Positions 1 through 64,000 of a stretch of DNA of 64,000 bases are shown here, piece after piece. The DNA lies in NCBI GenBank assembly GCA_018266735.1, contig JAFDZT010000004.1, positions 654,094 to 718,093 of the forward strand, written 5' to 3'. The translations under genes were made by a program, and so were the position numbers. Origin of the DNA: Bacteroidota bacterium (GTDB lineage Bacteria; Bacteroidota; Ignavibacteria; Kapaibacteriales; Kapaibacteriaceae). The notes under the pieces are model-generated. The model was given only the letters and a program-made list of their open reading frames with translations, was not told where the DNA came from and did no database searches. Within the stretch, counting starts at the first letter, position 1. Each line of letters begins with the position of its first letter.

Positions 1-491
1 TAGATGTAGACGATGGCCACCTGCAGTTTGAACACATCCACCATCCAGCGAGGAACACGGTCAACGCGCAGTGATGGCTTGCGTAGCACATCCACGCTGA
101 ACGCACGATGTGCCGGCATCATGGCAAGCAAGGTCGCAACAACGATGATGAAGTAGTAGTGGTTCAGGTAGTAGGCCTTGTCGAACAGGAAGACCCACGT
201 GAACAGCACGACGAAGAGTATGGATGTAATGCGAAACCAGGCACCAAGGACGATGCCAAGAGCGGCAAGGGCCATGACGACGAAAAGGGCATCCAGCCAC
301 GGTTGCGGCGGGATGGGCACCCAGTCGAATCCGTCATACGAGAAGTGCATGACGGGACGGACGTAGTGATCGTCCACCCAACCGAGCACCATGAAGCGGA
401 TCGTACTGAGCAGGCCGACAAGGCCAACGAGAATGCGAAGAACGACAAGTGGAAGGATCGATGCTGTGGATGTGATGTAGCGACGCAGCAT
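1..491 (-). CDS. HTTM-domain membrane protein (3' part outside window)
   Basis: The first 163 residues of a membrane protein that runs off the left edge. It starts at ATG 491-489, overlapping the imelysin stop (TGATG), so it is translated third in the operon. Several hydrophobic segments are visible, and about residues 115-122 carry the stretch YLNHYYFI, typical of the HTTM domain of vitamin K-dependent gamma-carboxylase-like proteins. In bacteria HTTM proteins often sit next to imelysin and DUF4856 genes, as here, and are thought to belong to an inner-membrane step of metal uptake. Known: family and gene neighbourhood. Inferred: a role in iron handling. Whether a C-terminal carboxylase-like part exists cannot be seen. 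Confidence 0.75.
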   Translation of the reverse strand, partial: MLRRYITSTASILPLVVLRILVGLVGLLSTIRFMVLGWVDDHYVRPVMHFSYDGFDWVPIPPQPWLDALFVVMALAALGIVLGAWFRITSILFVVLFTWVFLFDKAYYLNHYYFIIVVATLLAMMPAHRAFSVDVLRKPSLRVDRVPRWMVDVFKLQVAIVYI

Positions 492-1576
492 CAGTCGCCG
501 TCTCCGCTCGAATACGTGATGGCAATGCCAAGTCGTGAACTCATCTCGCTCTTGAAGAAGCGCGTGAGCTTTTGAAGTTCGGTATAGACCTTACTTGCTG
601 GTGTTGGTGCAGAAACGATCTGTGTAGCGAGCGATGGTTGCATCGGGAATGCGTCCAGGGCACGTTTCACTGAATCGATCTGATCTTCTGTCCGAGTTTT
701 CAGGTCTGCACCACCCGGCACCGCGTCCAGGTAGGTTCGAAAGCACTCCCATGTTCGAACCACACCACCGAAGTGGATCTTCGTTGCTGCGATGGACTGG
801 TTCTCGTACTCAGTGGAAAGGCTTGCATAATAGCATTCGACCTTGGTTGGCTCTGGTCCGCTCTGTCCAGGACTCATTCCAAGCGGAATGCCCCATTTGA
901 AGTTCTTGATGTTCTCGTACGACTTGTTGAATTCGTTGAAGACCAACGATGTCGAGCTCCCGATAGCCGTACCATTGTTCGCGATGAATGAGCCGCGATA
1001 CGGGCCGGTCCAGGCAGCATGTACTTGTCCAACTCGTTGCTTGATATCTCGAATGATCGCCCGGAGATAGGCACCGCGGTTCGGCTGCTGTCGAAATCCT
1101 GTTGCGACATCCGTGCTGTCACCGGTCGTTCCGAACAACAGATACTCCACCCCGTAGATTCCTCTCGAGTCACGATCGTAATTGGCCGTCGAGGTGTCGG
1201 CGGAGCTGATCTTTGACTCCATCTTGGACGCGTTCACTGGGAATGTCCCGATGCTCACCCCAAGATTACCGGTTGCAGATTCAGCAGGACCGAAATCATA
1301 CATCTGGACAAGACTCCACGCGTAGTGCAGCTGCACCCATTGGTAACGGGCAGCGAGAACTGCCGTTGGTGTCGGGTCAGCGAGCAACTCCTCACACTCC
1401 GTTGAACACACTTCGATCCGCGCCATCAAGGTCGTGTAACCAGGTATGATCAGATTATCCGCAAGACGCGTCAGCATCGCCTTCCGGTCGAATGTGTCCC
1501 CAGGACTCTGCGTCCCCGAGTCATTGCATCCAACGACGGAAGCGAGTACAACCAATGTGAGCAGTAGGTGCTTCAT
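491..1576 (-). CDS. imelysin-family (peptidase M75-like) lipoprotein
   Basis: 361 residues with a lipoprotein signal (lipobox VVGC, Cys17), so it is probably anchored in the envelope. The body matches the imelysin/IrpA-EfeO fold: the stretch around residues 78-96 and RGIYGVEYLLFG around 138-149. The family's GxHxxE signature reads GIYGVE at 139-144, with Tyr instead of His. Imelysins are periplasmic or outer-membrane iron-uptake proteins rather than proven peptidases. I chose ATG 1576: a GTG at 1588 is in frame but lies in a tandem repeat, and the signal peptide fits the ATG. It follows the DUF4856 gene and overlaps the HTTM gene by one base. Metal specificity is not proven. Confidence 0.82.
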   Translation of the reverse strand: MKHLLLTLVVLASVVGCNDSGTQSPGDTFDRKAMLTRLADNLIIPGYTTLMARIEVCSTECEELLADPTPTAVLAARYQWVQLHYAWSLVQMYDFGPAESATGNLGVSIGTFPVNASKMESKISSADTSTANYDRDSRGIYGVEYLLFGTTGDSTDVATGFRQQPNRGAYLRAIIRDIKQRVGQVHAAWTGPYRGSFIANNGTAIGSSTSLVFNEFNKSYENIKNFKWGIPLGMSPGQSGPEPTKVECYYASLSTEYENQSIAATKIHFGGVVRTWECFRTYLDAVPGGADLKTRTEDQIDSVKRALDAFPMQPSLATQIVSAPTPASKVYTELQKLTRFFKSEMSSRLGIAITYSSGDGD

Positions 1577-1584
1577 CTTGTCTT

Positions 1585-1627
1585 TCACTAGTCACTTGTC
1601 ACTTGTCACTCGTCACTTGTCACTTGC
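1585..1627. repeat. heptamer tandem repeat (TCACTTG/TCACTCG units)
   Basis: About six units of 7 bp, variants of TCACTTG, lie between the DUF4856 and imelysin genes. The repeat supplies the DUF4856 stop codon (1620-1622) and reaches the region just upstream of the imelysin start. A longer array of the same unit is at 27029-27094. Confidence 0.85.
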
Positions 1628-2753
1628 GACTTTGCTGCGAAATCCAATTCACTTTACAATCATTTACGTCCGCCGCTGACAATCCATAGACCGCAGCGAT
1701 CTTGGAAACCGCACCGGTGCTTGCATCCAGCTTGGCAAGCGCAGATGGGTCCTTCAGGAAGAGATAGCAGGTAGGTGTTCCGCCCCAAGGTGCAAGAGCC
1801 AGCGTGCAGATCTCGTCGATCTGTGCCGTGGTGATGCGGCGCTCGGAAGGATGCATGGCGCGCAGACCGTAGAGGAAGCCGATCGCTTCCGAATAGTCAT
1901 GCATAGCGTCAGCACGTCCTTCATCGTCCGTGGCTTTGTTCATTTCGTCGATGGCCTCGAGGAAGTAGCTGATCACCGTCCGCGCGATCCCTTCTTCCAC
2001 GGCGACGCGCCACTGCTGTTCGGCGTTCACACTGTCGGTGCGTGTTGCTGCGCCGCCCTTGCCGATCTCTTGCAATCGAAGGATGGCAGACTTGATAAGA
2101 CCGTACGGACCGGCACCGTCGTTCTTATCACGACGTGCGATGTACTTCATCAAGCCGCGGTCACGATAGGCATTCGATGTATCGTCGGTGTTGGCGAACA
2201 TGGGATGTCCACCCAACGATGCCACGATGCGCTGCAAACGTGTGCGTGGTTCGGGCGTTGCGATGTTGGCATCAGCGCGAGCGCCATTGTACAGTGCCGC
2301 CACCTGGAGCGACTTCGCGATCACCTCTGCAAGCTCGAGTCCGTACTTATCGAGCAACACATCGTGATACACGCCACCGTTTCCGTTCGGTGTGGTGGCA
2401 GGGTCGAACGTCCGTCCGGCAATGAAGAGCAGAACGGTGTGGAGCGAATCGATGTAGGAGACGAAGGGCGGAATGGTCCGCTGCTGCAACGTCGACGAGG
2501 GACTCCAGAATGCTCGAAGCTGCGTGGCATTCAACTGTATACCCGGCGCATTCGCCTGCTTGATCGTCGCAATATGTGCGTCGAGCATCGATACCGTTGC
2601 CCGCTGCGTCATGGCTGCCGATGAATAATCCGTGGAATCCAGCGTGGCCGGCGTCGAAGGTCCGGTCCCACCATCATTTCCACAGCTCATTACTCCGACA
2701 CACACCGCAATGGCGGCCGCAATCTTCCCGATCTGCTGAAAACGTGACATCAT
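1620..2753 (-). CDS. DUF4856-family lipoprotein
   Basis: 377 residues with signal peptide and lipobox VMSC (Cys24), followed by a Gly/Thr/Ser-rich linker. The helical body, beginning near DYSSAAMTQRATVSMLD, resembles the DUF4856 family, which in Bacteroidota is encoded beside imelysin and HTTM genes. The biochemical function is unknown. A good ribosome-binding site (AAGGAG) stands before a double ATG at 2753-2748. It is first in the operon and lies directly downstream of a promoter overlapped by a 21-bp palindrome, so it is probably metal-regulated. Family assignment is from memory of the sequence pattern; the iron role is inferred from neighbours. Confidence 0.75.
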   Translation of the reverse strand: MMSRFQQIGKIAAAIAVCVGVMSCGNDGGTGPSTPATLDSTDYSSAAMTQRATVSMLDAHIATIKQANAPGIQLNATQLRAFWSPSSTLQQRTIPPFVSYIDSLHTVLLFIAGRTFDPATTPNGNGGVYHDVLLDKYGLELAEVIAKSLQVAALYNGARADANIATPEPRTRLQRIVASLGGHPMFANTDDTSNAYRDRGLMKYIARRDKNDGAGPYGLIKSAILRLQEIGKGGAATRTDSVNAEQQWRVAVEEGIARTVISYFLEAIDEMNKATDDEGRADAMHDYSEAIGFLYGLRAMHPSERRITTAQIDEICTLALAPWGGTPTCYLFLKDPSALAKLDASTGAVSKIAAVYGLSAADVNDCKVNWISQQSRK

Positions 2754-2765
2754 TTCGCTTCTCCT

Positions 2766-2788
2766 TATTTGGACTTAGTCCAAATATA
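2766..2788 (-). promoter_or_regulatory. promoter with overlapping palindromic operator
   Basis: Arms TATTTGGACT and AGTCCAAATA flank a single T at 2776: a perfect 10-bp inverted repeat. On the minus strand the same bases give a Bacteroidota -7 element TATATTTG (2788-2781), and a Shine-Dalgarno follows before ATG 2753. A protein bound here would block the polymerase. The shape, a short A/T-rich palindrome before an iron-type operon, suggests a DtxR/MntR-like metal repressor site; the regulator is inferred. Confidence 0.7.
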
Positions 2789-2830
2789 AGGAAGGGATCT
2801 GAAATTGCAAGTTCTTCCGTAGTATCGATC

Positions 2831-3319
2831 ATGATCGTCCTCATCTCGGGGCTACCAGCCACCGGCAAGACAACATTGGCACAGACCATTTCCCAACAGC
2901 GAGCTTGGCCTGTGCTAGGGAAGGATATGGTCAAAGAGGAGCTTGCCGCTCACATCGCGGTCCATGATCGTTTGGATTCGAGGCGTTTGGGGATCCTCGC
3001 AGAGGAGATCTTGCTCCGCGTGGCGACAGTATATGCTGAACAAGGACTGAATTGCATCATTGAGTCGACGTTCCGCCCCGAGTTCATACACGATCACCTT
3101 TCCCGCCTTGCCTCCCTCACTGCCCTATCCGTGATCGTCGTTCAATGTGAACGCGAAACGATGCTTGCGCGTTTTGTTGCCCGAGAGACGCGCGACCGCG
3201 TGCACTACGACGTCGATGTCCTTGATGAGCTTCGTTCTATGAACGAGATCAGCGTTGAACTCTTCAAAGCTTACACGGAAGATGTGACCATCAAGAACAC
3301 GAGTACAGCTGAGGTATAG
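2831..3319 (+). CDS. AAA-family P-loop kinase (zeta-toxin/phosphotransferase-like)
   Basis: 162 residues. The Walker A motif GLPATGKTT is at residues 7-15, followed by a LGKD segment near 33-36 and IIESTFRP near 79-86, the usual pattern of small ATP-dependent kinases such as chloramphenicol phosphotransferase and zeta-toxin relatives. The substrate cannot be told. ATG 2831 was chosen because Walker A then lies right at the N-terminus; the frame is open upstream but unsupported. It is a single gene, divergent from the DUF4856 operon and convergent with the TonB receptor gene, with no antitoxin-like partner beside it. Confidence 0.72.
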   Translation: MIVLISGLPATGKTTLAQTISQQRAWPVLGKDMVKEELAAHIAVHDRLDSRRLGILAEEILLRVATVYAEQGLNCIIESTFRPEFIHDHLSRLASLTALSVIVVQCERETMLARFVARETRDRVHYDVDVLDELRSMNEISVELFKAYTEDVTIKNTSTAEV

Positions 3320-3352
3320 AAAACCCCGGCCTCCATTGGAGCAAGACCGGGG
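3318..3352 (-). terminator. rho-independent terminator of the TonB-receptor operon
   Basis: On the minus strand a stem CCCCGG/CCGGGG (3352-3347 with 3329-3324) is followed by TTTT. It lies about 30 bases after the receptor stop at 3383 and just after the stop of the convergent kinase gene. Confidence 0.75.
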
Positions 3353-3382
3353 CCACTGTAATGAGGAGATGCCGACGAGTTG

Positions 3383-5902
3383 TTAGTTGATGGTGTACGA
3401 AGCGCTCAGGTAGGCGAGACGTGGGATGTTCGAACCGCCATAGATCTCGTAGTGACGGAAGTCGAAGACGTTGGTGATGGCGAGGCCGACGTGGAGATCG
3501 TCCATCACCTGGAGTCCGGCGTTGAGGTTGAACACGTTATAGGTTGGCACATAGCCCTTGAAGTCGCCGGCCAACCAGTTGAAGCCATCCACCCAGCGCC
3601 ACATCACCGATACGTCCCACGAGCCCGGCACGGCATACGATGCACCGATGTTCACGCGGTTAGGAGAAGTGTTCGGCGATAGAAGCATATCACCCGATTG
3701 CAGGAATGGATTCGTGGTCTTTGCATCGATGAGATTGGCGTGATAGTAGGCGTAGTTCGCATTGACCTTCAAACGCTCACTGACAAGGAACTCGGCACCG
3801 ATCTCCACTCCGTATTGCTCGACAAGACCAAGGTTGGTGTTCGACACAATGAAGGCCGCATTGTTGTTGTACGTGGTGAAGCGCGCTCGGTCTTGTTCTT
3901 GCAGGGCCTTGTAGACCATGGAGTCGACGAGTCCTTGATACTGCTTGAGGTTGTCCGGTAGTCGCGAGTTCGAATTCCACGTAGTGTAGTTCGCATTCAC
4001 ACCGGGCAAGAAGCCCGAGATGAAGTTGCGCATTCGGTTGTAATAAGCGTCCACGGTCAAGAAGAGCTTCGTGCCGATCACACCTTTATAACCGAACTCA
4101 TAGCCGATGTTCTCTTCCACGTTGAGGTCTGGATTCCCAACACCAAGAGCGATCGGCTGGATGGCCTGCGGATTCGTCGGTGATGTGATGGTGGTGTCGT
4201 ACAGACCAAGGTCGACGTTCTGCGACGTGCCTGTGAGCTTCGACAGTGTGTCGTTCACACTTGCCTGCACCGGACGGAAGTTGACCGGACGTCCTTGCGC
4301 CGTGAGCGCCGGACGGAATCCGTACCGACGGTACAACTCCGAGAAGTTGGCGCGCTGGAAGGAACGTCCCGCCGTAACACGGAACTGCTGTCCGGCAATG
4401 GGCGAGAAGACCACGGCAAGACGTGGCGAGAACTGCTGCGGATAGATACTTGCATTGTCGTAGCGAGCCGATCCAACGAACGACCACTGATCTGATGGCT
4501 TGAATTGAAGTTGTCCGTACACACCACCAATGTTGGCCGTGATCGGATCGTTCGGATAGAACACCGTTCCGTTGGAACCAATGGACATGTGTTGCAACTG
4601 CGTACCAAGCGTATAGGTGATGGTCTCGCCCGCCGTGTTGTTGTACTGCGCATCAAGATCCACATCATACGAATCGTCAAGGATGATGGTGCCCGGAGGG
4701 GCGGCAAGGATGCGCATGGTGTCGATCGTGCGACGTGCGTTGTAGACCGTCTGCACGTGGAAGTGCGTGTCGTGATAGGCTAGTCGTGCAAACGGTTTCT
4801 CGGATTTCGGAACGTGGATACGACCCGATCCCGCCAGCATGATCTCGTTTCCGAATTGCGAATAGCCGAACTCTCCGAGGATCGTTTGGGTTGGACTCAA
4901 ACTGTAGTCCATACGCACGGTACCATACGTTGCAAAGGTCTCGCGATCTTCCGCCGTGATCTTGTTCAACTCGCGTGCTGCCGGCCACAACGATGGATAC
5001 TCGGCCACCATCGATGCACTGTCCGTGCGGTTCTGTGCAAGGTTGAGCGATTGGGAGTGACCGAAGGTGACCTTATACGCAAGGTCACCCAAGACACCTG
5101 CATGACGTGCATCGGCGCGGAAGGTCTTGTAGTCACCACCAAGCAACGTGACCTTTGTTCCCTGCGATTCGCGTGGCGACAGCGTGGTCATGTTCAACAC
5201 ACCGTTGAAGGCGTTGGCGCCATACAGTGCTGCGGCCGGACCTCGAACAAGTTCGATACTGGCGAACTCATCGAGCGGCATGGCGAAGGAGTTCCATTCC
5301 GTTGCGCCGATCTGTTGCAGCGACACATCACGTCCGTCAACCAACACGAGCAACCGTCGATTCGTGCTGTTGTTGAATCCGCGCGTGTTCACGTTGAAGT
5401 CCGTAGCACCGTTCTGCACAACGTCCACTCCCGTCATCCCTTCAAGCGCTCGACCGAGCTGATTGCCGCGCGAGGCGCGCTGGATCTCGATCGGCGTCAT
5501 CACGGTAACGGCTGCCGGTGTTTCGGTGACCTTCTCGGCACGCTTGCTAGCACCGTAGACCACCACAGCATCGAACGTGTTCTCGGTGATGGCCATGTCG
5601 ACGTTCACCGTCACTGGATCTGTGCCATTGGTCTTCACACTGATCGTGGTATCACGCAGTGCCACACTGTGCAATGAGATCGCATGCGTTCCTGCATCGA
5701 TGCCCTTGAGCGTGAACTGACCTTTGCCATTCGTAAAGGCCACCTTCTTCGTTGCGGAATCAAGCACACGCACACCTCGTGCAGGCTCCTTCCCTTCTCC
5801 AAAACGGATCGTTCCGGTGATCACTCCATCCGACGCCAACAACGGCGTTGCGAATGCAAGTGCGCACAGGCCCCCCAACCCAAGTCGTACGACATGGTTC
5901 AT
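3383..5902 (-). CDS. TonB-dependent outer-membrane receptor
   Basis: 839 residues: signal peptide, a carboxypeptidase-regulatory-like domain (about 30-110), a plug domain (about 120-235, with RRLLVLVDGRDV and VRGPAAALYGANAFNGV), then a beta-barrel ending in the aromatic-rich strand SASYTIN. It would import a scarce ligand across the outer membrane using TonB energy. The ligand is not evident; no SusD partner is present. Start ATG 5902 is preceded by GGAG at 6 bases, whereas an in-frame TTG at 5914 has no such support. It is the last gene of a run MFS, CMD, CMD, CMD, receptor, 35 bases after the third CMD gene, and ends at a hairpin terminator. Confidence 0.9.
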   Translation of the reverse strand: MNHVVRLGLGGLCALAFATPLLASDGVITGTIRFGEGKEPARGVRVLDSATKKVAFTNGKGQFTLKGIDAGTHAISLHSVALRDTTISVKTNGTDPVTVNVDMAITENTFDAVVVYGASKRAEKVTETPAAVTVMTPIEIQRASRGNQLGRALEGMTGVDVVQNGATDFNVNTRGFNNSTNRRLLVLVDGRDVSLQQIGATEWNSFAMPLDEFASIELVRGPAAALYGANAFNGVLNMTTLSPRESQGTKVTLLGGDYKTFRADARHAGVLGDLAYKVTFGHSQSLNLAQNRTDSASMVAEYPSLWPAARELNKITAEDRETFATYGTVRMDYSLSPTQTILGEFGYSQFGNEIMLAGSGRIHVPKSEKPFARLAYHDTHFHVQTVYNARRTIDTMRILAAPPGTIILDDSYDVDLDAQYNNTAGETITYTLGTQLQHMSIGSNGTVFYPNDPITANIGGVYGQLQFKPSDQWSFVGSARYDNASIYPQQFSPRLAVVFSPIAGQQFRVTAGRSFQRANFSELYRRYGFRPALTAQGRPVNFRPVQASVNDTLSKLTGTSQNVDLGLYDTTITSPTNPQAIQPIALGVGNPDLNVEENIGYEFGYKGVIGTKLFLTVDAYYNRMRNFISGFLPGVNANYTTWNSNSRLPDNLKQYQGLVDSMVYKALQEQDRARFTTYNNNAAFIVSNTNLGLVEQYGVEIGAEFLVSERLKVNANYAYYHANLIDAKTTNPFLQSGDMLLSPNTSPNRVNIGASYAVPGSWDVSVMWRWVDGFNWLAGDFKGYVPTYNVFNLNAGLQVMDDLHVGLAITNVFDFRHYEIYGGSNIPRLAYLSASYTIN

Positions 5903-5937
5903 GAACATCTCCAATGGTTACCAACAATGAGAGTGAA

Positions 5938-6489
5938 TTACGTGATGCCGACGCGATACCCCTGTGCTGCTCGACGTGCCCCCAGTTCATCGTACACGGC
6001 GGGATCATCCGGAGTGTACGTTGCCAGACCATCGACATAGCGATTGAACATGCAGAATGATGCGCCGATAAGAATGGCGTCGTGGATCTCGAGATCAGTT
6101 GCACCAACAGACCGTGCATGCGCAACGGCCTCGGGCGTTACTTCCTTGCCGCCTTTCCGCACTTGCAGTGCCAAGACGAGCAGGGCATTGAGTTTGTCAG
6201 AAACAGGAGCATGCAGTGGATCTCGGAGCACCGACTCAACAAGATCTCGAGCGCCTTCAACTGCATGGAGTTGGTGAACGGCGATCGACGCATGGATGGT
6301 CGAACAATACACACATTCGTTCGCCCGCGACACTGCGGCTCCTATCATTTCTCGCTCACCGGCAGAGAGCGTATGCTCGTCGTGCAACAACACACTTACC
6401 AGCTCATTCATGTGCTGTGCCGTGTCGGGCCGATACAACATCGGTCCACGAATGCCCGGCACGCCTTCGGGAAGATCAATGTGAGGCAT
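5938..6489 (-). CDS. carboxymuconolactone decarboxylase/AhpD-like protein (copy 3)
   Basis: 183 residues of the peroxidase-related CMD/AhpD fold, with the redox signature CVYCSTIH (CxxCxxxH) preceded by the acidic helix LSAGEREMIGAAVSRANE and followed by FNRYVDGLA. AhpD-like proteins use the CxxC pair for peroxide or thiol chemistry. ATG 6489 was chosen by alignment with its two paralogues and an AAGGGA site 7 bases upstream. It overlaps the end of copy 2 by 14 bases. The real substrate is unknown. Confidence 0.85.
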   Translation of the reverse strand: MPHIDLPEGVPGIRGPMLYRPDTAQHMNELVSVLLHDEHTLSAGEREMIGAAVSRANECVYCSTIHASIAVHQLHAVEGARDLVESVLRDPLHAPVSDKLNALLVLALQVRKGGKEVTPEAVAHARSVGATDLEIHDAILIGASFCMFNRYVDGLATYTPDDPAVYDELGARRAAQGYRVGIT

Positions 6490-7030
6490 TGGGAAGTCCC
6501 TTTCGCTCATAGCCATTCGTGGTAAGTCGATCGGCCAGTTTCTCGTAGTAGTCCATGCTCGGCGGATAGTCGGATGCAAGTCCATCAACGTATCGATTGT
6601 ACAAACAGAAGAGCGATGCGATGAGCACCGTGTCGTGGATCTCCACGTCGGTGGCACCGGCCTTGCGTGCCGCTACCACCATGTCCGCTGTGATGCCTTG
6701 CACATTGCGTTGCAGTGCACGCGCCATGATCAGAAGATGACGGACCTTGTCGGAGACGGGCGCCGTGGTCGGATCCCACACAATGGCATCCACTTCGTCG
6801 CGCGTCCATCCGTACCGTGCCGCTGTTGCAGCATGCGCATTCGTGCAGAACGTGCAGGCGTTGCCCGCGGAGACGATCGTGGCGATCAGCTCACGCTCTC
6901 CCTCGGTGAGCGTGTTGGGTCCACGCAAGATGAACTGCGTGAGATCGCGGATCGGCGCCGACGTGTCGAGTCGTGATTCCAACAATCCGGTGATGCCCGG
7001 CAGTCCCGACGGAACAGTGATGTGTGCCAT
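6476..7030 (-). CDS. carboxymuconolactone decarboxylase/AhpD-like protein (copy 2)
   Basis: 184 residues, same fold: LTEGERELIATIVSAGN, then CTFCTNAH (CxxCxxxH), the GATDVEIHDTVLIA helix and YNRYVDGLAS. Start ATG 7030 lies two bases after the end of copy 1, and its 3' end overlaps copy 3, so the three are certainly co-translated. Divergence among the copies is large enough for an old duplication with possibly different substrates. Confidence 0.85.
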   Translation of the reverse strand: MAHITVPSGLPGITGLLESRLDTSAPIRDLTQFILRGPNTLTEGERELIATIVSAGNACTFCTNAHAATAARYGWTRDEVDAIVWDPTTAPVSDKVRHLLIMARALQRNVQGITADMVVAARKAGATDVEIHDTVLIASLFCLYNRYVDGLASDYPPSMDYYEKLADRLTTNGYERKGLPNASH

Positions 7031-7032
7031 GA

Positions 7033-7566
7033 TCAGCCTCCGTACCCTTGCTCGGCCATGCGCTTGCCCATGGGCACGTATGCTTCCGGATCAGTAGGGG
7101 TCAGGGCGGCAAGGCCATCCACATATCGGTTGTACATGCAGAAGGCCGCCGCGATGAGCACCGTATCGTGAATGTCGCGATCGACGGCACCCGCATCACG
7201 CGCCGCTTGCACGTCGGCATCGGTGACGATCCGTCCACCTTGCCGAACCTTCTCGGCAATGGGAAGCAACGCACGCATCTTGGCGGACAGACGGTCGGTG
7301 TTGTTGTGATAGACCACATCGTCCACGATGGATGCATCGGCACCGTATTGATGGCGCGCCGCGGCGGCATGACTCATCGTGCAGAACGTGCACTTGTTGC
7401 CATGCGACACGAAGGTGGCAAGCAACTCGCGCTCGGCCTTGGTCAGTGGACTCTCTCCATGCAACAGCGCATGGGCCAGTCGACTGAGTGGTGCCCCGGT
7501 CTCGGGTCGGTAGTTGAACAGACTTCGAATGCCTGGTGTTGCGGGATCGACGGGAATGTGGGCCAT
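7033..7566 (-). CDS. carboxymuconolactone decarboxylase/AhpD-like protein (copy 1)
   Basis: 177 residues, first of the three tandem paralogues. LTKAERELLATFVSHGN is followed by CTFCTMSH (CxxCxxxH) and YNRYVDGLAAL. All three keep both cysteines and the histidine, so a redox role is plausible. It follows the MFS gene by 20 bases. Likely cytoplasmic: no signal peptide. Confidence 0.85.
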   Translation of the reverse strand: MAHIPVDPATPGIRSLFNYRPETGAPLSRLAHALLHGESPLTKAERELLATFVSHGNKCTFCTMSHAAAARHQYGADASIVDDVVYHNNTDRLSAKMRALLPIAEKVRQGGRIVTDADVQAARDAGAVDRDIHDTVLIAAAFCMYNRYVDGLAALTPTDPEAYVPMGKRMAEQGYGG

Positions 7567-7586
7567 AATGATCGTACGGTGTTGTG

Positions 7587-8804
7587 TTATGTGAGAACGG
7601 GTGTCGAGAGAGGTTTCGGTTCATGCGCAAAGCGCGTCACCACAAGGCCGACGAGCAATGGCAGTGTGAAGACGAGCAGCGCTTCGCGGTATCCGCCAAA
7701 GGCGGCCACGAGCACGCCGATGTTGAGCACTGCACCGGCCGTGAGAATGCGCCCGATGTTGAAGCAGATACCCACCGACGTCGCACGAATGTGATGCGCA
7801 AAGAGCTCAGGGATGTACAAGGCCATCAGTCCTTGCGCCATGCCGAAGAAGATGGCGAGCACGGCAATGCTCACCGTCATCATCGTTGCCGAGGGGACAT
7901 CGGTGGTGTATAACGGAAGACTTGCGATGATGGCGCCGACGTAACACACGACGATGGTGCGCACACGACCGATGCGCATGGCAAGCGGACCCGAGAGCAA
8001 GCTCCCCACAATGCCACCCAAGCCGAGAGCGATCATGATCTTTCCACGCAGTCCCATACCGCCGTCCACGCCCGGATGCAAGGCCGTTGCCCAGCTGGGA
8101 AGCCATGAGAAGGCAGCCCACAGACAGATGAGGATGCAACCAAAGAGCGTTGAACCGATGATGAGCTCGCGACGTTGCGTTCGAAGGTCACGCACAAGCG
8201 CACCAAACGACGGCTCGACATCGGCATCAAGACGTGCCGCAACAGATCTCTTACCGGCGAGCATGAAGAGCGGCACGAGCACGACGGAGCCGGTGATCGC
8301 ATATGCAACGGTTTGCCATTCCGCGATCTTGGTCTGCGCGATACCGGTGGCAATGATGCCAACAGCATACGAGTTCGCAAGCACTCCCATGAGCCATGGT
8401 CGCCGCGCGTCGGAGAGCACCTCGGCCGCAAGAGTTGTCGACAACACCATCACGGATCCGACTCCGATGCCTGTGATGAAGCGAAGTGCATAGGCGAGCA
8501 TCGCAGTTGTGACCGACGGCAACAAGGCAGTGGCCACGCAAGCAAGGAGCAGACTCGCTGCCAGCGTGATGGATCGCCCGCGTCGGTCAGCAACGGCACC
8601 AAGGAGAATGCCTCCTGTAACCCAACCGAGAAGAAATGCGGCTTGCAGGAAAGAGCCTACGTGTCCGACCGTGGCCACATCTGTCGTGCCGGTGTATGTT
8701 TGCACGACCGACGGGAGGTACAACGGCACGAGCGTGGCAACGCTTCCGGAGGCAAGTCCGGATAGCCAGCAGAGCACAAAGATCGATGTCGGGCGTTTGA
8801 ACAT
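7587..8804 (-). CDS. MFS transporter (first of two paralogues)
   Basis: 405 residues with about 12 hydrophobic segments. The loop 2-3 motif GAVADRRGRS near residue 70 is the MFS signature. The sequence resembles the aromatic-acid/metabolite porter branch. It is clearly paralogous to the MFS protein at 13264-14475 (shared patterns around LYLPS and GSF..AAFL.GW..GGI). First gene of the operon with three CMD proteins and a TonB receptor, so it may move the receptor's ligand, or a product of it, across the inner membrane (inference). Confidence 0.85.
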   Translation of the reverse strand: MFKRPTSIFVLCWLSGLASGSVATLVPLYLPSVVQTYTGTTDVATVGHVGSFLQAAFLLGWVTGGILLGAVADRRGRSITLAASLLLACVATALLPSVTTAMLAYALRFITGIGVGSVMVLSTTLAAEVLSDARRPWLMGVLANSYAVGIIATGIAQTKIAEWQTVAYAITGSVVLVPLFMLAGKRSVAARLDADVEPSFGALVRDLRTQRRELIIGSTLFGCILICLWAAFSWLPSWATALHPGVDGGMGLRGKIMIALGLGGIVGSLLSGPLAMRIGRVRTIVVCYVGAIIASLPLYTTDVPSATMMTVSIAVLAIFFGMAQGLMALYIPELFAHHIRATSVGICFNIGRILTAGAVLNIGVLVAAFGGYREALLVFTLPLLVGLVVTRFAHEPKPLSTPVLT

Positions 8805-8855
8805 GGGGTCAATATGTGCGCTAGTTCGTGTCGTTCACAAGCATTCAACGTCCAT

Positions 8856-8898
8856 AGGGAACATTGATCTCTTCCTTCTTTTGTGATCTATGTTCCCT
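8856..8898. promoter_or_regulatory. 14-bp inverted repeat between divergent genes
   Basis: Arms AGGGAACATTGATC (8856-8869) and GATCTATGTTCCCT (8885-8898) match at 13 of 14 positions with a 15-base pyrimidine-rich spacer. It lies between the divergent MFS and lipoprotein genes and could be an operator for either, or a leader hairpin of the plus-strand gene. Confidence 0.5.
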
Positions 8899-8918
8899 CA
8901 TTTCAGCGAGGTGCAGCA

Positions 8919-9608
8919 ATGAGTCCTACGTCCTTCATTCGTCGCGGTAGGTTGATCGTCGCGCAGGTTGCCCTGCTCTTCGCGTGCGGCTGTTCTCTCG
9001 AGCCTGAGAAGAGCTGCAGCAGGGAACCGGATCTGCACCGTGCACTGATCCTGACCCTGCCGGACAGTGTGGCCGTGCAGAATGTGCCGATCATCGTGGA
9101 TAGCAATGCCGAGTACTGCAAGTTCATGATCCGGACCTCGGCGTTCGACCGAATGCTCGCGACACTCGATCCAACCAATGTTATCGCTGGTCGCGCATCG
9201 GTCTACAACCTGTATCTGTATACCACCGGATCTGTCGCAACAACCTCGACGATCGCAGCGGAGGACGTTGTGGGACTCACGGTGTACTATCTCAACTTCG
9301 AGGATGAGTCGTTACGTGTGCGAACGTACGTCCGCAGCAGCACTCGGCCCGGACTGGATCCGATCCTGGCGCTTGACAGTGACGTTGATGGCTGGACGAC
9401 CAACTGCATCGAGTCCATACGCGCATCCGTTCTTCCTATCCATGGATTCACCGGGAGATCGGTCCTCCACATCTATCATACCGATGCCGTCACAAAGGTC
9501 GAACAGGATATCGACCGGTTCAAGCACCTCAATTACGGTGTGAGCAATGAATTCACTCGGCACATCGAGCGCTACATTGAATCGAAGACCGGCACGACTC
9601 CACGATAA
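8919..9608 (+). CDS. uncharacterised lipoprotein
   Basis: 229 residues. The signal peptide ends in a cysteine-rich lipobox (LFACGCSLEP), followed by CSREPDLHRALILTLPDSV. No family recognised. There are two further cysteines in the mature part (EYCKF, TNCIES). ATG 8919 has a weak GAGG upstream. Single gene, facing away from the MFS operon and converging on the luciferase-like gene, so no neighbour explains it. Confidence 0.75.
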   Translation: MSPTSFIRRGRLIVAQVALLFACGCSLEPEKSCSREPDLHRALILTLPDSVAVQNVPIIVDSNAEYCKFMIRTSAFDRMLATLDPTNVIAGRASVYNLYLYTTGSVATTSTIAAEDVVGLTVYYLNFEDESLRVRTYVRSSTRPGLDPILALDSDVDGWTTNCIESIRASVLPIHGFTGRSVLHIYHTDAVTKVEQDIDRFKHLNYGVSNEFTRHIERYIESKTGTTPR

Positions 9609-9643
9609 CAACGGCAGTGCATGTCGTCAGTGCGACGGCGGCG

Positions 9644-10618
9644 TTACGCACCCAGCAGCTCATAGCTCCGCAATCGGTCTGCGTGGTGCTCGGTGATGGT
9701 GACCACGGCGATCTCCTGCGTAGCATAGGTTTTTGCGAGATGTTCGAGTTGCTGACGGGCCGACGTGCCGTCGCCGTAGATCACGCTCCGTCGGCGCATC
9801 TCCACGATCCCCTGCTCAAAGACGGTTGGCGTGATAGTTAATCTATCAATGCTCGATGGGAAACGGACGTTCTTGGCACGCAGGAACGACTGCACGAACC
9901 ACGCCTCGGTGCAGGCCGCAATGGCGCGTGCATCGCGCTCTGTCTCTGCGGCGAAGGCCACGGTGGCGATCATGGTGGTGGGTTCGGAGCACCAGGCGGA
10001 GGGGACGAAGTCGCCCCAATAGATCCGAAACGCCTCTGCCATATTCGTCGGGTCGATAAAGGATCCGAAGGCATACCGCAGACCCAGACGTGCGGCCATG
10101 CGGGCACTGTCGGCACTCGTGCCAAGGATCCACACATCGGGCGCCGTCACGCCATCGGGTACGGCCACCACGTCGGATGTGGGCGTGGGCACATGCAGGT
10201 CGGCAAGGTAGGCAAGGATGGAACGCACCTTCGCCTCGGTGTCGATGTTCGTCTCGCTGCGCAACGCACGCGTCACCACGGGATCGCCACCCGGGGCGCG
10301 TCCCAGACCCAGATCGATCCGACCCGGAAAGAACGCCTCCATGGACCGTGCTACCTCGGCAACCTTCAACGGTGCATAGTGCGGAGCGAGAATGCCACCG
10401 GATCCGATGCGGATGCGCTCTGTGGCCGACGCGAGACGCGTCATCACGATCTCGGGCGAGGCCGATGCGAACGAGGCACCACCATGATGCTCTGCCACCC
10501 AATAGCGATGATAACCCCAGGCATCGGCATGCCGAGCAAGGTCGACGGTGTTGTGAAGGGCTTGCGAGGCCGTGATACCCGCAACAACGGGTGACTGGTC
10601 GAGAATGGAGAGCTTCAT
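9644..10618 (-). CDS. LLM-class flavin-dependent oxidoreductase (luciferase-like, MsnO8-type)
   Basis: 324 residues of the bacterial luciferase-like monooxygenase fold. It begins KLSILDQSPV and has YWVAEHH at about 41-47 and the FMN-site region RIRIGSGGILAPHYAPLKVAE near 90, then the family's late GRAPGGDP segment. Such enzymes oxidise varied substrates with FMNH2 and O2; the substrate is unknown. ATG 10618 was chosen over an in-frame TTG at 10627. Six bases upstream lies a TATCTTTG promoter element, so the message is probably leaderless. Divergent from the chaperone gene. Confidence 0.85.
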   Translation of the reverse strand: MKLSILDQSPVVAGITASQALHNTVDLARHADAWGYHRYWVAEHHGGASFASASPEIVMTRLASATERIRIGSGGILAPHYAPLKVAEVARSMEAFFPGRIDLGLGRAPGGDPVVTRALRSETNIDTEAKVRSILAYLADLHVPTPTSDVVAVPDGVTAPDVWILGTSADSARMAARLGLRYAFGSFIDPTNMAEAFRIYWGDFVPSAWCSEPTTMIATVAFAAETERDARAIAACTEAWFVQSFLRAKNVRFPSSIDRLTITPTVFEQGIVEMRRRSVIYGDGTSARQQLEHLAKTYATQEIAVVTITEHHADRLRSYELLGA

Positions 10619-10623
10619 CTGTA

Positions 10624-10650
10624 GCAAAGATAGCTGGAGCCTATCTTTGC
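10624..10650. promoter_or_regulatory. divergent back-to-back -7 promoter elements
   Basis: Arms GCAAAGATAG (10624-10633) and CTATCTTTGC (10641-10650) form a perfect inverted repeat with a 7-base spacer. Each arm holds TATCTTTG, the Bacteroidota -7 consensus: plus strand 10642-10649, minus strand 10632-10625. The elements end only 4 and 6 bases before ATG 10654 (plus) and ATG 10618 (minus), which implies leaderless transcripts from both. Confidence 0.72.
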
Positions 10651-10653
10651 AAG

Positions 10654-12711
10654 ATGCTTCGACCTCTCCTTCTCGTCCTGGCCCTCTTCCCTGCCACCCT
10701 CCTTGCCCAACGTCCCGTTGCCGGCGTGGTGAATGGCGACACTATTTGGCTTGATGCCTTTGCCCGCGATGTGGGGCGACGGATCGAATACGCCAATTCG
10801 CATGGCACGGCGCACGAGCCCGACGTGATCGAGCAGGCGTGGCGCGATGAGGTGGACCGGCGGTTGATCATGGGCGAGGCGCGGCGACGTGGGATCACGA
10901 TCTCCGACGCCGAGGCCGACTCCATTCTGCTGCACGAGCCACCGGAATACATCAAGCGTGGTGTGCAAGACGCAAAAGGTGAATTCGATCCGATGCTGCT
11001 GGAGTGGATGATGCGAGATCCGGAAGGACTCGTGCGCGCCAAGAATCCGTCACTCTCACCGCAAGAAGTACAACAGGCAACACAACAAGTGCGCGAGAGC
11101 ATGACGGATCTACGTTCGCGGTTCCGCGACGGACTTCTGCGCAAGCGTTTGCAGGACCAGTGGGCAACAACCTTCGTGGTCGATTCAACAGCGCTGATGT
11201 CCGAGTATCTCGAACAATCGTCCACCTGCAAGGCAGATGTGGTGATGATGCCTTGCGCAACCACCACACCACCGCCCACGCATCAGGAGTTGGAGCGCTA
11301 TTGGTTCGGCAACAAGACAACGTACACGTCGGCGCGACCCATGCGACGTCTTGCCTACCTCTCGTTCCCGCTCACCCCAACGAAGGCGGACACGGCTTCG
11401 ATGGTACGCTCGATCACAGACTTTGTGGAGTCGTTCCGACGTGCAGGCACGGCCGCATCGCGCGACTCCATCCTGGCTCGCCTTGCACGCATGGGCGATG
11501 CATCCGAGCGCGTGCTCTTCTCGGCGAACGATCCCGATGGTGCGTTCTATGCGGCAACGAAGTCGGCACAACGCGGACAGATCGTAGGACCGATCCTGTT
11601 CGGCGGCGGCGTGAGCGTGGTGAAGGTGGACAGCATTCGCACGGGCAAGAACATCGCCCGTCGTGTCCGTCGCATCGTCCTCCCTAACGATGCACGTCTT
11701 CGCTCGACCAGCGATCGCATCCGTGCCGCCTTTACCGCCAAAGCCTCCTTCGACTCCCTGCAACGCGCACATTCAGCAGAAGGCAACGATGCCAACGGCA
11801 TCATTCTGTTGCGCGGCATGCTCGATCCGGAAAGCGAACGCATTGTCTTCGGCACCAAGGTCGGCGCACTCAGTCCGGCCGTCAACACCGGCGATGCAAG
11901 CACGATGTTCCTTGTCCTCGAAGAATCACCACGTCTCGTCTACGTGCATGCCATGACCACGGCCTTTCAACCGAGCAGAGCAACCGTCGACAGTGTGTTG
12001 CGCAACGTCGACGCGGCCCTTGCGGCCTATGAAGGCGGCGAGGAGTTAGGGGCCGTGGCGCAACGCTTCGGTAAGAAGATCCAGCTCACGCCGTACTTCG
12101 ACGACAATGCACCCGTGCTTGGCTCCTATCGCTTGCGCGATGCGGCCTTCACCACACAACTCGCTGCAGCCTGCGATCCCGTAGAGACGGCCACGGCAGG
12201 CGTGGTAGCGGCCGTGGTGGCCGATAGCGTCCCCGCAGGCGAGCTGCCGTTCGAGGCATGTTCCGATGCCGTGCTCAAGGACTGGGCCGCGAACGAACGC
12301 TGTCGCATGCGTGCCATGGTGGCGCAAGGAATGGCAGCCTTCATCACGCTCACCGATGGCGGTGAGATGCTGATCACGGAATCGCCGGCCGATATGAAGG
12401 TGGTTCGCAATACCACCATCTCCTATGCCGGTGCCATTGCCAATGTGGGCACCGATGTAAAGCTGGCACGCACCGTCTATGCACAGAACAGAGTTGGACT
12501 TCTCGGTCCACTCCAAGGCGATCGCGGCTGGTACATGGTGAACGTGCGCGAGATCACCCTTGGAGCGGCAAAAGAGTATCCCATGTTCGTGATGTTGCGC
12601 GGCAACGATGCCTTCAAAGACCAGCGCGATGCGGCCTTCGCAGCGTTCCTTCGTTCACTGCGCGACACGTCGACGATCGTCGACGAACGCTGGCACTACT
12701 TCCGGTACTGA
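10654..12711 (+). CDS. SurA/PpiC-like peptidyl-prolyl isomerase, secreted
   Basis: 685 residues with a signal peptide (LLLVLALFPATLLAQ) followed by a SurA-N-like helical domain (VAGVVNGDTIWLDAFARDV, then VDRRLIMGEARRRGI and ISDAEADSIL). This is the start typical of SurA/PpiD periplasmic chaperones that escort outer-membrane proteins. Parvulin-like segments follow at about 225-350 and 350-430 but look divergent, so isomerase activity is not certain. ATG 10654 lies four bases after the promoter element; an in-frame TTG at 10591 would precede the promoter. Stop and next start overlap (TGATG). Confidence 0.75.
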   Translation: MLRPLLLVLALFPATLLAQRPVAGVVNGDTIWLDAFARDVGRRIEYANSHGTAHEPDVIEQAWRDEVDRRLIMGEARRRGITISDAEADSILLHEPPEYIKRGVQDAKGEFDPMLLEWMMRDPEGLVRAKNPSLSPQEVQQATQQVRESMTDLRSRFRDGLLRKRLQDQWATTFVVDSTALMSEYLEQSSTCKADVVMMPCATTTPPPTHQELERYWFGNKTTYTSARPMRRLAYLSFPLTPTKADTASMVRSITDFVESFRRAGTAASRDSILARLARMGDASERVLFSANDPDGAFYAATKSAQRGQIVGPILFGGGVSVVKVDSIRTGKNIARRVRRIVLPNDARLRSTSDRIRAAFTAKASFDSLQRAHSAEGNDANGIILLRGMLDPESERIVFGTKVGALSPAVNTGDASTMFLVLEESPRLVYVHAMTTAFQPSRATVDSVLRNVDAALAAYEGGEELGAVAQRFGKKIQLTPYFDDNAPVLGSYRLRDAAFTTQLAAACDPVETATAGVVAAVVADSVPAGELPFEACSDAVLKDWAANERCRMRAMVAQGMAAFITLTDGGEMLITESPADMKVVRNTTISYAGAIANVGTDVKLARTVYAQNRVGLLGPLQGDRGWYMVNVREITLGAAKEYPMFVMLRGNDAFKDQRDAAFAAFLRSLRDTSTIVDERWHYFRY

Positions 12712-13313
12712 TGCTCACGATCCTTGACTTTGGTGCGGTGTTGTACAACATCGACTTCGACCGGACGCGACAAGCCCTACGCGCATTGCCCGGATACAAT
12801 GGTGTGCCGATCGACTTTGGTGTGGACGTGCAGTCCGATGTCTTTCACGACATCGACAAGGGGGCCATCTCGGAAGCGGCCTTTCGCGCAGAGCTCCGTC
12901 GCATCTGGGGTTTTCAGTGCACCGATGCAGAGCTCGATGCCGCATGGTGCGCCATTCTCATTGGCATGTTCCCCACGTCAACCGACGTGGTGCGGAATTT
13001 CGCAGCTCGCGGACCCGTTGTGTTGCTCAGCAACATCAGCTCATTGCATCTCCGTCATGCACTTCCCGAATGCAACGAGATGCTCTCGTTCTTCACCAAG
13101 AGGTTCTACTCCTTCGAGATCGGCTTGCGTAAGCCCGACCCTGCCGCCTTTCTCCATGTCTGCTCTGTGATGGGCGTTGCACCGCACGAAGCAACGCTCT
13201 ACGACGATTCGTTGGCGAACTGCGAACAAGCGGCGGCCATGGGGATGCACGTGGTGCGCGTGCTCACACCGGAAGTTCTTGTCCCTTTGTCTCTCGGGCA
13301 AACATCAGCGTGA
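12711..13313 (+). CDS. HAD-family hydrolase
   Basis: 200 residues with the HAD motifs in order: nucleophile region LDFGAVLYNID (Asp6), motif II LLSNIS near 102-106, motif III Lys in LRKPDP near 139, and motif IV YDDSLAN near 160-166. A small phosphatase of the HAD-IA group; the substrate is unknown. Translationally coupled to the chaperone gene by one base. Its last 50 bases overlap the 3' end of the convergent MFS gene. Confidence 0.85.
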   Translation: MLTILDFGAVLYNIDFDRTRQALRALPGYNGVPIDFGVDVQSDVFHDIDKGAISEAAFRAELRRIWGFQCTDAELDAAWCAILIGMFPTSTDVVRNFAARGPVVLLSNISSLHLRHALPECNEMLSFFTKRFYSFEIGLRKPDPAAFLHVCSVMGVAPHEATLYDDSLANCEQAAAMGMHVVRVLTPEVLVPLSLGQTSA

Positions 13314-14475
13314 TCAGGCCGATGCCATAGGCACCAGCGAACACGGCCATGGCATTGTTGTATCCGCCAAGCATGGGCACGAGCACACCAACATAGAAGA
13401 CCGTGACCGTCGTGAGGATCCGCCCTGCATTGAAGCACACACCTGTTGCCGTGCTGCGGATGAGCGTCGGGAACAGCTCCGGAATGTAGGCACTGAGCAC
13501 ACCCTGATTGAAGCCGATGCACAGCGAGAGCAGAAACGTACATGCGAAGAGCAGCGGACCGACACCGTTGAGCACAAAGAACAGAATGCACGACACCATG
13601 ATGACGGCCGCATAGCCAAGCGCCGCAGCCCGTCGGCGTCCCATGGCATTCGACACCGCACCCGAGATCGTCCCACCCACCACGGCACCAATGCCGAGCA
13701 TGATCACCGTGCGTGCACGATGCGCTTGTTGATCGGCCGCAGCGCTCATGCTGCTCACCCACGTGGGCATCCACGTATAGGCGGCCCACAACCCAACGAG
13801 CATGCTTCCGAACAACACCAGTCCGATCACCAGATCTCGACGGTAGCGAGCATCGAACAGCGACTCGCGTTGCAGGTGTTTCTCTGCATGCACCGTGGTG
13901 CTCTTCACGAACAGATCGCTCTCTTGCACCATGAGCAACACACCAATGGCCAGTAGGATCGTTGACGATCCCAACAGATAGGCCGTTCGGAAGTCGGCAA
14001 TGAAGTTGTGAATGATCCCCGCCGCAATGAAGCCCACCGGAAATGCATTGATCAGAATGCCCACCAGTCGCGCACGGTTGCCGGCAGACCATGCCTCGGA
14101 GACCATGACGGCCGTGATCATTAGGATGCTGCCTCCACCGATGCCCGTGAGCACCCGACACAACACAAGGAAGGGAAGCGAATCTGCAAAGGAGGTAAGG
14201 AAGACGCCAAGGGCGGCAAAGACCACGCTCCAGAACAACGTCATCTTGCGTCCGATCCGATCCCCCACCAGACCAAGGGCTATGCCGCCGATCGACCACC
14301 CGGCAAGGAAGGCCGCGCCGGCGAACGATCCCACGCGAGCGATCTCGGCCTGATCCGTGGAGTGGAACACATCGCGAACGATGCTGGGCAGATAGACGCT
14401 GAAGAGCGTTGCTCCGATACCGGCACTTGCAGTGGCCAGCCAACTGATCGCATAGAGGGCATGTCGTTGTTGCAT
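13264..14475 (-). CDS. MFS transporter (second of two paralogues)
   Basis: 403 residues with about 12 membrane segments. The signature loop GLVGDRIGRK near residue 72 and the GGSILMITAVMVSEAW helix match the other MFS protein of the window (7587-8804). ATG 14475 is five bases from a TATCTTTG element; longer in-frame starts would lie inside the riboswitch region. It is divergent from the cobalamin-riboswitch gene, from which it is separated by one shared regulatory region. Solute unknown. Its 3' end overlaps the HAD gene by 50 bases. Confidence 0.85.
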   Translation of the reverse strand: MQQRHALYAISWLATASAGIGATLFSVYLPSIVRDVFHSTDQAEIARVGSFAGAAFLAGWSIGGIALGLVGDRIGRKMTLFWSVVFAALGVFLTSFADSLPFLVLCRVLTGIGGGSILMITAVMVSEAWSAGNRARLVGILINAFPVGFIAAGIIHNFIADFRTAYLLGSSTILLAIGVLLMVQESDLFVKSTTVHAEKHLQRESLFDARYRRDLVIGLVLFGSMLVGLWAAYTWMPTWVSSMSAAADQQAHRARTVIMLGIGAVVGGTISGAVSNAMGRRRAAALGYAAVIMVSCILFFVLNGVGPLLFACTFLLSLCIGFNQGVLSAYIPELFPTLIRSTATGVCFNAGRILTTVTVFYVGVLVPMLGGYNNAMAVFAGAYGIGLITLMFARETKGQELPV

Positions 14476-14480
14476 GGCGA

Positions 14481-14488
14481 CAAAGATA
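14481..14488 (-). promoter_or_regulatory. -7 promoter element of the second MFS gene
   Basis: TATCTTTG on the minus strand (14488-14481), five bases before ATG 14475, exactly the arrangement at 10624-10650. A leaderless message is likely. Confidence 0.6.
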
Positions 14489-14501
14489 AAGATAAAACCT
14501 C

Positions 14502-14509
14502 TATATTCG
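14502..14509 (+). promoter_or_regulatory. possible -7 element of the riboswitch transcript
   Basis: TATATTCG differs from TAnnTTTG at one position and lies 13 bases before the first riboswitch stem, a sensible start distance. No clear -33 element seen. Confidence 0.4.
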
Positions 14510-14521
14510 CGCCCTACATCG

Positions 14522-14645
14522 GAACACGGTTGCTGCCTCCTTGAGCTCTCGGGGAAGCGGGTGAAAATCCCGCGCGGTTGCGCCACCGTAACGATCACGA
14601 TGCTTGTGAGCATCGCGGATCGAAGCCGGAATACCGACCGTGTTC
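14522..14645 (+). ncRNA. cobalamin riboswitch
   Basis: A closing stem pairs GAACACGGT (14522-14530) with ACCGTGTTC (14637-14645). Inside are the conserved elements GGGAAGCGGGTGAAAATCC (from 14552), GCGCCACCGTAA (14580-14591) and a B12 box AGCCGGAATACCGACC (14624-14639). Downstream, a CTCTG/CAGAG hairpin (14663-14679) directly precedes the AAAGGA ribosome-binding site (14680-14685) of the propeller gene, so control is probably at translation: cobalamin binding lowers expression. Confidence 0.93.
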
Positions 14646-14692
14646 GCCATTTTCATCCACCGCTCTGCGCATCACAGAGAAAGGATCTCGAT

Positions 14693-16000
14693 ATGCACAA
14701 TCGTGCACTCGTTTTCGTCTTCGCTGCCTTCAGCATCCTCGCCACCCTCCCCTCCTTTGGGCAAACGCGAGTCCTCAACACTCCCCTTCAACCGGTCGCT
14801 CTGCATCGCAGTGGCAACACCATCGTTGCGTTGACATCGCGCACGGATGTGGACTTCGACAACACCATCGACTCGGGCGACGTCGCAGCGTCGTTTGTGA
14901 CGTTCGATCTGAACGGCAACGAGATCGGTCGACGTGCCCTCCCCTGGGCCAACGTGAATGCACTGCGCAGTTACGTCGACACGGCCTTCAATGAACTCTA
15001 CGTGATCATCGACGACAGTATCGTGGTCTACGACCTTGCCACTATGGCGCAAGGCAAGACGGTATGGAAAGATGGCGCATCGGCCATCAGCATGACGCAC
15101 GACGCCGAAGTGGCCTTCATCAGCGTCCGTCCGAACTTCACCGATCCCGGCTCCGTGCAAGTGGTGAACACGCTCACATGGAGCGTGGTGCGCATACTGC
15201 CGGCCGGCGTGAATGTACAGATGTCGCAATGGTATCGCACGGCGGCAGGGAAGCAAGGTCTCATCGTTGTCAGCGAAGGGTCCTTCGGAGAAATGAACGG
15301 CACCGTGGATGTATGGGAAGTGAACGATGCCGAGTGGACGAAGCGTGCAACGTTCACGGGTGGTGTGCCCAATCACATTGCCGTCGATGGTGACGTTGCC
15401 TATGTGACGATGAACACGGCACACAAGGTGATCCGCATCGATCTCACCACGGCACAACAAGTGGCCACCTATCCTACCGGGACGACCGGGTTCGATGGTC
15501 CGCGCGAGTCCGTCGTGGCCGGTCCCTTCCTCGTCACGTCCACCTTCACCGGCGATGTGCGCGTGTTCAACATCGAGACCACGGACCGACTGCTCACTGT
15601 TGACGTGGGTGCCAAGCCCGAGGGTCTGCTCTTGAACACCAACGCATCGTCCAACGAAGTGTGGATCACGCGTGCGTTCAAGACCGGTGCGTACGATGCC
15701 GACAGTGGCATCGGCATTTTCAAGACCGTGCTGCCAACGTCCGTGCAGGAAGATCCAACCTCCGTTACGTCGGCACTTGCCGCCCCCAACCCTGCCTCTT
15801 CGCACATCGTGTTCTCGGAAATGCAAACATCCTCGCCAACCTTCCGCCTTACATCCTCCGTGGGCATGCCCATTGCCACGCAAGGACGCATGCTTGCCTT
15901 GCCAAACGGCAGCGTGCTCTTGGATGTAAGCGATCTTGCCGAAGGTGTGTACTGTTGTTCAGACGGACGCACGTCGACGAAGTTTGTAGTACGGCGCTAG
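14693..16000 (+). CDS. cobalamin-regulated, T9SS-exported YncE-like beta-propeller
   Basis: 435 residues: signal peptide (FVFAAFSILATLPSFGQ), a repeat domain of about 340 residues with the alternating strands of a YVTN/YncE-type propeller (for example PNHIAVDGDVAYVTMNTAHKV), and a C-terminal type A sorting domain from about 365 (APNPAS, then LDVSDLAEGVYCC and KFVVRR at the end). The protein should be exported by the type IX system and held at, or released from, the surface. A cobalamin riboswitch stands directly in front. In Bacteroides, BtuG is a surface propeller that captures B12 for BtuB; this may be a T9SS-anchored counterpart (inference). No BtuB or SusD-like gene is adjacent. ATG 14693 has AAAGGA 7 bases upstream. 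Confidence 0.85.
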   Translation: MHNRALVFVFAAFSILATLPSFGQTRVLNTPLQPVALHRSGNTIVALTSRTDVDFDNTIDSGDVAASFVTFDLNGNEIGRRALPWANVNALRSYVDTAFNELYVIIDDSIVVYDLATMAQGKTVWKDGASAISMTHDAEVAFISVRPNFTDPGSVQVVNTLTWSVVRILPAGVNVQMSQWYRTAAGKQGLIVVSEGSFGEMNGTVDVWEVNDAEWTKRATFTGGVPNHIAVDGDVAYVTMNTAHKVIRIDLTTAQQVATYPTGTTGFDGPRESVVAGPFLVTSTFTGDVRVFNIETTDRLLTVDVGAKPEGLLLNTNASSNEVWITRAFKTGAYDADSGIGIFKTVLPTSVQEDPTSVTSALAAPNPASSHIVFSEMQTSSPTFRLTSSVGMPIATQGRMLALPNGSVLLDVSDLAEGVYCCSDGRTSTKFVVRR

Positions 16001-16018
16001 TGGCCTAAGTTGCGCGTT

Positions 16019-19000
16019 ATGCGCACATCCTCTCTCCTCTTCGCTCTTTTCCTTGCCGCCCTCATCGACCATAGCGGCGGGCCACTTCATGCACAGTCGA
16101 TGCGAACACCATCGACGCAGGAACTCGACCATGCACTGCGTGCACAGAAGTTCCGCTGCATCGGTCCGTATCGTGGTGGTCGTTCGCTAGCCGTTGCCGG
16201 ACATCCCGATCTTCCGCACACCTACTACTTTGGCGCAACCGGTGGTGGTGTGTGGAAGAGCGAGGACGATGGTGATTCATGGCGCAGCGTGAGCGACAGT
16301 ACCTTTACATCGTCATCCATTGGCGCCATCACCATTGCGCCGTCCGATCCCAACGTCGTCTACGTGGGCACGGGCGAGACGGACATACGCGGCAACATCT
16401 CTCCCGGCGACGGAATGTATCGCACCACAGATGGTGGTGCCACATGGAACTCGCTCGGACTCAAGAACGCTCGCATGATCGCCGACATCGTCGTGCATCC
16501 CACGGATGCCGACGTGGTGCTTGTCAGCTCGATGGGACACGTCTTCGGTCCGAACCCCGAGCGTGGCATCTTCAAGAGCACGGACGGTGGAAAGTCGTGG
16601 AAGAAGGTCCTGTTCCGCAACGACTCCACCGGTGGCATGACGTTGAAGATGGACCCGCACAATCCGCGCATCCTCTATGCATCACTCTGGCAGGCCTATC
16701 GCAATGCACACAGCATGAGCAGTGGTGGTGCAGGCAGCGGACTGTTCAAGAGCACCGATGGTGGTGATACGTGGAAGGAGATCACGAAGAATCCCGGACT
16801 GCCCACCGGCATTCTTGGCAAGATCTGCGTCGACGTATCCCGCGCCCAACGCGGACTCGTCTTCGCCATGGTCGAGAACGAGAATGGCGGTCTCTTCAAA
16901 AGCAACGATGCAGGGGCAACGTGGACGCGGATGAGCACACAGGCCGACATTCGCACACGTCCCTGGTACTTCTCGCATGTCTACGCCGATCCCTTCGATG
17001 CCTCCATCGTCTACGTGCTGAACGTGGGCATGTACAAAAGCGTCGACGGCGGCGCATCCTTCAGTGGCATGGGCACGAAGCATGGCGATCATCACGACAT
17101 GTGGATCGACCCGAAGAACAACCAGCGCATGATGGTGGCCGATGATGGTGGCGCCGTGGTAAGTGTGGATGGTGGCAGACATTGGACGGAGCAAGACCTT
17201 GCCACCTCGCAGTTCTATCACGTGAGCGTCGACGATCACTTCCCCTACCGTCTCTATGGTGCGCAACAAGACAACAGCACCGTGTCCATTCCGCATCGTG
17301 CCATCGGCGATTGGTCCATCGATCGTTCACGATGGTACTCAGTTGCCGGGTTTGAGAGTGGCTATGTGATCCCGCATCACACCGATGCCAACGTCACCCT
17401 TGGCGGCAACTACTCCGGCTACTTGAGTCGGTACGACCGCAGCAAGGATCAGAACCAGGACATCAGCGTCTATCCCAACAATCCCATCGGCGAGGGATCG
17501 AAGGACCGCGGAGAGCGCTTCCAATGGACGTTCCCCATTCTCTTCTCGAAGCACGACAAGGCGCTCTATACCACATCGCAGCATGTGTGGCGAAGCACGA
17601 ACGAGGGCATGAGCTGGACGAAGATCTCGCCGGACCTTACCACGAACGACACCACGAAGCAGATGGCATCGGGTGGACCGATCACGAAGGACAACACCGG
17701 TGTGGAAGTGTACTGCACCATCTTCACATTGGCAGAGTCGCCCGTGAAGCAAGGTGTGTTCTGGGCCGGCAGCGATGACGGGCTCATTCACGTGAGCACC
17801 GACAACGCAGCCACGTGGAAGAACGTCACGCCCAGCGGCCTTCCCGCCTTCTCGCTTGTGAGCATGATCGAGGCATCGCCGTATGATGCGGGCACGGCCT
17901 ATGCGGCCGTCAATCGTTACAAGCTCGACGATCAGGACGTCTACATCTATAAGACCACGAACTACGGAGCGTCGTGGACGAAGATCACGTCGGGCATTCC
18001 ATCGGGTTCCTTCGCCCGCGTTGTGCGTGAAGATCCTGTGCGCAAGGACCTCTTATATTGCGGCACGGAGCGCGGACTCTACGTCTCCTTTGATGGCGGC
18101 ACGTCGTGGTCGCGCTTCTTGCGCAACCTCCCGCTCACGCCCATTCACGATCTCGTCGTCCACGGTCGCGAGCACGATCTTGTGCTTGCCACACATGGTC
18201 GGTCGTTCTGGATCTTCGACGATCTCACCACACTCCGTCAACTCACACCAAGCGTTCTTGCAACGCCCTTCCACGTCTTCACCCCACGTCATGCCTATCG
18301 TGTCGACGGTGGTTCGTGGTACGCACCAACGATGGACGTCGGCGAGAACGCACCCAATGGTGTGATGCTGCGGTATTGGCTTGCCGACACCACGTCGAAG
18401 GAACTCACGATCACCATTCGCACGCAAAGCGGCGATTCGGTGATCGCGTTCTCGAACAAGAAGGATCGTAAGGGAGAAGAGTTCAAGAACGACCGCAAGT
18501 TCTATCGCGACTCGCTCTTCCGTCCAAGCAGTGAGGCGCTCACGGTGTTCCGCGGACAGAATCAATTCCAGTGGAACATGCGGTGGCCCGATGCCGAAGA
18601 GCTCGAAGGCGTGATGTGGGGCGCCGGCACAACAGGTCCACGCGTTGCTCCGGGAACCTACACGGCCACCTTTACACTTGGCGCCGACACGCAACGCGTC
18701 TCGTTCGAGATCAAGAAGGACCCACGACTTGATGTTGCCGATGCCGACCTCGTTGCACAAGAACGTTTCTTGCGCGACGTCACGCGCACACTGTCCGACG
18801 TGCACAAGGCCATCAAGCGCATGCGCGATGTGCGTGCACAAGTGAATGCGGCTGTTGGTCGCACGTCGCACCTCGACTCGTCGAAGACCAAGGAGATCGC
18901 GGCACTCAGCAAGACCATCAACGACACGCTGCAGCACATCGAAGACAGCATGGTGCAGACCAAGGCCAAGGCAGGTCAGGACCTCTTGAACTATCCTGTG

Positions 19001-19216
19001 AAGCTCAACAACAAGATCGCCTCGCTCAGCGAGGTGGCCTCGTCGGCCGACACACGTCCAACGCAGCAAACGCTCGATCTCTATGCAGAGCTTGCATCGC
19101 AGGCGGCAGCGAAGATCGCAGCGATCAAGAGCATTGAATCCGATCACGTCCGTCGGTTCAACGAACAAATCTCTGCACTCTCCCTCCCGGCCGTCTTGCC
19201 CGAGAAGAAGAAGTGA
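16019..19216 (+). CDS. sortilin/VPS10-type Asp-box propeller protein (annotated glycosyl hydrolase family)
   Basis: 1065 residues: signal peptide ending near HAQ, then two large propellers with about eleven Asp-box (BNR) motifs, for example TTDGGATW, STDGGKSW, STDGGDTW, SVDGGAS and SFDGGTSW. The C-terminal third has an immunoglobulin-like segment (TYTATFTLGADTQRVSFEIKKDPR, about 880-905) and a helical tail ending PEKKK. Members are usually named glycosyl hydrolases, but activity is unproven and no catalytic set is visible. Unlike the previous gene it has no sorting domain, so it may stay periplasmic. ATG 16019 follows the propeller stop by 18 bases. The stop overlaps the next start (GTGA). 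Confidence 0.85.
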   Translation: MRTSSLLFALFLAALIDHSGGPLHAQSMRTPSTQELDHALRAQKFRCIGPYRGGRSLAVAGHPDLPHTYYFGATGGGVWKSEDDGDSWRSVSDSTFTSSSIGAITIAPSDPNVVYVGTGETDIRGNISPGDGMYRTTDGGATWNSLGLKNARMIADIVVHPTDADVVLVSSMGHVFGPNPERGIFKSTDGGKSWKKVLFRNDSTGGMTLKMDPHNPRILYASLWQAYRNAHSMSSGGAGSGLFKSTDGGDTWKEITKNPGLPTGILGKICVDVSRAQRGLVFAMVENENGGLFKSNDAGATWTRMSTQADIRTRPWYFSHVYADPFDASIVYVLNVGMYKSVDGGASFSGMGTKHGDHHDMWIDPKNNQRMMVADDGGAVVSVDGGRHWTEQDLATSQFYHVSVDDHFPYRLYGAQQDNSTVSIPHRAIGDWSIDRSRWYSVAGFESGYVIPHHTDANVTLGGNYSGYLSRYDRSKDQNQDISVYPNNPIGEGSKDRGERFQWTFPILFSKHDKALYTTSQHVWRSTNEGMSWTKISPDLTTNDTTKQMASGGPITKDNTGVEVYCTIFTLAESPVKQGVFWAGSDDGLIHVSTDNAATWKNVTPSGLPAFSLVSMIEASPYDAGTAYAAVNRYKLDDQDVYIYKTTNYGASWTKITSGIPSGSFARVVREDPVRKDLLYCGTERGLYVSFDGGTSWSRFLRNLPLTPIHDLVVHGREHDLVLATHGRSFWIFDDLTTLRQLTPSVLATPFHVFTPRHAYRVDGGSWYAPTMDVGENAPNGVMLRYWLADTTSKELTITIRTQSGDSVIAFSNKKDRKGEEFKNDRKFYRDSLFRPSSEALTVFRGQNQFQWNMRWPDAEELEGVMWGAGTTGPRVAPGTYTATFTLGADTQRVSFEIKKDPRLDVADADLVAQERFLRDVTRTLSDVHKAIKRMRDVRAQVNAAVGRTSHLDSSKTKEIAALSKTINDTLQHIEDSMVQTKAKAGQDLLNYPVKLNNKIASLSEVASSADTRPTQQTLDLYAELASQAAAKIAAIKSIESDHVRRFNEQISALSLPAVLPEKKK

Positions 19217-19821
19217 CGGCCTTCCCGTCAATGCGGCTTTTGTGGCTCCTTGCCGCCTTTCCGCTATGCATCATCGGCTACGCGGCCATCGACCTACCGA
19301 TGGCCGAGTGGCTGCATGCGAACGTGAACGGCAACGTGCACGTGGTGGCCGCATGGCTCGAAGAGATCGGTCGCGGACACTGGTGGCTCGTCCCCTCCCT
19401 CCTCGGCACCATCGTCTTCTGGAAGCGCAACCGTCCACTTGCCATTGCCTGTGCCGTCGTCTTCCTCAGCATTGCCTTGAGCGGCCTTGCGGCCAACCTT
19501 CTCAAGATCATCATCTGTCGTGCGCGTCCCGTGCTCTGGTTCGACGAACATCTTTACGGCTTCCGCCTCTTCGCCTTTGAAACAGACTACGTGTGGAACT
19601 CCTTCCCGAGCGGACATGCCACCACCGGCGCCGCTCTTGCCGTCACCGGCAGGGCGGTATGGCGGAAGGGTGCGTGGCTCTTCACACTTGTCGGCATCTC
19701 CATCGCCATCGCCCGCATCGTCATCACGGCCCACTACTTCTCCGACGTCGTCATTGGTGCCGCGCTCGGAGTGTTGTTTGCGTGGGTAGCGCAGAGGATA
19801 ATGGGGAGGATGAATACATGA
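19213..19821 (+). CDS. PAP2-family membrane phosphatase
   Basis: 202 residues with about six hydrophobic helices and the three PAP2 motifs: KIIICRARP (KX6RP), SFPSGHATTG (PSGH) and ARIVITAHYFSD (SRX5HX3D with Ala in place of Ser). Such enzymes dephosphorylate lipid phosphates, including undecaprenyl pyrophosphate. It starts at GTG 19213, overlapping the stop of the previous gene by three bases, so it is translationally coupled. Substrate not determined. Confidence 0.9.
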   Translation: MTAFPSMRLLWLLAAFPLCIIGYAAIDLPMAEWLHANVNGNVHVVAAWLEEIGRGHWWLVPSLLGTIVFWKRNRPLAIACAVVFLSIALSGLAANLLKIIICRARPVLWFDEHLYGFRLFAFETDYVWNSFPSGHATTGAALAVTGRAVWRKGAWLFTLVGISIAIARIVITAHYFSDVVIGAALGVLFAWVAQRIMGRMNT

Positions 19822-19837
19822 TCAACGGGAATACAGA

Positions 19838-20602
19838 ATGAGTGCGTTGCGGTCGATCGCTCTGCTGTTTTCGTTCCTCAGCACCATACCTGTTGCAAGC
19901 GCTCTTGTCCTGACGACGGAGACCGTGATCATGCCACAAGGCGAGGTGGACAAACTCTTCACAGATAGTCTTACCAAGGCCATTGGTATAAATCATCCCA
20001 TTCGGAGGGTGTACAGATCAACAGACAGAACAGGAGTGCTCTACACCGTACTTGCGGAAAGCATCGACTCTATTACCATTGATGATGGACAGGATACGAT
20101 CCACCGAAATATTCAAGCAGTGATGTGTCGTTTCGACTCGACCAAGACGCGCATTGTGTGGTCGATGAAAGATCACACAAGAGTTCGCGCAGAATACGAT
20201 GCGAAGGGCCGGATCTATTACGAGGAAGAGACCTCGATCTACTTTTGGACGAGATACTGCAGCCTCGACGATGTTGATAACGACGGCAAAGTAGATCTCA
20301 TCATCGTCTATGGTGGAAATCGGACAAATGGCATTGGTGATGCCCGGGTGGTCATCACTTTGTACCATCGAGGGAAGCGCTATTCCATTCGTCATCAGAA
20401 TGGCTCCATGGATTCTGAACGACACTCCCAGGTTGACAAGCGGATCTATAGCCTTGCACCTTCGCTCCGTAACGCGATCACCTCGGTAATGAAGCGCATG
20501 GAAGTCGACCGCACATGCATTTTTCCAGTTGGTTGGGAGAGTGCGTTTCGGCGTGGCACACTGTTGATCCACCAGCCCCACCAACCCTGGAATACTGACT
20601 AA
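19838..20602 (+). CDS. secreted protein resembling the M949_RS01915 family
   Basis: 254 residues with a signal peptide (LLFSFLSTIPVASA) and one acidic calcium-loop-like repeat, DVDNDGKVDLIIVYGG near 146-161, followed by YSIRHQNGSMDSERHSQVDKRIYSL. The arrangement recalls a Bacteroidota family named after a Riemerella surface-polysaccharide protein, but the match is from memory. No enzymatic motif. It opens a run of small same-strand genes up to 27016 and follows the PAP2 gene by 16 bases. Confidence 0.65.
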   Translation: MSALRSIALLFSFLSTIPVASALVLTTETVIMPQGEVDKLFTDSLTKAIGINHPIRRVYRSTDRTGVLYTVLAESIDSITIDDGQDTIHRNIQAVMCRFDSTKTRIVWSMKDHTRVRAEYDAKGRIYYEEETSIYFWTRYCSLDDVDNDGKVDLIIVYGGNRTNGIGDARVVITLYHRGKRYSIRHQNGSMDSERHSQVDKRIYSLAPSLRNAITSVMKRMEVDRTCIFPVGWESAFRRGTLLIHQPHQPWNTD

Positions 20603-20625
20603 CGAGCCAATCAGAACATACCTGC

Positions 20626-20762
20626 ATGCCCGACTTCGTGACCATCGCCACGTATGACGACTACGTCATCGCCAACCTCGAACTCCACTGTTGCAAGCCA
20701 ATGAGGTTCATTCAAAGCGATCGTATCGTTGCTACTTCTGCGCTCATCGCTGGAAGGAATAG
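20626..20762 (+). pseudogene. decayed DUF2007/zinc-ribbon gene (internal deletion)
   Basis: The start MPDFVTIATYDDYVIANLELH matches the first residues of the intact gene at 22377 (MPDLVTIASYNDVISATFDQH). The end, in another frame, reads YRCYFCAHRWKE and stops at 20762, matching the intact C-terminus QCFYCSHRWKA. Roughly 90 central codons are gone and the frame is broken. It precedes a paralogue of the gene that lies two genes after the intact copy, so this is the remnant of a duplicated module. Confidence 0.85.
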
Positions 20763-20797
20763 CGCATATGTTTCGCGCAGCTCGTAAGTTACCTGTG

Positions 20798-21562
20798 ATG
20801 AAGACCCTCCTCACGATCGTACTGGCACTGATGTGCGGATCAACGGCCGCGCACTCACTGTGTTCGGGCGGAGGATTAAGAGTCTTTCCACATGGATCGA
20901 CCATCGGATCCCATCCGATCTTTGTGCTTGAAGGGTATGCGAAAAGTCAGAAAGTGATCACAGGTCTCAACAAAGCGTACTCGATTTACTTGAACAGTGG
21001 CAAGAGCAAAGTCCGATTGATGGTGAGGAACGTGTACATCGGGCAGTACCGATTGACGCAGGCACTGTTGTATCCGGAAGCGGAGTTGGAAGTCGGCCAG
21101 CAATACACATTACAGATCGACAGCCTACCTCATGGTGAACATTTGACTAGATACAACCATGCGAAGGATGAGTATGGGCCGGTCACCTACAACGTCGTGG
21201 CAGCGAACGACGATCAGAGTCCGATTCTTTCTTCCCGGCCGGAGGAGGTGGGGAAGACACTTGAGAATCCTGGCTGCGGTCCAGTGTCGAGCGTAGCATT
21301 CAGCAACCCTGCCATTGACGAGTCCGAGGTCATCGTGATGACAACGGTAAAGAATCTCAGCTCTGGGAAGGAGACGACATATCTCATCTTACCCGACAGC
21401 AATAAGATCCGCGTGGGTCATGGCATGTGTTCCGGTGCGTTCACCTTTGACGATACCCTTGAATACGAAGTAGAGTTCACGTTCATGGATGCGGCAGGGA
21501 ACATCACACCGTGGTCAGGCGAACGCATTCGATTTACGAAGCCGACGAAGGAAACCGAGTAG
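20798..21562 (+). CDS. secreted protein, paralogue A of an unrecognised family
   Basis: 254 residues with signal peptide (LLTIVLALMCGSTAAHS) and a mature part with paired cysteines. No family recognised. It aligns along its whole length with the protein at 23424-24206: FVLEGYAKSQKVITGLNKAY against FVLEGFARSQQVVAGLNKIY, and FMDAAGNITPWSGERI against FMDSAGNVTPWTGARI. Start ATG 20798 fits the signal peptide; ATG 20768 is also in frame. The fold may be beta-sandwich-like from the strand pattern (weak inference). Confidence 0.75.
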   Translation: MKTLLTIVLALMCGSTAAHSLCSGGGLRVFPHGSTIGSHPIFVLEGYAKSQKVITGLNKAYSIYLNSGKSKVRLMVRNVYIGQYRLTQALLYPEAELEVGQQYTLQIDSLPHGEHLTRYNHAKDEYGPVTYNVVAANDDQSPILSSRPEEVGKTLENPGCGPVSSVAFSNPAIDESEVIVMTTVKNLSSGKETTYLILPDSNKIRVGHGMCSGAFTFDDTLEYEVEFTFMDAAGNITPWSGERIRFTKPTKETE

Positions 21563-21601
21563 AAGGGTGGCAAGGCAGCGCCCTATCATCATCACGATCA
21601 T

Positions 21602-22027
21602 ATGAACATACAATCCAAGATCGACGAATACATCGACAGCCTTCCTGCCGCAAAGGGCGCTGAGGTTCGCGAGCTGCATGGCACCATCGTGGCAGGATCG
21701 CCAGACTGTCCGTTGCAGTTCTCCGACGGAAGGGATGACACAGACAAGGTCGTTTCGAATCCGACCATTGGATATGGCTCACATACGCTCACGTATGCGA
21801 ATGGCACATCGCGGACATCGTTTCGCATTGGCGTGAGTGCGAACACCACCGGCATCTCCGTGTACATTCTCGGTTTGAAGGACAAGTCCTTCTTGGCCGA
21901 CACGTATGGAGGTAGCATCGGCAAGGCGACCGTGACCGGATACTGCATCAAGTTCCGATCGCTCAAGAACATCAACATGTCGGTGCTGGAACAGGCGATC
22001 CGGTACGGCTTTTCACTCACGAACTGA
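21602..22027 (+). CDS. DUF1801-family protein
   Basis: 141 residues of the DUF1801 (YdhG-like) fold. It begins with a helix typical of the family (KIDEYIDSLPAAKGAEVRELH), then IGYGSHTLTY and VYILGLKDKSF, and ends with the family's KFRSLKNINMSVLEQAIRYG segment. Cytoplasmic, function unknown. It lies 13 bases before an MmcQ/YjbR gene; the two families share a small alpha/beta layout and are often neighbours. Confidence 0.8.
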   Translation: MNIQSKIDEYIDSLPAAKGAEVRELHGTIVAGSPDCPLQFSDGRDDTDKVVSNPTIGYGSHTLTYANGTSRTSFRIGVSANTTGISVYILGLKDKSFLADTYGGSIGKATVTGYCIKFRSLKNINMSVLEQAIRYGFSLTN

Positions 22028-22040
22028 AGCAGGAATCCTG

Positions 22041-22364
22041 ATGATCAGCGAAAGCACATTGTTCACAGTTGCGCATTCGTTTCCCAACGTCACGGAAGAG
22101 CCGCACTTCGACAAGACGTCGTTTCGCGTGAAGAAGAAGATCTTCGCCACGTATGACGCGAAGGCGAACACGGCATGCGTCAAGCTGAACGCCATCGATC
22201 AAGATGTGTTCGTTTCGACCAACCGCTCCAGTATCTATCCGGCAACCGGGAAGTGGGGAGCGCAAGGGTGGACGATGATCGAACTGAAGACCGTTCATAG
22301 TGACGTCCTCACGGATGCTCTCACCACAGCGTATCACACCGTGGCACATCCATCCAAACCCTAG
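22041..22364 (+). CDS. MmcQ/YjbR-family protein
   Basis: 107 residues of the MmcQ/YjbR (DUF419) fold: FPNVTEEPHFDKTSFRVKKKIFATY, then VKLNAIDQD and KWGAQGWTMIEL, the family order. The family has a DNA-binding-like fold but no settled role. It sits between DUF1801 and DUF2007 genes in the same direction, probably one transcript. Confidence 0.82.
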   Translation: MISESTLFTVAHSFPNVTEEPHFDKTSFRVKKKIFATYDAKANTACVKLNAIDQDVFVSTNRSSIYPATGKWGAQGWTMIELKTVHSDVLTDALTTAYHTVAHPSKP

Positions 22365-22376
22365 GACCTCACTTCC

Positions 22377-22790
22377 ATGCCAGACCTTGTCACCATCGCA
22401 TCCTACAACGACGTCATATCGGCCACCTTCGATCAACACAAGCTGGAAGAGCATGGGATCGACAGCTACATCGCCGATGAGGTGACCATTGCCATGCAGT
22501 GGACGTTGATGAATGCCCTCGGCGGGATCAAGCTTCGTGTTTCCTCGGCCGATGCCGACGAGGCCATGCGGATCCTACGGGAGCGCACCGAGGAATCGGA
22601 CGTTGAGAAGACCATCGACGAGTCCACACCAGCGGTGACATGTCCATCGTGCGGCTCCAACAACACCGGCACCGAAACGCTGTCCAGACGCTTTGCGGGA
22701 TGGACATGGCTTCTCCTTGGATTTCCCTTGCTATGGCCATCCAAGAAGCAGCATCAATGTTTCTACTGCAGTCATCGTTGGAAGGCGTAG
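22377..22790 (+). CDS. DUF2007 protein with C-terminal zinc ribbon
   Basis: 137 residues. The N-terminal DUF2007 domain (about 1-75, putative signal-transducing fold) is followed by two CxxC pairs, CPSC at 86-89 and CFYC near 128-131, the second in CFYCSHRWKA at the end, forming a likely zinc ribbon. An internal hydrophobic stretch WTWLLLGFPLLWP may be a membrane hairpin. It is intact, whereas the copy at 20626 is decayed. Function unknown. Confidence 0.75.
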   Translation: MPDLVTIASYNDVISATFDQHKLEEHGIDSYIADEVTIAMQWTLMNALGGIKLRVSSADADEAMRILRERTEESDVEKTIDESTPAVTCPSCGSNNTGTETLSRRFAGWTWLLLGFPLLWPSKKQHQCFYCSHRWKA

Positions 22791-22791
22791 G

Positions 22792-23364
22792 ATGTCGCCT
22801 TTGATACCATCGTTCTTGCCCATAGCATTCGCTCTCATGTTTTTGGTCATGCCCATCCACAGCGATGCCGGTACTCACGACGTTGTTGTGCCAGATTCAA
22901 CCACGGCAGGTCGCAGGGAGAACGTCGAGCACAAAGTCAACGCACCACTAGGCAGTCTGTATGTGGAGATCGGAGGCGCAGGGATCGGTCTTGCTTCATT
23001 TCACGCAGAGGTCACGGCATATCGCTTCTCCCATGTTCGCGATGGACTCGGGTTCAACCACTCCATCCGTTTTTCGGCTGGATATTCGTTGGACAGATCA
23101 GGCTTCCTTTCTGCAGCGGCCACATACCTTGCATTGGAGTCGGACCATCACATCGAAGTTGGTGTAGGTGCAGCCTATCCGATGGTACCACGAGAAGGAA
23201 GTGATGCTCTTCCAAAGGCGTCGACCGTCGGCGTCCTCGTGTTCGGATATCGCTATGAGGTCATTCACAGCATACTGCTTCGTGCCACCATCTCACCTTG
23301 GGTTGATACTAGTACAGGCAATTGGACCATGTATGGCGGCGCTTCCTTTGGAGTGGCGTTCTGA
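22792..23364 (+). CDS. small outer-membrane beta-barrel-like protein
   Basis: 190 residues with signal peptide (LPIAFALMFLVMPIHSDA) followed by alternating amphipathic strands (SLYVEIGGAGIGLASFHAEV, SIRFSAGYSL, HIEVGVGAAYPM, TMYGGASFGVAF) and a terminal Phe, as in small barrels. No family recognised. It starts one base after the DUF2007 stop and is present only in the intact copy of the module. Its own stop overlaps a possible upstream start of the next gene (TGATG at 23362-23366). Confidence 0.65.
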   Translation: MSPLIPSFLPIAFALMFLVMPIHSDAGTHDVVVPDSTTAGRRENVEHKVNAPLGSLYVEIGGAGIGLASFHAEVTAYRFSHVRDGLGFNHSIRFSAGYSLDRSGFLSAAATYLALESDHHIEVGVGAAYPMVPREGSDALPKASTVGVLVFGYRYEVIHSILLRATISPWVDTSTGNWTMYGGASFGVAF

Positions 23365-23423
23365 TGTTCGATCGGATGCATGAAATCGTACATTGCACCA
23401 TGCCCCGCGAGCTACCATCCAGA

Positions 23424-24206
23424 ATGTCCATGCGATCGCTTCTTGCGTTCATGCTCATGTGCTTTTGTGGTTCTACCATACATGCCTTTGCATCGTGTAC
23501 AAGGCCTCCGCTCAGTGTGTTTCCGCATCATCGGAGTATCAGCAGTCGTCCGATGTTCGTGCTTGAGGGCTTCGCGCGAAGTCAACAGGTCGTTGCCGGA
23601 CTCAACAAGATCTATCCGGTGTATCTCGAAGGTGGCGGCGAACGAGTTCCGCTCAGAGTGACCGACATTGTCGTAGGTCGGCACGATCTCATGCAAGCGG
23701 TCCTCGTTCCTACAGCCGAGCTCGTTGTAGGGCGCGACTACGATCTTGTCATCGATGGCCTCCCCGATTCCGTGCGGCATCAGCAATCCGACAGCACGGA
23801 GCATACATGGATCACGGCAACCTACACTGTAATCGAAGGCCGCGACACGCTAAGTCCAACCATAACGGCACGACCGGTGGTCGTCGGAACATCAAATGAA
23901 CTCGCTGGTGGTAGTCCCTCCACTTGGGTGCGGTTCAGCAATACTTCACACGACGAATCCGAGATCATCGTGAAGACAACAGTGAAAAGCCTGCAGACCG
24001 GGAATGTGACCATCTACTATGTTGAACCGAGAGGCGCCACTATTTCTGTTGGTCGAGGCGGATGCGGGGCTGCCTTCACGTTCAGTGAGGGCAACGTTTA
24101 CGAAGTGGAGTTCATCTTCATGGACAGTGCAGGCAACGTCACGCCGTGGACTGGTGCGCGCATTGCGTTCAACGCGCCATTGGAGAACGCAGGTATTGAG
24201 AAATGA
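23424..24206 (+). CDS. secreted protein, paralogue B of an unrecognised family
   Basis: 260 residues with signal peptide (LLAFMLMCFCGSTIHAFA), full-length paralogue of the protein at 20798-21562. Cysteines near the mature N-terminus (ASCTRPP) and in GRGGCGAAF are shared positions. Start ATG 23424 fits the signal peptide; an ATG at 23364 overlapping the previous stop is possible and would add 20 residues. The stop overlaps the next start (ATGA), so it is in an operon with the DinB-like gene. Function unknown. Confidence 0.72.
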   Translation: MSMRSLLAFMLMCFCGSTIHAFASCTRPPLSVFPHHRSISSRPMFVLEGFARSQQVVAGLNKIYPVYLEGGGERVPLRVTDIVVGRHDLMQAVLVPTAELVVGRDYDLVIDGLPDSVRHQQSDSTEHTWITATYTVIEGRDTLSPTITARPVVVGTSNELAGGSPSTWVRFSNTSHDESEIIVKTTVKSLQTGNVTIYYVEPRGATISVGRGGCGAAFTFSEGNVYEVEFIFMDSAGNVTPWTGARIAFNAPLENAGIEK

Positions 24207-24790
24207 ACGGAGTCACAATGTCAAGCCCTTATCTCGAGAGCGCTCGAAAGCAGTTCGAGTATTACAAACTGCTCGGCGATAAAACGTTCTCTCAACTCGA
24301 GGACGAATCCTTGTTCCGGCAGTTCAATGAGGAGAGCAACAGTATCGCTACGATCGTGAAGCACCTTCATGGGAACATGATGTCGCGTTGGACCGATTTC
24401 CTCACCACTGATGGCGAAAAGGAATGGCGGGATCGCGAGGCAGAGTTTGACAACGATGTTGCAACACGACAAGAGCTATTGGAACTTTGGGAGGAAGGCT
24501 GGGCATGTCTGTTCTCTGCATTGGATGGCCTGACCGAAGCTGACGCAGAGCGAGTGATCTACATTCGGAATCAAGGGCATACGGTCGTAGAGGCCATCAA
24601 TCGGCAGCTCGCACACTACCCGTACCATGTTGGTCAGATCGTCTTTCTTGGGAAGATGCTCGCCAAGGATGGATGGACGTCACTGTCGATACCACGCGGG
24701 AACTCGGCATCGTTCAACTCTGAGCGGTTCTCACAGCCCAAGCGCAAAGCACACTTTACGGATGAGATCCTTCGGGAGCGAGACGCATGA
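24203..24790 (+). CDS. DinB-like DUF1572 protein
   Basis: 195 residues. A four-helix DinB-type fold is suggested by SNSIATIVKHLHGNMMSRW (His near 52-54), and by RQLAHYPYHVGQIVFLGKML near 135-153 with two His, giving the three-histidine metal site of the family. Such proteins bind a divalent metal; some are thiol transferases. It overlaps both neighbours by four bases (ATGA). Substrate unknown. Confidence 0.82.
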   Translation: MNGVTMSSPYLESARKQFEYYKLLGDKTFSQLEDESLFRQFNEESNSIATIVKHLHGNMMSRWTDFLTTDGEKEWRDREAEFDNDVATRQELLELWEEGWACLFSALDGLTEADAERVIYIRNQGHTVVEAINRQLAHYPYHVGQIVFLGKMLAKDGWTSLSIPRGNSASFNSERFSQPKRKAHFTDEILRERDA

Positions 24791-25719
24791 GGTTCGAGTT
24801 TTCAACCACTCACGTCACAGACCAGAACATGAGCCACGTTGATCGACCTCACACGATGCTCACAGGACAGATCACTTCTGCCGGATGGTCAGCGCTTATG
24901 ACCTCTGCGATCGTGTGGATAGCGTGCGCATTGCTCCTGACGAGTTGCTCACCCACTCCTGCCGTCACTGAACGGGACGACCTGCGCAGTCACTATGACC
25001 ACTATCATGTCGACGGATCGTTCGCACTGTACGACGTCGCTCACAACACGCTCGTCCTGTACAATCGCCCGCATTACACCAAGCAGTGCTCCCCCGCCTC
25101 GACGTTCAAGATCTGCAACTCGTTGATCGGACTTGAGACCGGTGTCATCACCAACGACGCATACGTCATCCCGTGGGACAGCGTGATCAGAAACCCGGTA
25201 TGGGATCGTGACCATGACCTGCGCAGTGCGTTCGCAAACTCAACGGTGTGGTACTATCAGGAACTGGCGCGTCGAGTTGGAGGTGCTCGGATGAAGCACT
25301 GGATCGATGCAGCGAACTATGGCAATCGAGACACGTCGGGCGGATTGGATAGCTTTTGGCTCTCCGGCGGACTTCGTGTGTCCCCGCAACAGCAGATCGA
25401 GTTTCTCAATGGTGTGCGAAGTGGCACGCTACCATTCTCTCGCAGATCGCTGGACATTGTACGAGACATCATGATCGTTCACGACAGTTCTGACTATGTC
25501 ATGCGGGCGAAGACGGGGTGGGGTGGACAGGATGGCAAGGAGATCGGGTGGTATGTCGGCTATCTCGAGACGCCGAACAATGCCTACGTGTTCTCGAATA
25601 TCATCTTTGCGGAGAGCGCTTCGCTTGCCGATACCGATCGCGCTATCGAGTTCGATGTTGCACGAACGGCCATCGTTTCTTCCATCCTCGACTCATTGGG
25701 CATTGTTCGCAGGCGCTGA
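24787..25719 (+). CDS. class D (OXA-type) beta-lactamase, probable lipoprotein
   Basis: 310 residues as drawn. All class D active-site motifs are present: STFK (Ser105, Lys108), STV (152-154), YGN (178-180), FWLSGGLRVSP and KTG (242-244). A lipobox LTSC (Cys54) suggests envelope anchoring. Class D enzymes hydrolyse beta-lactams through the serine, with a carboxylated lysine as base. Start uncertain: ATG 24787 overlaps the previous stop, but ATGs at residues 24 or 38 would give a more normal signal peptide. It sits inside a run of unrelated housekeeping-size genes, with no mobile element visible. It could also be a penicillin-sensing relative. Confidence 0.85.
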   Translation: MRFEFSTTHVTDQNMSHVDRPHTMLTGQITSAGWSALMTSAIVWIACALLLTSCSPTPAVTERDDLRSHYDHYHVDGSFALYDVAHNTLVLYNRPHYTKQCSPASTFKICNSLIGLETGVITNDAYVIPWDSVIRNPVWDRDHDLRSAFANSTVWYYQELARRVGGARMKHWIDAANYGNRDTSGGLDSFWLSGGLRVSPQQQIEFLNGVRSGTLPFSRRSLDIVRDIMIVHDSSDYVMRAKTGWGGQDGKEIGWYVGYLETPNNAYVFSNIIFAESASLADTDRAIEFDVARTAIVSSILDSLGIVRRR

Positions 25720-25738
25720 GGTCAACACAGGACTCCAC

Positions 25739-26266
25739 ATGAAACACTCCCTTCTCTTGTTCGCCGCTGTTACTGTTGCCTTTTGCTGCGGCTTTGCCCT
25801 CCACGTCGTCACGTCAGCAAGCACACAGCCTGCCGATACCCAAGGACGCGTCACCGGGATCGGTGGCATCTTCTTCAAGTGCAAAGACCCCAAGACCGTC
25901 CGCGAATGGTACGCAACGCACCTTGGCTTGCAGGTGAACCAGTATGGAGCGGTGTTTGAATGGCGGCAAGGAGCGGACTCGTCAAAGAAGGGCTTCTCGC
26001 AATGGAGTCCGTTCAAAGAGACGACGAAGTACTTCGAGCCCTCCACGAAGGAGTTCATGATCAACTATCGCGTCACGCACCTCGATGCCCTCGTCAACGC
26101 CCTCAGGAAAGATGGCGTGACCATCGCCGACACCATCGCTCGCTACGACTATGGCGCATTCGTTCACATCATGGACTGCGAAGGCAACAAGATCGAGCTA
26201 TGGGAACCGAACGATGTCGAATACGAACGCATGGGACTTCAAATGGGCGCAGCAACGACGAAGTGA
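25739..26266 (+). CDS. VOC-family (glyoxalase/bleomycin-resistance fold) protein, exported or anchored
   Basis: 175 residues: an N-terminal hydrophobic segment (LLLFAAVTVAFCCGFALHVV) followed by one VOC domain with GIGGIFFKCKDPKTVREWYATHLGL, FMINYRVTHLDALVNALRKDGV and IMDCEGNKIELWEP (the late Glu is a metal ligand). Only one betaalphabetabetabeta pair is clear, so it may dimerise. The membrane leader is unusual for this family. Substrate unknown. ATG 25739 follows the beta-lactamase by 19 bases. Confidence 0.8.
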   Translation: MKHSLLLFAAVTVAFCCGFALHVVTSASTQPADTQGRVTGIGGIFFKCKDPKTVREWYATHLGLQVNQYGAVFEWRQGADSSKKGFSQWSPFKETTKYFEPSTKEFMINYRVTHLDALVNALRKDGVTIADTIARYDYGAFVHIMDCEGNKIELWEPNDVEYERMGLQMGAATTK

Positions 26267-26302
26267 TATGAAAGCGTTACACCCGATCTCGAATGAGGCC
26301 GT

Positions 26303-27016
26303 ATGAATCAGTTTGTGTTATCGCTCCTACTTATGGCATGTTCACTTGTCGCTGGTGAAGACTGTCAGAAACCAAGTGTTGCTGCTCGGGGCACGAGCCT
26401 GAATGACTTCATCCCGAATGGCTGGGCCATACTCGACTCCGCCGTTGGCGATCTAAATATGGACGGGCATCCGGACGCAGTGATCGTCATGCAGCACATC
26501 GACAGTGTTCCGGAAGTACGGCTCGACCCCGTCGGTGATAGATTAGAAACGGTCATGACGCATCCACGGCTCTTGGTCGTTCTCATGTATCGCCCTGCAC
26601 AGCACGCCTATCACCTACTCGAGCAGAACAATTCATTCATTCCACAACACGACTATCCAAACATGGAAGACCCGTACGAAGATGTCTCGATCGTCAACGG
26701 TGTGCTCACGTTTGATTTTGGTGTTTTCTACAATGTTGGTAGCTGGACAGCGACCCGGTATTCATACAAGTTTCAGTATCGAGATAACGACATTCTACTG
26801 GTTAGCGCAGATCACTTCACGGTACAACGAAACACAGATGAGTTTGAATCACGACACTATGACTTCGTCAAGAGATCCGTCATGGTGACGCAAGGGAACA
26901 TTGAGACAGACTGTCTGGTACCAATTCGTCGAAAGATCCAATTGCAAACCCTTCGCACACTCAGTTCTCTCTCCCTCCCCTTCACCTGGGAGGTCGAGCC
27001 TGGGATCCGGCTGTAG
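26303..27016 (+). CDS. secreted protein with one FG-GAP-like loop
   Basis: 237 residues with signal peptide (FVLSLLLMACSLVAG, Cys13 is a possible lipobox) and a calcium-loop-like GDLNMDGHPDAVIVM near 49-63. Then YEDVSIVNGVLTFDFGVFYNVGSW and YKFQYRDNDILLVSAD resemble a family of small bacterial lipoproteins of unknown role. The last 20 residues read into the region next to the heptamer repeat and may be a late addition. No enzymatic motif. Confidence 0.65.
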   Translation: MNQFVLSLLLMACSLVAGEDCQKPSVAARGTSLNDFIPNGWAILDSAVGDLNMDGHPDAVIVMQHIDSVPEVRLDPVGDRLETVMTHPRLLVVLMYRPAQHAYHLLEQNNSFIPQHDYPNMEDPYEDVSIVNGVLTFDFGVFYNVGSWTATRYSYKFQYRDNDILLVSADHFTVQRNTDEFESRHYDFVKRSVMVTQGNIETDCLVPIRRKIQLQTLRTLSSLSLPFTWEVEPGIRL

Positions 27017-27028
27017 CCGTGGCAACCC

Positions 27029-27094
27029 AACTCGTCACTCGTCACTTGTAACTCGTCACTCAACTCGTCACTCGTCACTTGTCACTCGTCACTC
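27029..27094. repeat. heptamer tandem repeat (TCGTCAC/TTGTCAC units)
   Basis: About nine 7-bp units, one 5-bp slip, variants of TCGTCAC, fill most of the gap between the FG-GAP-like gene and the T9SS gene. The same unit occurs at 1585-1627, 25 kb away. Open frames through it read TSDEL or SLVTRH repeats and are not genes. Confidence 0.85.
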
Positions 27095-27145
27095 AATGAG
27101 TATGTTACGCCTTCACTTCTTCTGATTTCTTCCTAGGGGGTTCGA

Positions 27146-30100
27146 ATGAACCATTCGATCCGATTTGCCGCCGCCGCTGTCCTTTTTCTCGCGGCCACCC
27201 TCCCCAGCCTTGCACAGCCCTGGCCCATGTCCACCGGGGTTGCCGTCGCCACGAAATTCTCGGGCAGCACCTATAGCGTCGAGAACCCGAACGGCTATGT
27301 GCTCACGGCCTACGATCTGCGCACCGTTGGCGCACAGCCCTATGCGGTGAACTGGGCCACCGTGCCGCAGTACCATCATCCGACGTGGACGGCGCAGCAT
27401 CTGGGTGAGATCTTTGGGATCGCCCTCGATTGCGTGGGCAACATCTATGTGACGGCCACAATGCAGTATGGTGGACATAACGGACAGATCCCCTATCCGT
27501 GGGGTCCGGCCGGACCCGGCGGCATCTATAAGATCAACGGCATCACGGGGAACATCGACTATTCGATCTCGCTTCCGTGCGCCGGACCGAATGCCACGTA
27601 CCCGAATAGCTTCAACACACCGTCGCTCGGGAATATTTGTTTCGATCCTGACCATAATGGCGGACAGGTGTTCACGACAAACCTCGATGATGGCAAGATC
27701 TATCGCGTCGACAAGAACCTCGGCGCCGTCCTCAGCACCTTCGATCCCTTCCTCCCTGACGGTGACACACCCGGCCTCGCGCCGCTCGGAGAGCGCCTTT
27801 GGGGCATTGCCTATCGTGCAAATGCAGTGTACTTCGCTGTGTGGTCGCGCGATCTGGCGAATCCGAGTGGACCGCAGACATCCGTCTGGAAAGTGAACAT
27901 CGACGCTGCCGGGAATTTCACAGGAATCGCACAATTCTGCTTCTCTCTCCCTGCCACCGCGCCGCCCGACCCGATCACGGACATGGAGTTCAATGCCGCC
28001 GGTCAACTGCTGCTGATCCAATCGTCGAAGTTCACATCGCCCATCACGATCTATGCCCTCTTCCCCTTTGGCGCCAAGATGTATCGCGCCGATTTTTCGG
28101 GCACATGGTCGGTGAGTACCACGAACTACGAACTGGGCGCCGGCATTGCCTATCAAGGGTCAACGCCCATCGACAGGAAAACAAGCGCCACCGGTGGATG
28201 CGACTGGTGTTTCTCGGGTTGGAGCACGATCAACAATCAGCCAACAGGCATGGACCAGTTGGTGTGGGGCGGAGCGGACGAGATCCACAATGGTATCTAC
28301 ACCTTGCATAGTGATGCGATCTCAGGGTGGCAAGGCATGAGTGCTACGGGTGGCACAGCGGCCTCGTCGGTGCTGATCGATGCCGACAACGTCACGACGA
28401 CCACATCCTATACCGGCATGTATCTGACGGGCGACATCGACGTGATGCGCCTTGTCTGTCCGCCTATGCCGCTCGAATGTCAGGACGTGACGGCCACGGC
28501 CCAGATGCAACAAACAGGAACGAACACGGGATGCTGTGCGACCTTCACGATCTCGAACACCATGGCCGCAACGTTCACATCGATCCTCGCCACGCCGCTT
28601 GGAACGAACCTTGCTTTCACATCGGCCTCGGCTGTGAGCGGCTGGTCGGCAACCCTTGCCGGTACCGGCGCCATCTACACTCCGCTTACACCGTTCGTGG
28701 GAACGGGCGTGATGACAGGATTACAGGCATGCTTCACCACGTCGGCACCCGGACCGTACTTCATCGTGATCACGGCGCAGTCGCCGGTGGACGGTCGCTT
28801 CTGCAAGGACACCGTGCAAGTGGATTGCAAATTCCAGCAAGGCACACCACCAACGCCATGCATTCAGATCATTGAGCCAACCATCAGTTGCCTTTCTGAG
28901 TCGGCCACAGCACGCACGTTCCGCTATTGCTTCTCGGTCAAGAACACAAGTACGGCCAGCGCTGCCTTCGGCATCCCCATCACGTCCGTCACCATCTCTC
29001 CAACGAATGGTGGAACCGTGAGCCCGTCCACGATCACGCTCACACCATTGGCCTACGGAGCAACGTCGCCGCAACAATGCGTAACGATCACCATCACCTC
29101 CGCCACACAACTCACAAGCTGTCTGGCCTTTGCGCCTCACGGTTCTGCAACGCAACCAAGTGGTTATCTGAGTTCGTGCGAGTCGGCTTCGGCATGCATC
29201 GATCTTCCGCGGTGTGCATCATGCTGCGACGATCTTCGCGTTGGCGTCAAGGAACCGCGCACAAAACAAACATCGTCGGGCATCGGCATCACGTCGTTGT
29301 TCACCGTCAACCCCGGTCCATTCCGCTCTGTACGCGCCACGATCGAACGCGCATTCGTCTCATCGACATGCGCCCCACTTGGTCGTGTGAACGTCCCCGC
29401 CACCTTCTCCGGTGGCTCCATCGCCGGCTTCCCGTCACCATCCTTCACGCCGGCCTCGACGTCGGCCATCTTCGGCGACGTGCCGGGTGGCGTACCACTT
29501 GCGAACACGGCCATCACTCTTGCCGTTGCCTTGCCGCCTCCCCCAAGTGGCCTGAACTGCAGAGACACCGTGCGCATGTGTGTGCGGTATGAGTTCACGG
29601 ACACGACCTGTCGCACCTGCGACACCACACTGTGCTACACGATCATTCGCAAGCGAATGTTCATCGATGCATCGGTGCTGACCGCAACAACGGTGAAGGG
29701 AATGGAGCGGAAGAGTGGCGAGGTGGTAGAATCACTCGAGCCAACACCGTCGTCCATGGTCTCGGCCACGATGGCATCGCAGACCTCTGCATCGATTACC
29801 ATCACACCGCGCGATGCGCTTTATCGCATCACACGCATTCGCATTGCGGCCGAAGGCGGCATCACGATCACGAAGGCACAGGGCGGCACCGTTCGCGACA
29901 ACATGGCCACCATCTCCGGTGTTTCGGTCGGCGTACCAACGACCATTGCACTCGATCTTGTGAATGATGCCAAGCTGGATCGCGTGAAGTTCTATGTGAT
30001 GCTCGACGTTGAGGACGTGGAAACGTCCGACTCGTCCGAGGCCGACTTTGTCGTGGTCGGCAGTACGGCGGCAGGGCGGAAGGGCGACGTTCTCGATGCC

Positions 30101-30766
30101 GACAACATCACTCCGATGCCTACCAATGTGCATACGTATGCCTTGCACTTCTTTGCAGGCAATGAAAGCAAGTCGACGGTGCATCGCGTGCGCATCACGG
30201 CGCTCGACAGTGCGCGCATTCTTGCAGCGGGTCCGTTCAGTAGCGACCGCGAAGTGATGTTCCGTCCGGATGGTGGCGACTCGGCCACGCGACTTGTGCC
30301 TGCCGACGTAAGCGACAATTCCGTTGTACGTCCGGGTGCACACATCCGTCCCATCTATCTCACGGCAAGCGGCGCCGGCAATGGCAAGCTGCATCTTGGA
30401 TACAGCACGTATGATTCCGTGGGCACGGTCATCGCCGAAGGTGACGTGGTTGTCAACGCGCCTGTCACCTCGATCGCCCAAGACGACAATGGCAGACCCG
30501 TCTACGGCATACGTGTTTCGGCGCCCGTTCCGAACCCGGCCGTCACCAGCACGTCGTGCACACTGCATACCGATGCGCAGCTCAACATGACGCTTCGCAT
30601 CATCGACGCGGCCGGCAAGGTCATCCATGCCGCCTTGCCGCAGACCTATGCCAGTGGCGACAACGTCATCATCGTCGACATTGCATCCTATCCATCGGGC
30701 TCCTATCGCATCGTGATGGAATCCGAGCAAGGCACGATCAGCGTACCGCTCATCATTGCACGGTAA
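27146..30766 (+). CDS. large T9SS type A sorting-domain protein
   Basis: 1206 residues: signal peptide (AAAAVLFLAATLPSLAQ), an N-terminal region of about 400 residues with propeller-like strands (GIALDCVGNIYVTATMQY, NICFDPDHNGGQVFTTN, ITDMEFNAAGQLLLIQ), a cysteine-rich central part (CCATFTISN near 455, CASCCDDLRVGVKEP near 690, CVRYEFTDTTCRTCD near 810), and from about 1115 a type A C-terminal sorting domain (APVPNPAVTSTS, then IVDIASYPSGSYRIVMES). Exported by the type IX system to the surface; ligand or target unknown. AGGGGG five bases before ATG 27146 is the strongest ribosome-binding site of this part of the window. Single gene. Confidence 0.85.
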   Translation: MNHSIRFAAAAVLFLAATLPSLAQPWPMSTGVAVATKFSGSTYSVENPNGYVLTAYDLRTVGAQPYAVNWATVPQYHHPTWTAQHLGEIFGIALDCVGNIYVTATMQYGGHNGQIPYPWGPAGPGGIYKINGITGNIDYSISLPCAGPNATYPNSFNTPSLGNICFDPDHNGGQVFTTNLDDGKIYRVDKNLGAVLSTFDPFLPDGDTPGLAPLGERLWGIAYRANAVYFAVWSRDLANPSGPQTSVWKVNIDAAGNFTGIAQFCFSLPATAPPDPITDMEFNAAGQLLLIQSSKFTSPITIYALFPFGAKMYRADFSGTWSVSTTNYELGAGIAYQGSTPIDRKTSATGGCDWCFSGWSTINNQPTGMDQLVWGGADEIHNGIYTLHSDAISGWQGMSATGGTAASSVLIDADNVTTTTSYTGMYLTGDIDVMRLVCPPMPLECQDVTATAQMQQTGTNTGCCATFTISNTMAATFTSILATPLGTNLAFTSASAVSGWSATLAGTGAIYTPLTPFVGTGVMTGLQACFTTSAPGPYFIVITAQSPVDGRFCKDTVQVDCKFQQGTPPTPCIQIIEPTISCLSESATARTFRYCFSVKNTSTASAAFGIPITSVTISPTNGGTVSPSTITLTPLAYGATSPQQCVTITITSATQLTSCLAFAPHGSATQPSGYLSSCESASACIDLPRCASCCDDLRVGVKEPRTKQTSSGIGITSLFTVNPGPFRSVRATIERAFVSSTCAPLGRVNVPATFSGGSIAGFPSPSFTPASTSAIFGDVPGGVPLANTAITLAVALPPPPSGLNCRDTVRMCVRYEFTDTTCRTCDTTLCYTIIRKRMFIDASVLTATTVKGMERKSGEVVESLEPTPSSMVSATMASQTSASITITPRDALYRITRIRIAAEGGITITKAQGGTVRDNMATISGVSVGVPTTIALDLVNDAKLDRVKFYVMLDVEDVETSDSSEADFVVVGSTAAGRKGDVLDADNITPMPTNVHTYALHFFAGNESKSTVHRVRITALDSARILAAGPFSSDREVMFRPDGGDSATRLVPADVSDNSVVRPGAHIRPIYLTASGAGNGKLHLGYSTYDSVGTVIAEGDVVVNAPVTSIAQDDNGRPVYGIRVSAPVPNPAVTSTSCTLHTDAQLNMTLRIIDAAGKVIHAALPQTYASGDNVIIVDIASYPSGSYRIVMESEQGTISVPLIIAR

Positions 30767-30779
30767 GGTGTACGACCGT

Positions 30780-31349
30780 ATGCATCAGGCACTCTTCGAT
30801 CATATGGACAGACGTCGGCAGACTCCGCTCACGGACCATGAGCGGGGTCTGCTCGCAGACGTGTTCACTCCACGGCGTATTCGCAAGCATGCATTCTTCA
30901 TTGAGCAGGGCATTGTCTGCACGGAGGCTGCCTATGTGATCAAGGGTGCGTTCAAGCAGTACACCATTGATGAGGGTGGCAAGGAGCATGTGATCGGTCT
31001 GTTCATGGATGATTGGTGGGTGGGCGACCGGGAGAGTTTTACCACGGGACAGCCAACGCCATACTACATCGAGGCTCTGGAAGACAGCGACGTGTTGGTG
31101 GTGAACAAGAACGACTTTCACGCGCACATGGAGACGAAGCCGTTCGTGTTCGAGCATATGAATGCACTCACCGTCAAGAACTCATTCCACCTGTTGAAGC
31201 GGGTACATACAACGCAAGCACTCACCGCTGAAGAGCGGTATCGATGGTTTGTCGAGACCTATCCCGCCTTTCTGCAGCGCTTTCCGCTGCAAGTGATCGC
31301 GTCGTTCCTCGGGATGACGAAAGAGACGCTGAGCAGGATCCGACGTTGA
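30780..31349 (+). CDS. Crp/Fnr-family transcription regulator
   Basis: 189 residues: a cyclic-nucleotide-binding-like domain (about 25-125, with HAFFIEQGIVCTEAAYVIKGAF and ALEDSDVLVVNKNDF), a long dimer helix, and at the C-terminus the helix-turn-helix VIASFLGMTKETLSRIRR, typical of Bacteroidota Crp/Fnr members. ATG 30780 was chosen; an in-frame TTG at 30756 overlaps the previous gene. It lies 13 bases after the T9SS gene and 83 bases before a DoxX gene that it may control. No iron-sulphur cysteines, so not an FNR oxygen sensor. Confidence 0.88.
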   Translation: MHQALFDHMDRRRQTPLTDHERGLLADVFTPRRIRKHAFFIEQGIVCTEAAYVIKGAFKQYTIDEGGKEHVIGLFMDDWWVGDRESFTTGQPTPYYIEALEDSDVLVVNKNDFHAHMETKPFVFEHMNALTVKNSFHLLKRVHTTQALTAEERYRWFVETYPAFLQRFPLQVIASFLGMTKETLSRIRR

Positions 31350-31432
31350 TTTTTTGATCTATATCAACAGAGGTCAAGGCGGCATGGCTGAAGTTTGTGT
31401 CATTCGTTCACACTTCTCCATGGTCAGCGGTC

Positions 31433-31840
31433 ATGACAACAGCCCAACCGTCAAAAGGTCTCTCCATTTCTCTATGGATCGCACAAGTGATCCTCGCCGC
31501 CTTGTTCGGCATGACGGGCAGCACCAAGCTCCTACAACCCATCAGTGAGCTGGCGGCCACGTTGCCGTGGGCTGCCACCATGCCCGAAGGCATGGTCCGA
31601 TTCATCGGGCTAAGTGAATTGCTCGGTGCCATCGGCATCCTTCTCCCCTCTATGCTACGTCGGCTACCCATGCTCTCCGTTGCCGCAGCCGGCGGCCTTG
31701 TTATCGTACAGCTCCTGGCCGCGATCTTCCATGCCACGCGCGGGGAGTTCCCGATGATCGGCATGAATGTCATTCTGGCCGCAATCGCCGCCTTCGTTGC
31801 ATGGGGTCGTGCTACACGCGCACGGATTCAAGCGCGATAG
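31433..31840 (+). CDS. DoxX-family membrane protein
   Basis: 135 residues with four hydrophobic helices. The first carries WIAQVILAALFGMTGSTKLLQP, and MVRFIGLSELLGAIGILLP follows, the DoxX_2 pattern. Function unknown, often linked to redox or sulphur metabolism. ATG 31433 fits the first helix best. It ends three bases from the stop of argH on the other strand. Confidence 0.85.
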   Translation: MTTAQPSKGLSISLWIAQVILAALFGMTGSTKLLQPISELAATLPWAATMPEGMVRFIGLSELLGAIGILLPSMLRRLPMLSVAAAGGLVIVQLLAAIFHATRGEFPMIGMNVILAAIAAFVAWGRATRARIQAR

Positions 31841-31843
31841 GCC

Positions 31844-33136
31844 TTACAACGCCTGCTTCCAGCGCTCTCGCAAGAGCGAGAGGCCTGGCTCTTCGATACT
31901 GCCGATGTGAGGTGTAGTGTTCGGTGGCAAGGTGACGTTGCGGGGTTCGAAGGTGCCGTCGGCGATCTGTTGGGCGACCATGCGGTAGGCGTCGCGGAAG
32001 GTGTGGCCTTGCATGACGAGGGCGTGGACGTGGTCGACGCTGTACGCATAGCGATAGCGCGGATCGTCCATGATGTTGAGCGTTGGCGTGATCTGCGGCA
32101 CCACGTGCTGCATGATGCGCACGCACAAGGCGAACTCGTCGATGGCCGGAATGATGCGGTCCTTGATGAACTGCATGTCGCGATGATAGCCGCTCGGAAG
32201 ATTCGACGTCATGAAGCCGATCTCGACCGGCAACGACTGCAAACGATTGCACCGCGCACGCAAGACCTCGAAGACGTCGGGGTTCTTCTTGTGCGGCATG
32301 ATGCTCGACCCTGTCGTGAGCGCATCGGGTAACGTCACGAAGCCGAAGCTCTGACTCATGAACAGCACAACGTCTGTTGCAACGCGTGCCATGCTTGATG
32401 CCACTTGGGCAAGGGCAATGGCGGCAAGGCGCTCGGTGCGTCCGCGCGATGCTTGCGCAAACGTGCTCGTGATATGCATGCGTTCGAAGTTGAGCGCACG
32501 CGTGGTGAGCTCACGATCGATGGGAAACGATGAACCATAGCCGGCCGCGGAGCCAAGCGGATTGGCGTTGGCAGCGTCGATGGCCATGTCGAGCACGCGC
32601 AGATCTTCGAGCAATGCTTCGGCATGTCCGCCAAACCACAGACCGAAGGACGAGGGCATGGCCACTTGATAGTGCGTGTAGCCCGGAAGCAACACGTTGC
32701 GGTAGGCGTCGGCTTGTTCGAGCAACATGCCAACGAGCTCATGCACACCACGACGTGCCGTGCGGAGTTCATGACGGAGAAAGAGCTTGAGATCGACCAA
32801 CACCTGATCGTTCCGCGAGCGCGCAATGTGGATCTTCTTGCCCACGTCGCCAAGGCGCGCAGTGAGCTCTGCTTCGATGTGCGAATGAATGTCCTCTGCC
32901 TGCTCATCGATCACGATGCCGTGTTCATCGATCTCACGAAGAATGGCGCTGAGCTCGTGCACCAGCAGTTCCCCTTCCTCCTTGCCCAACAATCCCACCT
33001 CTGCCAGCATGCTCACATGGGCAATGCTTCCAACAACGTCCCACCGCGCAAGACGCGCATCCATGGCGCGGTCGTTGCCAACGGTGAACTCTTGCATGAG
33101 GGCGTCGACCGATGTGCCCTTGTCCCACAGATTCAT
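31844..33136 (-). CDS. argH: argininosuccinate lyase
   Basis: 430 residues. It splits argininosuccinate to arginine and fumarate, the last step of the pathway, in the cytoplasm. The family signature GSSIMPHKKNPD is present near 273-284, with SRNDQ near 108-112 and TPHIGSI near the end. Last gene of the operon; its ATG overlaps the argE stop (ATGA). Usual length is about 460, so it is slightly short, but all core regions are there. Confidence 0.95.
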   Translation of the reverse strand: MNLWDKGTSVDALMQEFTVGNDRAMDARLARWDVVGSIAHVSMLAEVGLLGKEEGELLVHELSAILREIDEHGIVIDEQAEDIHSHIEAELTARLGDVGKKIHIARSRNDQVLVDLKLFLRHELRTARRGVHELVGMLLEQADAYRNVLLPGYTHYQVAMPSSFGLWFGGHAEALLEDLRVLDMAIDAANANPLGSAAGYGSSFPIDRELTTRALNFERMHITSTFAQASRGRTERLAAIALAQVASSMARVATDVVLFMSQSFGFVTLPDALTTGSSIMPHKKNPDVFEVLRARCNRLQSLPVEIGFMTSNLPSGYHRDMQFIKDRIIPAIDEFALCVRIMQHVVPQITPTLNIMDDPRYRYAYSVDHVHALVMQGHTFRDAYRMVAQQIADGTFEPRNVTLPPNTTPHIGSIEEPGLSLLRERWKQAL

Positions 33137-34203
33137 AGGAATGCCTCCAGAAGCGCGATCAGCGTGGTGATGCCGTGATGGATCTCGCTGAGCGTGATGT
33201 ATTCGTTGGGTGTGTGCGAACGCGCGGAATCGCCGGGACCGATCTTGAGGGATGGGATGGCGGGAAGGAGGGACTGGTCCGACATGGTCGGACTGCCATA
33301 CGTGCCAAGACCCAAGCGCACGCCCGCTTGTACGAGCGGATGATCGCTGGCAATGGATGATGGGTGCAGACGCATCGAGCGCGGATGCACGTCGGACTTG
33401 ACGTGATCGCGGATGATGGTGAGGACTTCGTCGTTGGTGTAGACCTCGGTGGTGCGTACGTCGACGACGAACTCGCAACGATCCGGCACCACGTTGTGCT
33501 GCGAACCGGACGAGATCTGCGTAACGGTCATCTTGATGGAGCCAAGGATGGGACTCACGCGCTCGAAGGAATAGGTGCGCATCCATCGAATGTCGTTCAT
33601 GGCCGTGTAAATGGCATTGTCGCCTTCGTTGCGTGCGGCATGACCGGTAACACCATGCGCTGTGCAGTCCAGGACCATGAGGCCTTTTTCGGCAACGGCC
33701 ATGCTCATCTGTGTTGGCTCGCCTACGAGGGCGAGGTGCAGATCTCCAAGCAGGCTCTCGCGGACGAGATACGCCATGCCATTCGCGCCACTGATCTCTT
33801 CTTCTGCTGTTGCGGCAAAGCAGATGGTGTACGGTAGATCCGGGAACTGACGGAGGTGCAGGAACGCCGTGAGCATGGTCACGAGCGCGCCGCCGGCATC
33901 GTTGGAACCAAGACCATAGAGCACATCATCTTCGATGGTGGGCGCGAACGGATCGCGCGTCCACGATGCACCGGGCTTGACGGTATCGTGATGCGAGTTC
34001 AAGAGCAACACGGGCGCATCGGGATTCGACGCGGGCCTGTGCCATGCCACCACGTTGTTGAGGTGACGTTCGCTTGCGACACCCTTCTCTGCAAGGTATG
34101 CTTGAAGGATGTCGGCCGTGTGATGTTCTTCGCGACTAAATGACTGCGTTGCGATGAGGCGTTGCAGGAGAAGGACGGCCTCTGTGGAGCGTTCGTCAAG
34201 CAT
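33133..34203 (-). CDS. argE: M20-family deacylase (N-acetyl/succinyl-ornithine or -citrulline deacylase)
   Basis: 356 residues of the ArgE/DapE zinc-peptidase fold: metal ligand region LLNSHHDTVKPG (HxD), GLGSNDAGGALV, AEEEISGANG with the catalytic Glu, and LVGEPTQ. In operons with an argF' of the succinyl type this enzyme is expected to deacylate acylcitrulline rather than acylornithine. Here order and overlaps (8 bases with argB, 4 with argH) place it after the transcarbamylase. The exact acyl group is not proven. Confidence 0.88.
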   Translation of the reverse strand: MLDERSTEAVLLLQRLIATQSFSREEHHTADILQAYLAEKGVASERHLNNVVAWHRPASNPDAPVLLLNSHHDTVKPGASWTRDPFAPTIEDDVLYGLGSNDAGGALVTMLTAFLHLRQFPDLPYTICFAATAEEEISGANGMAYLVRESLLGDLHLALVGEPTQMSMAVAEKGLMVLDCTAHGVTGHAARNEGDNAIYTAMNDIRWMRTYSFERVSPILGSIKMTVTQISSGSQHNVVPDRCEFVVDVRTTEVYTNDEVLTIIRDHVKSDVHPRSMRLHPSSIASDHPLVQAGVRLGLGTYGSPTMSDQSLLPAIPSLKIGPGDSARSHTPNEYITLSEIHHGITTLIALLEAFL

Positions 34204-34972
34204 GTTCTGTCCGTATCCGTGTGCCGGCGTTGGTGTGTATGTCTCGTGGACCGCATATGCGCACCCTTGCGCCCGCCGCTGCGGCGCGCATGGCATTGTC
34301 GATCTTTGGCACCATGCCCTTGCTGATGATACCCGAAGCTGTGAGCGGTTTGATATCTGCAAGCGCAAGCTCGGCGATCACCGATGTTGGATCGTCGATC
34401 GACCGCATCACGCCGGGATGATCGAAGACATAGGTGAGCTCGACGGACGCGTGCGCGCACAGTGCCGCGGCGATCTCTGCGGCCATCGTGTCTGCATTGG
34501 TGTTCAAGAGCTGTCCACGTCCATCGTGCGTGATGGGCGCGACCACCACACAGTGCACGAGTTGCAGCAGCGTTTGCAGTGCCGTGGCGTCGACGTTGAC
34601 CACATCACCGACGAAACCGTAGTCGCGCTCGACAGTGCCGCGCTTTGTGGAGAGGACGATGTTGGCGTCCGGACCACAGAGGCCCATGGCCGTGCAGGCG
34701 CGTGCATGCAGCGATGCAACGAGTGACTTGTTGATGAGACCTGCATAGACCATGGTCACGGTGCGCAATGTATCGGCATCCGTGATGCGTCGCCCATCTA
34801 CCATCGCCGTAGGAATTCCGAGTCGTGTATTGAGTTCTGTTGCAATGGCACCGCCACCGTGGACGAGGATGAACGGCTCGCCGATGCGGGCAACGTCGTC
34901 GAGGACGTGTTGCAATACAACATCGTTGTCGATGACGTTGCCGCCGATCTTGATCACGCGGAGCTTCGTCAT
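34196..34972 (-). CDS. argB: N-acylglutamate kinase (acetylglutamate kinase family)
   Basis: 258 residues. It phosphorylates the gamma-carboxyl of N-acylglutamate with ATP. Motifs: VIKIGGNVID near 6-15, VHGGGAIATEL near 37-47 and the VDGRRITD segment. The amino-acid-kinase fold is complete. Usual members use acetylglutamate; succinylglutamate is possible here because of the transcarbamylase. Its ATG overlaps the argF' stop. Confidence 0.93.
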   Translation of the reverse strand: MTKLRVIKIGGNVIDNDVVLQHVLDDVARIGEPFILVHGGGAIATELNTRLGIPTAMVDGRRITDADTLRTVTMVYAGLINKSLVASLHARACTAMGLCGPDANIVLSTKRGTVERDYGFVGDVVNVDATALQTLLQLVHCVVVAPITHDGRGQLLNTNADTMAAEIAAALCAHASVELTYVFDHPGVMRSIDDPTSVIAELALADIKPLTASGIISKGMVPKIDNAMRAAAAGARVRICGPRDIHTNAGTRIRTEHA

Positions 34973-35919
34973 GGCATTGCCTTGAGCATCTGCAGGAGCA
35001 CGGTCTGTGCGCTGACGACGCGATTGCCGGCCTGTTCGATCACGATGGAGGACGGACCATCCAACACGCCGTCCGTGACGATCATGTTGCGTCGAACGGG
35101 CAGACAGTGCATGAAGCGCGCATTGTTGGTGCGACGCATCTTCTCTTCCGTAACGGTCCACGAACGATCGCTGGAGAGGATCTGTCCGTATGAGGTATAG
35201 CTCGACCAATTCTTCGCATACACGTAGTCGGCTCCGTCGAGGGCTGCATCCTGATCATACTCCACGTGCACACCGTCCACGAATTCCGGTGCGAGCTCAT
35301 AGCCGTGCGGATGCGTGACGACAAGGTCCACCTCGGCATGACGCATCCATTCGACGAATGAATTCGCAACGGCCTGTGGAAGCGCCTTGGGATGCGGTGC
35401 CCATGTGAGGACAACGCGTGGACGTGCGACTTTCTTTGTGGTCTCGATGGTGATGAGATCGGCAAAGCTCTGCAAGGGGTGACGTGTTGCGCTCTCAAGC
35501 GAGATCACGGGCACACCCGCATAGCGGATGAAGCTTTCCATCACGTCTTCGCGATAATCGGCGTCGCGATCCTGTAGTCCGGCGAACGTGCGCACGCCAA
35601 GGATGTCGCAGTACTGACCCATGACGGCAGCGGCCTCCTTGATGTGCTCCGTAGCACCACCATCCATCACCACTCCATCGCGCGTTTCCAACGTCCACGA
35701 ATCGCTTCCCGCATTGAGCACCATCACATCCATACCCAAGAGTGCGGCGGCCTTCTGCGTGCTCATGCGCGTGCGCAGGGATGGGTTCATGAAGAGCAGA
35801 CCCAAGGTCTTCCGCGCACCGAACGATGCATGTGCCCACGGGTCGGCCTTGAGGGCAAGCGCTTCTTGCAATGCATCCGGCAATGCGTGCAGACTGTGAA
35901 CATCGGTGAACCGCTTCAT
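34969..35919 (-). CDS. argF': N-succinylornithine-type carbamoyltransferase
   Basis: 316 residues. It joins carbamoyl phosphate to an N-acylated ornithine, giving N-acylcitrulline. The phosphate site is FMNPSLRTR (SLRTR 47-51), with HCLPVRRN late and ATRHPLQSFADL in the middle, all closer to the Bacteroides succinylornithine enzyme than to ordinary OTCases or the Xanthomonas acetyl enzyme. The residue that sets acyl specificity is Pro90 in the Bacteroides enzyme and Glu in the acetyl enzyme; here it is Thr90, in the segment MDGGATEH. The acyl group is therefore inferred. Overlaps argB and argD by four bases each. Confidence 0.92.
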   Translation of the reverse strand: MKRFTDVHSLHALPDALQEALALKADPWAHASFGARKTLGLLFMNPSLRTRMSTQKAAALLGMDVMVLNAGSDSWTLETRDGVVMDGGATEHIKEAAAVMGQYCDILGVRTFAGLQDRDADYREDVMESFIRYAGVPVISLESATRHPLQSFADLITIETTKKVARPRVVLTWAPHPKALPQAVANSFVEWMRHAEVDLVVTHPHGYELAPEFVDGVHVEYDQDAALDGADYVYAKNWSSYTSYGQILSSDRSWTVTEEKMRRTNNARFMHCLPVRRNMIVTDGVLDGPSSIVIEQAGNRVVSAQTVLLQMLKAMP

Positions 35920-37052
35920 GCCGTCTCCTGTGCGAGTGCGAGTTGGAGTGCCTCTGCTGACCGATCGAGGGCGTCTTCGGCGATCGTGAGGGCGGGAAGG
36001 ATACGAATGGTCTCTTTCGATGACGCATTGCCGGTAAGGATGCGATGTTCTTTCCAGAGTGCGGTACGTGTGGGCTCGCATGGTTCTTCGAGATCGATGC
36101 CGATCATGAGTCCCCTGCCCCGTACCGCCTTCACACCTTCCACCTCTGCATAGCGTTGCATGATGCGCGTGCCAACGCGACCTGCACGCTCGATGAGCTC
36201 GCAGTGGTCGATCACGCGCAGCACCGATAGTGCGGCGGCGCATGCAAGCGGGTTACCGCCGAAGGTGGTGCCCAGCTCGCCGATCCACACGTCGATGTCG
36301 GGATGCACGAGCACACCACCGATGGGAAATCCGTTGCCAAGACCCTTGGCCATGGTGATGAGCGGTGGACGGATGCCGGCATGTTGATGGGCGAAGAACT
36401 GTCCGGTCCGACCAACACCACTTTGCACTTCGTCGAGCACAAGCATGGCGCCAAACTCGGTGCACAAGGCCGCGAGCTGTTGCAGGAAGGCGTCGATGGG
36501 AAGATGGATACCTGCCACACCTTGAATTCCTTCGATGATGACGGCGGCCACATCGCCGCGCTCGAGCTCTGTACGCACGGCGTCGGCATCGTTGAACGGC
36601 ACGAACGTCACCGCATTGGTGCTGTTCACGGGTGCAACGATGCGAGGGTTGTCGGTGGCCGCAACAGCAAGCGACGTGCGACCGTGGAAGGCTCCACGGA
36701 ACGAGATCACGCGCGACCTGCCGGTAACGAAGGAAGCAAGCTTCAAGGCGTTCTCATTGGCCTCTGCGCCGCTGTTGCAGAGGAAGAGCTTGTAGTCGGG
36801 GTACCCGGCAACACGACCCAACTCTGCGGCGAGTTCGTCTTGAATGTCGAGATGCACAGAGTTCGAATAGAATCCCAACCGTCCCACCTGATCGGTGATC
36901 GCCTTCACGTAGTCGGGATGCGAATGACCGATGGAGATCACGGCATGCCCGCCATACAGGTCCAGGTACGGCGTGCCATGCACGTCCCACACGGTGCTAC
37001 CGGAGCCTCGGGTAAGGTGAAGAGGGAGAAGAGAGTATACAGGTAAAAGCAT
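35916..37052 (-). CDS. argD: acylornithine aminotransferase
   Basis: 378 residues, a PLP fold-I class III aminotransferase converting N-acylglutamate semialdehyde to N-acylornithine. Visible: NSGAEANENALKLA near 93-106, FRGAFHGRTSLA, LDEVQSGVGRTG and the PLP lysine in ITMAKGLGNGFPIGG. Four-base overlap with argF'. The 73 bases upstream, to argC, are filled by a tandem repeat, so its translation start context is unusual. Confidence 0.95.
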   Translation of the reverse strand: MLLPVYSLLPLHLTRGSGSTVWDVHGTPYLDLYGGHAVISIGHSHPDYVKAITDQVGRLGFYSNSVHLDIQDELAAELGRVAGYPDYKLFLCNSGAEANENALKLASFVTGRSRVISFRGAFHGRTSLAVAATDNPRIVAPVNSTNAVTFVPFNDADAVRTELERGDVAAVIIEGIQGVAGIHLPIDAFLQQLAALCTEFGAMLVLDEVQSGVGRTGQFFAHQHAGIRPPLITMAKGLGNGFPIGGVLVHPDIDVWIGELGTTFGGNPLACAAALSVLRVIDHCELIERAGRVGTRIMQRYAEVEGVKAVRGRGLMIGIDLEEPCEPTRTALWKEHRILTGNASSKETIRILPALTIAEDALDRSAEALQLALAQETA

Positions 37053-37059
37053 AGTGAGC

Positions 37060-37125
37060 TGCCGGGAAGATGCCGGGTAGCTGCCGGGCAGCTGCCGGGC
37101 AGATGCCGGGCAGATGCCGGGAGGC
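37060..37125. repeat. 11-bp tandem repeat inside the arginine operon
   Basis: Six 11-bp units beginning TGCCGGG (variants TGCCGGGCAGA, TGCCGGGCAGC, TGCCGGGAAGA), from 37060 to 37125. It exactly fills the gap between the argC stop (37126) and the argD start, the only real gap between arg genes. Confidence 0.92.
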
Positions 37126-38073
37126 TTAGTAGGCAGTGGATTTGAGAAGGAGGCCTTCGGTTTCTTGGAAGTGGAGGGCGAGGTTCATGTTCTGAATTGC
37201 TTGGCCGCTGGCGCCTTTCACAAGGTTGTCAATGACGGACACGACGAGCAGTTGACCGTCGCTGTGTTGCAGACCGATCTGACAGTGGTTCGTGTTCACC
37301 ACGCGCTTCACATCGGGCAGGTCGTGCGCCACATGCGTGAACGGATGCGTGACATATGTTGCGTGATACAACTCGCGGAGGTCATCCTCCGACGTGGTGC
37401 ATTCGAGCACCGACGTTGCAAGGATGCCGCGTGTGAAGGGACCACGCATGGGAACGAGGATGGGTCGACGTCCGATGGTGTGTTCGATCTCCGGAAGATG
37501 CTGGTGATCGAAGGCCTTGTAGACGCTGAGATTGTGTGCGCGCCACGAGTAGTGCGTTGTGTCCGATGGCGCCTGACCCGCACCGGTACTGCCGGTGATG
37601 GCCGTGGTGTGGATCGATGCAGGCAACATGGCGTGGAGGGACAAGGGCAGCAAGGCAAGTTCGATGCACGTGGCGAAGCAGCCGGGATTTGCAATGCGTG
37701 TGCTTGATGCGATGGCATCGCGGTTGCGCTCGGGCAGACCGTACGTCCACGATGGGTCGAGACGGTGATCGTGACTGAGATCGATCACCACACATGCATC
37801 GGGCAAGGCGCGGTACTGGATCCAGGGTGCGGACTTGCCATGGCCGAGACAGAGAAAAACCACGGCAGGATCGTCGGGCAACGTGTTCGTGAAGACAAGG
37901 TCGCACATGCCCAAGAGATCGGGATGTGCAACGGTGACGGGTTGTCCTTCATGTGACGAGCTCATGCAGACAAGACGGTAGGCGCCCTGGATGACGCGCG
38001 GATGGGCGATGAGCATGCGAATGAGTTCGCCACCCGTGTAGCCGGCCGCTCCAACAACAACGATGCTCTGCAT
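37126..38073 (-). CDS. argC: N-acyl-gamma-glutamyl-phosphate reductase
   Basis: 315 residues. NADPH-dependent reduction of N-acylglutamyl phosphate to the semialdehyde. Rossmann motif VVGAAGYTGGEL at 7-18 and the catalytic cysteine Cys132 in IANPGCFAT. ATG 38073 overlaps the argG stop by one base (TAATG). Length is somewhat under the usual 340. Confidence 0.94.
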   Translation of the reverse strand: MQSIVVVGAAGYTGGELIRMLIAHPRVIQGAYRLVCMSSSHEGQPVTVAHPDLLGMCDLVFTNTLPDDPAVVFLCLGHGKSAPWIQYRALPDACVVIDLSHDHRLDPSWTYGLPERNRDAIASSTRIANPGCFATCIELALLPLSLHAMLPASIHTTAITGSTGAGQAPSDTTHYSWRAHNLSVYKAFDHQHLPEIEHTIGRRPILVPMRGPFTRGILATSVLECTTSEDDLRELYHATYVTHPFTHVAHDLPDVKRVVNTNHCQIGLQHSDGQLLVVSVIDNLVKGASGQAIQNMNLALHFQETEGLLLKSTAY

Positions 38074-39266
38074 TACGCTTCTCCGTGAACGGATCTGGAA
38101 AGCATGGACGGGATGGCGGCAATGGCGGCGAAGCCTTTCACGTCGGCGCCGGACCATGCACGATTCATTTCACCATACGATGCAAACCCGGAGCGCATGA
38201 GATCGCTCGGCGATGTGATGCCTAGCACGGTGAAGCGTTCCGAGGCTAGCTCGACGTTCACAACGCCCGACACATGCTGTTGCGTATCGCGATAGAACGC
38301 TTCGATACTGCGCATGGCCGATTCGAGGAAGAGTCCTTCGTGCAAAAGCTGTCCGTACCACAACGACAGTTGGTCTTTGAGATTGAGCTGCCATTTCGAG
38401 AGCGTGTGCTTCTCGAGCACGTGGTGTGCCTTGATCAGAACGAGTGCTGCTGCGGCTTCGAAGGCCACGCGCCCCTTGATGCCGATGATCGTGTCACCCA
38501 CGTGCATGTCGCGACCGATGCCGTACGGACGTGCGCGTGCTTCGATGGCGCGGATCACGTCGACGGGTGACATCACCACACCATCGAGCGCAACGGGTTC
38601 TCCCTGCTCGAACGTGATGGCAATGGTCTCGCGTTCTGCGGTGCCGAGCTTTGCCGCCTCGCCCCATGCCTCCTTCGCCAATGGCATGTTGCTGGTGAGT
38701 GTTTCACGTCCACCAATGGTGGTGCCCCAAATGCCTTGGTTGACGGAGTAGGCGGACTTCGTCCAATCTCCAGCCACACCATGTTCGGTGAGGTAGGCGA
38801 TCTCTGCCTCGCGCGAGAGTTGCTGGTCGCGGATGGGCGTGAGCACTTCGATCTCCGGACAGAGAATGCGGAAGATCACATCGAAGCGCACCTGATCGTT
38901 GCCGGCACCGGTGCTGCCATGCGCGATCGCGTCGACGCCAAGGGCGCGTGCATGTTCGGCGATGGCAATAGCCTGGACGACGCGCTCGGCGCTCACCGAT
39001 AGCGGATAGGTGGCGTTCTTGAGAATGTTGCCGGCGATGAGATAGCGAAGCACGGACGTGTACAATTGCTCCGTGCGATCGAGCGCTACGTGCGAGGCTA
39101 CGCCACATGCATGGGCGCGTTCGTCGATGCGTTGCAGTTCGGCATCGGAGAAGCCGCCGGTGTTCACGATGACGGAGTGGACGACGAGGCCGCGCTCAAC
39201 GCTTAGATAGCGTGCGCAGTAGCTCGTGTCGAGTCCGCCCGAAAATGCCAAGAGGACCGTGTTCAT
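38073..39266 (-). CDS. argG: argininosuccinate synthase
   Basis: 397 residues. ATP-dependent joining of citrulline and aspartate. The N-type ATP pyrophosphatase motif SGGLDTS is at 8-14, and HGSTGAGNDQVRF near 114-126 is the citrulline/aspartate region. ATG 39266 was chosen because the motif then has its usual position. The ATG overlaps the GNAT stop (ATGA). Confidence 0.95.
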   Translation of the reverse strand: MNTVLLAFSGGLDTSYCARYLSVERGLVVHSVIVNTGGFSDAELQRIDERAHACGVASHVALDRTEQLYTSVLRYLIAGNILKNATYPLSVSAERVVQAIAIAEHARALGVDAIAHGSTGAGNDQVRFDVIFRILCPEIEVLTPIRDQQLSREAEIAYLTEHGVAGDWTKSAYSVNQGIWGTTIGGRETLTSNMPLAKEAWGEAAKLGTAERETIAITFEQGEPVALDGVVMSPVDVIRAIEARARPYGIGRDMHVGDTIIGIKGRVAFEAAAALVLIKAHHVLEKHTLSKWQLNLKDQLSLWYGQLLHEGLFLESAMRSIEAFYRDTQQHVSGVVNVELASERFTVLGITSPSDLMRSGFASYGEMNRAWSGADVKGFAAIAAIPSMLSRSVHGEA

Positions 39267-39802
39267 TTCTTTGCCTCCGGATCGAACAGCATGCCTGTGC
39301 ACAAGCACATCTTGCGTTCCGTGCGTTGAAGGATGTCGTAGTTCGGACAGCTTTTGCAACCGTTCCAGAACACATCATCGGTTGTGAGTTCGGAGAAGTG
39401 GACGGGCAGATAGCCAAGCTCACTGTTGAGCTTCATCACGGCAGCACTTGTGGTGATGCCGAAGATCTTGGCATCTGGGTATTTCGAGCGAGAGAGTTCG
39501 AAGGCGGCGCGCTTGATACGTCGGGCCAAGTGTTGATGTCGAAACTCTTCGACAACGATCAGACCGGAGTTGGCAACATATCTGCCGTGTTCCCAGGTCT
39601 CGATATAACAAAAGCCGGCAAAGCGTTCATCGTCCGTGATGGCCACGATGGCCTTCCCCTCACGGATCTTTTGCGCGACGTATTCCGGGGTCCGACGAGC
39701 GATACCCGTGCCGCGTTTCTGGGCGGCGTGAAAGATTGCGTCGACGATCGCCTCTGCAAATACAATGTGGCGTTCGTCTGCAACGCAGACCGTTATCTCC
39801 AT
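39263..39802 (-). CDS. GNAT acyltransferase, candidate first enzyme of the arginine pathway
   Basis: 179 residues of the GNAT fold (acyl-CoA-binding region VVEEFRHQHLARRIKRAA near 83-100). A C-terminal cluster of four cysteines, Cys149, Cys152, Cys166 and Cys168 (GCKSC and CLC), may bind a metal. It leads the arg genes and overlaps argG by four bases. No argA or argJ is seen, so it is the natural candidate for the N-acylglutamate synthase; this comes from context. ATG 39802 was chosen; an in-frame TTG at 39829 is unlikely. Confidence 0.8.
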   Translation of the reverse strand: MEITVCVADERHIVFAEAIVDAIFHAAQKRGTGIARRTPEYVAQKIREGKAIVAITDDERFAGFCYIETWEHGRYVANSGLIVVEEFRHQHLARRIKRAAFELSRSKYPDAKIFGITTSAAVMKLNSELGYLPVHFSELTTDDVFWNGCKSCPNYDILQRTERKMCLCTGMLFDPEAKK

Positions 39803-39835
39803 GGCTCCAAACAATAGTGGGTACAACAACGAACG

Positions 39836-40321
39836 CTACAAGTGCGCGTTCTTTTCGCGAGAGTCCTCTGCTAAGCGTGTTTTATAGGCGATGAGTCGTT
39901 CTTGCAGTGAGGCATCGGCCACCGACAGGATCTCGACGGCAAGGATGCCGGCATTCCGTCCGCCACCAATGGCCACGGTGGCCACGGGCACACCGGCCGG
40001 CATTTGCACGATGCTCATCAGCGAGTCGAGTCCGCGAAGGTTCTTCGTTGCAATGGGCACGCCGATGACCGGCAAGGGCGAGAAGGCAGCGATCATTCCC
40101 GGCAAGTGCGCTGAACCGCCGGCACCGGCAATGATGATCTTGATGCCACGCGTATGCGCCGTGGTGCCATAGTCTGCCATGTCGGACGGAGTGCGATGCG
40201 CGCTCACCACCTTGATCTCGTATGGCACATTGAACTCTTCGCAAATGGCAGCGGCATCGCGCATGGTGGGAAGGTCAGAGTCGCTTCCCATGATGATGCC
40301 GACAAGTGGTGCTGTGTTCAT
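39836..40321 (-). CDS. purE: N5-carboxyaminoimidazole ribonucleotide mutase
   Basis: 161 residues, the class I PurE length. The signature GSDSDLPTM lies at 12-20, SAHRTP near 40-45 and [11 protein letters not shown] near 67-77. It moves the carboxyl group from N5-CAIR to CAIR in purine synthesis. No purK is adjacent. ATG overlaps the engB stop, and 33 bases separate it from the GNAT gene. Confidence 0.95.
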
Positions 40322-40932
40322 AGCGATGGTGTCTCCTGTAGATCGCGAACCTTTTTCATGATGCCGATGAGTTGCGTCCGTCCTTCGCCTTCTTTGGCGG
40401 ACGTGGACACAACATCGAACGCATAGGCGCAGTCCTTCACAAGATCGCGGATCTGCTCCAGGCGTTCGGCCGCCTCGGTCTTCGACAGCTTATCTGTCTT
40501 GGTGATCACGCACAAGAACCGACGTTGCGCCAGCTCCAGCTCTTCGATGAGCGAGAGATCGTGCGCCTGCGGATCGATACGACCGTCAAGCAATACACAG
40601 ACCAATTTGCACTGACGACGTTCGAAGAGATAGGCCTTGTTCAATGCAGCGAATTGCTGACGTTGTGCCTTGCTCACCGATGCGTAGCCATACCCCGGAA
40701 GGTCGACGAGAACAATGCCGATATCCGTGGCAAAGAAGTTGATCTCGCGTGTCTTCCCCGGCGTATTACTCACCTTGGCCATGGCGTTGTTGCGAACGAT
40801 GGCATTGATGAGCGACGACTTGCCAACGTTCGATCTGCCGATCATGGCGATCTCCGGCACCTTCGATTCCGGAAAGTGCTCCGGTTTCGATGCGCCCTTG
40901 ATGAACGTTGCCTGTAGGTGTACTTCAGCCAT
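40318..40932 (-). CDS. engB: ribosome-biogenesis GTP-binding protein YihA/YsxC
   Basis: 204 residues of the EngB family, needed for 50S assembly. G1 GRSNVGKSS at 32-40, G3 DLPGYGYA at 77-84 and G4 TKTD near 148. The start at ATG 40932 fits the usual N-terminus; longer in-frame starts overlap the glycosyltransferase. Eight-base overlap with the preceding gene, four with purE. Confidence 0.95.
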
Positions 40933-41815
40933 GTGCTGCCTCGTGTTCTCGTTGTTGTTCGGCAATGCCGTGTGGCGTGCGCGCTTTTGCAGATGCGACG
41001 GCCTGGGCATAGAGTGCGGCATTTGGTGAGGAGCGCTCCTGCACACGATGCCAGAGATGATACTGGACGGCGGCATTCGAGAACGGAACGATGTCCACGC
41101 CCTGTGCACGAAGACGAAGTTCCAGGTCGGAGTCCTCGCCGTAGCCCGGTCCTTCGTATCGCGTATCGAATCCGTTCACGCTCAGCAGATCGGCCCGATG
41201 GAGCGAGAAATTGCACCCAAGGATGCTGCCCTTCTTCGAGCCGCGCAATGCACGGATCGCTGCGCTGGGAATATAGATGCCCTTGGATCCGTTGTTCCCG
41301 GGCTGATGGCGAATGGCAAGCATGATGCGAAGCAGATTCTTCTGCAGATATCCATCGGTCACCAGTTCCGGCGTCAGTGCATTCGAGATCTCTTCCGAGA
41401 GTTCCAGTCTGCGTCCCGCCAACACTGCATGGTCGCGCTTCCCGGCGGCATGTTCGGCAAGGAAGCGAGGATGCAGGATACAGTCGCCATCGATGAAGAC
41501 AAGATAGTCGGCCGATGCCGTGAGCACGCCAACATTCAGGATACGATTCTTGCGGAAGCCTTTGTCGTCGTGCCAACAATGGGAGCAGGCCAGCGATGAA
41601 TGCTCGATGCGATCCAGCACGTGGCGAACGAAGGTCTCGTTCGAGCCATCGTCGCACATGACCACTTCCACATCACGAAACGTTTGCGCTTCGATGCTTG
41701 CCCATACCAGATCGAAGAAACGTGTGTTGTTGTAGACAGACACAAGGAGGCTTAGTGCCGGTTTGCTGCCGGACGCGGTGCGTTCGATGGCGACCTTGTT
41801 CTGTGTGACCTTCAT
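40925..41815 (-). CDS. GT2-family glycosyltransferase
   Basis: 296 residues, GT-A fold: SLLVSVYNNTRFF near 23-35, MCDDGSNE near 52-59, FIDGDCILHP (the DxD metal site) near 108-117, and a C-terminal GYGEDSDLELRLRAQG as in Glyco_transf_7C domains. It adds sugars to an unknown acceptor; no signal peptide or membrane segment. First gene of the eleven-gene operon, starting 18 bases after the ribosomal-operon terminator. ATG 41815 was chosen; an upstream start would begin in the terminator. Confidence 0.88.
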   Translation of the reverse strand: MKVTQNKVAIERTASGSKPALSLLVSVYNNTRFFDLVWASIEAQTFRDVEVVMCDDGSNETFVRHVLDRIEHSSLACSHCWHDDKGFRKNRILNVGVLTASADYLVFIDGDCILHPRFLAEHAAGKRDHAVLAGRRLELSEEISNALTPELVTDGYLQKNLLRIMLAIRHQPGNNGSKGIYIPSAAIRALRGSKKGSILGCNFSLHRADLLSVNGFDTRYEGPGYGEDSDLELRLRAQGVDIVPFSNAAVQYHLWHRVQERSSPNAALYAQAVASAKARTPHGIAEQQREHEAAHG

Positions 41816-41833
41816 AGCATTGGAGCGAGGTCT

Positions 41834-41868
41834 AAAAAAGGAAAACGCCGGGAGCAACTCCCGGCGTT
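41834..41868 (-). terminator. terminator of the alpha ribosomal operon
   Basis: Minus strand: an 11-bp stem AACGCCGGGAG/CTCCCGGCGTT with a three-base loop, then TTCC and six T. It follows rplQ by 26 bases and precedes the glycosyltransferase start by 18. Confidence 0.92.
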
Positions 41869-41893
41869 CTATGTTCATGCTTCGTGTGTCGGA

Positions 41894-42559
41894 TCAGACC
41901 TCTGGTGTTGGCTCTTCGGCTGCGTCGTCCACAGCATCGATCGCCTCGGCGCTTGGCGTTTCTTGCTCTTCGAGCGAAACGGTCTCGCCGGTCATTGCGA
42001 CCTCGTCCTCCGCTGCGGCAACCGGCTCGGGAGCGGCCACTGGAGCGGCTTCCGGAGCTGGGGCCACCGGTGCTGCGGCTGGTGCGGCCTTCTTCGGTGC
42101 GGCCTTCTTTGCTGCCGGAGCGGCTGCCTTCTTTGCCTTCGAAGAAACGCGTCCGTCTTGTGGTGCAGACCAGTCGACGAGTTCGATCACTGCTTCCGGT
42201 GCATTATCGCCGCGGCGAACACCAAGCTTCGTGATACGTGTGTATCCACCCGGACGATCGGCAACGAGTGGTGCGATCGTGTCGAACAGTTCTTGCAAGA
42301 CGGCCTTGTTCTGAACGAACCGGCCGACCATGCGACGAGCGTGGACGTCGACACCCTTGATGGTGCCGGCCTTCTCGCCGTTGAAGGCGTTTTTGGCGCG
42401 GGTGATCAGGTGCTCGGCGAATGGGCGCAATTCCTTGGCCTTCGCTTCCGTTGTCACCAGGCGCTTATGTTCGAACAGGGACGTAACAAGGTTGCACATC
42501 ATGGCACGCTTGTGACTTGCTGTACGCTTGAGTTTCCGTCCGGCTACGTTGTGTCTCAT
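41894..42559 (-). CDS. rplQ: 50S ribosomal protein L17 with acidic Ala/Pro-rich tail
   Basis: 221 residues. The first about 135 residues are an ordinary L17 (RHNVAGRKLKRTASHKRAM, VTTEAKAKELRP, RPGGYTRITKLGVRRGDNA). The rest is a tail of Ala, Lys and Pro (145-175) that turns acidic, rich in Glu, Ala and Pro. Usual L17 is about 120-160, so the tail is a large extension. Last gene of the alpha operon. Confidence 0.95.
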   Translation of the reverse strand: MRHNVAGRKLKRTASHKRAMMCNLVTSLFEHKRLVTTEAKAKELRPFAEHLITRAKNAFNGEKAGTIKGVDVHARRMVGRFVQNKAVLQELFDTIAPLVADRPGGYTRITKLGVRRGDNAPEAVIELVDWSAPQDGRVSSKAKKAAAPAAKKAAPKKAAPAAAPVAPAPEAAPVAAPEPVAAAEDEVAMTGETVSLEEQETPSAEAIDAVDDAAEEPTPEV

Positions 42560-42596
42560 GATCGTTTCTCTTCAGATTGAATGTCGTCTCGAAATC

Positions 42597-43607
42597 TTAC
42601 GCCGATTCTTTCGGCTCGTCGCGCAGGTACGGCTCTACGTCCATACCGAACTGCAGGTTGTTCTGATAGACAACGTCTGACAGTTCAGCAAGCGACTTGC
42701 GGCCGAAGTTGCGGAACTTCAACAAGTCTGATTCTTGCAGGCTCACGAGGTCGGCAAGCGTCTTGATGCTTGCGGCCTTCAAGCAGTTGTGAGCGCGAAC
42801 GGAGAGTTCGAGTTCGTCTACTGGTTGCAGGAGGATACGACGTACGCGTGAACGTTCAACTTCCTTTGCTTCATCTTCTCCGCCGCCTTGCTCCTTGCTT
42901 CCTTCCACGGCCTTCTTCACACCAAGGAAGAGGGCAACGTGTGCGCTCAGGATCTCCCCGGCATGTTGCATGGCCTCGTTCGCAGAGATCGAGCCATCGG
43001 TCTTCACATCAAGGATGAGGCGCTCATAGTCGGTCTTTTGACCAACGCGGAATGGCTCAACGGTATAGACGACGTTCTTGATCGGGGTGAAGATCGAGTC
43101 GATCGGGATCATACCCACAGGGAAGTCCGTGGTGTTCTGATCTTCCGATGAAACGTAGCCCTTGCCCTTGCCGATACGAAGTTCAACGTCGAAGTCGCAG
43201 TCTTCACCAAGGGTAGCGATCTTGTGATCGGGGTCGAGCACTTCGATGCCGGGGTTGGCATCTTCGATGTCCTTCGCCGTCCACACGCCGGAGCCCTTCT
43301 TGCTGAGGGTGATACGATTGAGTGCTTTCTTGTCGACCAAGCGAAGGCGAACCTCCTTGAGGTTCAGAATGATCTCGCACACGTCCTCGACAACGCCGGG
43401 GATGGTTTGGAACTCATGCTGGACATCGCTGATCTTGAGTCCGACGATGGCGGCACCCTGGATCGACGACAGGAGAACGCGTCGAAACGCATTACCGATG
43501 GTCACGCCATAGCCTTCTTCGAGCGGTGCAAGCACGAAACGGGCATGGTACGGACCAGAGACCTCATCGATCTGGATCTTCTCCGGCATCTGCATGGTGA
43601 TGTTCAT
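42597..43607 (-). CDS. rpoA: RNA polymerase alpha subunit
   Basis: 336 residues. The N-terminal dimerisation domain carries GYGVTIGNAFRRVLLSSIQGAA at about 32-53, and the C-terminal domain LSVRAHNCLKAASIKTLADLV near 270-290, which contacts DNA and regulators. A short acidic linker EQGGGEDEAKEVE joins them. It follows rpsK directly with 43 bases between, where rpsD would normally lie. Confidence 0.97.
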   Translation of the reverse strand: MNITMQMPEKIQIDEVSGPYHARFVLAPLEEGYGVTIGNAFRRVLLSSIQGAAIVGLKISDVQHEFQTIPGVVEDVCEIILNLKEVRLRLVDKKALNRITLSKKGSGVWTAKDIEDANPGIEVLDPDHKIATLGEDCDFDVELRIGKGKGYVSSEDQNTTDFPVGMIPIDSIFTPIKNVVYTVEPFRVGQKTDYERLILDVKTDGSISANEAMQHAGEILSAHVALFLGVKKAVEGSKEQGGGEDEAKEVERSRVRRILLQPVDELELSVRAHNCLKAASIKTLADLVSLQESDLLKFRNFGRKSLAELSDVVYQNNLQFGMDVEPYLRDEPKESA

Positions 43608-43650
43608 ATGTCTCTCTTTTGTAGTCTGTTAGATCGTTCGGACGAATACC

Positions 43651-44037
43651 TTAGACGCGACGGCGCTTCGGTGGACGGCAGCCATTGTGTGGCAACTTCG
43701 TGTTGTCCGTGATGGACAGCACTTCCAAGCCAGCCTGGGTAACGGCACGGATGGCGGCTTCGCGACCGGAGCCAGGCCCCATCACGACCACATCCACCTT
43801 GCGCAGACCCATTTCGAATGCTTCGCGGGAGGCCTTGTCGGCCGACACCTGTGACGCATAGGGCGTATTCTTCTTGGAACCACGGAATCCGTTCTTGCCG
43901 GCCGACGACCAAGCAAGGGTGTTCCCGTACGTGTCTGTGATCGTGACGATCACGTTGTTGAAGCTTGCACGAACGAACACTTTTCCGTGGACATCCGCGA
44001 CGATCTTCCGCTTGACGCGTTTTTTCGCTGCTGCCAT
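43651..44037 (-). CDS. rpsK: 30S ribosomal protein S11
   Basis: 128 residues, full-length S11, from the middle ([21 protein letters not shown]) to the basic [10 protein letters not shown] end. The gene before is rpsM and the one after is rpoA. Confidence 0.97.
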
Positions 44038-44064
44038 TGTTCTTGACTTTCGAGTGTATTGGCG

Positions 44065-44442
44065 TTACTTCTTCACGGCCTTTTTCTTACCGGCCACTGT
44101 CTTCCGCTTACCCTTCCGAGTACGCGAATTGGTGCGAGTGCGCTGACCGCGGGCGGGAAGTCCGCGACGGTGGCGCAATCCACGATAGCAACCGATATCC
44201 ATAAGGCGCTTGATGTTCAATTGCACTTCCGAGCGCAACTGACCTTCCGTCTTGATCTCGGCGATCACCTGACGAATGCGGGCGACCTCTTCATCCGTCC
44301 ACGCATTGACGCGCTTGGAGTGATCAAGGCCTGCCTTGTCAAGTACCTTAGCCGACAGATTTTCACCGATGCCGAAAATGTACTGGAGCGCAATGATGCC
44401 GCGCTTGTTCTTCGGCAGATCGATTCCTGCGATACGAGCCAC
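44065..44442 (-). CDS. rpsM: 30S ribosomal protein S13
   Basis: 125 residues, full-length S13 ([12 protein letters not shown] start, [24 protein letters not shown] end region). It starts at GTG 44442-44440 rather than ATG. Confidence 0.96.
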
Positions 44443-44457
44443 AGTGAGTCTCCCTGA

Positions 44458-44574
44458 TTATCCCTGACGTTGCTTGAAACGGGGATTCTTCTTGTTGATG
44501 ATGTAAACCTTCCCCTTACGACGTACGATCTTGTCGTCCGGGTTCCGTTTCTTGACCGATGCTTGCACCTTCAT
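44458..44574 (-). CDS. rpmJ: 50S ribosomal protein L36, cysteine-free form
   Basis: 38 residues, [20 protein letters not shown] at the start and NPRFKQRQG at the end. The four zinc ligands (three Cys and one His) of the usual form are all missing, so this is the C-minus paralogue type. Too short for ordinary gene calling, but conserved in position between infA and rpsM. Stop TAA 44460-44458. Confidence 0.95.
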
Positions 44575-44610
44575 GGTGTGCTCCGTTAACCTGTTGTTCT
44601 TGTTGCTTCG

Positions 44611-44829
44611 TTACTTGTACCGATACACGATACGACCCTTTGACAGATCGTACGGCGACATTTCGACCGTCACCTTGTCTCCAAGGAAGATGCGGATGAA
44701 GTTCATGCGCATCTTGCCCGAAACGTGTGCAAGGATCTTGTGGCCATTCTCCAGTCGTACGATGAACTGGGTATTCGGCAACGTATCCTCGATGACGCCA
44801 TCCACGCGGATGAGGTCGGTTCTCGCCAT
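44611..44829 (-). CDS. infA: translation initiation factor IF-1
   Basis: 72 residues, an S1-like OB fold: [22 protein letters not shown] and [13 protein letters not shown]. It occupies the A site during initiation. Thirteen bases follow map. Confidence 0.96.
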
Positions 44830-44842
44830 TCGCTCACCTCGG

Positions 44843-45613
44843 TTAGTTCATCAATGTCAGGATCCGTGGTGTCTTCCCGTCGACGAGAACCGTATGCTCG
44901 AAGTGAGCGCTTGGCTTCCCATCTGCCGCATACACCGTCCACTGATCACTTGCCGTGTGCACATGGAACGAGCCCATGTTCACCATCGGTTCGATCGCAA
45001 GTGCCATGCCTGTTGTAAGCTTGACATTCGGATACTGAGACCGATGCAAGAGACCCGGAACGAAGTTTGGCACCGGGGGTTCCTCGTGAAGATGTTGGCC
45101 AATGCCGTGTCCCACAAGTTCCCGTACCACCGAGAATCCATTCTTTTCAACGTGCGCTTGAATGGCCCTTCCGATCTCATAGACCTTGTTGCCATCCACT
45201 GCCTGTTCGATGCCGAGTGCCAATGCTTCTTGCGTTACCGTGAGAAGCCGTTGCTTATCCGTTGAGATCTCTCCCACCGGATAGGTGTAGGCACTGTCTC
45301 CGAACCATCCGTCTTTCTGAGCTCCACAGTCGACCGAGATGATCTGGCCTTCCTTGAGCTTTCGAGTTCCCGGCATTCCGTGCACCACCTCTTCGTCGAT
45401 GCTGATGCACAGCGTGTACGGGAAGATCTTTCCGTCGACATCGTAGCCTTTGAATGCCGGTTCGGCACCGTGGCTCCGAATGAAGTCCTCTGCGATCGCG
45501 TCCAGCTCGATCGTTGTCACACCCGGCTTGATGTACTGCCGGAGGTGTGAGAACGTGTTGGCGACAATTCGACACGCAGCTTCGAGTTTACGTACGTCGT
45601 CCGTCACGATCAT
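44843..45613 (-). CDS. map: methionine aminopeptidase, type I
   Basis: 256 residues. It removes the initiator methionine from new proteins. The metal-site segments [30 protein letters not shown] and LAIEPM are all present. The start overlaps the secY stop (ATGA). The usual adk gene between secY and map is absent. Confidence 0.95.
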
Positions 45614-46959
45614 GACATCGCATTGGCACGGCCGCGGATCTTGCCGCTCTTCATGAAGCCATCATAATGACGCATCAGGAGGTGCGATTCGATCTGTTGC
45701 AGCGTGTCAAGAGCGACACCCACAATGATGAGCAAGCTTGTACCACCGAAGAACGACGCGAACGTTGGAGGCACATTCAACACCTGCATGGCGAACGTTG
45801 GAAGGATCGCGATGAGTGCAAGGAAAATGGCGCCTGGCAGCGTGATACGCGTCAGGATGTTCTCGATGTATTCCGATGTTGGCGATCCCGGACGTACGCC
45901 CGGAATGAAGCCACCGTTCTTTTTCATGTTGTCGGCCACTTCCTTCGGATTGAAGGCAATGGCGGTGTAGAAGTACGTGAAGAACAAGATCATCACGCCG
46001 TACACCACAGCATAGAACACTTCACGATCGCTGAACAACCGCGCCACATTCTGCCAGAACATACTTTCCGGGAAGAAGGAGGCAATAGTGGCAGGGACGA
46101 AAAGGATCGACTGTGCGAAGATGATCGGCATCACGCCGGCAGTGTTCACACGAAGCGGAATGTACTGTGTGGTACCGCCATAGACCTTGCGGCCTACAAC
46201 GCGCTTCGCATACTGCACCGGAATGCGTCGTGCCCCCTGGGTGACCAGGATCACGGCCGCAATGATGCCCATCAAGAGAATGAACAGCACAAGGTCGACC
46301 ACCAGGTTACGTGAACCGGCATCGATGAGCTTGTACTCTTGCAGAATGGCTGTTGGGAATCGGGCAATGATACCGATGAAGATGATCAGCGAGATACCGT
46401 TCCCGATACCGCGGTCCGTGATCTGCTCGCCAAGCCACATCAGCATGATGGTGCCGGCCGTCAGGATCAGAACGCTCGAGATCGTCCACAGGAAGTCGGC
46501 ATGGGGAACGACCGACATTCCACCGGCGCCCATCGTCGTTTGCGCGACCTTGACCGTCACACCCCATGCTTGAAGCATGGCGATGAAGACCGTCAACACG
46601 CGTGTATACTGGTTGATCTTGCGTCGTCCGTCTTCACCTTCACGCTGCAGCTTCTGTAACTCCGGCAACACCACCCCTGCGATCTGCAGGATGATGGATG
46701 CCGAGATATAGGGCATGATGCCAAGCGCAAAAATGGCGGCATTCGAAAAAGCACCGCCAACGAACATGTCGTACAGACCAAAGATGTTGTTCGTGTCGCC
46801 CATGGCCGTTGCGGCCTTCAGAGCGTCGACGTTCACACCCGGGATCGTGATGAATGAACCGATGCGAACCGCCAACAACACGAGCAACGTGAAGAGGAGG
46901 CGGTTACGCAGTTCTTCGATCTTGAAGATGTTGCGGATGGTGGTGATGACGTTAGCCAT
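45610..46959 (-). CDS. secY: preprotein translocase subunit SecY
   Basis: 449 residues, about ten membrane helices. The start includes EELRNRLLFTLLVLLAVRIG, and the family plug/signature PGVNVDAL, then the GVMPIIFAQSI loop, are recognisable. Forms the membrane channel for protein export. Overlaps rplO by eight bases and map by four. Confidence 0.96.
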   Translation of the reverse strand: MANVITTIRNIFKIEELRNRLLFTLLVLLAVRIGSFITIPGVNVDALKAATAMGDTNNIFGLYDMFVGGAFSNAAIFALGIMPYISASIILQIAGVVLPELQKLQREGEDGRRKINQYTRVLTVFIAMLQAWGVTVKVAQTTMGAGGMSVVPHADFLWTISSVLILTAGTIMLMWLGEQITDRGIGNGISLIIFIGIIARFPTAILQEYKLIDAGSRNLVVDLVLFILLMGIIAAVILVTQGARRIPVQYAKRVVGRKVYGGTTQYIPLRVNTAGVMPIIFAQSILFVPATIASFFPESMFWQNVARLFSDREVFYAVVYGVMILFFTYFYTAIAFNPKEVADNMKKNGGFIPGVRPGSPTSEYIENILTRITLPGAIFLALIAILPTFAMQVLNVPPTFASFFGGTSLLIIVGVALDTLQQIESHLLMRHYDGFMKSGKIRGRANAMS

Positions 46960-47413
46960 TGGTGTTGACCACTCCTCCGGCCGACTCGATCTTGCTCTTC
47001 GCTGTTTCGGAGACCTTGTCGACGGTCACGGTCAGCTTTGCCGACAGATCGCCGTTACCAAGGACCTTCACGGGAAGGCGCTTTTTGCGGACCACACCAA
47101 GTGCATACAGCACTTCGGCATCGACGACACCGTTGGTGATCCGTGCTTCGTCTACCAAGCGCTGCAGTGTTGCCACATTCACTTCTTGATACTCGACGCG
47201 GTTATTGTTCGTGAATCCAAACTTCGGGATACGACGAATGAGTGGCATTTGGCCACCTTCGAAGCCCGGACTTTGGCTGAAGCCGCTACGCGACTGATGC
47301 CCCTTGTGACCGCGTGTGGCAGTTCCACCGTGGCCGGACCCGGCACCGCGACCAACGCGCTTCTTCTTGTGACGCGAGCCCGGAGCGGGCGACAGATTTC
47401 CGATGTGTTTCAT
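46952..47413 (-). CDS. rplO: 50S ribosomal protein L15
   Basis: 153 residues, glycine-rich L15 N-terminal region (GRGAGSGHGGTATRGHKGHQSR) and GGQMPLIRRIPKFGF. An ATG two codons upstream (47419) is equally possible. Confidence 0.95.
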   Translation of the reverse strand: MKHIGNLSPAPGSRHKKKRVGRGAGSGHGGTATRGHKGHQSRSGFSQSPGFEGGQMPLIRRIPKFGFTNNNRVEYQEVNVATLQRLVDEARITNGVVDAEVLYALGVVRKKRLPVKVLGNGDLSAKLTVTVDKVSETAKSKIESAGGVVNTNG

Positions 47414-47427
47414 GGTCATAGGGAGTG

Positions 47428-47610
47428 TTAGTCTGCGATTTCTTCAACTGTCACCAGATGGCGAACAGCATTCACCATGCCAAGGATCTGCGGATTCTTG
47501 GTCTTGATAACGGTATTGTTCGGATGTCCAAGTCCAAGCGCCTTGATCGTGGCCTTGTGCGACTTGAGCGTTCCGATGATACTGCGTACCTGTGTGATCT
47601 TGATCTTCAT
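47428..47610 (-). CDS. rpmD: 50S ribosomal protein L30
   Basis: 60 residues, full-length L30: KITQVRSIIGTLKSHKATIKALGL start and IKTKNPQILGMVNAVRHLV. Present in bacteria that keep rpmD; between rpsE and rplO as usual. Confidence 0.95.
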   Translation of the reverse strand: MKIKITQVRSIIGTLKSHKATIKALGLGHPNNTVIKTKNPQILGMVNAVRHLVTVEEIAD

Positions 47611-47636
47611 GATGCCTGTCCTTCGTTTGCGCTTGC

Positions 47637-48140
47637 TTATCCGATGAGAACCTTCGTGGTCGACACTCCGCGGCGAGCTGCCACAGAAGCAGCATCTTCC
47701 AACAATGCCAATGCTGCCATGGTGGCCTTCACCGTGTTGTGCGGGTTCGACGAGCCTTGGCTCTTCGTGAGCACGTCCTTGACTCCGGCCAATTCCAGGA
47801 TGGCGCGAACACCACCTGCTGCGATCACACCCGTACCCGGTGTGGCCGGACGTACGAGGACCTTGGCGGCTCCGAACTTACCGATCACTGGGTGCGGAAC
47901 GGTACCGTTCTGCAGGCGAACCTTCACAACGGCCTTCTTGGCTGCTTCCGTTGCCTTGGTCACCGCATCGGACACTTCGCCGGCCTTGCCGAGGCCAAAG
48001 CCAACGTGGCCATTCTCGTCGCCTACGACGACGATGGCCGAGAAGTTGAATCGACGTCCGCCCTTGACCACTTTCGCCGTACGACCAACGTAGACGATCT
48101 TGTCCTTCAAGTTCAGATCAGAGACTTTATGTTTTGCCAC
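47637..48140 (-). CDS. rpsE: 30S ribosomal protein S5
   Basis: 167 residues: [21 protein letters not shown] near 21-41 and [20 protein letters not shown] chose GTG 48140 as start ([13 protein letters not shown]), since a GGAG lies eight bases upstream; an in-frame ATG at 48164 lacks support. Confidence 0.93.
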
Positions 48141-48167
48141 AGAGTATTCTCCGGTTGAATGCATTCG

Positions 48168-48539
48168 TTAGAAATCGAGTCCACCCTCACGTGCACCCTC
48201 GGCGAGGGACTTCACGCGACCGTGGTACAGGTAGCCGTTGCGGTCGAAGGCCACGCGTGCGATGTTGTTCGCCTTGGCACGCTTCGCCAAGAGCACTCCA
48301 ACGAGCTTGCTTTCGGCGGACTTGTCCATGTCCTTGCTGATCTGAGCGCGGATCTCCTTGTCGACCGTGGAGGCCGAGACAAGTGTCTTCGACGTTGTAT
48401 CGTCGATGATCTGGGCATAGATGTGGTTCACCGACCGGAACACGCTCAAGCGATAACGCTCCGGTGTTCCCGTGACCTTGCGGCGTACGCGCATTTTGCG
48501 ACGTACCTGGCGATGTGATTTTGAGTCTAGTCGATTCAT
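48168..48539 (-). CDS. rplR: 50S ribosomal protein L18
   Basis: 123 residues, basic N-terminus ([21 protein letters not shown]), 5S rRNA-binding L18 fold, ending GAREGGLDF as usual. Confidence 0.96.
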
Positions 48540-48557
48540 CGTTTCGTTCCTTTGTCC

Positions 48558-49097
48558 TTACTTCCCTGCCGACTTACCGGCCTTGCGGCGAATGAACTCA
48601 CCTTCATAGCGAATACCCTTGCCCTTATATGGCTCGGGTGGACGGAGCTTGCGAACCTTCGAGGCGACCTCGCCTACCAGGTGCTTGTCCATGCCCTTGA
48701 CGGCGAAGACCGTTGGAGTGGTCACCGTGAACTCTACTCCATCGGGTGGGATGAAGAGGATCGGATGCGAATAGCCGAGATTCAGCAGCAGGTTCTTGCC
48801 GCGCATCTCGACCTTGTATCCAACGCCTTCCACTTGCAGGTTGCGTGTAAAGCCGTTCACAACGCCTTCCACCATCCAGGCCGTGGTCGCACGCGTGAGG
48901 CCGTGCAGCGAACGTACCTTCTTGTCGTCGTTCGCACGACTGAACGTAAGGACATCGCCCTCTACCTGATAGGAAATGGACTCGTGCAGGGGGAACTTCA
49001 TTTCGCCCTTCGGTCCTTTGACGCTGATCACACCGTTGGCGACCGTGAAATTCACAGCCTTTGGTATGATGATCTGTTTCTTCCCAACTCGTGACAT
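48558..49097 (-). CDS. rplF: 50S ribosomal protein L6
   Basis: 179 residues, two L6 domains: VTVANGVISVKGPKGEMKFP and the C-terminal RKLRPPEPYKGKGIRYEGE signature. Confidence 0.97.
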   Translation of the reverse strand: MSRVGKKQIIIPKAVNFTVANGVISVKGPKGEMKFPLHESISYQVEGDVLTFSRANDDKKVRSLHGLTRATTAWMVEGVVNGFTRNLQVEGVGYKVEMRGKNLLLNLGYSHPILFIPPDGVEFTVTTPTVFAVKGMDKHLVGEVASKVRKLRPPEPYKGKGIRYEGEFIRRKAGKSAGK

Positions 49098-49123
49098 GCT
49101 GATCGCTCCTACGCTACTCGTTC

Positions 49124-49519
49124 TTACCAGATCGTACAGAGAATTTCACCGCCCACGTTTTCGCGGCGCGCCTGCTTATCGGTCATCACACCACGAGGGG
49201 TGGACACGATCGCAATACCCAGTCCGTTGCGGACCCGTGGAAGCTTGTCGACCGACGCGTACACGCGACGTCCGGGCTTGCTCACTCGCTTGATCTCGCG
49301 AATGACGGGCTGACCGAGGTAATAGCGAAGCTTGATGTGCAGGACGCCCTGCTTGTCGTCGTCCACCTTCTCGAAGTCGGCGATGAAACCTTGTTCCTTG
49401 AGGATGGCGGCGATCCCGAGTTTCAAATTCGAGCATGGCACAACGGTCGTCTTATGCTTTGCAGCAACGGCGTTGCGAATGCGCGTGAGGAAATCGGCGA
49501 TGGTGTCTGATACTGGCAT
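49124..49519 (-). CDS. rpsH: 30S ribosomal protein S8
   Basis: 131 residues: DTIADFLTRIRNAVAAKH and the C-terminal signature GIAIVSTPRGVMTDKQARRE. Confidence 0.97.
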   Translation of the reverse strand: MPVSDTIADFLTRIRNAVAAKHKTTVVPCSNLKLGIAAILKEQGFIADFEKVDDDKQGVLHIKLRYYLGQPVIREIKRVSKPGRRVYASVDKLPRVRNGLGIAIVSTPRGVMTDKQARRENVGGEILCTIW

Positions 49520-49565
49520 AATGGTCTGTCGTTGTCGTGTTCAGAATCTGTTGGCGGCTCGTGTC

Positions 49566-49835
49566 TTACCAGCTGCTCTTACGAATGCCCGGGATCTTAC
49601 CTTCCAAGGCAAGCAAGCGGAACATGTTCCGGCAAAGGCCGAACTTGCGATACACACCCTTACCACGGCCCGTTACAAGGCAACGGTTGCGAACGCGCAC
49701 CTTTGCGCTGTTCCGTGGAAGCTTCTGGAGGCCTACCATGTCACCTGCTGCCTTGAGTTCGGCACGCTTGGCAGCATACTTGGCCACGAGGCGCTGACGC
49801 TTTTCATTTCGAGCGATGATGGACTTCTTAGCCAT
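49566..49835 (-). CDS. rpsN: 30S ribosomal protein S14, long zinc-free form
   Basis: 89 residues, the long type: [26 protein letters not shown] with no CxxC...CxxC zinc site. The ATG overlaps the rplE stop by one base. Confidence 0.95.
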
Positions 49836-50464
49836 TACTGTTGATCCCGTTTGCGGAATGGAAAACCAAATTCTTGCAGAAGCGCATGCGCCTCTTCATC
49901 CGTTGTTGCAGACGTGACGAAGGTCACGTCCATCCCCGTGATGCGGTTGACCTTGTCGACGTCGATCTCAGGGAAGATGATCTGCTCCTTGATGCCAAGG
50001 GTGTAGTTCCCGCGGCCGTCGAAGCTCTTGTCCGAGAATCCGCGGAAGTCGCGAATACGTGGCGATGCGATGTTGATGAGACGATCGAGGAACTCATACA
50101 TCCGTGCGCGACGCAACGTGACGCGAGCACCGATCGGCATGCCTTCACGCAGCTTGAAGTTCGCGATGGACTTGCGTGCGCGGGTGACCGCAGGACGCTG
50201 TCCCGTGATGAGTTCCAGTTCGTTCACGGCCGCTTGGAGGATCTTCGTGTCCGATGCTGCCGCGCCGGCACCAATGTTCAACGTGATCTTCTCCAACCGT
50301 GGCACCTGCATGGGTGACGTGTAGTTGAAGCGCTTCTGCAGCGCCGGTACCACGTTTTCATGGTAGAAGGCGGCAAGGCGAGCTGGCGCCACGGCGGCGC
50401 TGACGTCTTCGAGACGCGCGCCCTCGGGCTTGAAGTCGACCTTTTTTACTACTGTTTTCGCCAT
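49835..50464 (-). CDS. rplE: 50S ribosomal protein L5
   Basis: 209 residues, about 25 more than usual at the N-terminus ([23 protein letters not shown]). The L5 body is complete: [20 protein letters not shown] and [22 protein letters not shown]. Confidence 0.96.
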
Positions 50465-50491
50465 GATTCGTACGCCTGAGAGTAGTCGTTA

Positions 50492-50800
50492 TTAGAGTGC
50501 TTCGTTCGTGGTCTTGGCAATGCGCTTCGAGCCGGATTCCGTGCGTTCCGTCTTCACCCGCGTGGCCTTGCCGTTCTTGTCGACAAGCTGCACGTTGCTG
50601 TAGTGGATCGAGGATTCTTGCTTGATGATGCCGCCATTGGGATTCGTTTGCGACGGACGGACGGCCTTGGAGCGAAGGTTCACACCTTCGACGAGGACGC
50701 GCATGCCCGTTGGACTGATCTGAAGAACACGTCCCACAGAACCCTTGTTGTTGCCTGCGATCACCTTCACAGTGTCGCCTTTTTTGATCTTGAGCTTCAT
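50492..50800 (-). CDS. rplX: 50S ribosomal protein L24
   Basis: 102 residues with the KOW motif KKGDTVKVIAGNNKGSVGRV at 5-24 and IKQESSIHYSNVQLVD. Confidence 0.96.
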   Translation of the reverse strand: MKLKIKKGDTVKVIAGNNKGSVGRVLQISPTGMRVLVEGVNLRSKAVRPSQTNPNGGIIKQESSIHYSNVQLVDKNGKATRVKTERTESGSKRIAKTTNEAL

Positions 50801-50802
50801 GG

Positions 50803-51171
50803 TCAGATAACCTCTGGTGCCAACGATATGATCTTCATGAAATTCTTCTCGCGAAGTTCACGGGCGACCGGTCCGAAGATGCGGGTTCCGCGAGGTTCCG
50901 AGTTGTTATTGATGATGACGGCGGCGTTCTCGTCGAAGCGGATGTAGGAGCCATCACGGCGACCCAATTCCTTCTTCGTGCGGACGATCACGGCCTTCAC
51001 CACTTCACCTTTTTTGACAGCGCCTTGCGGCAGTGCCGATTTGACAGAGCACACGACAATGTCGCCCACAGAAGCATAACGCTTACCGTGACCACCGAGG
51101 ACTCGAATGCAACGAAGCTTACGAGCACCGGAATTGTCGGCTACAACGAGGTTGGATTCTTCTTGGATCAT
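50803..51171 (-). CDS. rplN: 50S ribosomal protein L14
   Basis: 122 residues, the standard length, [15 protein letters not shown] near 13-27 and [14 protein letters not shown] near 97-110. Confidence 0.97.
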
Positions 51172-51183
51172 GGTCTCTCTTCC

Positions 51184-51471
51184 TTACTTCGCTCGTTCGA
51201 TGATCTCGACCAACGTCCAGCGCTTGCGTGCGCTGAGCGGGCGGCTCTCAATGACCTTCACCGTGTCTCCAATGTTGCATTCATTGCGCTCGTCGTGCGC
51301 CATGATCTTATTGGACACCTTGAAGTACTTGCGGTACAACGGGTGAGCGACTTGTCGTTCGATGCTCACCACGATGGTCTTGTTCGCCTTGTTGCTTACC
51401 ACTTTACCGGTACGAACTTTCTTGTTGCTCGTTGCCGCAGTGGTTGTATCGTTCATGTTCTCGGCCATCAT
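51184..51471 (-). CDS. rpsQ: 30S ribosomal protein S17
   Basis: 95 residues: [19 protein letters not shown] and [22 protein letters not shown]. About 15 extra N-terminal residues (NDTTTAATS) compared with common S17; the start could be one of three ATGs. Confidence 0.94.
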
Positions 51472-51485
51472 TCATCCCATCGACA

Positions 51486-51692
51486 TCAGTTGGCGGAATT
51501 CTCGCGTTGAGCAAGGATCGTCTTCATACGCGCGATGTCCTTGCGCATCGTGCGGATGCTCGTTGTATCCTGGAGTTGACCCAGGACGAGCTGGAAGCGG
51601 AGCTTCGTGATGTTCTCTTCGCTTTCCTTGAGGAAGGCCACCAACTCGTTCGTTGGAAGTCCCTTCAGGTCGGCTGCTTTGCGTGCCTTCAT
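51486..51692 (-). CDS. rpmC: 50S ribosomal protein L29
   Basis: 68 residues, two helices: LKGLPTNELVAFLKESEENITK and RTMRKDIARMKTILAQRE. Confidence 0.94.
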   Translation of the reverse strand: MKARKAADLKGLPTNELVAFLKESEENITKLRFQLVLGQLQDTTSIRTMRKDIARMKTILAQRENSAN

Positions 51693-51695
51693 GAC

Positions 51696-52115
51696 TTAGG
51701 CCTCCAGATCGACTCGTTGAACAAACTTGCATTTGATCGGGAGCTTGTGCGATGCGAGACGTACGGCTTCCACCGCGCGCTCCTTCGTCACTCCGTCGAT
51801 CTCGAACAAGATCCGCCCCGGCTTGACCACTGCTACCCACAGTTCCGGATTACCCTTCCCGGAACCCATTCGGGTCTCTGCCGGCTTCTTGGTAACTGGC
51901 TTGTCTGGGAAGATGCGGATCCACACCTTACCATCACGACGCAGGTAGCGGTTGATGGCGATACGAGCGGACTCGATCTGGCGATTGGTGATCCATGCAC
52001 ATTCGAGCGCCTTGAGACCATACGACCCGAAGGCCACGGTGGAACCACGATACGCTTTGCCGCGACGGCGTCCGCGTTGTGTTTTCCTGTGCTTGACTCT
52101 TTTTGGGATGAGCAT
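51696..52115 (-). CDS. rplP: 50S ribosomal protein L16
   Basis: 139 residues, the usual length: [20 protein letters not shown] start, then [22 protein letters not shown] near the C-terminus. Confidence 0.97.
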
Positions 52116-52137
52116 AACGGTTCGTCAGCTGAGGTTG

Positions 52138-52785
52138 TTATTGTTCTTTGCTTTGTTGCTTGCCGATCACTTCGCCACGGCAGATCCAGACCTTGATGCC
52201 CAGCGAACCGTAGACGGTCTCTGCTCGGCCTTGCGCATAGTCGATGTCGGCTCGCAGCGTGTGCAGCGGAACGCGACCTTCCTTGTATTGTTCGGTACGG
52301 CTCATGTCAGCACCGCCCAGTCGACCCGAACACATGATACGTACGCCTTCGGCGCCTACTCGCATCGTGGAGCTCACGGCATTCTTCATGGCGCGACGGA
52401 ACGAGATCCGTCCTTCGAGTTGCTGTGCGATGTTGTCGGCCACCAGTTGGGCATCGAGCTCGGGACGCTTGATCTCGCTGATCAGGATCTTGACTTCCTT
52501 CTTCGTGATCTTGCGCAATTCTTCTTCGAGCTGCGAGATGTCCTTCCCGCTACGACCGATGATCACGCCTGGACGTGAGGTGTTGATCGTGATGCGGAGT
52601 TGCTTTGCCGTGCGCTCAACGATCACGCGAGCGACACCGGCCTTCTTCAGACGATTCTTGATGTAGTTGCGAACCATCAAGTCTTCTTGAAGCTTCTCTG
52701 CAACGTTCTTTTCGTCGAACCAATTTGCTTCCCATTGACGGATGATGCCAAGGCGAAGTCCGATAGGATGTGTTTTCTGACCCAA
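52138..52785 (-). CDS. rpsC: 30S ribosomal protein S3, TTG start
   Basis: 215 residues: GQKTHPIGLRLGIIRQW start, a KH domain with PGVIIGRSGKDI, and IDYAQGRAETVYGSLGIKVWI near the end. The start codon is TTG (52785-52783), supported by GGAG seven bases upstream and by the invariant GQKTHP start of the family. Confidence 0.96.
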   Translation of the reverse strand: MGQKTHPIGLRLGIIRQWEANWFDEKNVAEKLQEDLMVRNYIKNRLKKAGVARVIVERTAKQLRITINTSRPGVIIGRSGKDISQLEEELRKITKKEVKILISEIKRPELDAQLVADNIAQQLEGRISFRRAMKNAVSSTMRVGAEGVRIMCSGRLGGADMSRTEQYKEGRVPLHTLRADIDYAQGRAETVYGSLGIKVWICRGEVIGKQQSKEQ

Positions 52786-52797
52786 GGAAGTGCTCCG

Positions 52798-53139
52798 TTA
52801 CTGTTTCACCGAAACGATGATCGTGAGATGGTGCGAGCGCTTCCGAATTCGGTAGGCACGTCCCATTGGTGCTGGCGAGATCCGCTTGATCGTTGGACCC
52901 GGATCCACAAAGGCCTCTTTCACGTAGATGGCTTCAGGATCAACTCCCGAATCCTTCTGCTGAAGATTGTTGATGGCACTCTTGAGCGTGAGCTCTGCGA
53001 TCTCTGCCGCCTGCTTGTCCGAAAACTGCAGGGCGTTGAGAGCGAATGCCGCCGACTTACCGCGGATAAGGTCCACCACCAACCGCATCTTGCGTGGCGA
53101 TGACCGCGTGTACCGTTTGATTGCGCGTGCTTCCATCAT
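52798..53139 (-). CDS. rplV: 50S ribosomal protein L22
   Basis: 113 residues: RYTRSSPRKMRLVVDLIRGK near 9-28 and KRISPAPMGRAYRIRKRSHHL. Double ATG start. Confidence 0.96.
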   Translation of the reverse strand: MMEARAIKRYTRSSPRKMRLVVDLIRGKSAAFALNALQFSDKQAAEIAELTLKSAINNLQQKDSGVDPEAIYVKEAFVDPGPTIKRISPAPMGRAYRIRKRSHHLTIIVSVKQ

Positions 53140-53148
53140 TGCGTCTCG

Positions 53149-53436
53149 TTATTTCTTTCCTGTCTTGAGATCCTTACGGTTTCCGGAATGTCCCCGGAAC
53201 GTCCGCGTCGGCGAAAACTCACCCAACTTGTGACCCACCATGTTCTCCGTTACATAGACCGGGATGAACTTGTTGCCGTTGTGCACGGCGAACGTGTGTC
53301 CCACGAAATCAGGAGCGATGACCGAAGAACGTGCCCATGTCTTGATGACAGCCTTCTTTGCGTTGGCATTCATCGCATCGACCTTCTTCGTCAGCTTATA
53401 GCTGATGAATGGTTCTTTTTTCAGTGAACGAGGCAT
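53149..53436 (-). CDS. rpsS: 30S ribosomal protein S19
   Basis: 95 residues: [18 protein letters not shown], with the C-terminal [17 protein letters not shown] signature. Confidence 0.97.
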
Positions 53437-53465
53437 AGGTTCTGATCCTTACGAGTTCGCTTCGA

Positions 53466-54302
53466 TTATGCGTTTCTGTGACGGATGATGAGATCGTTCG
53501 ACGCCTTCTTCTTCTTGCGCGTCTTGAGACCCTTTGCGAGCTGACCCCATGGCGAACGGAGGTGTTGACGTCCACCACCGGACTTCGAGCGACCTTCACC
53601 ACCACCGTTCGGGTGGTCGATCGGATTCATGGCCATACCACGCGTCTGCGGGCGAACACCCTTCCAACGCATACGTCCGGCCTTCCCCCACATGATGTTC
53701 TCCTGCTCACCATTGCTGACCACGCCGAGCGTTGCCATGCAATTGCCGGGAACCATGCGGATCTCGCCTGAAGGCAACTTCAATTGTGCCTTGCCATTGT
53801 CCAGTCCTACGAGCTGTGCGGACGTGCCGGCGCTGCGCGCCATCTGTCCACCCTTGCCCGGCTTGAGTTCGATGTTGTGCACGAACAGACCGAAGGGGAT
53901 CTTGTTCAGCGGAAGAGCATTGCCGTCCTTGAGGTCGGCATTCTCACTCGCCATGATCTTCGTTCCCACCTTCACCTTGTCCGGTGCAAGGATGTATCGC
54001 TTCTCACCGTCCGTGTACTCAACAAGTGCGATGCGGCATGTACGGTTCGGATCGTACTCGATCGTGAGGACCGTTGCCTCCATGTTCAACTTGTTGCGCT
54101 TGAAGTCGATGATGCGATACAAACGCTTATGTCCACCACCACGGTGACGTGCCGTTACACGTCCGGTGTTGTTCCGTCCGCCCGACTTCTTCAGCGGCGA
54201 CGTGAGAGACCGCTCCGGCGTTGTTGCCGTGATCTCGTCAAACGTGCTCAAGCTGTAGTGCCTGGTGCCCGGTGTGATCGGTCTGAGTTTACGAATTGCC
54301 AT
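53466..54302 (-). CDS. rplB: 50S ribosomal protein L2
   Basis: 278 residues: [21 protein letters not shown] near 47-67 and the peptidyl-transferase-centre loop [22 protein letters not shown] near 214-235, with the conserved His. Confidence 0.97.
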
Positions 54303-54332
54303 TGGTGCGTTCTCCGATTTCCGTTCTAGCTG

Positions 54333-54638
54333 TTAGTCTTCCGATCCGCCTTCGCCTGCCACCACGTCGATCGTCTGTCCTTCTTTCAGCGTCACATAGG
54401 CCTTCTTGCGAAGGTTCGTGCGACCTGTCTGAATGCCACGACGCGTCATGCGTGACTTGACCTTGCCCTTGGTGCGAACAGTACGGATACTGTCCACCTC
54501 AACGTCGAACATTTGCTTCAGAGCCGCGCGGATCTGGACCTTGTTCGCGTTCGGATCGACTTCGAAGACGTATTGGCGCAGATAGCCCACAGAAGTGGCC
54601 TTCTCTGTAATCACCGGTTTTCTGAGCACTTTGATCAT
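54333..54638 (-). CDS. rplW: 50S ribosomal protein L23
   Basis: 101 residues: LRKPVITEKATSVGYLRQYVFEV start and KVKSRMTRRGIQTGRTNLRKKA. It lies at the tunnel exit of the ribosome. Confidence 0.95.
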   Translation of the reverse strand: MIKVLRKPVITEKATSVGYLRQYVFEVDPNANKVQIRAALKQMFDVEVDSIRTVRTKGKVKSRMTRRGIQTGRTNLRKKAYVTLKEGQTIDVVAGEGGSED

Positions 54639-54653
54639 GTCGTACGCCGTCTC

Positions 54654-55280
54654 TTAGTTCGTGCCAAATGATTGTTCAAGTGTCTGCATGGCGCTCTTGA
54701 AGATCAACAGCTTGCCATGGCTCAACACATCGTATGCCGAGATCTTGTCCGCCGGGAAGGTCGTCACTCCCGGAATGTTGCGCGCCGACTTCACAATGGT
54801 CTGATCGACCGATGGAAGCAACACCAACACCTTACCGTCGATGTTCAATGCCTTGAGGATCGTTGCCATGTCCTTGGTCTTTGCAACCGGCAACGTGAAG
54901 TCCTCGACCACAACGAGATTCGATTCCTTCGCACGAAGTGCGAGCGCTGACTTCCGGGCAAGGCGCTTGACCTTGATCGGCAGGTCTACACTGTACAGGT
55001 GCGGTACCGGTCCGTGAATGGTGCCACCGCCCGGATTGAGTGGCGAGCGGCTCGAACCGCGACGTGCTCCACCCGTTCCCTTTTGCTTGAACGGCTTCTT
55101 CCCACCACCACGCACTTCCGTGCGCGTCTTGGTCTTCGCAGTGCCCTGACGGCGATGCGCGAGATATGCTCGCACTGCCTGATACATGGCGTGCTCGTTC
55201 GGCTCAACTCCGAAGATCGACTCGGGGAGCTCGATCGTGCCTGCTGTGGCACCGTCTTTTGTTCGTACATCCACTGTCAT
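54654..55280 (-). CDS. rplD: 50S ribosomal protein L4
   Basis: 208 residues: RRQGTAKTKTRTEVRGGGKKPFKQKGTGG region with the tunnel-lining loop RRGSSRSPLNPGGGTIHGP. The usual L4 also represses its own operon in some bacteria; no such leader is seen here. Confidence 0.96.
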   Translation of the reverse strand: MTVDVRTKDGATAGTIELPESIFGVEPNEHAMYQAVRAYLAHRRQGTAKTKTRTEVRGGGKKPFKQKGTGGARRGSSRSPLNPGGGTIHGPVPHLYSVDLPIKVKRLARKSALALRAKESNLVVVEDFTLPVAKTKDMATILKALNIDGKVLVLLPSVDQTIVKSARNIPGVTTFPADKISAYDVLSHGKLLIFKSAMQTLEQSFGTN

Positions 55281-55292
55281 GGTCGTGTTCTC

Positions 55293-55913
55293 TTATAGCT
55301 TCACAATTTCAATGATAGCATTCGGTGCTCCCGGAATGCTGCCCTTCACCAACAAGAGATTGCTTTCGGGCATCACTCGCAAGACGGTCAGATTGCGCGT
55401 CGTGATGCGCGTACCACCCATCCGCCCTGCCATCCGCAATCCCTTGAAAACGCGGGATGGGAACGACGAGGAACCAATGGAACCTGGAGCACGTGGACGG
55501 TCGCTCTGACCGTGCGTTGCCATACCAACACCACCGAAGTGGTGACGCTTGACAACACCCTGGAATCCACGACCCTTGCTCGTTGCAGAGACCTTTACCT
55601 TGTCTCCGACCACGAAGGTCTCCACCGTGAGAATGTCTCCAAGTGCAACCGTGTTGGCAAGCTGACGGAACTCCTTCAAGTGACGTACCGGTGCCGTGTT
55701 CGCTTTCGCGAAGTGTCCGGCGCGTGGCTTGTTCACCTTCCGCTCAGCGATGAGACCGAAACCGATCTGCGCCGCTGTGTATCCGTCCTTCTCCAGGGTT
55801 CTCACCTGTGTTACCGGGCATGGTCCGGCTTCGATCACAGTGCACGGCACAAAGGCGCCGTCTTCCGTGAAGATGCTCGTCATCCCTATTTTTCGTCCAA
55901 GTAATGCGCTCAT
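55293..55913 (-). CDS. rplC: 50S ribosomal protein L3
   Basis: 206 residues: [20 protein letters not shown] start and the signature [18 protein letters not shown] near 111-128. Confidence 0.97.
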
Positions 55914-55926
55914 TTGGGTCAGTCCT

Positions 55927-56235
55927 TTACACCTTCACTTCGACATCAACTCCGGCTGGCAACTCAAGGCGCATAAGCGCATCGATGGTCTTCTGCGTCG
56001 AGCTGAAGATGTCGATCAAACGCTTGTGCACGCGTGCTTCGAATTGCTCACGAGACTTCTTATCCACGTGCGGTGAACGAAGCACCGTGTAGACTGATTT
56101 TTCCGTTGGCAGCGGAATCGGGCCCGATACCACGGCTCCCGTTTGCTTCACCGTCCGGACGATGCGCTCAGCCGATCTATCGATCAGATTGTGATCGTAT
56201 GAGCGAAGCTTGATGCGAATGCGTTGCGTTGCCAC
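55927..56235 (-). CDS. rpsJ: 30S ribosomal protein S10, GTG start
   Basis: 102 residues: [20 protein letters not shown] and the [26 protein letters not shown] signature. It starts at GTG 56235 with AGGAG nine bases upstream. First gene of the S10 cluster. Confidence 0.97.
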
Positions 56236-56274
56236 TCGTTAGTTCTCCTGTAAGGCTCTTGCTAGGTCGGAGAC

Positions 56275-56302
56275 AAAAAGAGGGAAGGCGGGCCTTCCCT
56301 CT
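56275..56302 (-). terminator. terminator after tuf
   Basis: Minus strand: stem AGAGGGAAGG/CCTTCCCTCT with a four-base loop followed by TTTTT, about 20 bases after the tuf stop. It separates the str operon from the S10 operon. Confidence 0.93.
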
Positions 56303-56322
56303 GTTCCGATTCTATGCGTTGC

Positions 56323-57531
56323 TTATTCGATGATTTCCGTTACAACTCCAGCACCGACCGTACGACCGCCTTCGCGAATAGCGAAGCGCAATCCAGTGTC
56401 CATTGCAACAGGAGTGATCAGGGTGACGTCAAGATTGTCAACATTATCACCAGGCATGATCATTTCCAGTCCTGCAGGAAGATCCAACACACCCGTTACG
56501 TCCGTTGTACGGAAGTAGAATTGTGGGCGGTAGTTGGTGAAGAATGGCGTGTGACGTCCGCCTTCTTCCTTCGTCAGAACATATGCCTGTGCCTTGAACT
56601 TCGTGTGCGGCGTGATCGAACCGGTCTTGGCCAATACCATTCCGCGCTCGAGTTCTTCCTTGTCCACACCACGAAGGAGAAGTCCTACGTTGTCGCCGGC
56701 ACGACCTTCGTCGAGCAGCTTGCGGAACATTTCGATACCCGTGACGGTGGTCTTCTTCTGAAGACCGAAACCTACGATCTCCACTTCTTCGTTGAGCTTG
56801 ACAACGCCACGCTCGATACGACCCGTTCCTACCGTTCCACGACCCGTGATCGAGAACACGTCCTCGACCGGCATCAGGAATGGCTTGTCGATATCACGTA
56901 CCGGCGTTGGGATGTAGCTGTCCACTGCATTCATGAGCTCCATGATGCATTCCATGTCCGGATCGTCCTTGGACGTCGAATCGGAAGAAGCTGCATCAAG
57001 TGCCTTGAGAGCCGAACCCTTGACGATCGGAATGTCGTCTCCAGGGAATTCATACTTGCTGAGCAGTTCGCGGATCTCGAGTTCAACGAGGTCTACGAGT
57101 TCTGGATCTGCAATGTCGACCTTGTTCATGAAGACCACGATACGTGGTACTCCAACCTGACGTGCAAGCAGGATGTGCTCACGCGTTTGTGGCATCGGAC
57201 CGTCCGTTGCTGCCACTACAAGGATCGCGCCGTCCATCTGAGCAGCACCCGTGATCATGTTCTTCACATAATCGGCGTGGCCCGGACAGTCCACGTGAGC
57301 ATAGTGACGGTTCTCCGTCTCATACTCTACGTGTGCCGTAGCGATCGTGATCCCGCGTGCCTTTTCTTCTGGTGCGTTGTCGATCGAGTCGAACGAACGC
57401 TTTTCAGAAAGGCCACGCTTAGCGAGCGTCATCGTGATCGCTGCTGTGAGCGTCGTCTTGCCGTGGTCAACGTGGCCAATCGTGCCAACGTTTACGTGCG
57501 GCTTGCTCCGGTTGAAGGTTTCTTTTGCCAT
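56323..57531 (-). CDS. tuf: elongation factor Tu
   Basis: 402 residues, a few more than usual (about 395); the extra lies near 180-200 ([12 protein letters not shown]). G1 GHVDHGKTT at 19-27, G3 [12 protein letters not shown] at 81-92 and NKVD near 136-139. It carries aminoacyl-tRNA to the ribosome. It has its own promoter (57610-57641) and terminator, so it can be expressed apart from rpsL-rpsG-fusA. Confidence 0.98.
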
Positions 57532-57609
57532 GGAACAATCTCCTCTGGTTGCAGGAAGGTTGTGTTATGAATTGTGTGTTGCTTGTCGAGTTCGAAACGG
57601 AATAGAAAA

Positions 57610-57641
57610 CAAAGGTACGGGAATTCCTGGACATGACCAAA
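57610..57641 (-). promoter_or_regulatory. tuf promoter, Bacteroidota-type consensus
   Basis: Minus strand: -33 element TTTG (57641-57638), a 20-base spacer, and -7 element TACCTTTG (57617-57610), a full match to TTTG-N20-TAnnTTTG. A leader of about 70 bases to tuf ATG 57531 follows. Confidence 0.85.
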
Positions 57642-57677
57642 TGCTTTTGAATTCGGTCAAAAGAAATCTTCCCGCGC

Positions 57678-59744
57678 CTATCGGCGAGAGAGTGCGGGCT
57701 CGTAATGCGAAAAGCGCATCGTATACGAACCACGCCCTTGTGTGAGCGAGCGCAACTGCGTTACGTAGCCGAATAGTTGTGACAGGGGAACCACCGCCGT
57801 CACCACTTGAAGGATGTCGCGCATCTGAATGCCCTCTATCCTGCCGCTGCGGGAACTGAGGTCAGCAATGACCTCTCCCACATATTCTTCGGGCGTAACG
57901 ACCTCTACGTGGAAGACAGGCTCCATGATCACCGGTGTGGCGATCCTCGCAGCATCTTTCGCTGCGATGGAGGCCGCGATGGCATACGCCAACTCGGTCG
58001 AGTCTTCCTCGATATAGACCGCATCGACCAGGGCCGCCACGATATCGATCATGGGGTACCCTGCGATCGGGCCAACCTTGAGAGCCTCAAGGGCTCCCTG
58101 TTCGGCACTCTTGACATACGATTCGGGAAGTGCTTGTGGTTGTAGTTCGTTGACGAACGCAAAGCCTTTTCCCGACTCGTTCGGACGCAGCTCAATGGTG
58201 ACCTGGCCGAATTGATTCTTCCCGGTGGCGCTTCGGACAAATGTGCCCTCGTGCCGTGCCGTGGAAGTAATCGTTTCTCGATAAGCAACCTGAGGTTTTC
58301 CAACTTTGACGGGGACGTTGAACTCTCGTTTCAGTCGGTCGGCAAGGATCTCCAAATGGAGTTCCCCAACACCGCTGATGATGATCTGCCCTGTCTCCGT
58401 ATCAGTATGGAATCGAAACGTCGGATCTTCTTCAGAGAGCCGATGTAAGGATTCCGTCAACTTGTCTTGATCTGCCAGCGTTCGCGCCTCAATACTCTGA
58501 TTGATCACGGGCTCGGCAAAACTGATGTTCTCCAACAGGATGGGATGCTTTGCGTCGCAAAGCGTATCCCCGGTGCGTGTGAAGCGTAAGGCAGGAATGG
58601 CAATGATGTCGCCCGCATAGGCAGCATCGATCTCGTCCCGCTTGTTCGCCTTCATCCGCAGGATCTTCCCCGCTCGCTCCTTCTTGTCGTTCGTGGCGTT
58701 GTAGATCTGGTCGCCCACCTTGACCACTCCGGAATACACACGTACGAACGTGAGCCTTCCTACAAACGGGTCGGTGAGGATCTTGAACGCCAACGCTGCG
58801 AACGGCTCTTCGTCGAGTGGCTTGCGTACGAGCGCCTTCTCGTGGTCCTTGACGTCGAAGCCATGCGTACTGCCCACATCCTTCGGACTCGGCAAGTAGG
58901 CGATCACGGCATCGAGCAACTGCTGCACACCCTTGTTCTTGAAGGCACTGCCACACAGGACAGGGGTGAGATGCAATTGAAGGGTGGCACGGCGAAGGGA
59001 GGCAGTGAGCTCTTCCGCTTCGATGGTCTCCCCTCCGAGATATCGCTCGGCCATCTCATCGTCGAAATCGGCGACGGCCTCGATGAGCTCCGTACGCTTC
59101 TGCTCGGCCAATGGCCGCAGTTCGTCGGAGATCTCCTGCACGTCAAAGGTCGATCCTTCATCACCATGGTGGTAGACAAGGGCCTTCATCAGGACCAAAT
59201 TCACCACACCGATAAAGGTGTCCTCGACGCCGATCGGGATCTCGATGGCCACCGGTCGTGCATTCAATCGTGTGCGCATCATGTCCAGCACACGCTCGAA
59301 ATCCGCTCCAACCCGGTCCATCTTGTTCACAAAGGCGATACGCGGTACCCGGTACTCGTTGGCCTGATGCCAGACGGTCTCGCTTTGCGGCTCTACGCCG
59401 GCAACGGCGTCGAAGAGAGCAATGGCACCGTCGAGGACCCGGAGTGAACGCTGCACCTCTGCAGTGAAGTCCACATGCCCCGGCGTATCGATGATGTTGA
59501 TCGTGACACGCTTTCCATCCGGACCCGTCCATTCACAGGATACTGCGGCAGAGGTGATCGTGATCCCCCGCTCCCGCTCCTGATCCATGTAGTCCGTAAA
59601 GGCCGTTCCCTCGTGAACCTCTCCCATGCGGTGCAATACACCGGTGTAGTAGAGGATCCGCTCCGTGGTCGTCGTCTTCCCGGCATCAATGTGTGCCATG
59701 ATGCCGATGTTGCGCACGAGATCTATGTCGACGGAACGGGCCAT
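57678..59744 (-). CDS. fusA: elongation factor G
   Basis: 688 residues, five domains. G1 AHIDAGKTTTTER near 17-29, G3 DTPGHVDF near 88-95 and NKMDR near 142-146. It drives ribosomal translocation. Transcribed between rpsG and tuf in the usual str order; 41 bases upstream to rpsG. Confidence 0.98.
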   Translation of the reverse strand: MARSVDIDLVRNIGIMAHIDAGKTTTTERILYYTGVLHRMGEVHEGTAFTDYMDQERERGITITSAAVSCEWTGPDGKRVTINIIDTPGHVDFTAEVQRSLRVLDGAIALFDAVAGVEPQSETVWHQANEYRVPRIAFVNKMDRVGADFERVLDMMRTRLNARPVAIEIPIGVEDTFIGVVNLVLMKALVYHHGDEGSTFDVQEISDELRPLAEQKRTELIEAVADFDDEMAERYLGGETIEAEELTASLRRATLQLHLTPVLCGSAFKNKGVQQLLDAVIAYLPSPKDVGSTHGFDVKDHEKALVRKPLDEEPFAALAFKILTDPFVGRLTFVRVYSGVVKVGDQIYNATNDKKERAGKILRMKANKRDEIDAAYAGDIIAIPALRFTRTGDTLCDAKHPILLENISFAEPVINQSIEARTLADQDKLTESLHRLSEEDPTFRFHTDTETGQIIISGVGELHLEILADRLKREFNVPVKVGKPQVAYRETITSTARHEGTFVRSATGKNQFGQVTIELRPNESGKGFAFVNELQPQALPESYVKSAEQGALEALKVGPIAGYPMIDIVAALVDAVYIEEDSTELAYAIAASIAAKDAARIATPVIMEPVFHVEVVTPEEYVGEVIADLSSRSGRIEGIQMRDILQVVTAVVPLSQLFGYVTQLRSLTQGRGSYTMRFSHYEPALSRR

Positions 59745-59785
59745 GTCGTGTCGGTCTTCCTCAGGTTGTCAAAGAACGCTTGTGT

Positions 59786-60253
59786 TTACCACTTGAAGTG
59801 GGCAAACGCACGGTTGGCATCGGCCATCCGGTGCATTTCATCGCGACGCTTGATCGCCCCACCTTCACCGTTCGCCGCTGCAATGAGCTCCGAAGCGAGC
59901 TTCGAGGCCATCGACTTGTCGCGACGATCCAGTGCGAACTTCTTGATCCAGCGAATGGCGAGTGTCAAGCGACGCTCTTCACGCACTTCCATCGGTACCT
60001 GATACGTCGCTCCACCAACGCGGCGCGGACGGATCTCGATGGAGGGAGCGGCGTTCTGCACGGCCTTCCGGAACACGTCGAGCGGGTTCTGCTCGGTCTT
60101 CTTCTCGATCATGTCGAACGCTTCATAGATGATGGCGCGGGCCGTGGCCTTCTTGCCTTCTTCCATGACGTTGTTCACGAACTTGGCAACGATGAGATCG
60201 TTATACCGTGGATCCGGCGCCACACGACGCTTTTCTGCACGCTTCTTACGCAT
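59786..60253 (-). CDS. rpsG: 30S ribosomal protein S7
   Basis: 155 residues: DLIVAKFVNNVMEEGKKATA and the PSIEIRPRRVGGATYQVPMEV signature. Usual length. Confidence 0.97.
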   Translation of the reverse strand: MRKKRAEKRRVAPDPRYNDLIVAKFVNNVMEEGKKATARAIIYEAFDMIEKKTEQNPLDVFRKAVQNAAPSIEIRPRRVGGATYQVPMEVREERRLTLAIRWIKKFALDRRDKSMASKLASELIAAANGEGGAIKRRDEMHRMADANRAFAHFKW

Positions 60254-60285
60254 GTTTCAACTCTAGAACGTGTTTGTGTCTTCTG

Positions 60286-60690
60286 TTACTTCTTCTTGCC
60301 GGCAGCCGCTGTTGCGCCTGCCTTCGGACGCTTCGCGCCATACTTCGAACGAGCTTGCTTGCGGTTGTTCACGCCCTGCGTATCGGCCGCACCACGAATG
60401 ATGTGGTACCGTACACCCGGAAGGTCCTTGATACGACCTCCGCGGATCAACACGATGGAGTGCTCCTGCAGGTTGTGACCTTCGCCCGGAATGTATGCCG
60501 TGACCTCGGTTTGATTCGTCAAGCGCACACGGGCGACCTTGCGAAGGGCGGAATTCGGCTTCTTTGGTGTGGTCGTGTAGACGCGGGTGCAAACACCGCG
60601 CTTTTGCGGACAGGAGTCGAGCGCCGGGCTCTTACTCTTGACGACAACTGCCTCACGTCCCTTCCGGACAAGTTGGCTGATCGTTGGCAT
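60286..60690 (-). CDS. rpsL: 30S ribosomal protein S12
   Basis: 134 residues: the start [15 protein letters not shown], and the decoding loop [19 protein letters not shown] near 42-60 with Lys43-type residue PKKPNS, the site where streptomycin-resistance changes occur; the sensitive residue is kept. A short basic Ala/Lys tail ends the protein. First gene of the str operon. Confidence 0.97.
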
Positions 60691-60723
60691 GGATTCTCAC
60701 TAAAACGTTTTTGACAGAGCCTG

Positions 60724-60754
60724 CAAATATAGGGGGTTGGTGTGGACAAACCAA
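60724..60754 (-). promoter_or_regulatory. rpsL (str operon) promoter
   Basis: Minus strand: TTG (60754-60752), a 20-base spacer, then TATATTTG (60731-60724). The start would be about 27 bases before rpsL ATG 60690. A second TTTG at 60750-60747 has a 15-base spacer and fits less well. Confidence 0.75.
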
Positions 60755-60796
60755 GCGGATGAGGTGGGAATGTGAAAGAATGGCGAAATTGTTGGT

Positions 60797-61480
60797 ATGA
60801 AAATTCTCGTGATCGAGGATGAACCGAAGTTGAGCGCATTCCTCCGACAAGGCTTGGAGGAGCAGGGCTATGAGGTGGACGTGGCCGCAGATGGGGCGAA
60901 AGGGCTTGAAATGGCGCTTCGCGGACAGTATCAGGTGGTGGTCCTCGACCTGATGCTGCCCCTTCTCCATGGCCACGACGTTTGCCGCGCCGTGCGCGCC
61001 GAACGCCCCCACCTGCCGCTGATGATGCTGACCGCCATGGGTACCACCGAGGATACCGTGGCGGGACTGGAGCTGGGCGCCGACGATTACATGGTGAAAC
61101 CCTTCCAGTTCCCCGAATTCCTTGCCCGCATCCGCGCCCTGTGCCGCCGGTCAACTGCCGAGATCGCCGAGGAACGCTATACGTGCGGCGACTGCGTGGT
61201 CGACGCCACGAAACGCACCGTGACGCGCGCTGACCAGCCGATCACCCTCACGCCCCGCGAATACGCCCTGCTTCTGGAGTTCATCCGACACCAAGGCAAG
61301 ACGTACACGCGCGCCGAACTGGCTGAAAAGGTCTGGGGGATCACCTTCGATACCGGCACGAACGTGATCGACGTCTACGTGAACTACCTTCGCAACAAGA
61401 TCGATAAGGGATTCCCGACCAAATTGATCCAAACGGTCTTTGGAACCGGGTATGTGATGCAGGCCCCGGAAGGATCATGA
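60797..61480 (+). CDS. OmpR/PhoB-family response regulator
   Basis: 227 residues: receiver domain with acidic pair Glu7-Asp8, phosphorylation site Asp51 (VVVLDLMLP), Thr79 and Lys101, then a winged helix ending TVFGTGYVM. Closest in pattern to CusR/CzcR/QseB-type regulators of metal or envelope stress. Four-base overlap with the kinase gene. It starts the plus-strand set, divergent from rpsL. Confidence 0.93.
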   Translation: MKILVIEDEPKLSAFLRQGLEEQGYEVDVAADGAKGLEMALRGQYQVVVLDLMLPLLHGHDVCRAVRAERPHLPLMMLTAMGTTEDTVAGLELGADDYMVKPFQFPEFLARIRALCRRSTAEIAEERYTCGDCVVDATKRTVTRADQPITLTPREYALLLEFIRHQGKTYTRAELAEKVWGITFDTGTNVIDVYVNYLRNKIDKGFPTKLIQTVFGTGYVMQAPEGS

Positions 61481-62841
61481 CGATACGCACCCGCCTTACC
61501 CTGATGTTCGCCGCGATCATGGCCGTGATCCTCGGAGGAGCGCTGGTGTTCGTGTACGGACTGCAGTCACGCCTGGTGCGCGATGAATTCTACGACCTGT
61601 TGTCCGAACGCGCGGCCACGATCGCTACGATCTTCCTTGAGCCCGATTCGTCCGCTCGTTTGCGCATGATCGAGTTCGAGCAACGCAACGTCCGCACCCT
61701 TCCCGCCGAACGCATCCTTGTCGTGGGCACCAACGGTGAACAGCTCTTTGCCATGGGCCCTGCCTCCCTTCCCATCCCCTATGAACTGATCGCTAAGGCG
61801 CGCTCGGCCGGACATGCCCAGCGTTCACTGGATGGACGTCAGGCGATCGCCCATTCGTACCGTAACAATATCGTCGTGGTGGTCTCGGCGTCGGATACGA
61901 TCGGAAGCGAGCAGCTCGACGAGCTGCAGTGGATCATGCTGGGCGCGTTCCTCGTAAGTCTTGCCGCGACCTTTGCCGGTGGCGTGTTCTTTGCCGGACG
62001 TGCACTGGAGCCGATGAACCGTGTGGTACGCCGCGTGGAGGACATCTCTGCATCGAATCTGCACTTGCGTGTTGACATTGGCGACGGACGCGACGAGATC
62101 GCACGCCTGAGCATGACGTTCAATGAAATGCTCGAGCGCCTCGAGAAGAGCTTCGAAACGCAACGCACGTTCGTCACGAATGCATCGCATGAGTTGCGCA
62201 CTCCGCTCACGGCCATCATCGGAGAGATCCACGTGCAGCTGGCACGCGAACGCACGGCACCGGAGTATCGTGCTTCGCTGCTCTCTGTGCTGAACGAAGC
62301 CGAACGCTTGAATGCCATCGTGAGCAGCCTGCTGATGCTCGCACAGTATGAAGAAGGGCGGATGCCGCTGAATCCTGAAGAGGTGCGCCTCGACGATGTG
62401 GTGGTGGATGCGATCGGCATGATCCAACATCATCCCGGCTCGGAACGCATTCAAGTGCAGATCGAATCGGTGGACGATGGACAACGCTTTGCTGTGCGCG
62501 CCCATCGGTCGCTCCTGCTTGTGTGCATCACGAACCTGATCGACAATGCGTTGAAGTATTCGTCGACAGACCTTGTTGAAGTGAACGTTCGCGCAACAGA
62601 TGAATGCGTAAGCGTTTCGATACGCGACCATGGCATCGGCATTCCGGCTGATGTGTTGCACCGACTTACGGAGCCGTTCTTCCGCGCTAACAACGCGCGT
62701 GGCATCCCCGGCTTCGGTATCGGCCTGGCCGTCACGCAACGCATCGTCTCGTTGTACAAAGGCACACTCGACATGGTGAGCGACCCTACGTCCGGAACGA
62801 CGGCAACACTATCACTGCCATCGAAGCGCTCGCCGTTCTAA
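61477..62841 (+). CDS. sensor histidine kinase
   Basis: 454 residues: membrane helix 1 (about 8-30), a sensing domain of about 120 residues, helix 2 (about 153-175), HAMP (about 175-228), HisKA with His238 in NASHELRTPL, and HATPase with N-box NLIDNALKY (353-361), DHGIGIP (384-390) and GFGIGLAV (412-419). Autophosphorylates and acts on the preceding regulator. The ATG overlaps the regulator stop. Confidence 0.95.
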   Translation: MTIRTRLTLMFAAIMAVILGGALVFVYGLQSRLVRDEFYDLLSERAATIATIFLEPDSSARLRMIEFEQRNVRTLPAERILVVGTNGEQLFAMGPASLPIPYELIAKARSAGHAQRSLDGRQAIAHSYRNNIVVVVSASDTIGSEQLDELQWIMLGAFLVSLAATFAGGVFFAGRALEPMNRVVRRVEDISASNLHLRVDIGDGRDEIARLSMTFNEMLERLEKSFETQRTFVTNASHELRTPLTAIIGEIHVQLARERTAPEYRASLLSVLNEAERLNAIVSSLLMLAQYEEGRMPLNPEEVRLDDVVVDAIGMIQHHPGSERIQVQIESVDDGQRFAVRAHRSLLLVCITNLIDNALKYSSTDLVEVNVRATDECVSVSIRDHGIGIPADVLHRLTEPFFRANNARGIPGFGIGLAVTQRIVSLYKGTLDMVSDPTSGTTATLSLPSKRSPF

Positions 62842-62863
62842 CCATCTTCTAAGAGGATTGCTG

Positions 62864-62891
62864 TACGAAGTGCAATAGGTTGCACGTCGTA
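62864..62891. promoter_or_regulatory. 12-bp inverted repeat ending in the start codon
   Basis: Arms TACGAAGTGCAA (62864-62875) and TTGCACGTCGTA (62880-62891) match at 11 of 12 positions with a 4-base loop TAGG. The right arm includes the A of ATG 62891. It is either an operator for the two-component regulator or a hairpin hiding the start. Confidence 0.55.
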
Positions 62892-64000
62892 TGGGAATGC
62901 TCACTTCACTTCTTCATCGATCACGCGGACGGTTCATCGTCCTCGTCCTCCTCGCGACCGCAACTTCTGCCTTCGCGCAAGGGTCGCGTACGCTCACGCT
63001 CACCGAGGCGGAGCAACAGTTCCTGACGCGCAACCTGTCGATGATCGCTGCACGTTATGATGTGGCCATCGCCCGCGCCGCCGTTGTCACCGCAGGTCTG
63101 ATGCCCAATCCTGAACTGGCCATTGAATACAACGTGTTCAATCCGACCACGGGTCAGTGGTTCCCGTTGGCCTTGAACGGGACGCCCATTGCAAGTCAGC
63201 AAAGTGTCTCCCTGCAACAGCTCATCGAGTTGGCAGGGAAGCGAGGCAAACGCGTCGACGTGGCCTCGCTCGACGAACGCACCGCCGAAGAGAACGTTCT
63301 CGACCTCGCCCGCACACTGATGAGCACGCTGCGCGCCACGGCGCTCGATCTGTATCACGTCGATGCAAAGCTCGCAACCTACAGCGACGGCATTCGCGAT
63401 CTTGACCGAACCGTAACGGCCTTGAATTCCATCCAGGACAAGGGCGTGCTCCCTTCACAAGAGATCGTCCGCATTCGCTCGCTCCTCTTCGCCTTCCAGC
63501 AGGAGCGTGCCGCACTGTCTATGCAACGGACCGAGATGGAGTATGGATTGCGACTGTTGCTGCGCGACTCCACGAATGACACACTGCATATCCGACTCGA
63601 ACAGCCGGATCCTGATACGACGGTGATCACCGGACTCGATGCATCGCAACTCTTGCAACGCACGGACACGAACAGACCGGATGTGCGCATCGCGCGCACG
63701 CTTGTGGAACGTGAGGCCGCGAACCTCTCGTATCAACGGTCGCTTGCCATCCCTGATGTACGCGTTGGTCTGCTGTACGACAAGTGGGCAAGCGCATGGC
63801 AAGACTACGTGGGGCTCACGATGTCCGTCACGCTTCCCATCTTCGATCGCAATCAAGGCAACATCGAAGCTGCGCAGGCCGGCATCGATCGCAACCGCTC
63901 CACGCTCGAACTCGCAACGTCTGCGGCAAAGCGCGATGTGACGATGGCACTCAACAAACTGCGCACGGCATCAGAGATGTACACGGCCACGATCCCGTTG
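62891..64000 (+). CDS. TolC/CusC-like outer-membrane efflux protein (3' end outside window)
   Basis: 370 residues seen, running off the right edge. Signal peptide (FIVLVLLATATSAFAQ), then the TolC family pattern: LTLTEAEQQFLTRNLSMIAAR, GLMPNPELAIEYN and later LPIFDRNQGNIEAAQAG, with a long coiled-coil tunnel helix between. Together with the two-component system this is the usual front of a metal RND efflux (CzcCBA/CusCBA) locus; the inner-membrane pump would lie beyond the window (inference). A dyad overlaps its start codon. Confidence 0.88.
   Translation, partial: MGMLTSLLHRSRGRFIVLVLLATATSAFAQGSRTLTLTEAEQQFLTRNLSMIAARYDVAIARAAVVTAGLMPNPELAIEYNVFNPTTGQWFPLALNGTPIASQQSVSLQQLIELAGKRGKRVDVASLDERTAEENVLDLARTLMSTLRATALDLYHVDAKLATYSDGIRDLDRTVTALNSIQDKGVLPSQEIVRIRSLLFAFQQERAALSMQRTEMEYGLRLLLRDSTNDTLHIRLEQPDPDTTVITGLDASQLLQRTDTNRPDVRIARTLVEREAANLSYQRSLAIPDVRVGLLYDKWASAWQDYVGLTMSVTLPIFDRNQGNIEAAQAGIDRNRSTLELATSAAKRDVTMALNKLRTASEMYTATIPL

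Follow-up and report, generated by a model that had tools for sequence, protein, structure and literature searches.

The 64,000-nucleotide stretch analyzed here (the window) carries a cobalamin riboswitch directly followed by a gene for an exported β-propeller, and profile comparisons identify this propeller as a circular permutant of the Bacteroides B12-binding protein BtuG, a distinct second family rather than a BtuG with a different anchor. From its sequence and genomic context we consider it likely that the propeller, which ends in a predicted sorting domain of the type IX secretion system (T9SS), is a riboswitch-regulated corrinoid-capture protein additional to BtuB and BtuG. The locus contains the following features.

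14502–14509, + strand: TATATTCG, putative Bacteroidota −7-type promoter element, from sequence
14510–14656, + strand: cobalamin riboswitch aptamer (RF00174), a compact form without the peripheral arms that relatives keep
14576–14584, + strand: L5 segment GGTTGCGCC, whose TGCGC pairs with GCGCA of L13; conserved in 20 relatives
14663–14679, + strand: P13 hairpin CTCTG-CGCATCA-CAGAG, expression platform by fold prediction, with the loop CGCATCA as L13
14680–14685, + strand: AAAGGA, presumed ribosome-binding site (RBS) from sequence, directly 3′ of P13
14693–16000, + strand: gene of the predicted T9SS-exported, circularly permuted BtuG-like propeller (P0001), 435 aa, with ATG at 14693 and stop at 15998–16000
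14693–14761, + strand: signal peptide MHNRALVFVFAAFSILATLPSFG, residues 1–23, without a lipobox cysteine; cleavage site putative
14768–15727, + strand: seven-bladed β-propeller, residues 26–345, in the AlphaFold2 model; blades counted from the strand list
15779–15997, + strand: T9SS type A C-terminal sorting domain (CTD), residues 363–435, with an APNPASS motif, from profile and AlphaFold2 model
13264–14475, − strand: divergent MFS transporter, a neighbor not under the riboswitch

The first-pass annotation had reported a clear B12 riboswitch directly before the propeller, and this agrees with the RF00174 match at 14510–14656, which lies 36 nt upstream of the gene and contains the conserved core. 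At 32.7 bits (E = 1.5e-4 for the window) the match exceeds the gathering threshold of 31.5, and it is the only one in the 3.35-Mb genome. RF00174 matches are present in 136 of the 149 genomes of the class, and the window aptamer has the lowest score of all, the others reaching 35–128 bits. The low score results from its shortness: at 147 nt, in comparison with about 187–246 nt in the family, it is without the long variable arms of its relatives. Other short aptamers, of 131–155 nt, exist among relatives. The ligand preference of cobalamin riboswitches is set by peripheral domains (PMC10907184), and the loss of the variable arms might alter the preferred form of cobalamin.

Translational cobalamin riboswitches hide the RBS through a kissing loop between P5 and P13 (PMC10907184), and sequence comparison indicates that an L5–L13 kissing-loop expression platform is present in the window riboswitch. 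L5 and the P13 loop are almost invariant across 20 relatives while the P13 stem varies with full compensation. Counting the window sequence and the relatives, we found 10 distinct stems, and 40 of 40 pairs were formed in comparison with a mean of 25.5 and a maximum of 38 in shuffles, a test that somewhat overstates the covariation as the stems were selected for being paired; for one relative (L075) a different nearby hairpin was taken as P13 and its stem is less certain. With the kissing pair and the covarying P13 beside the RBS, the riboswitch looks intact. The TATATTCG element recurs immediately before the aptamer in many relatives; as a putative promoter, it would make transcription start where the aptamer begins. 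This promoter-like sequence accounts for the start coordinate of 14502 given in the first-pass annotation; as a gene start, that position was rejected, the ATG being at 14693.

The protein itself had been described as a secreted propeller with a type A sorting domain, and the signal peptide, the modeled propeller and the CTD all bear this out. Read from sequence and model, the Sec signal consists of a hydrophobic helix at residues 5–15 and a cleavage site between SFG and Q; the only cysteines are residues 421 and 422, and with none before 421 there is no lipobox. Searches with Pfam and NCBIfam gave no match over the cut-off. Structure prediction, suggested earlier as a check, was done with AlphaFold2 and 34 orthologs (mean pLDDT 87) and yielded the seven-bladed propeller (about 95), a low-confidence linker at 348–362 and a separate small β-sandwich at approximately 370–433 (about 80); in the model, the domains are arranged as in a T9SS cargo. 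With the public models the type A CTD scores 13 bits, under the Pfam and NCBIfam cut-offs. With a profile built from 20 CTDs of the same genome it reaches 22.7–26 bits in comparison with at most 9.3 for 200 shuffles. Several close relatives score close to background with this profile, and for that reason the prediction of T9SS export is firmest for the window genome and the more distant families. The genome encodes the T9SS machinery component SprA (820 bits) and about 127 CTDs over the cut-off. The propeller is acidic (pI 4.7), which is compatible with the negatively charged binding face of BtuG.

Of the surrounding genes, the divergent MFS transporter had been called a paralog, and it is 36% identical to the MFS gene at 7587–8804, but nothing in it points to a B12 function: we rejected it as a B12 transporter, its best families being aromatic-acid/sialate-type symporters with no B12 link. 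Downstream, a few bases past the propeller gene, come genes for a secreted VPS10/BNR-repeat protein and a PAP2 phosphatase (16010–19821); several relatives have the same arrangement, and these genes may be cotranscribed with the propeller. A few kilobases further is a paralogous pair of secreted proteins of unassigned function (20729–21562 and 23322–24206).

The kinship to BtuG is detectable at family level. A phmmer search with the single propeller protein reached BtuG at an E-value of about 0.04 only; the family profile matched the BtuG structures 8ptd, 8ptf, 8blw, 3dsm and 8bmx with E-values from 1e-22 to 1e-12. The strongest part of the match placed profile positions 180–337 on BtuG 8–175 and a weaker part placed positions 15–182 on BtuG 176–341, a swapped order that is expected from a ring opened elsewhere. 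When the T9SS core was aligned to a doubled BtuG-like profile, one continuous alignment of 251 columns ran over the junction (score 215, E = 4.5e-28), in comparison with 136 columns and a score of 151.6 for the single-copy profile in native order, although the internal repeats of propellers could in part mimic such a signal. When the BtuG profile was rotated stepwise, the T9SS core aligned best, over 288 of 321 columns and with a score of 215.5, to a ring cut near column 170; as a control, BtuG aligned to BtuG best unrotated (score 725). The BtuG-like lipoproteins of the class keep the native BtuG blade order. Landmarks of the junction are contiguous in the T9SS family, where G-x-N-P, from the C terminus of BtuG, leads into EG, from its N terminus. 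The earlier claim of a relationship to BtuG is thus upheld at the level of homology and modified by the permuted order; a Foldseek search with the model did not have BtuG among its top 50 and returned generic propellers only, and is uninformative on BtuG.

The 13 hydrogen bonds of BtuG2 to CNCbl come from blades 1–4 (PMC10404256), and the best-matching portion of the T9SS propeller corresponds to the N-terminal half of BtuG (about 8–175). By eye in the alignments, the T9SS propeller does not strictly keep Trp194, Trp272 and Tyr316, the aromatic residues of the BtuG2 pocket; nor do the class's own BtuG-like lipoproteins keep all of them.

A separate operon of the same genome encodes a BtuB-like receptor (contig C6:808351–810234) that scored 538 bits in a genome profile search, the next best protein reaching 85. 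Its best NCBIfam match is TIGR01779 (TonB-B12), under the cut-off of that model. Downstream of it come a secreted LIC_13355-like protein and then a lipoprotein that has the lipobox FLVSC and the sequence GGVYVVCEGLWRQDNS. Over the whole length of the protein, the family of this lipoprotein matches Bacteroides BtuG (profile 20–365 on chain 22–373 of 8blw, E = 3e-54), which makes it a BtuG-like component. The operon is unlinked to the T9SS propeller. The proposal that T9SS here takes the place of the lipid anchor does not survive this result, nor does it hold in other families, in which both propellers share one operon; as the BtuG-like lipoprotein is retained, the T9SS propeller would be an additional component. 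A TonB receptor within the window (3383–5914) was considered as the missing BtuB and rejected: it carries a CarbopepD_reg_2 domain, and its score of 31 bits falls far short of the 538 of the BtuB-like receptor. Genes for methylmalonyl-CoA mutase, a MeaB-type fusion and MetH are present in the genome, and a search for one marker of corrin synthesis, CbiC, found none. De novo corrin synthesis is then unlikely and, given the mutase and MetH, gene content leads us to expect corrinoid import in this organism.

We compared the places of riboswitches, propellers and BtuB-like receptors in 149 genomes of the class, calling full-length propellers at E-values below 1e-45. Within the same family, 21 of 23 genomes have the propeller protein. 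In each of the 23 class genomes with a full-length propeller, a cobalamin riboswitch of the same orientation directly precedes the propeller, 48–316 nt away when the distance is taken to the profile match. The expected co-occurrence with btuB was found in part: in 10 of these 23 genomes the operon continues with a BtuB-like receptor, but the receptor lies elsewhere in the other 13, which include the window genome and all sampled members of its family. No RF00174 match was found near the unlinked btuB upstream in those 13 genomes, and a permissive scan of the region preceding btuB, done on 12 loci of the family, revealed no hidden riboswitch. Where btuB is elsewhere, the riboswitch thus stays with the propeller. 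The operon of other families of the order consists of the riboswitch, the T9SS propeller (sometimes as a tandem pair), btuB, a secreted LIC_13355-like protein and the lipoprotein propeller, the BtuG-like lipoprotein and the LIC_13355-like protein being part of it in some families.

The relatives show several variations on this arrangement. At L064:8170–10527, L067:5591–8002, L072:5669–7909, L149:5936–8266 and L163:5834–8125, two tandem propellers precede a single C-terminal domain, and these versions may be bivalent binders. At L154:6572–7642, a propeller of the permuted family stands directly before btuB with a lipobox-like signal but without a sorting domain, and the same domain is apparently carried there by a lipid anchor. 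The secreted LIC_13355-like protein (motif FTIFENAF; L113:7471–8352, L065:11659–12552 and L069:1368–2315) lies between btuB and the BtuG-like gene, which in L113 are at 8352–10271 and 6401–7465; in L069 its gene is under a cobalamin riboswitch of its own, together with a DUF6580 protein, and we regard it as a candidate for a further part of B12 uptake. A genome of the same genus (G056) has a second cobalamin riboswitch before the small and then the large subunit of ribonucleotide reductase (L054:7702–11477), which suggests B12 control of a B12-independent isozyme; no such second match was found in the window genome. The riboswitch locus of one relative (G037, L056:1–16001) is closely preceded by a Cas9-like gene (MSTVLGLDIGSNSVGWALVDIENQ).

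A scan of 84,980 species genomes with one peptide pattern, of limited sensitivity, returned 41 loci, their titles being mainly Candidatus Kapaibacterium and Ignavibacteria metagenome-assembled genomes and a few broader or apparently mislabeled ones. Among 396 genomes of the phylum, the full-length family is limited to the order of the window genome and to one other family within its class, and the single match outside the class spans the BtuG-like part only. By these searches the T9SS propeller family appears nearly confined to Kapaibacteria-related bacteria.

The scheme that we propose would work as follows. At low intracellular cobalamin, the leader RNA would leave the RBS free and the propeller would be made. 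Sec would export it, and T9SS would recognize the CTD and place the protein on the cell surface or release it from there. The propeller could bind corrinoids by the face homologous to the B12-binding blades of BtuG and hand them to the BtuB-like receptor or the BtuG-like lipoprotein from the other operon. When plentiful, cobalamin would bind the aptamer, L5 and L13 would kiss and translation would stop. More specifically, the permuted BtuG sent through T9SS may be the B12-regulated uptake step of the lineage, possibly a released or LPS-bound carrier that loads a constitutive BtuB/BtuG; this narrower version we put forward tentatively, finding nearly as much reason to accept it as to doubt it.

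Other explanations fit parts of these data. A plain BtuG in which a T9SS sorting domain has replaced the lipid anchor, and which caps BtuB as BtuG does, would agree with the homology, the propeller fold and the shared operon in 10 of the 23 genomes. We nevertheless think it improbable, as a BtuG-like lipoprotein is retained in the window genome and stands beside the T9SS protein in relatives, and the blade order is permuted in the T9SS propeller but not in the lipoproteins. With its N and C termini thereby moved to a different blade, the T9SS propeller would probably not reproduce the hinge geometry of the BtuG lid. The lack of conservation of the BtuG2 aromatics and the versatility of propellers could also speak for a secreted protein of unrelated function (an adhesin, an enzyme or a binder of another ligand) that is B12-regulated by chance; the specific relationship to BtuG and the location of the gene, in several families, between the riboswitch and btuB argue against this, and we consider such a coincidence improbable.

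The propeller has no lipid or other membrane anchor, and it might be a soluble corrinoid scavenger (a "B12-phore") released to the medium, the loaded form of which is recaptured by BtuB/BtuG, rather than a protein fixed to the surface. T9SS is able to release cargo as well as to attach it, and the tandem two-propeller versions of other families would suit a soluble multivalent binder. Type A CTD cargo, on the other hand, is usually attached to surface LPS in the species studied, and the anchored family member at L154 points to the usefulness of cell attachment; we see a released scavenger as a real but unlikely option. Finally, the class-lowest score and the loss of the peripheral arms from a 147-nt aptamer could indicate that the riboswitch of this species is a decaying, nonfunctional remnant. 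Against this, the core, P1, L5 and P13 are kept with perfect pairing and aptamers of similar length occur in other relatives, and we give decay little credence. An additional, riboswitch-regulated capture protein is the reading that we prefer.

If it is true, the propeller would be, as far as the searched papers show, the first component of B12 uptake to use the type IX system; we found no description of a T9SS-exported B12 binder or of a permuted B12 propeller in the open-licence literature. A propeller for vitamin binding would then have been adapted by circular permutation to another way of export. The persistence of the riboswitch beside the accessory binder where btuB is elsewhere suggests that capture, and not the transporter, is the controlled step. 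The strategy known from BtuG of gut Bacteroides would also be at work in environmental bacteria related to Kapaibacteria, for which dependence on imported corrinoids is probable.

In comparison with BtuG, a surface lipoprotein propeller of Bacteroides (DUF5074/YncE-like; 3DSM, 8BMX, 8BLW and 8PTD), the T9SS propeller shares the seven blades, detectable homology, control by a cobalamin riboswitch and, in relatives of the window genome, the operon with btuB. It differs in having a signal without a lipobox and a T9SS CTD where BtuG has a lipid anchor, in a circularly permuted blade order that makes its sequence collinear with BtuG only after permutation, and in coexisting with a BtuG-like lipoprotein. 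BtuB (TIGR01779), the presumed partner receptor with one copy per genome in this bacterial family, is a TonB-dependent barrel and not a propeller, and is here unlinked and without a detectable riboswitch. The window RNA has the aptamer core and the L5–L13 kissing-loop translational platform of the RF00174 cobalamin riboswitches but is compact, lacking their peripheral arms. The closest parallels in role are the accessory B12-binding surface lipoproteins BtuH and BtuJ/DUF4465 (PMC8941943, PMC13398666 and PMC12751083), for which the papers searched do not mention T9SS: like them, the propeller is proposed as an additional riboswitch-controlled B12 binder beside BtuB/BtuG, whereas they have other folds (a β-jelly roll in DUF4465) and lipid anchors.
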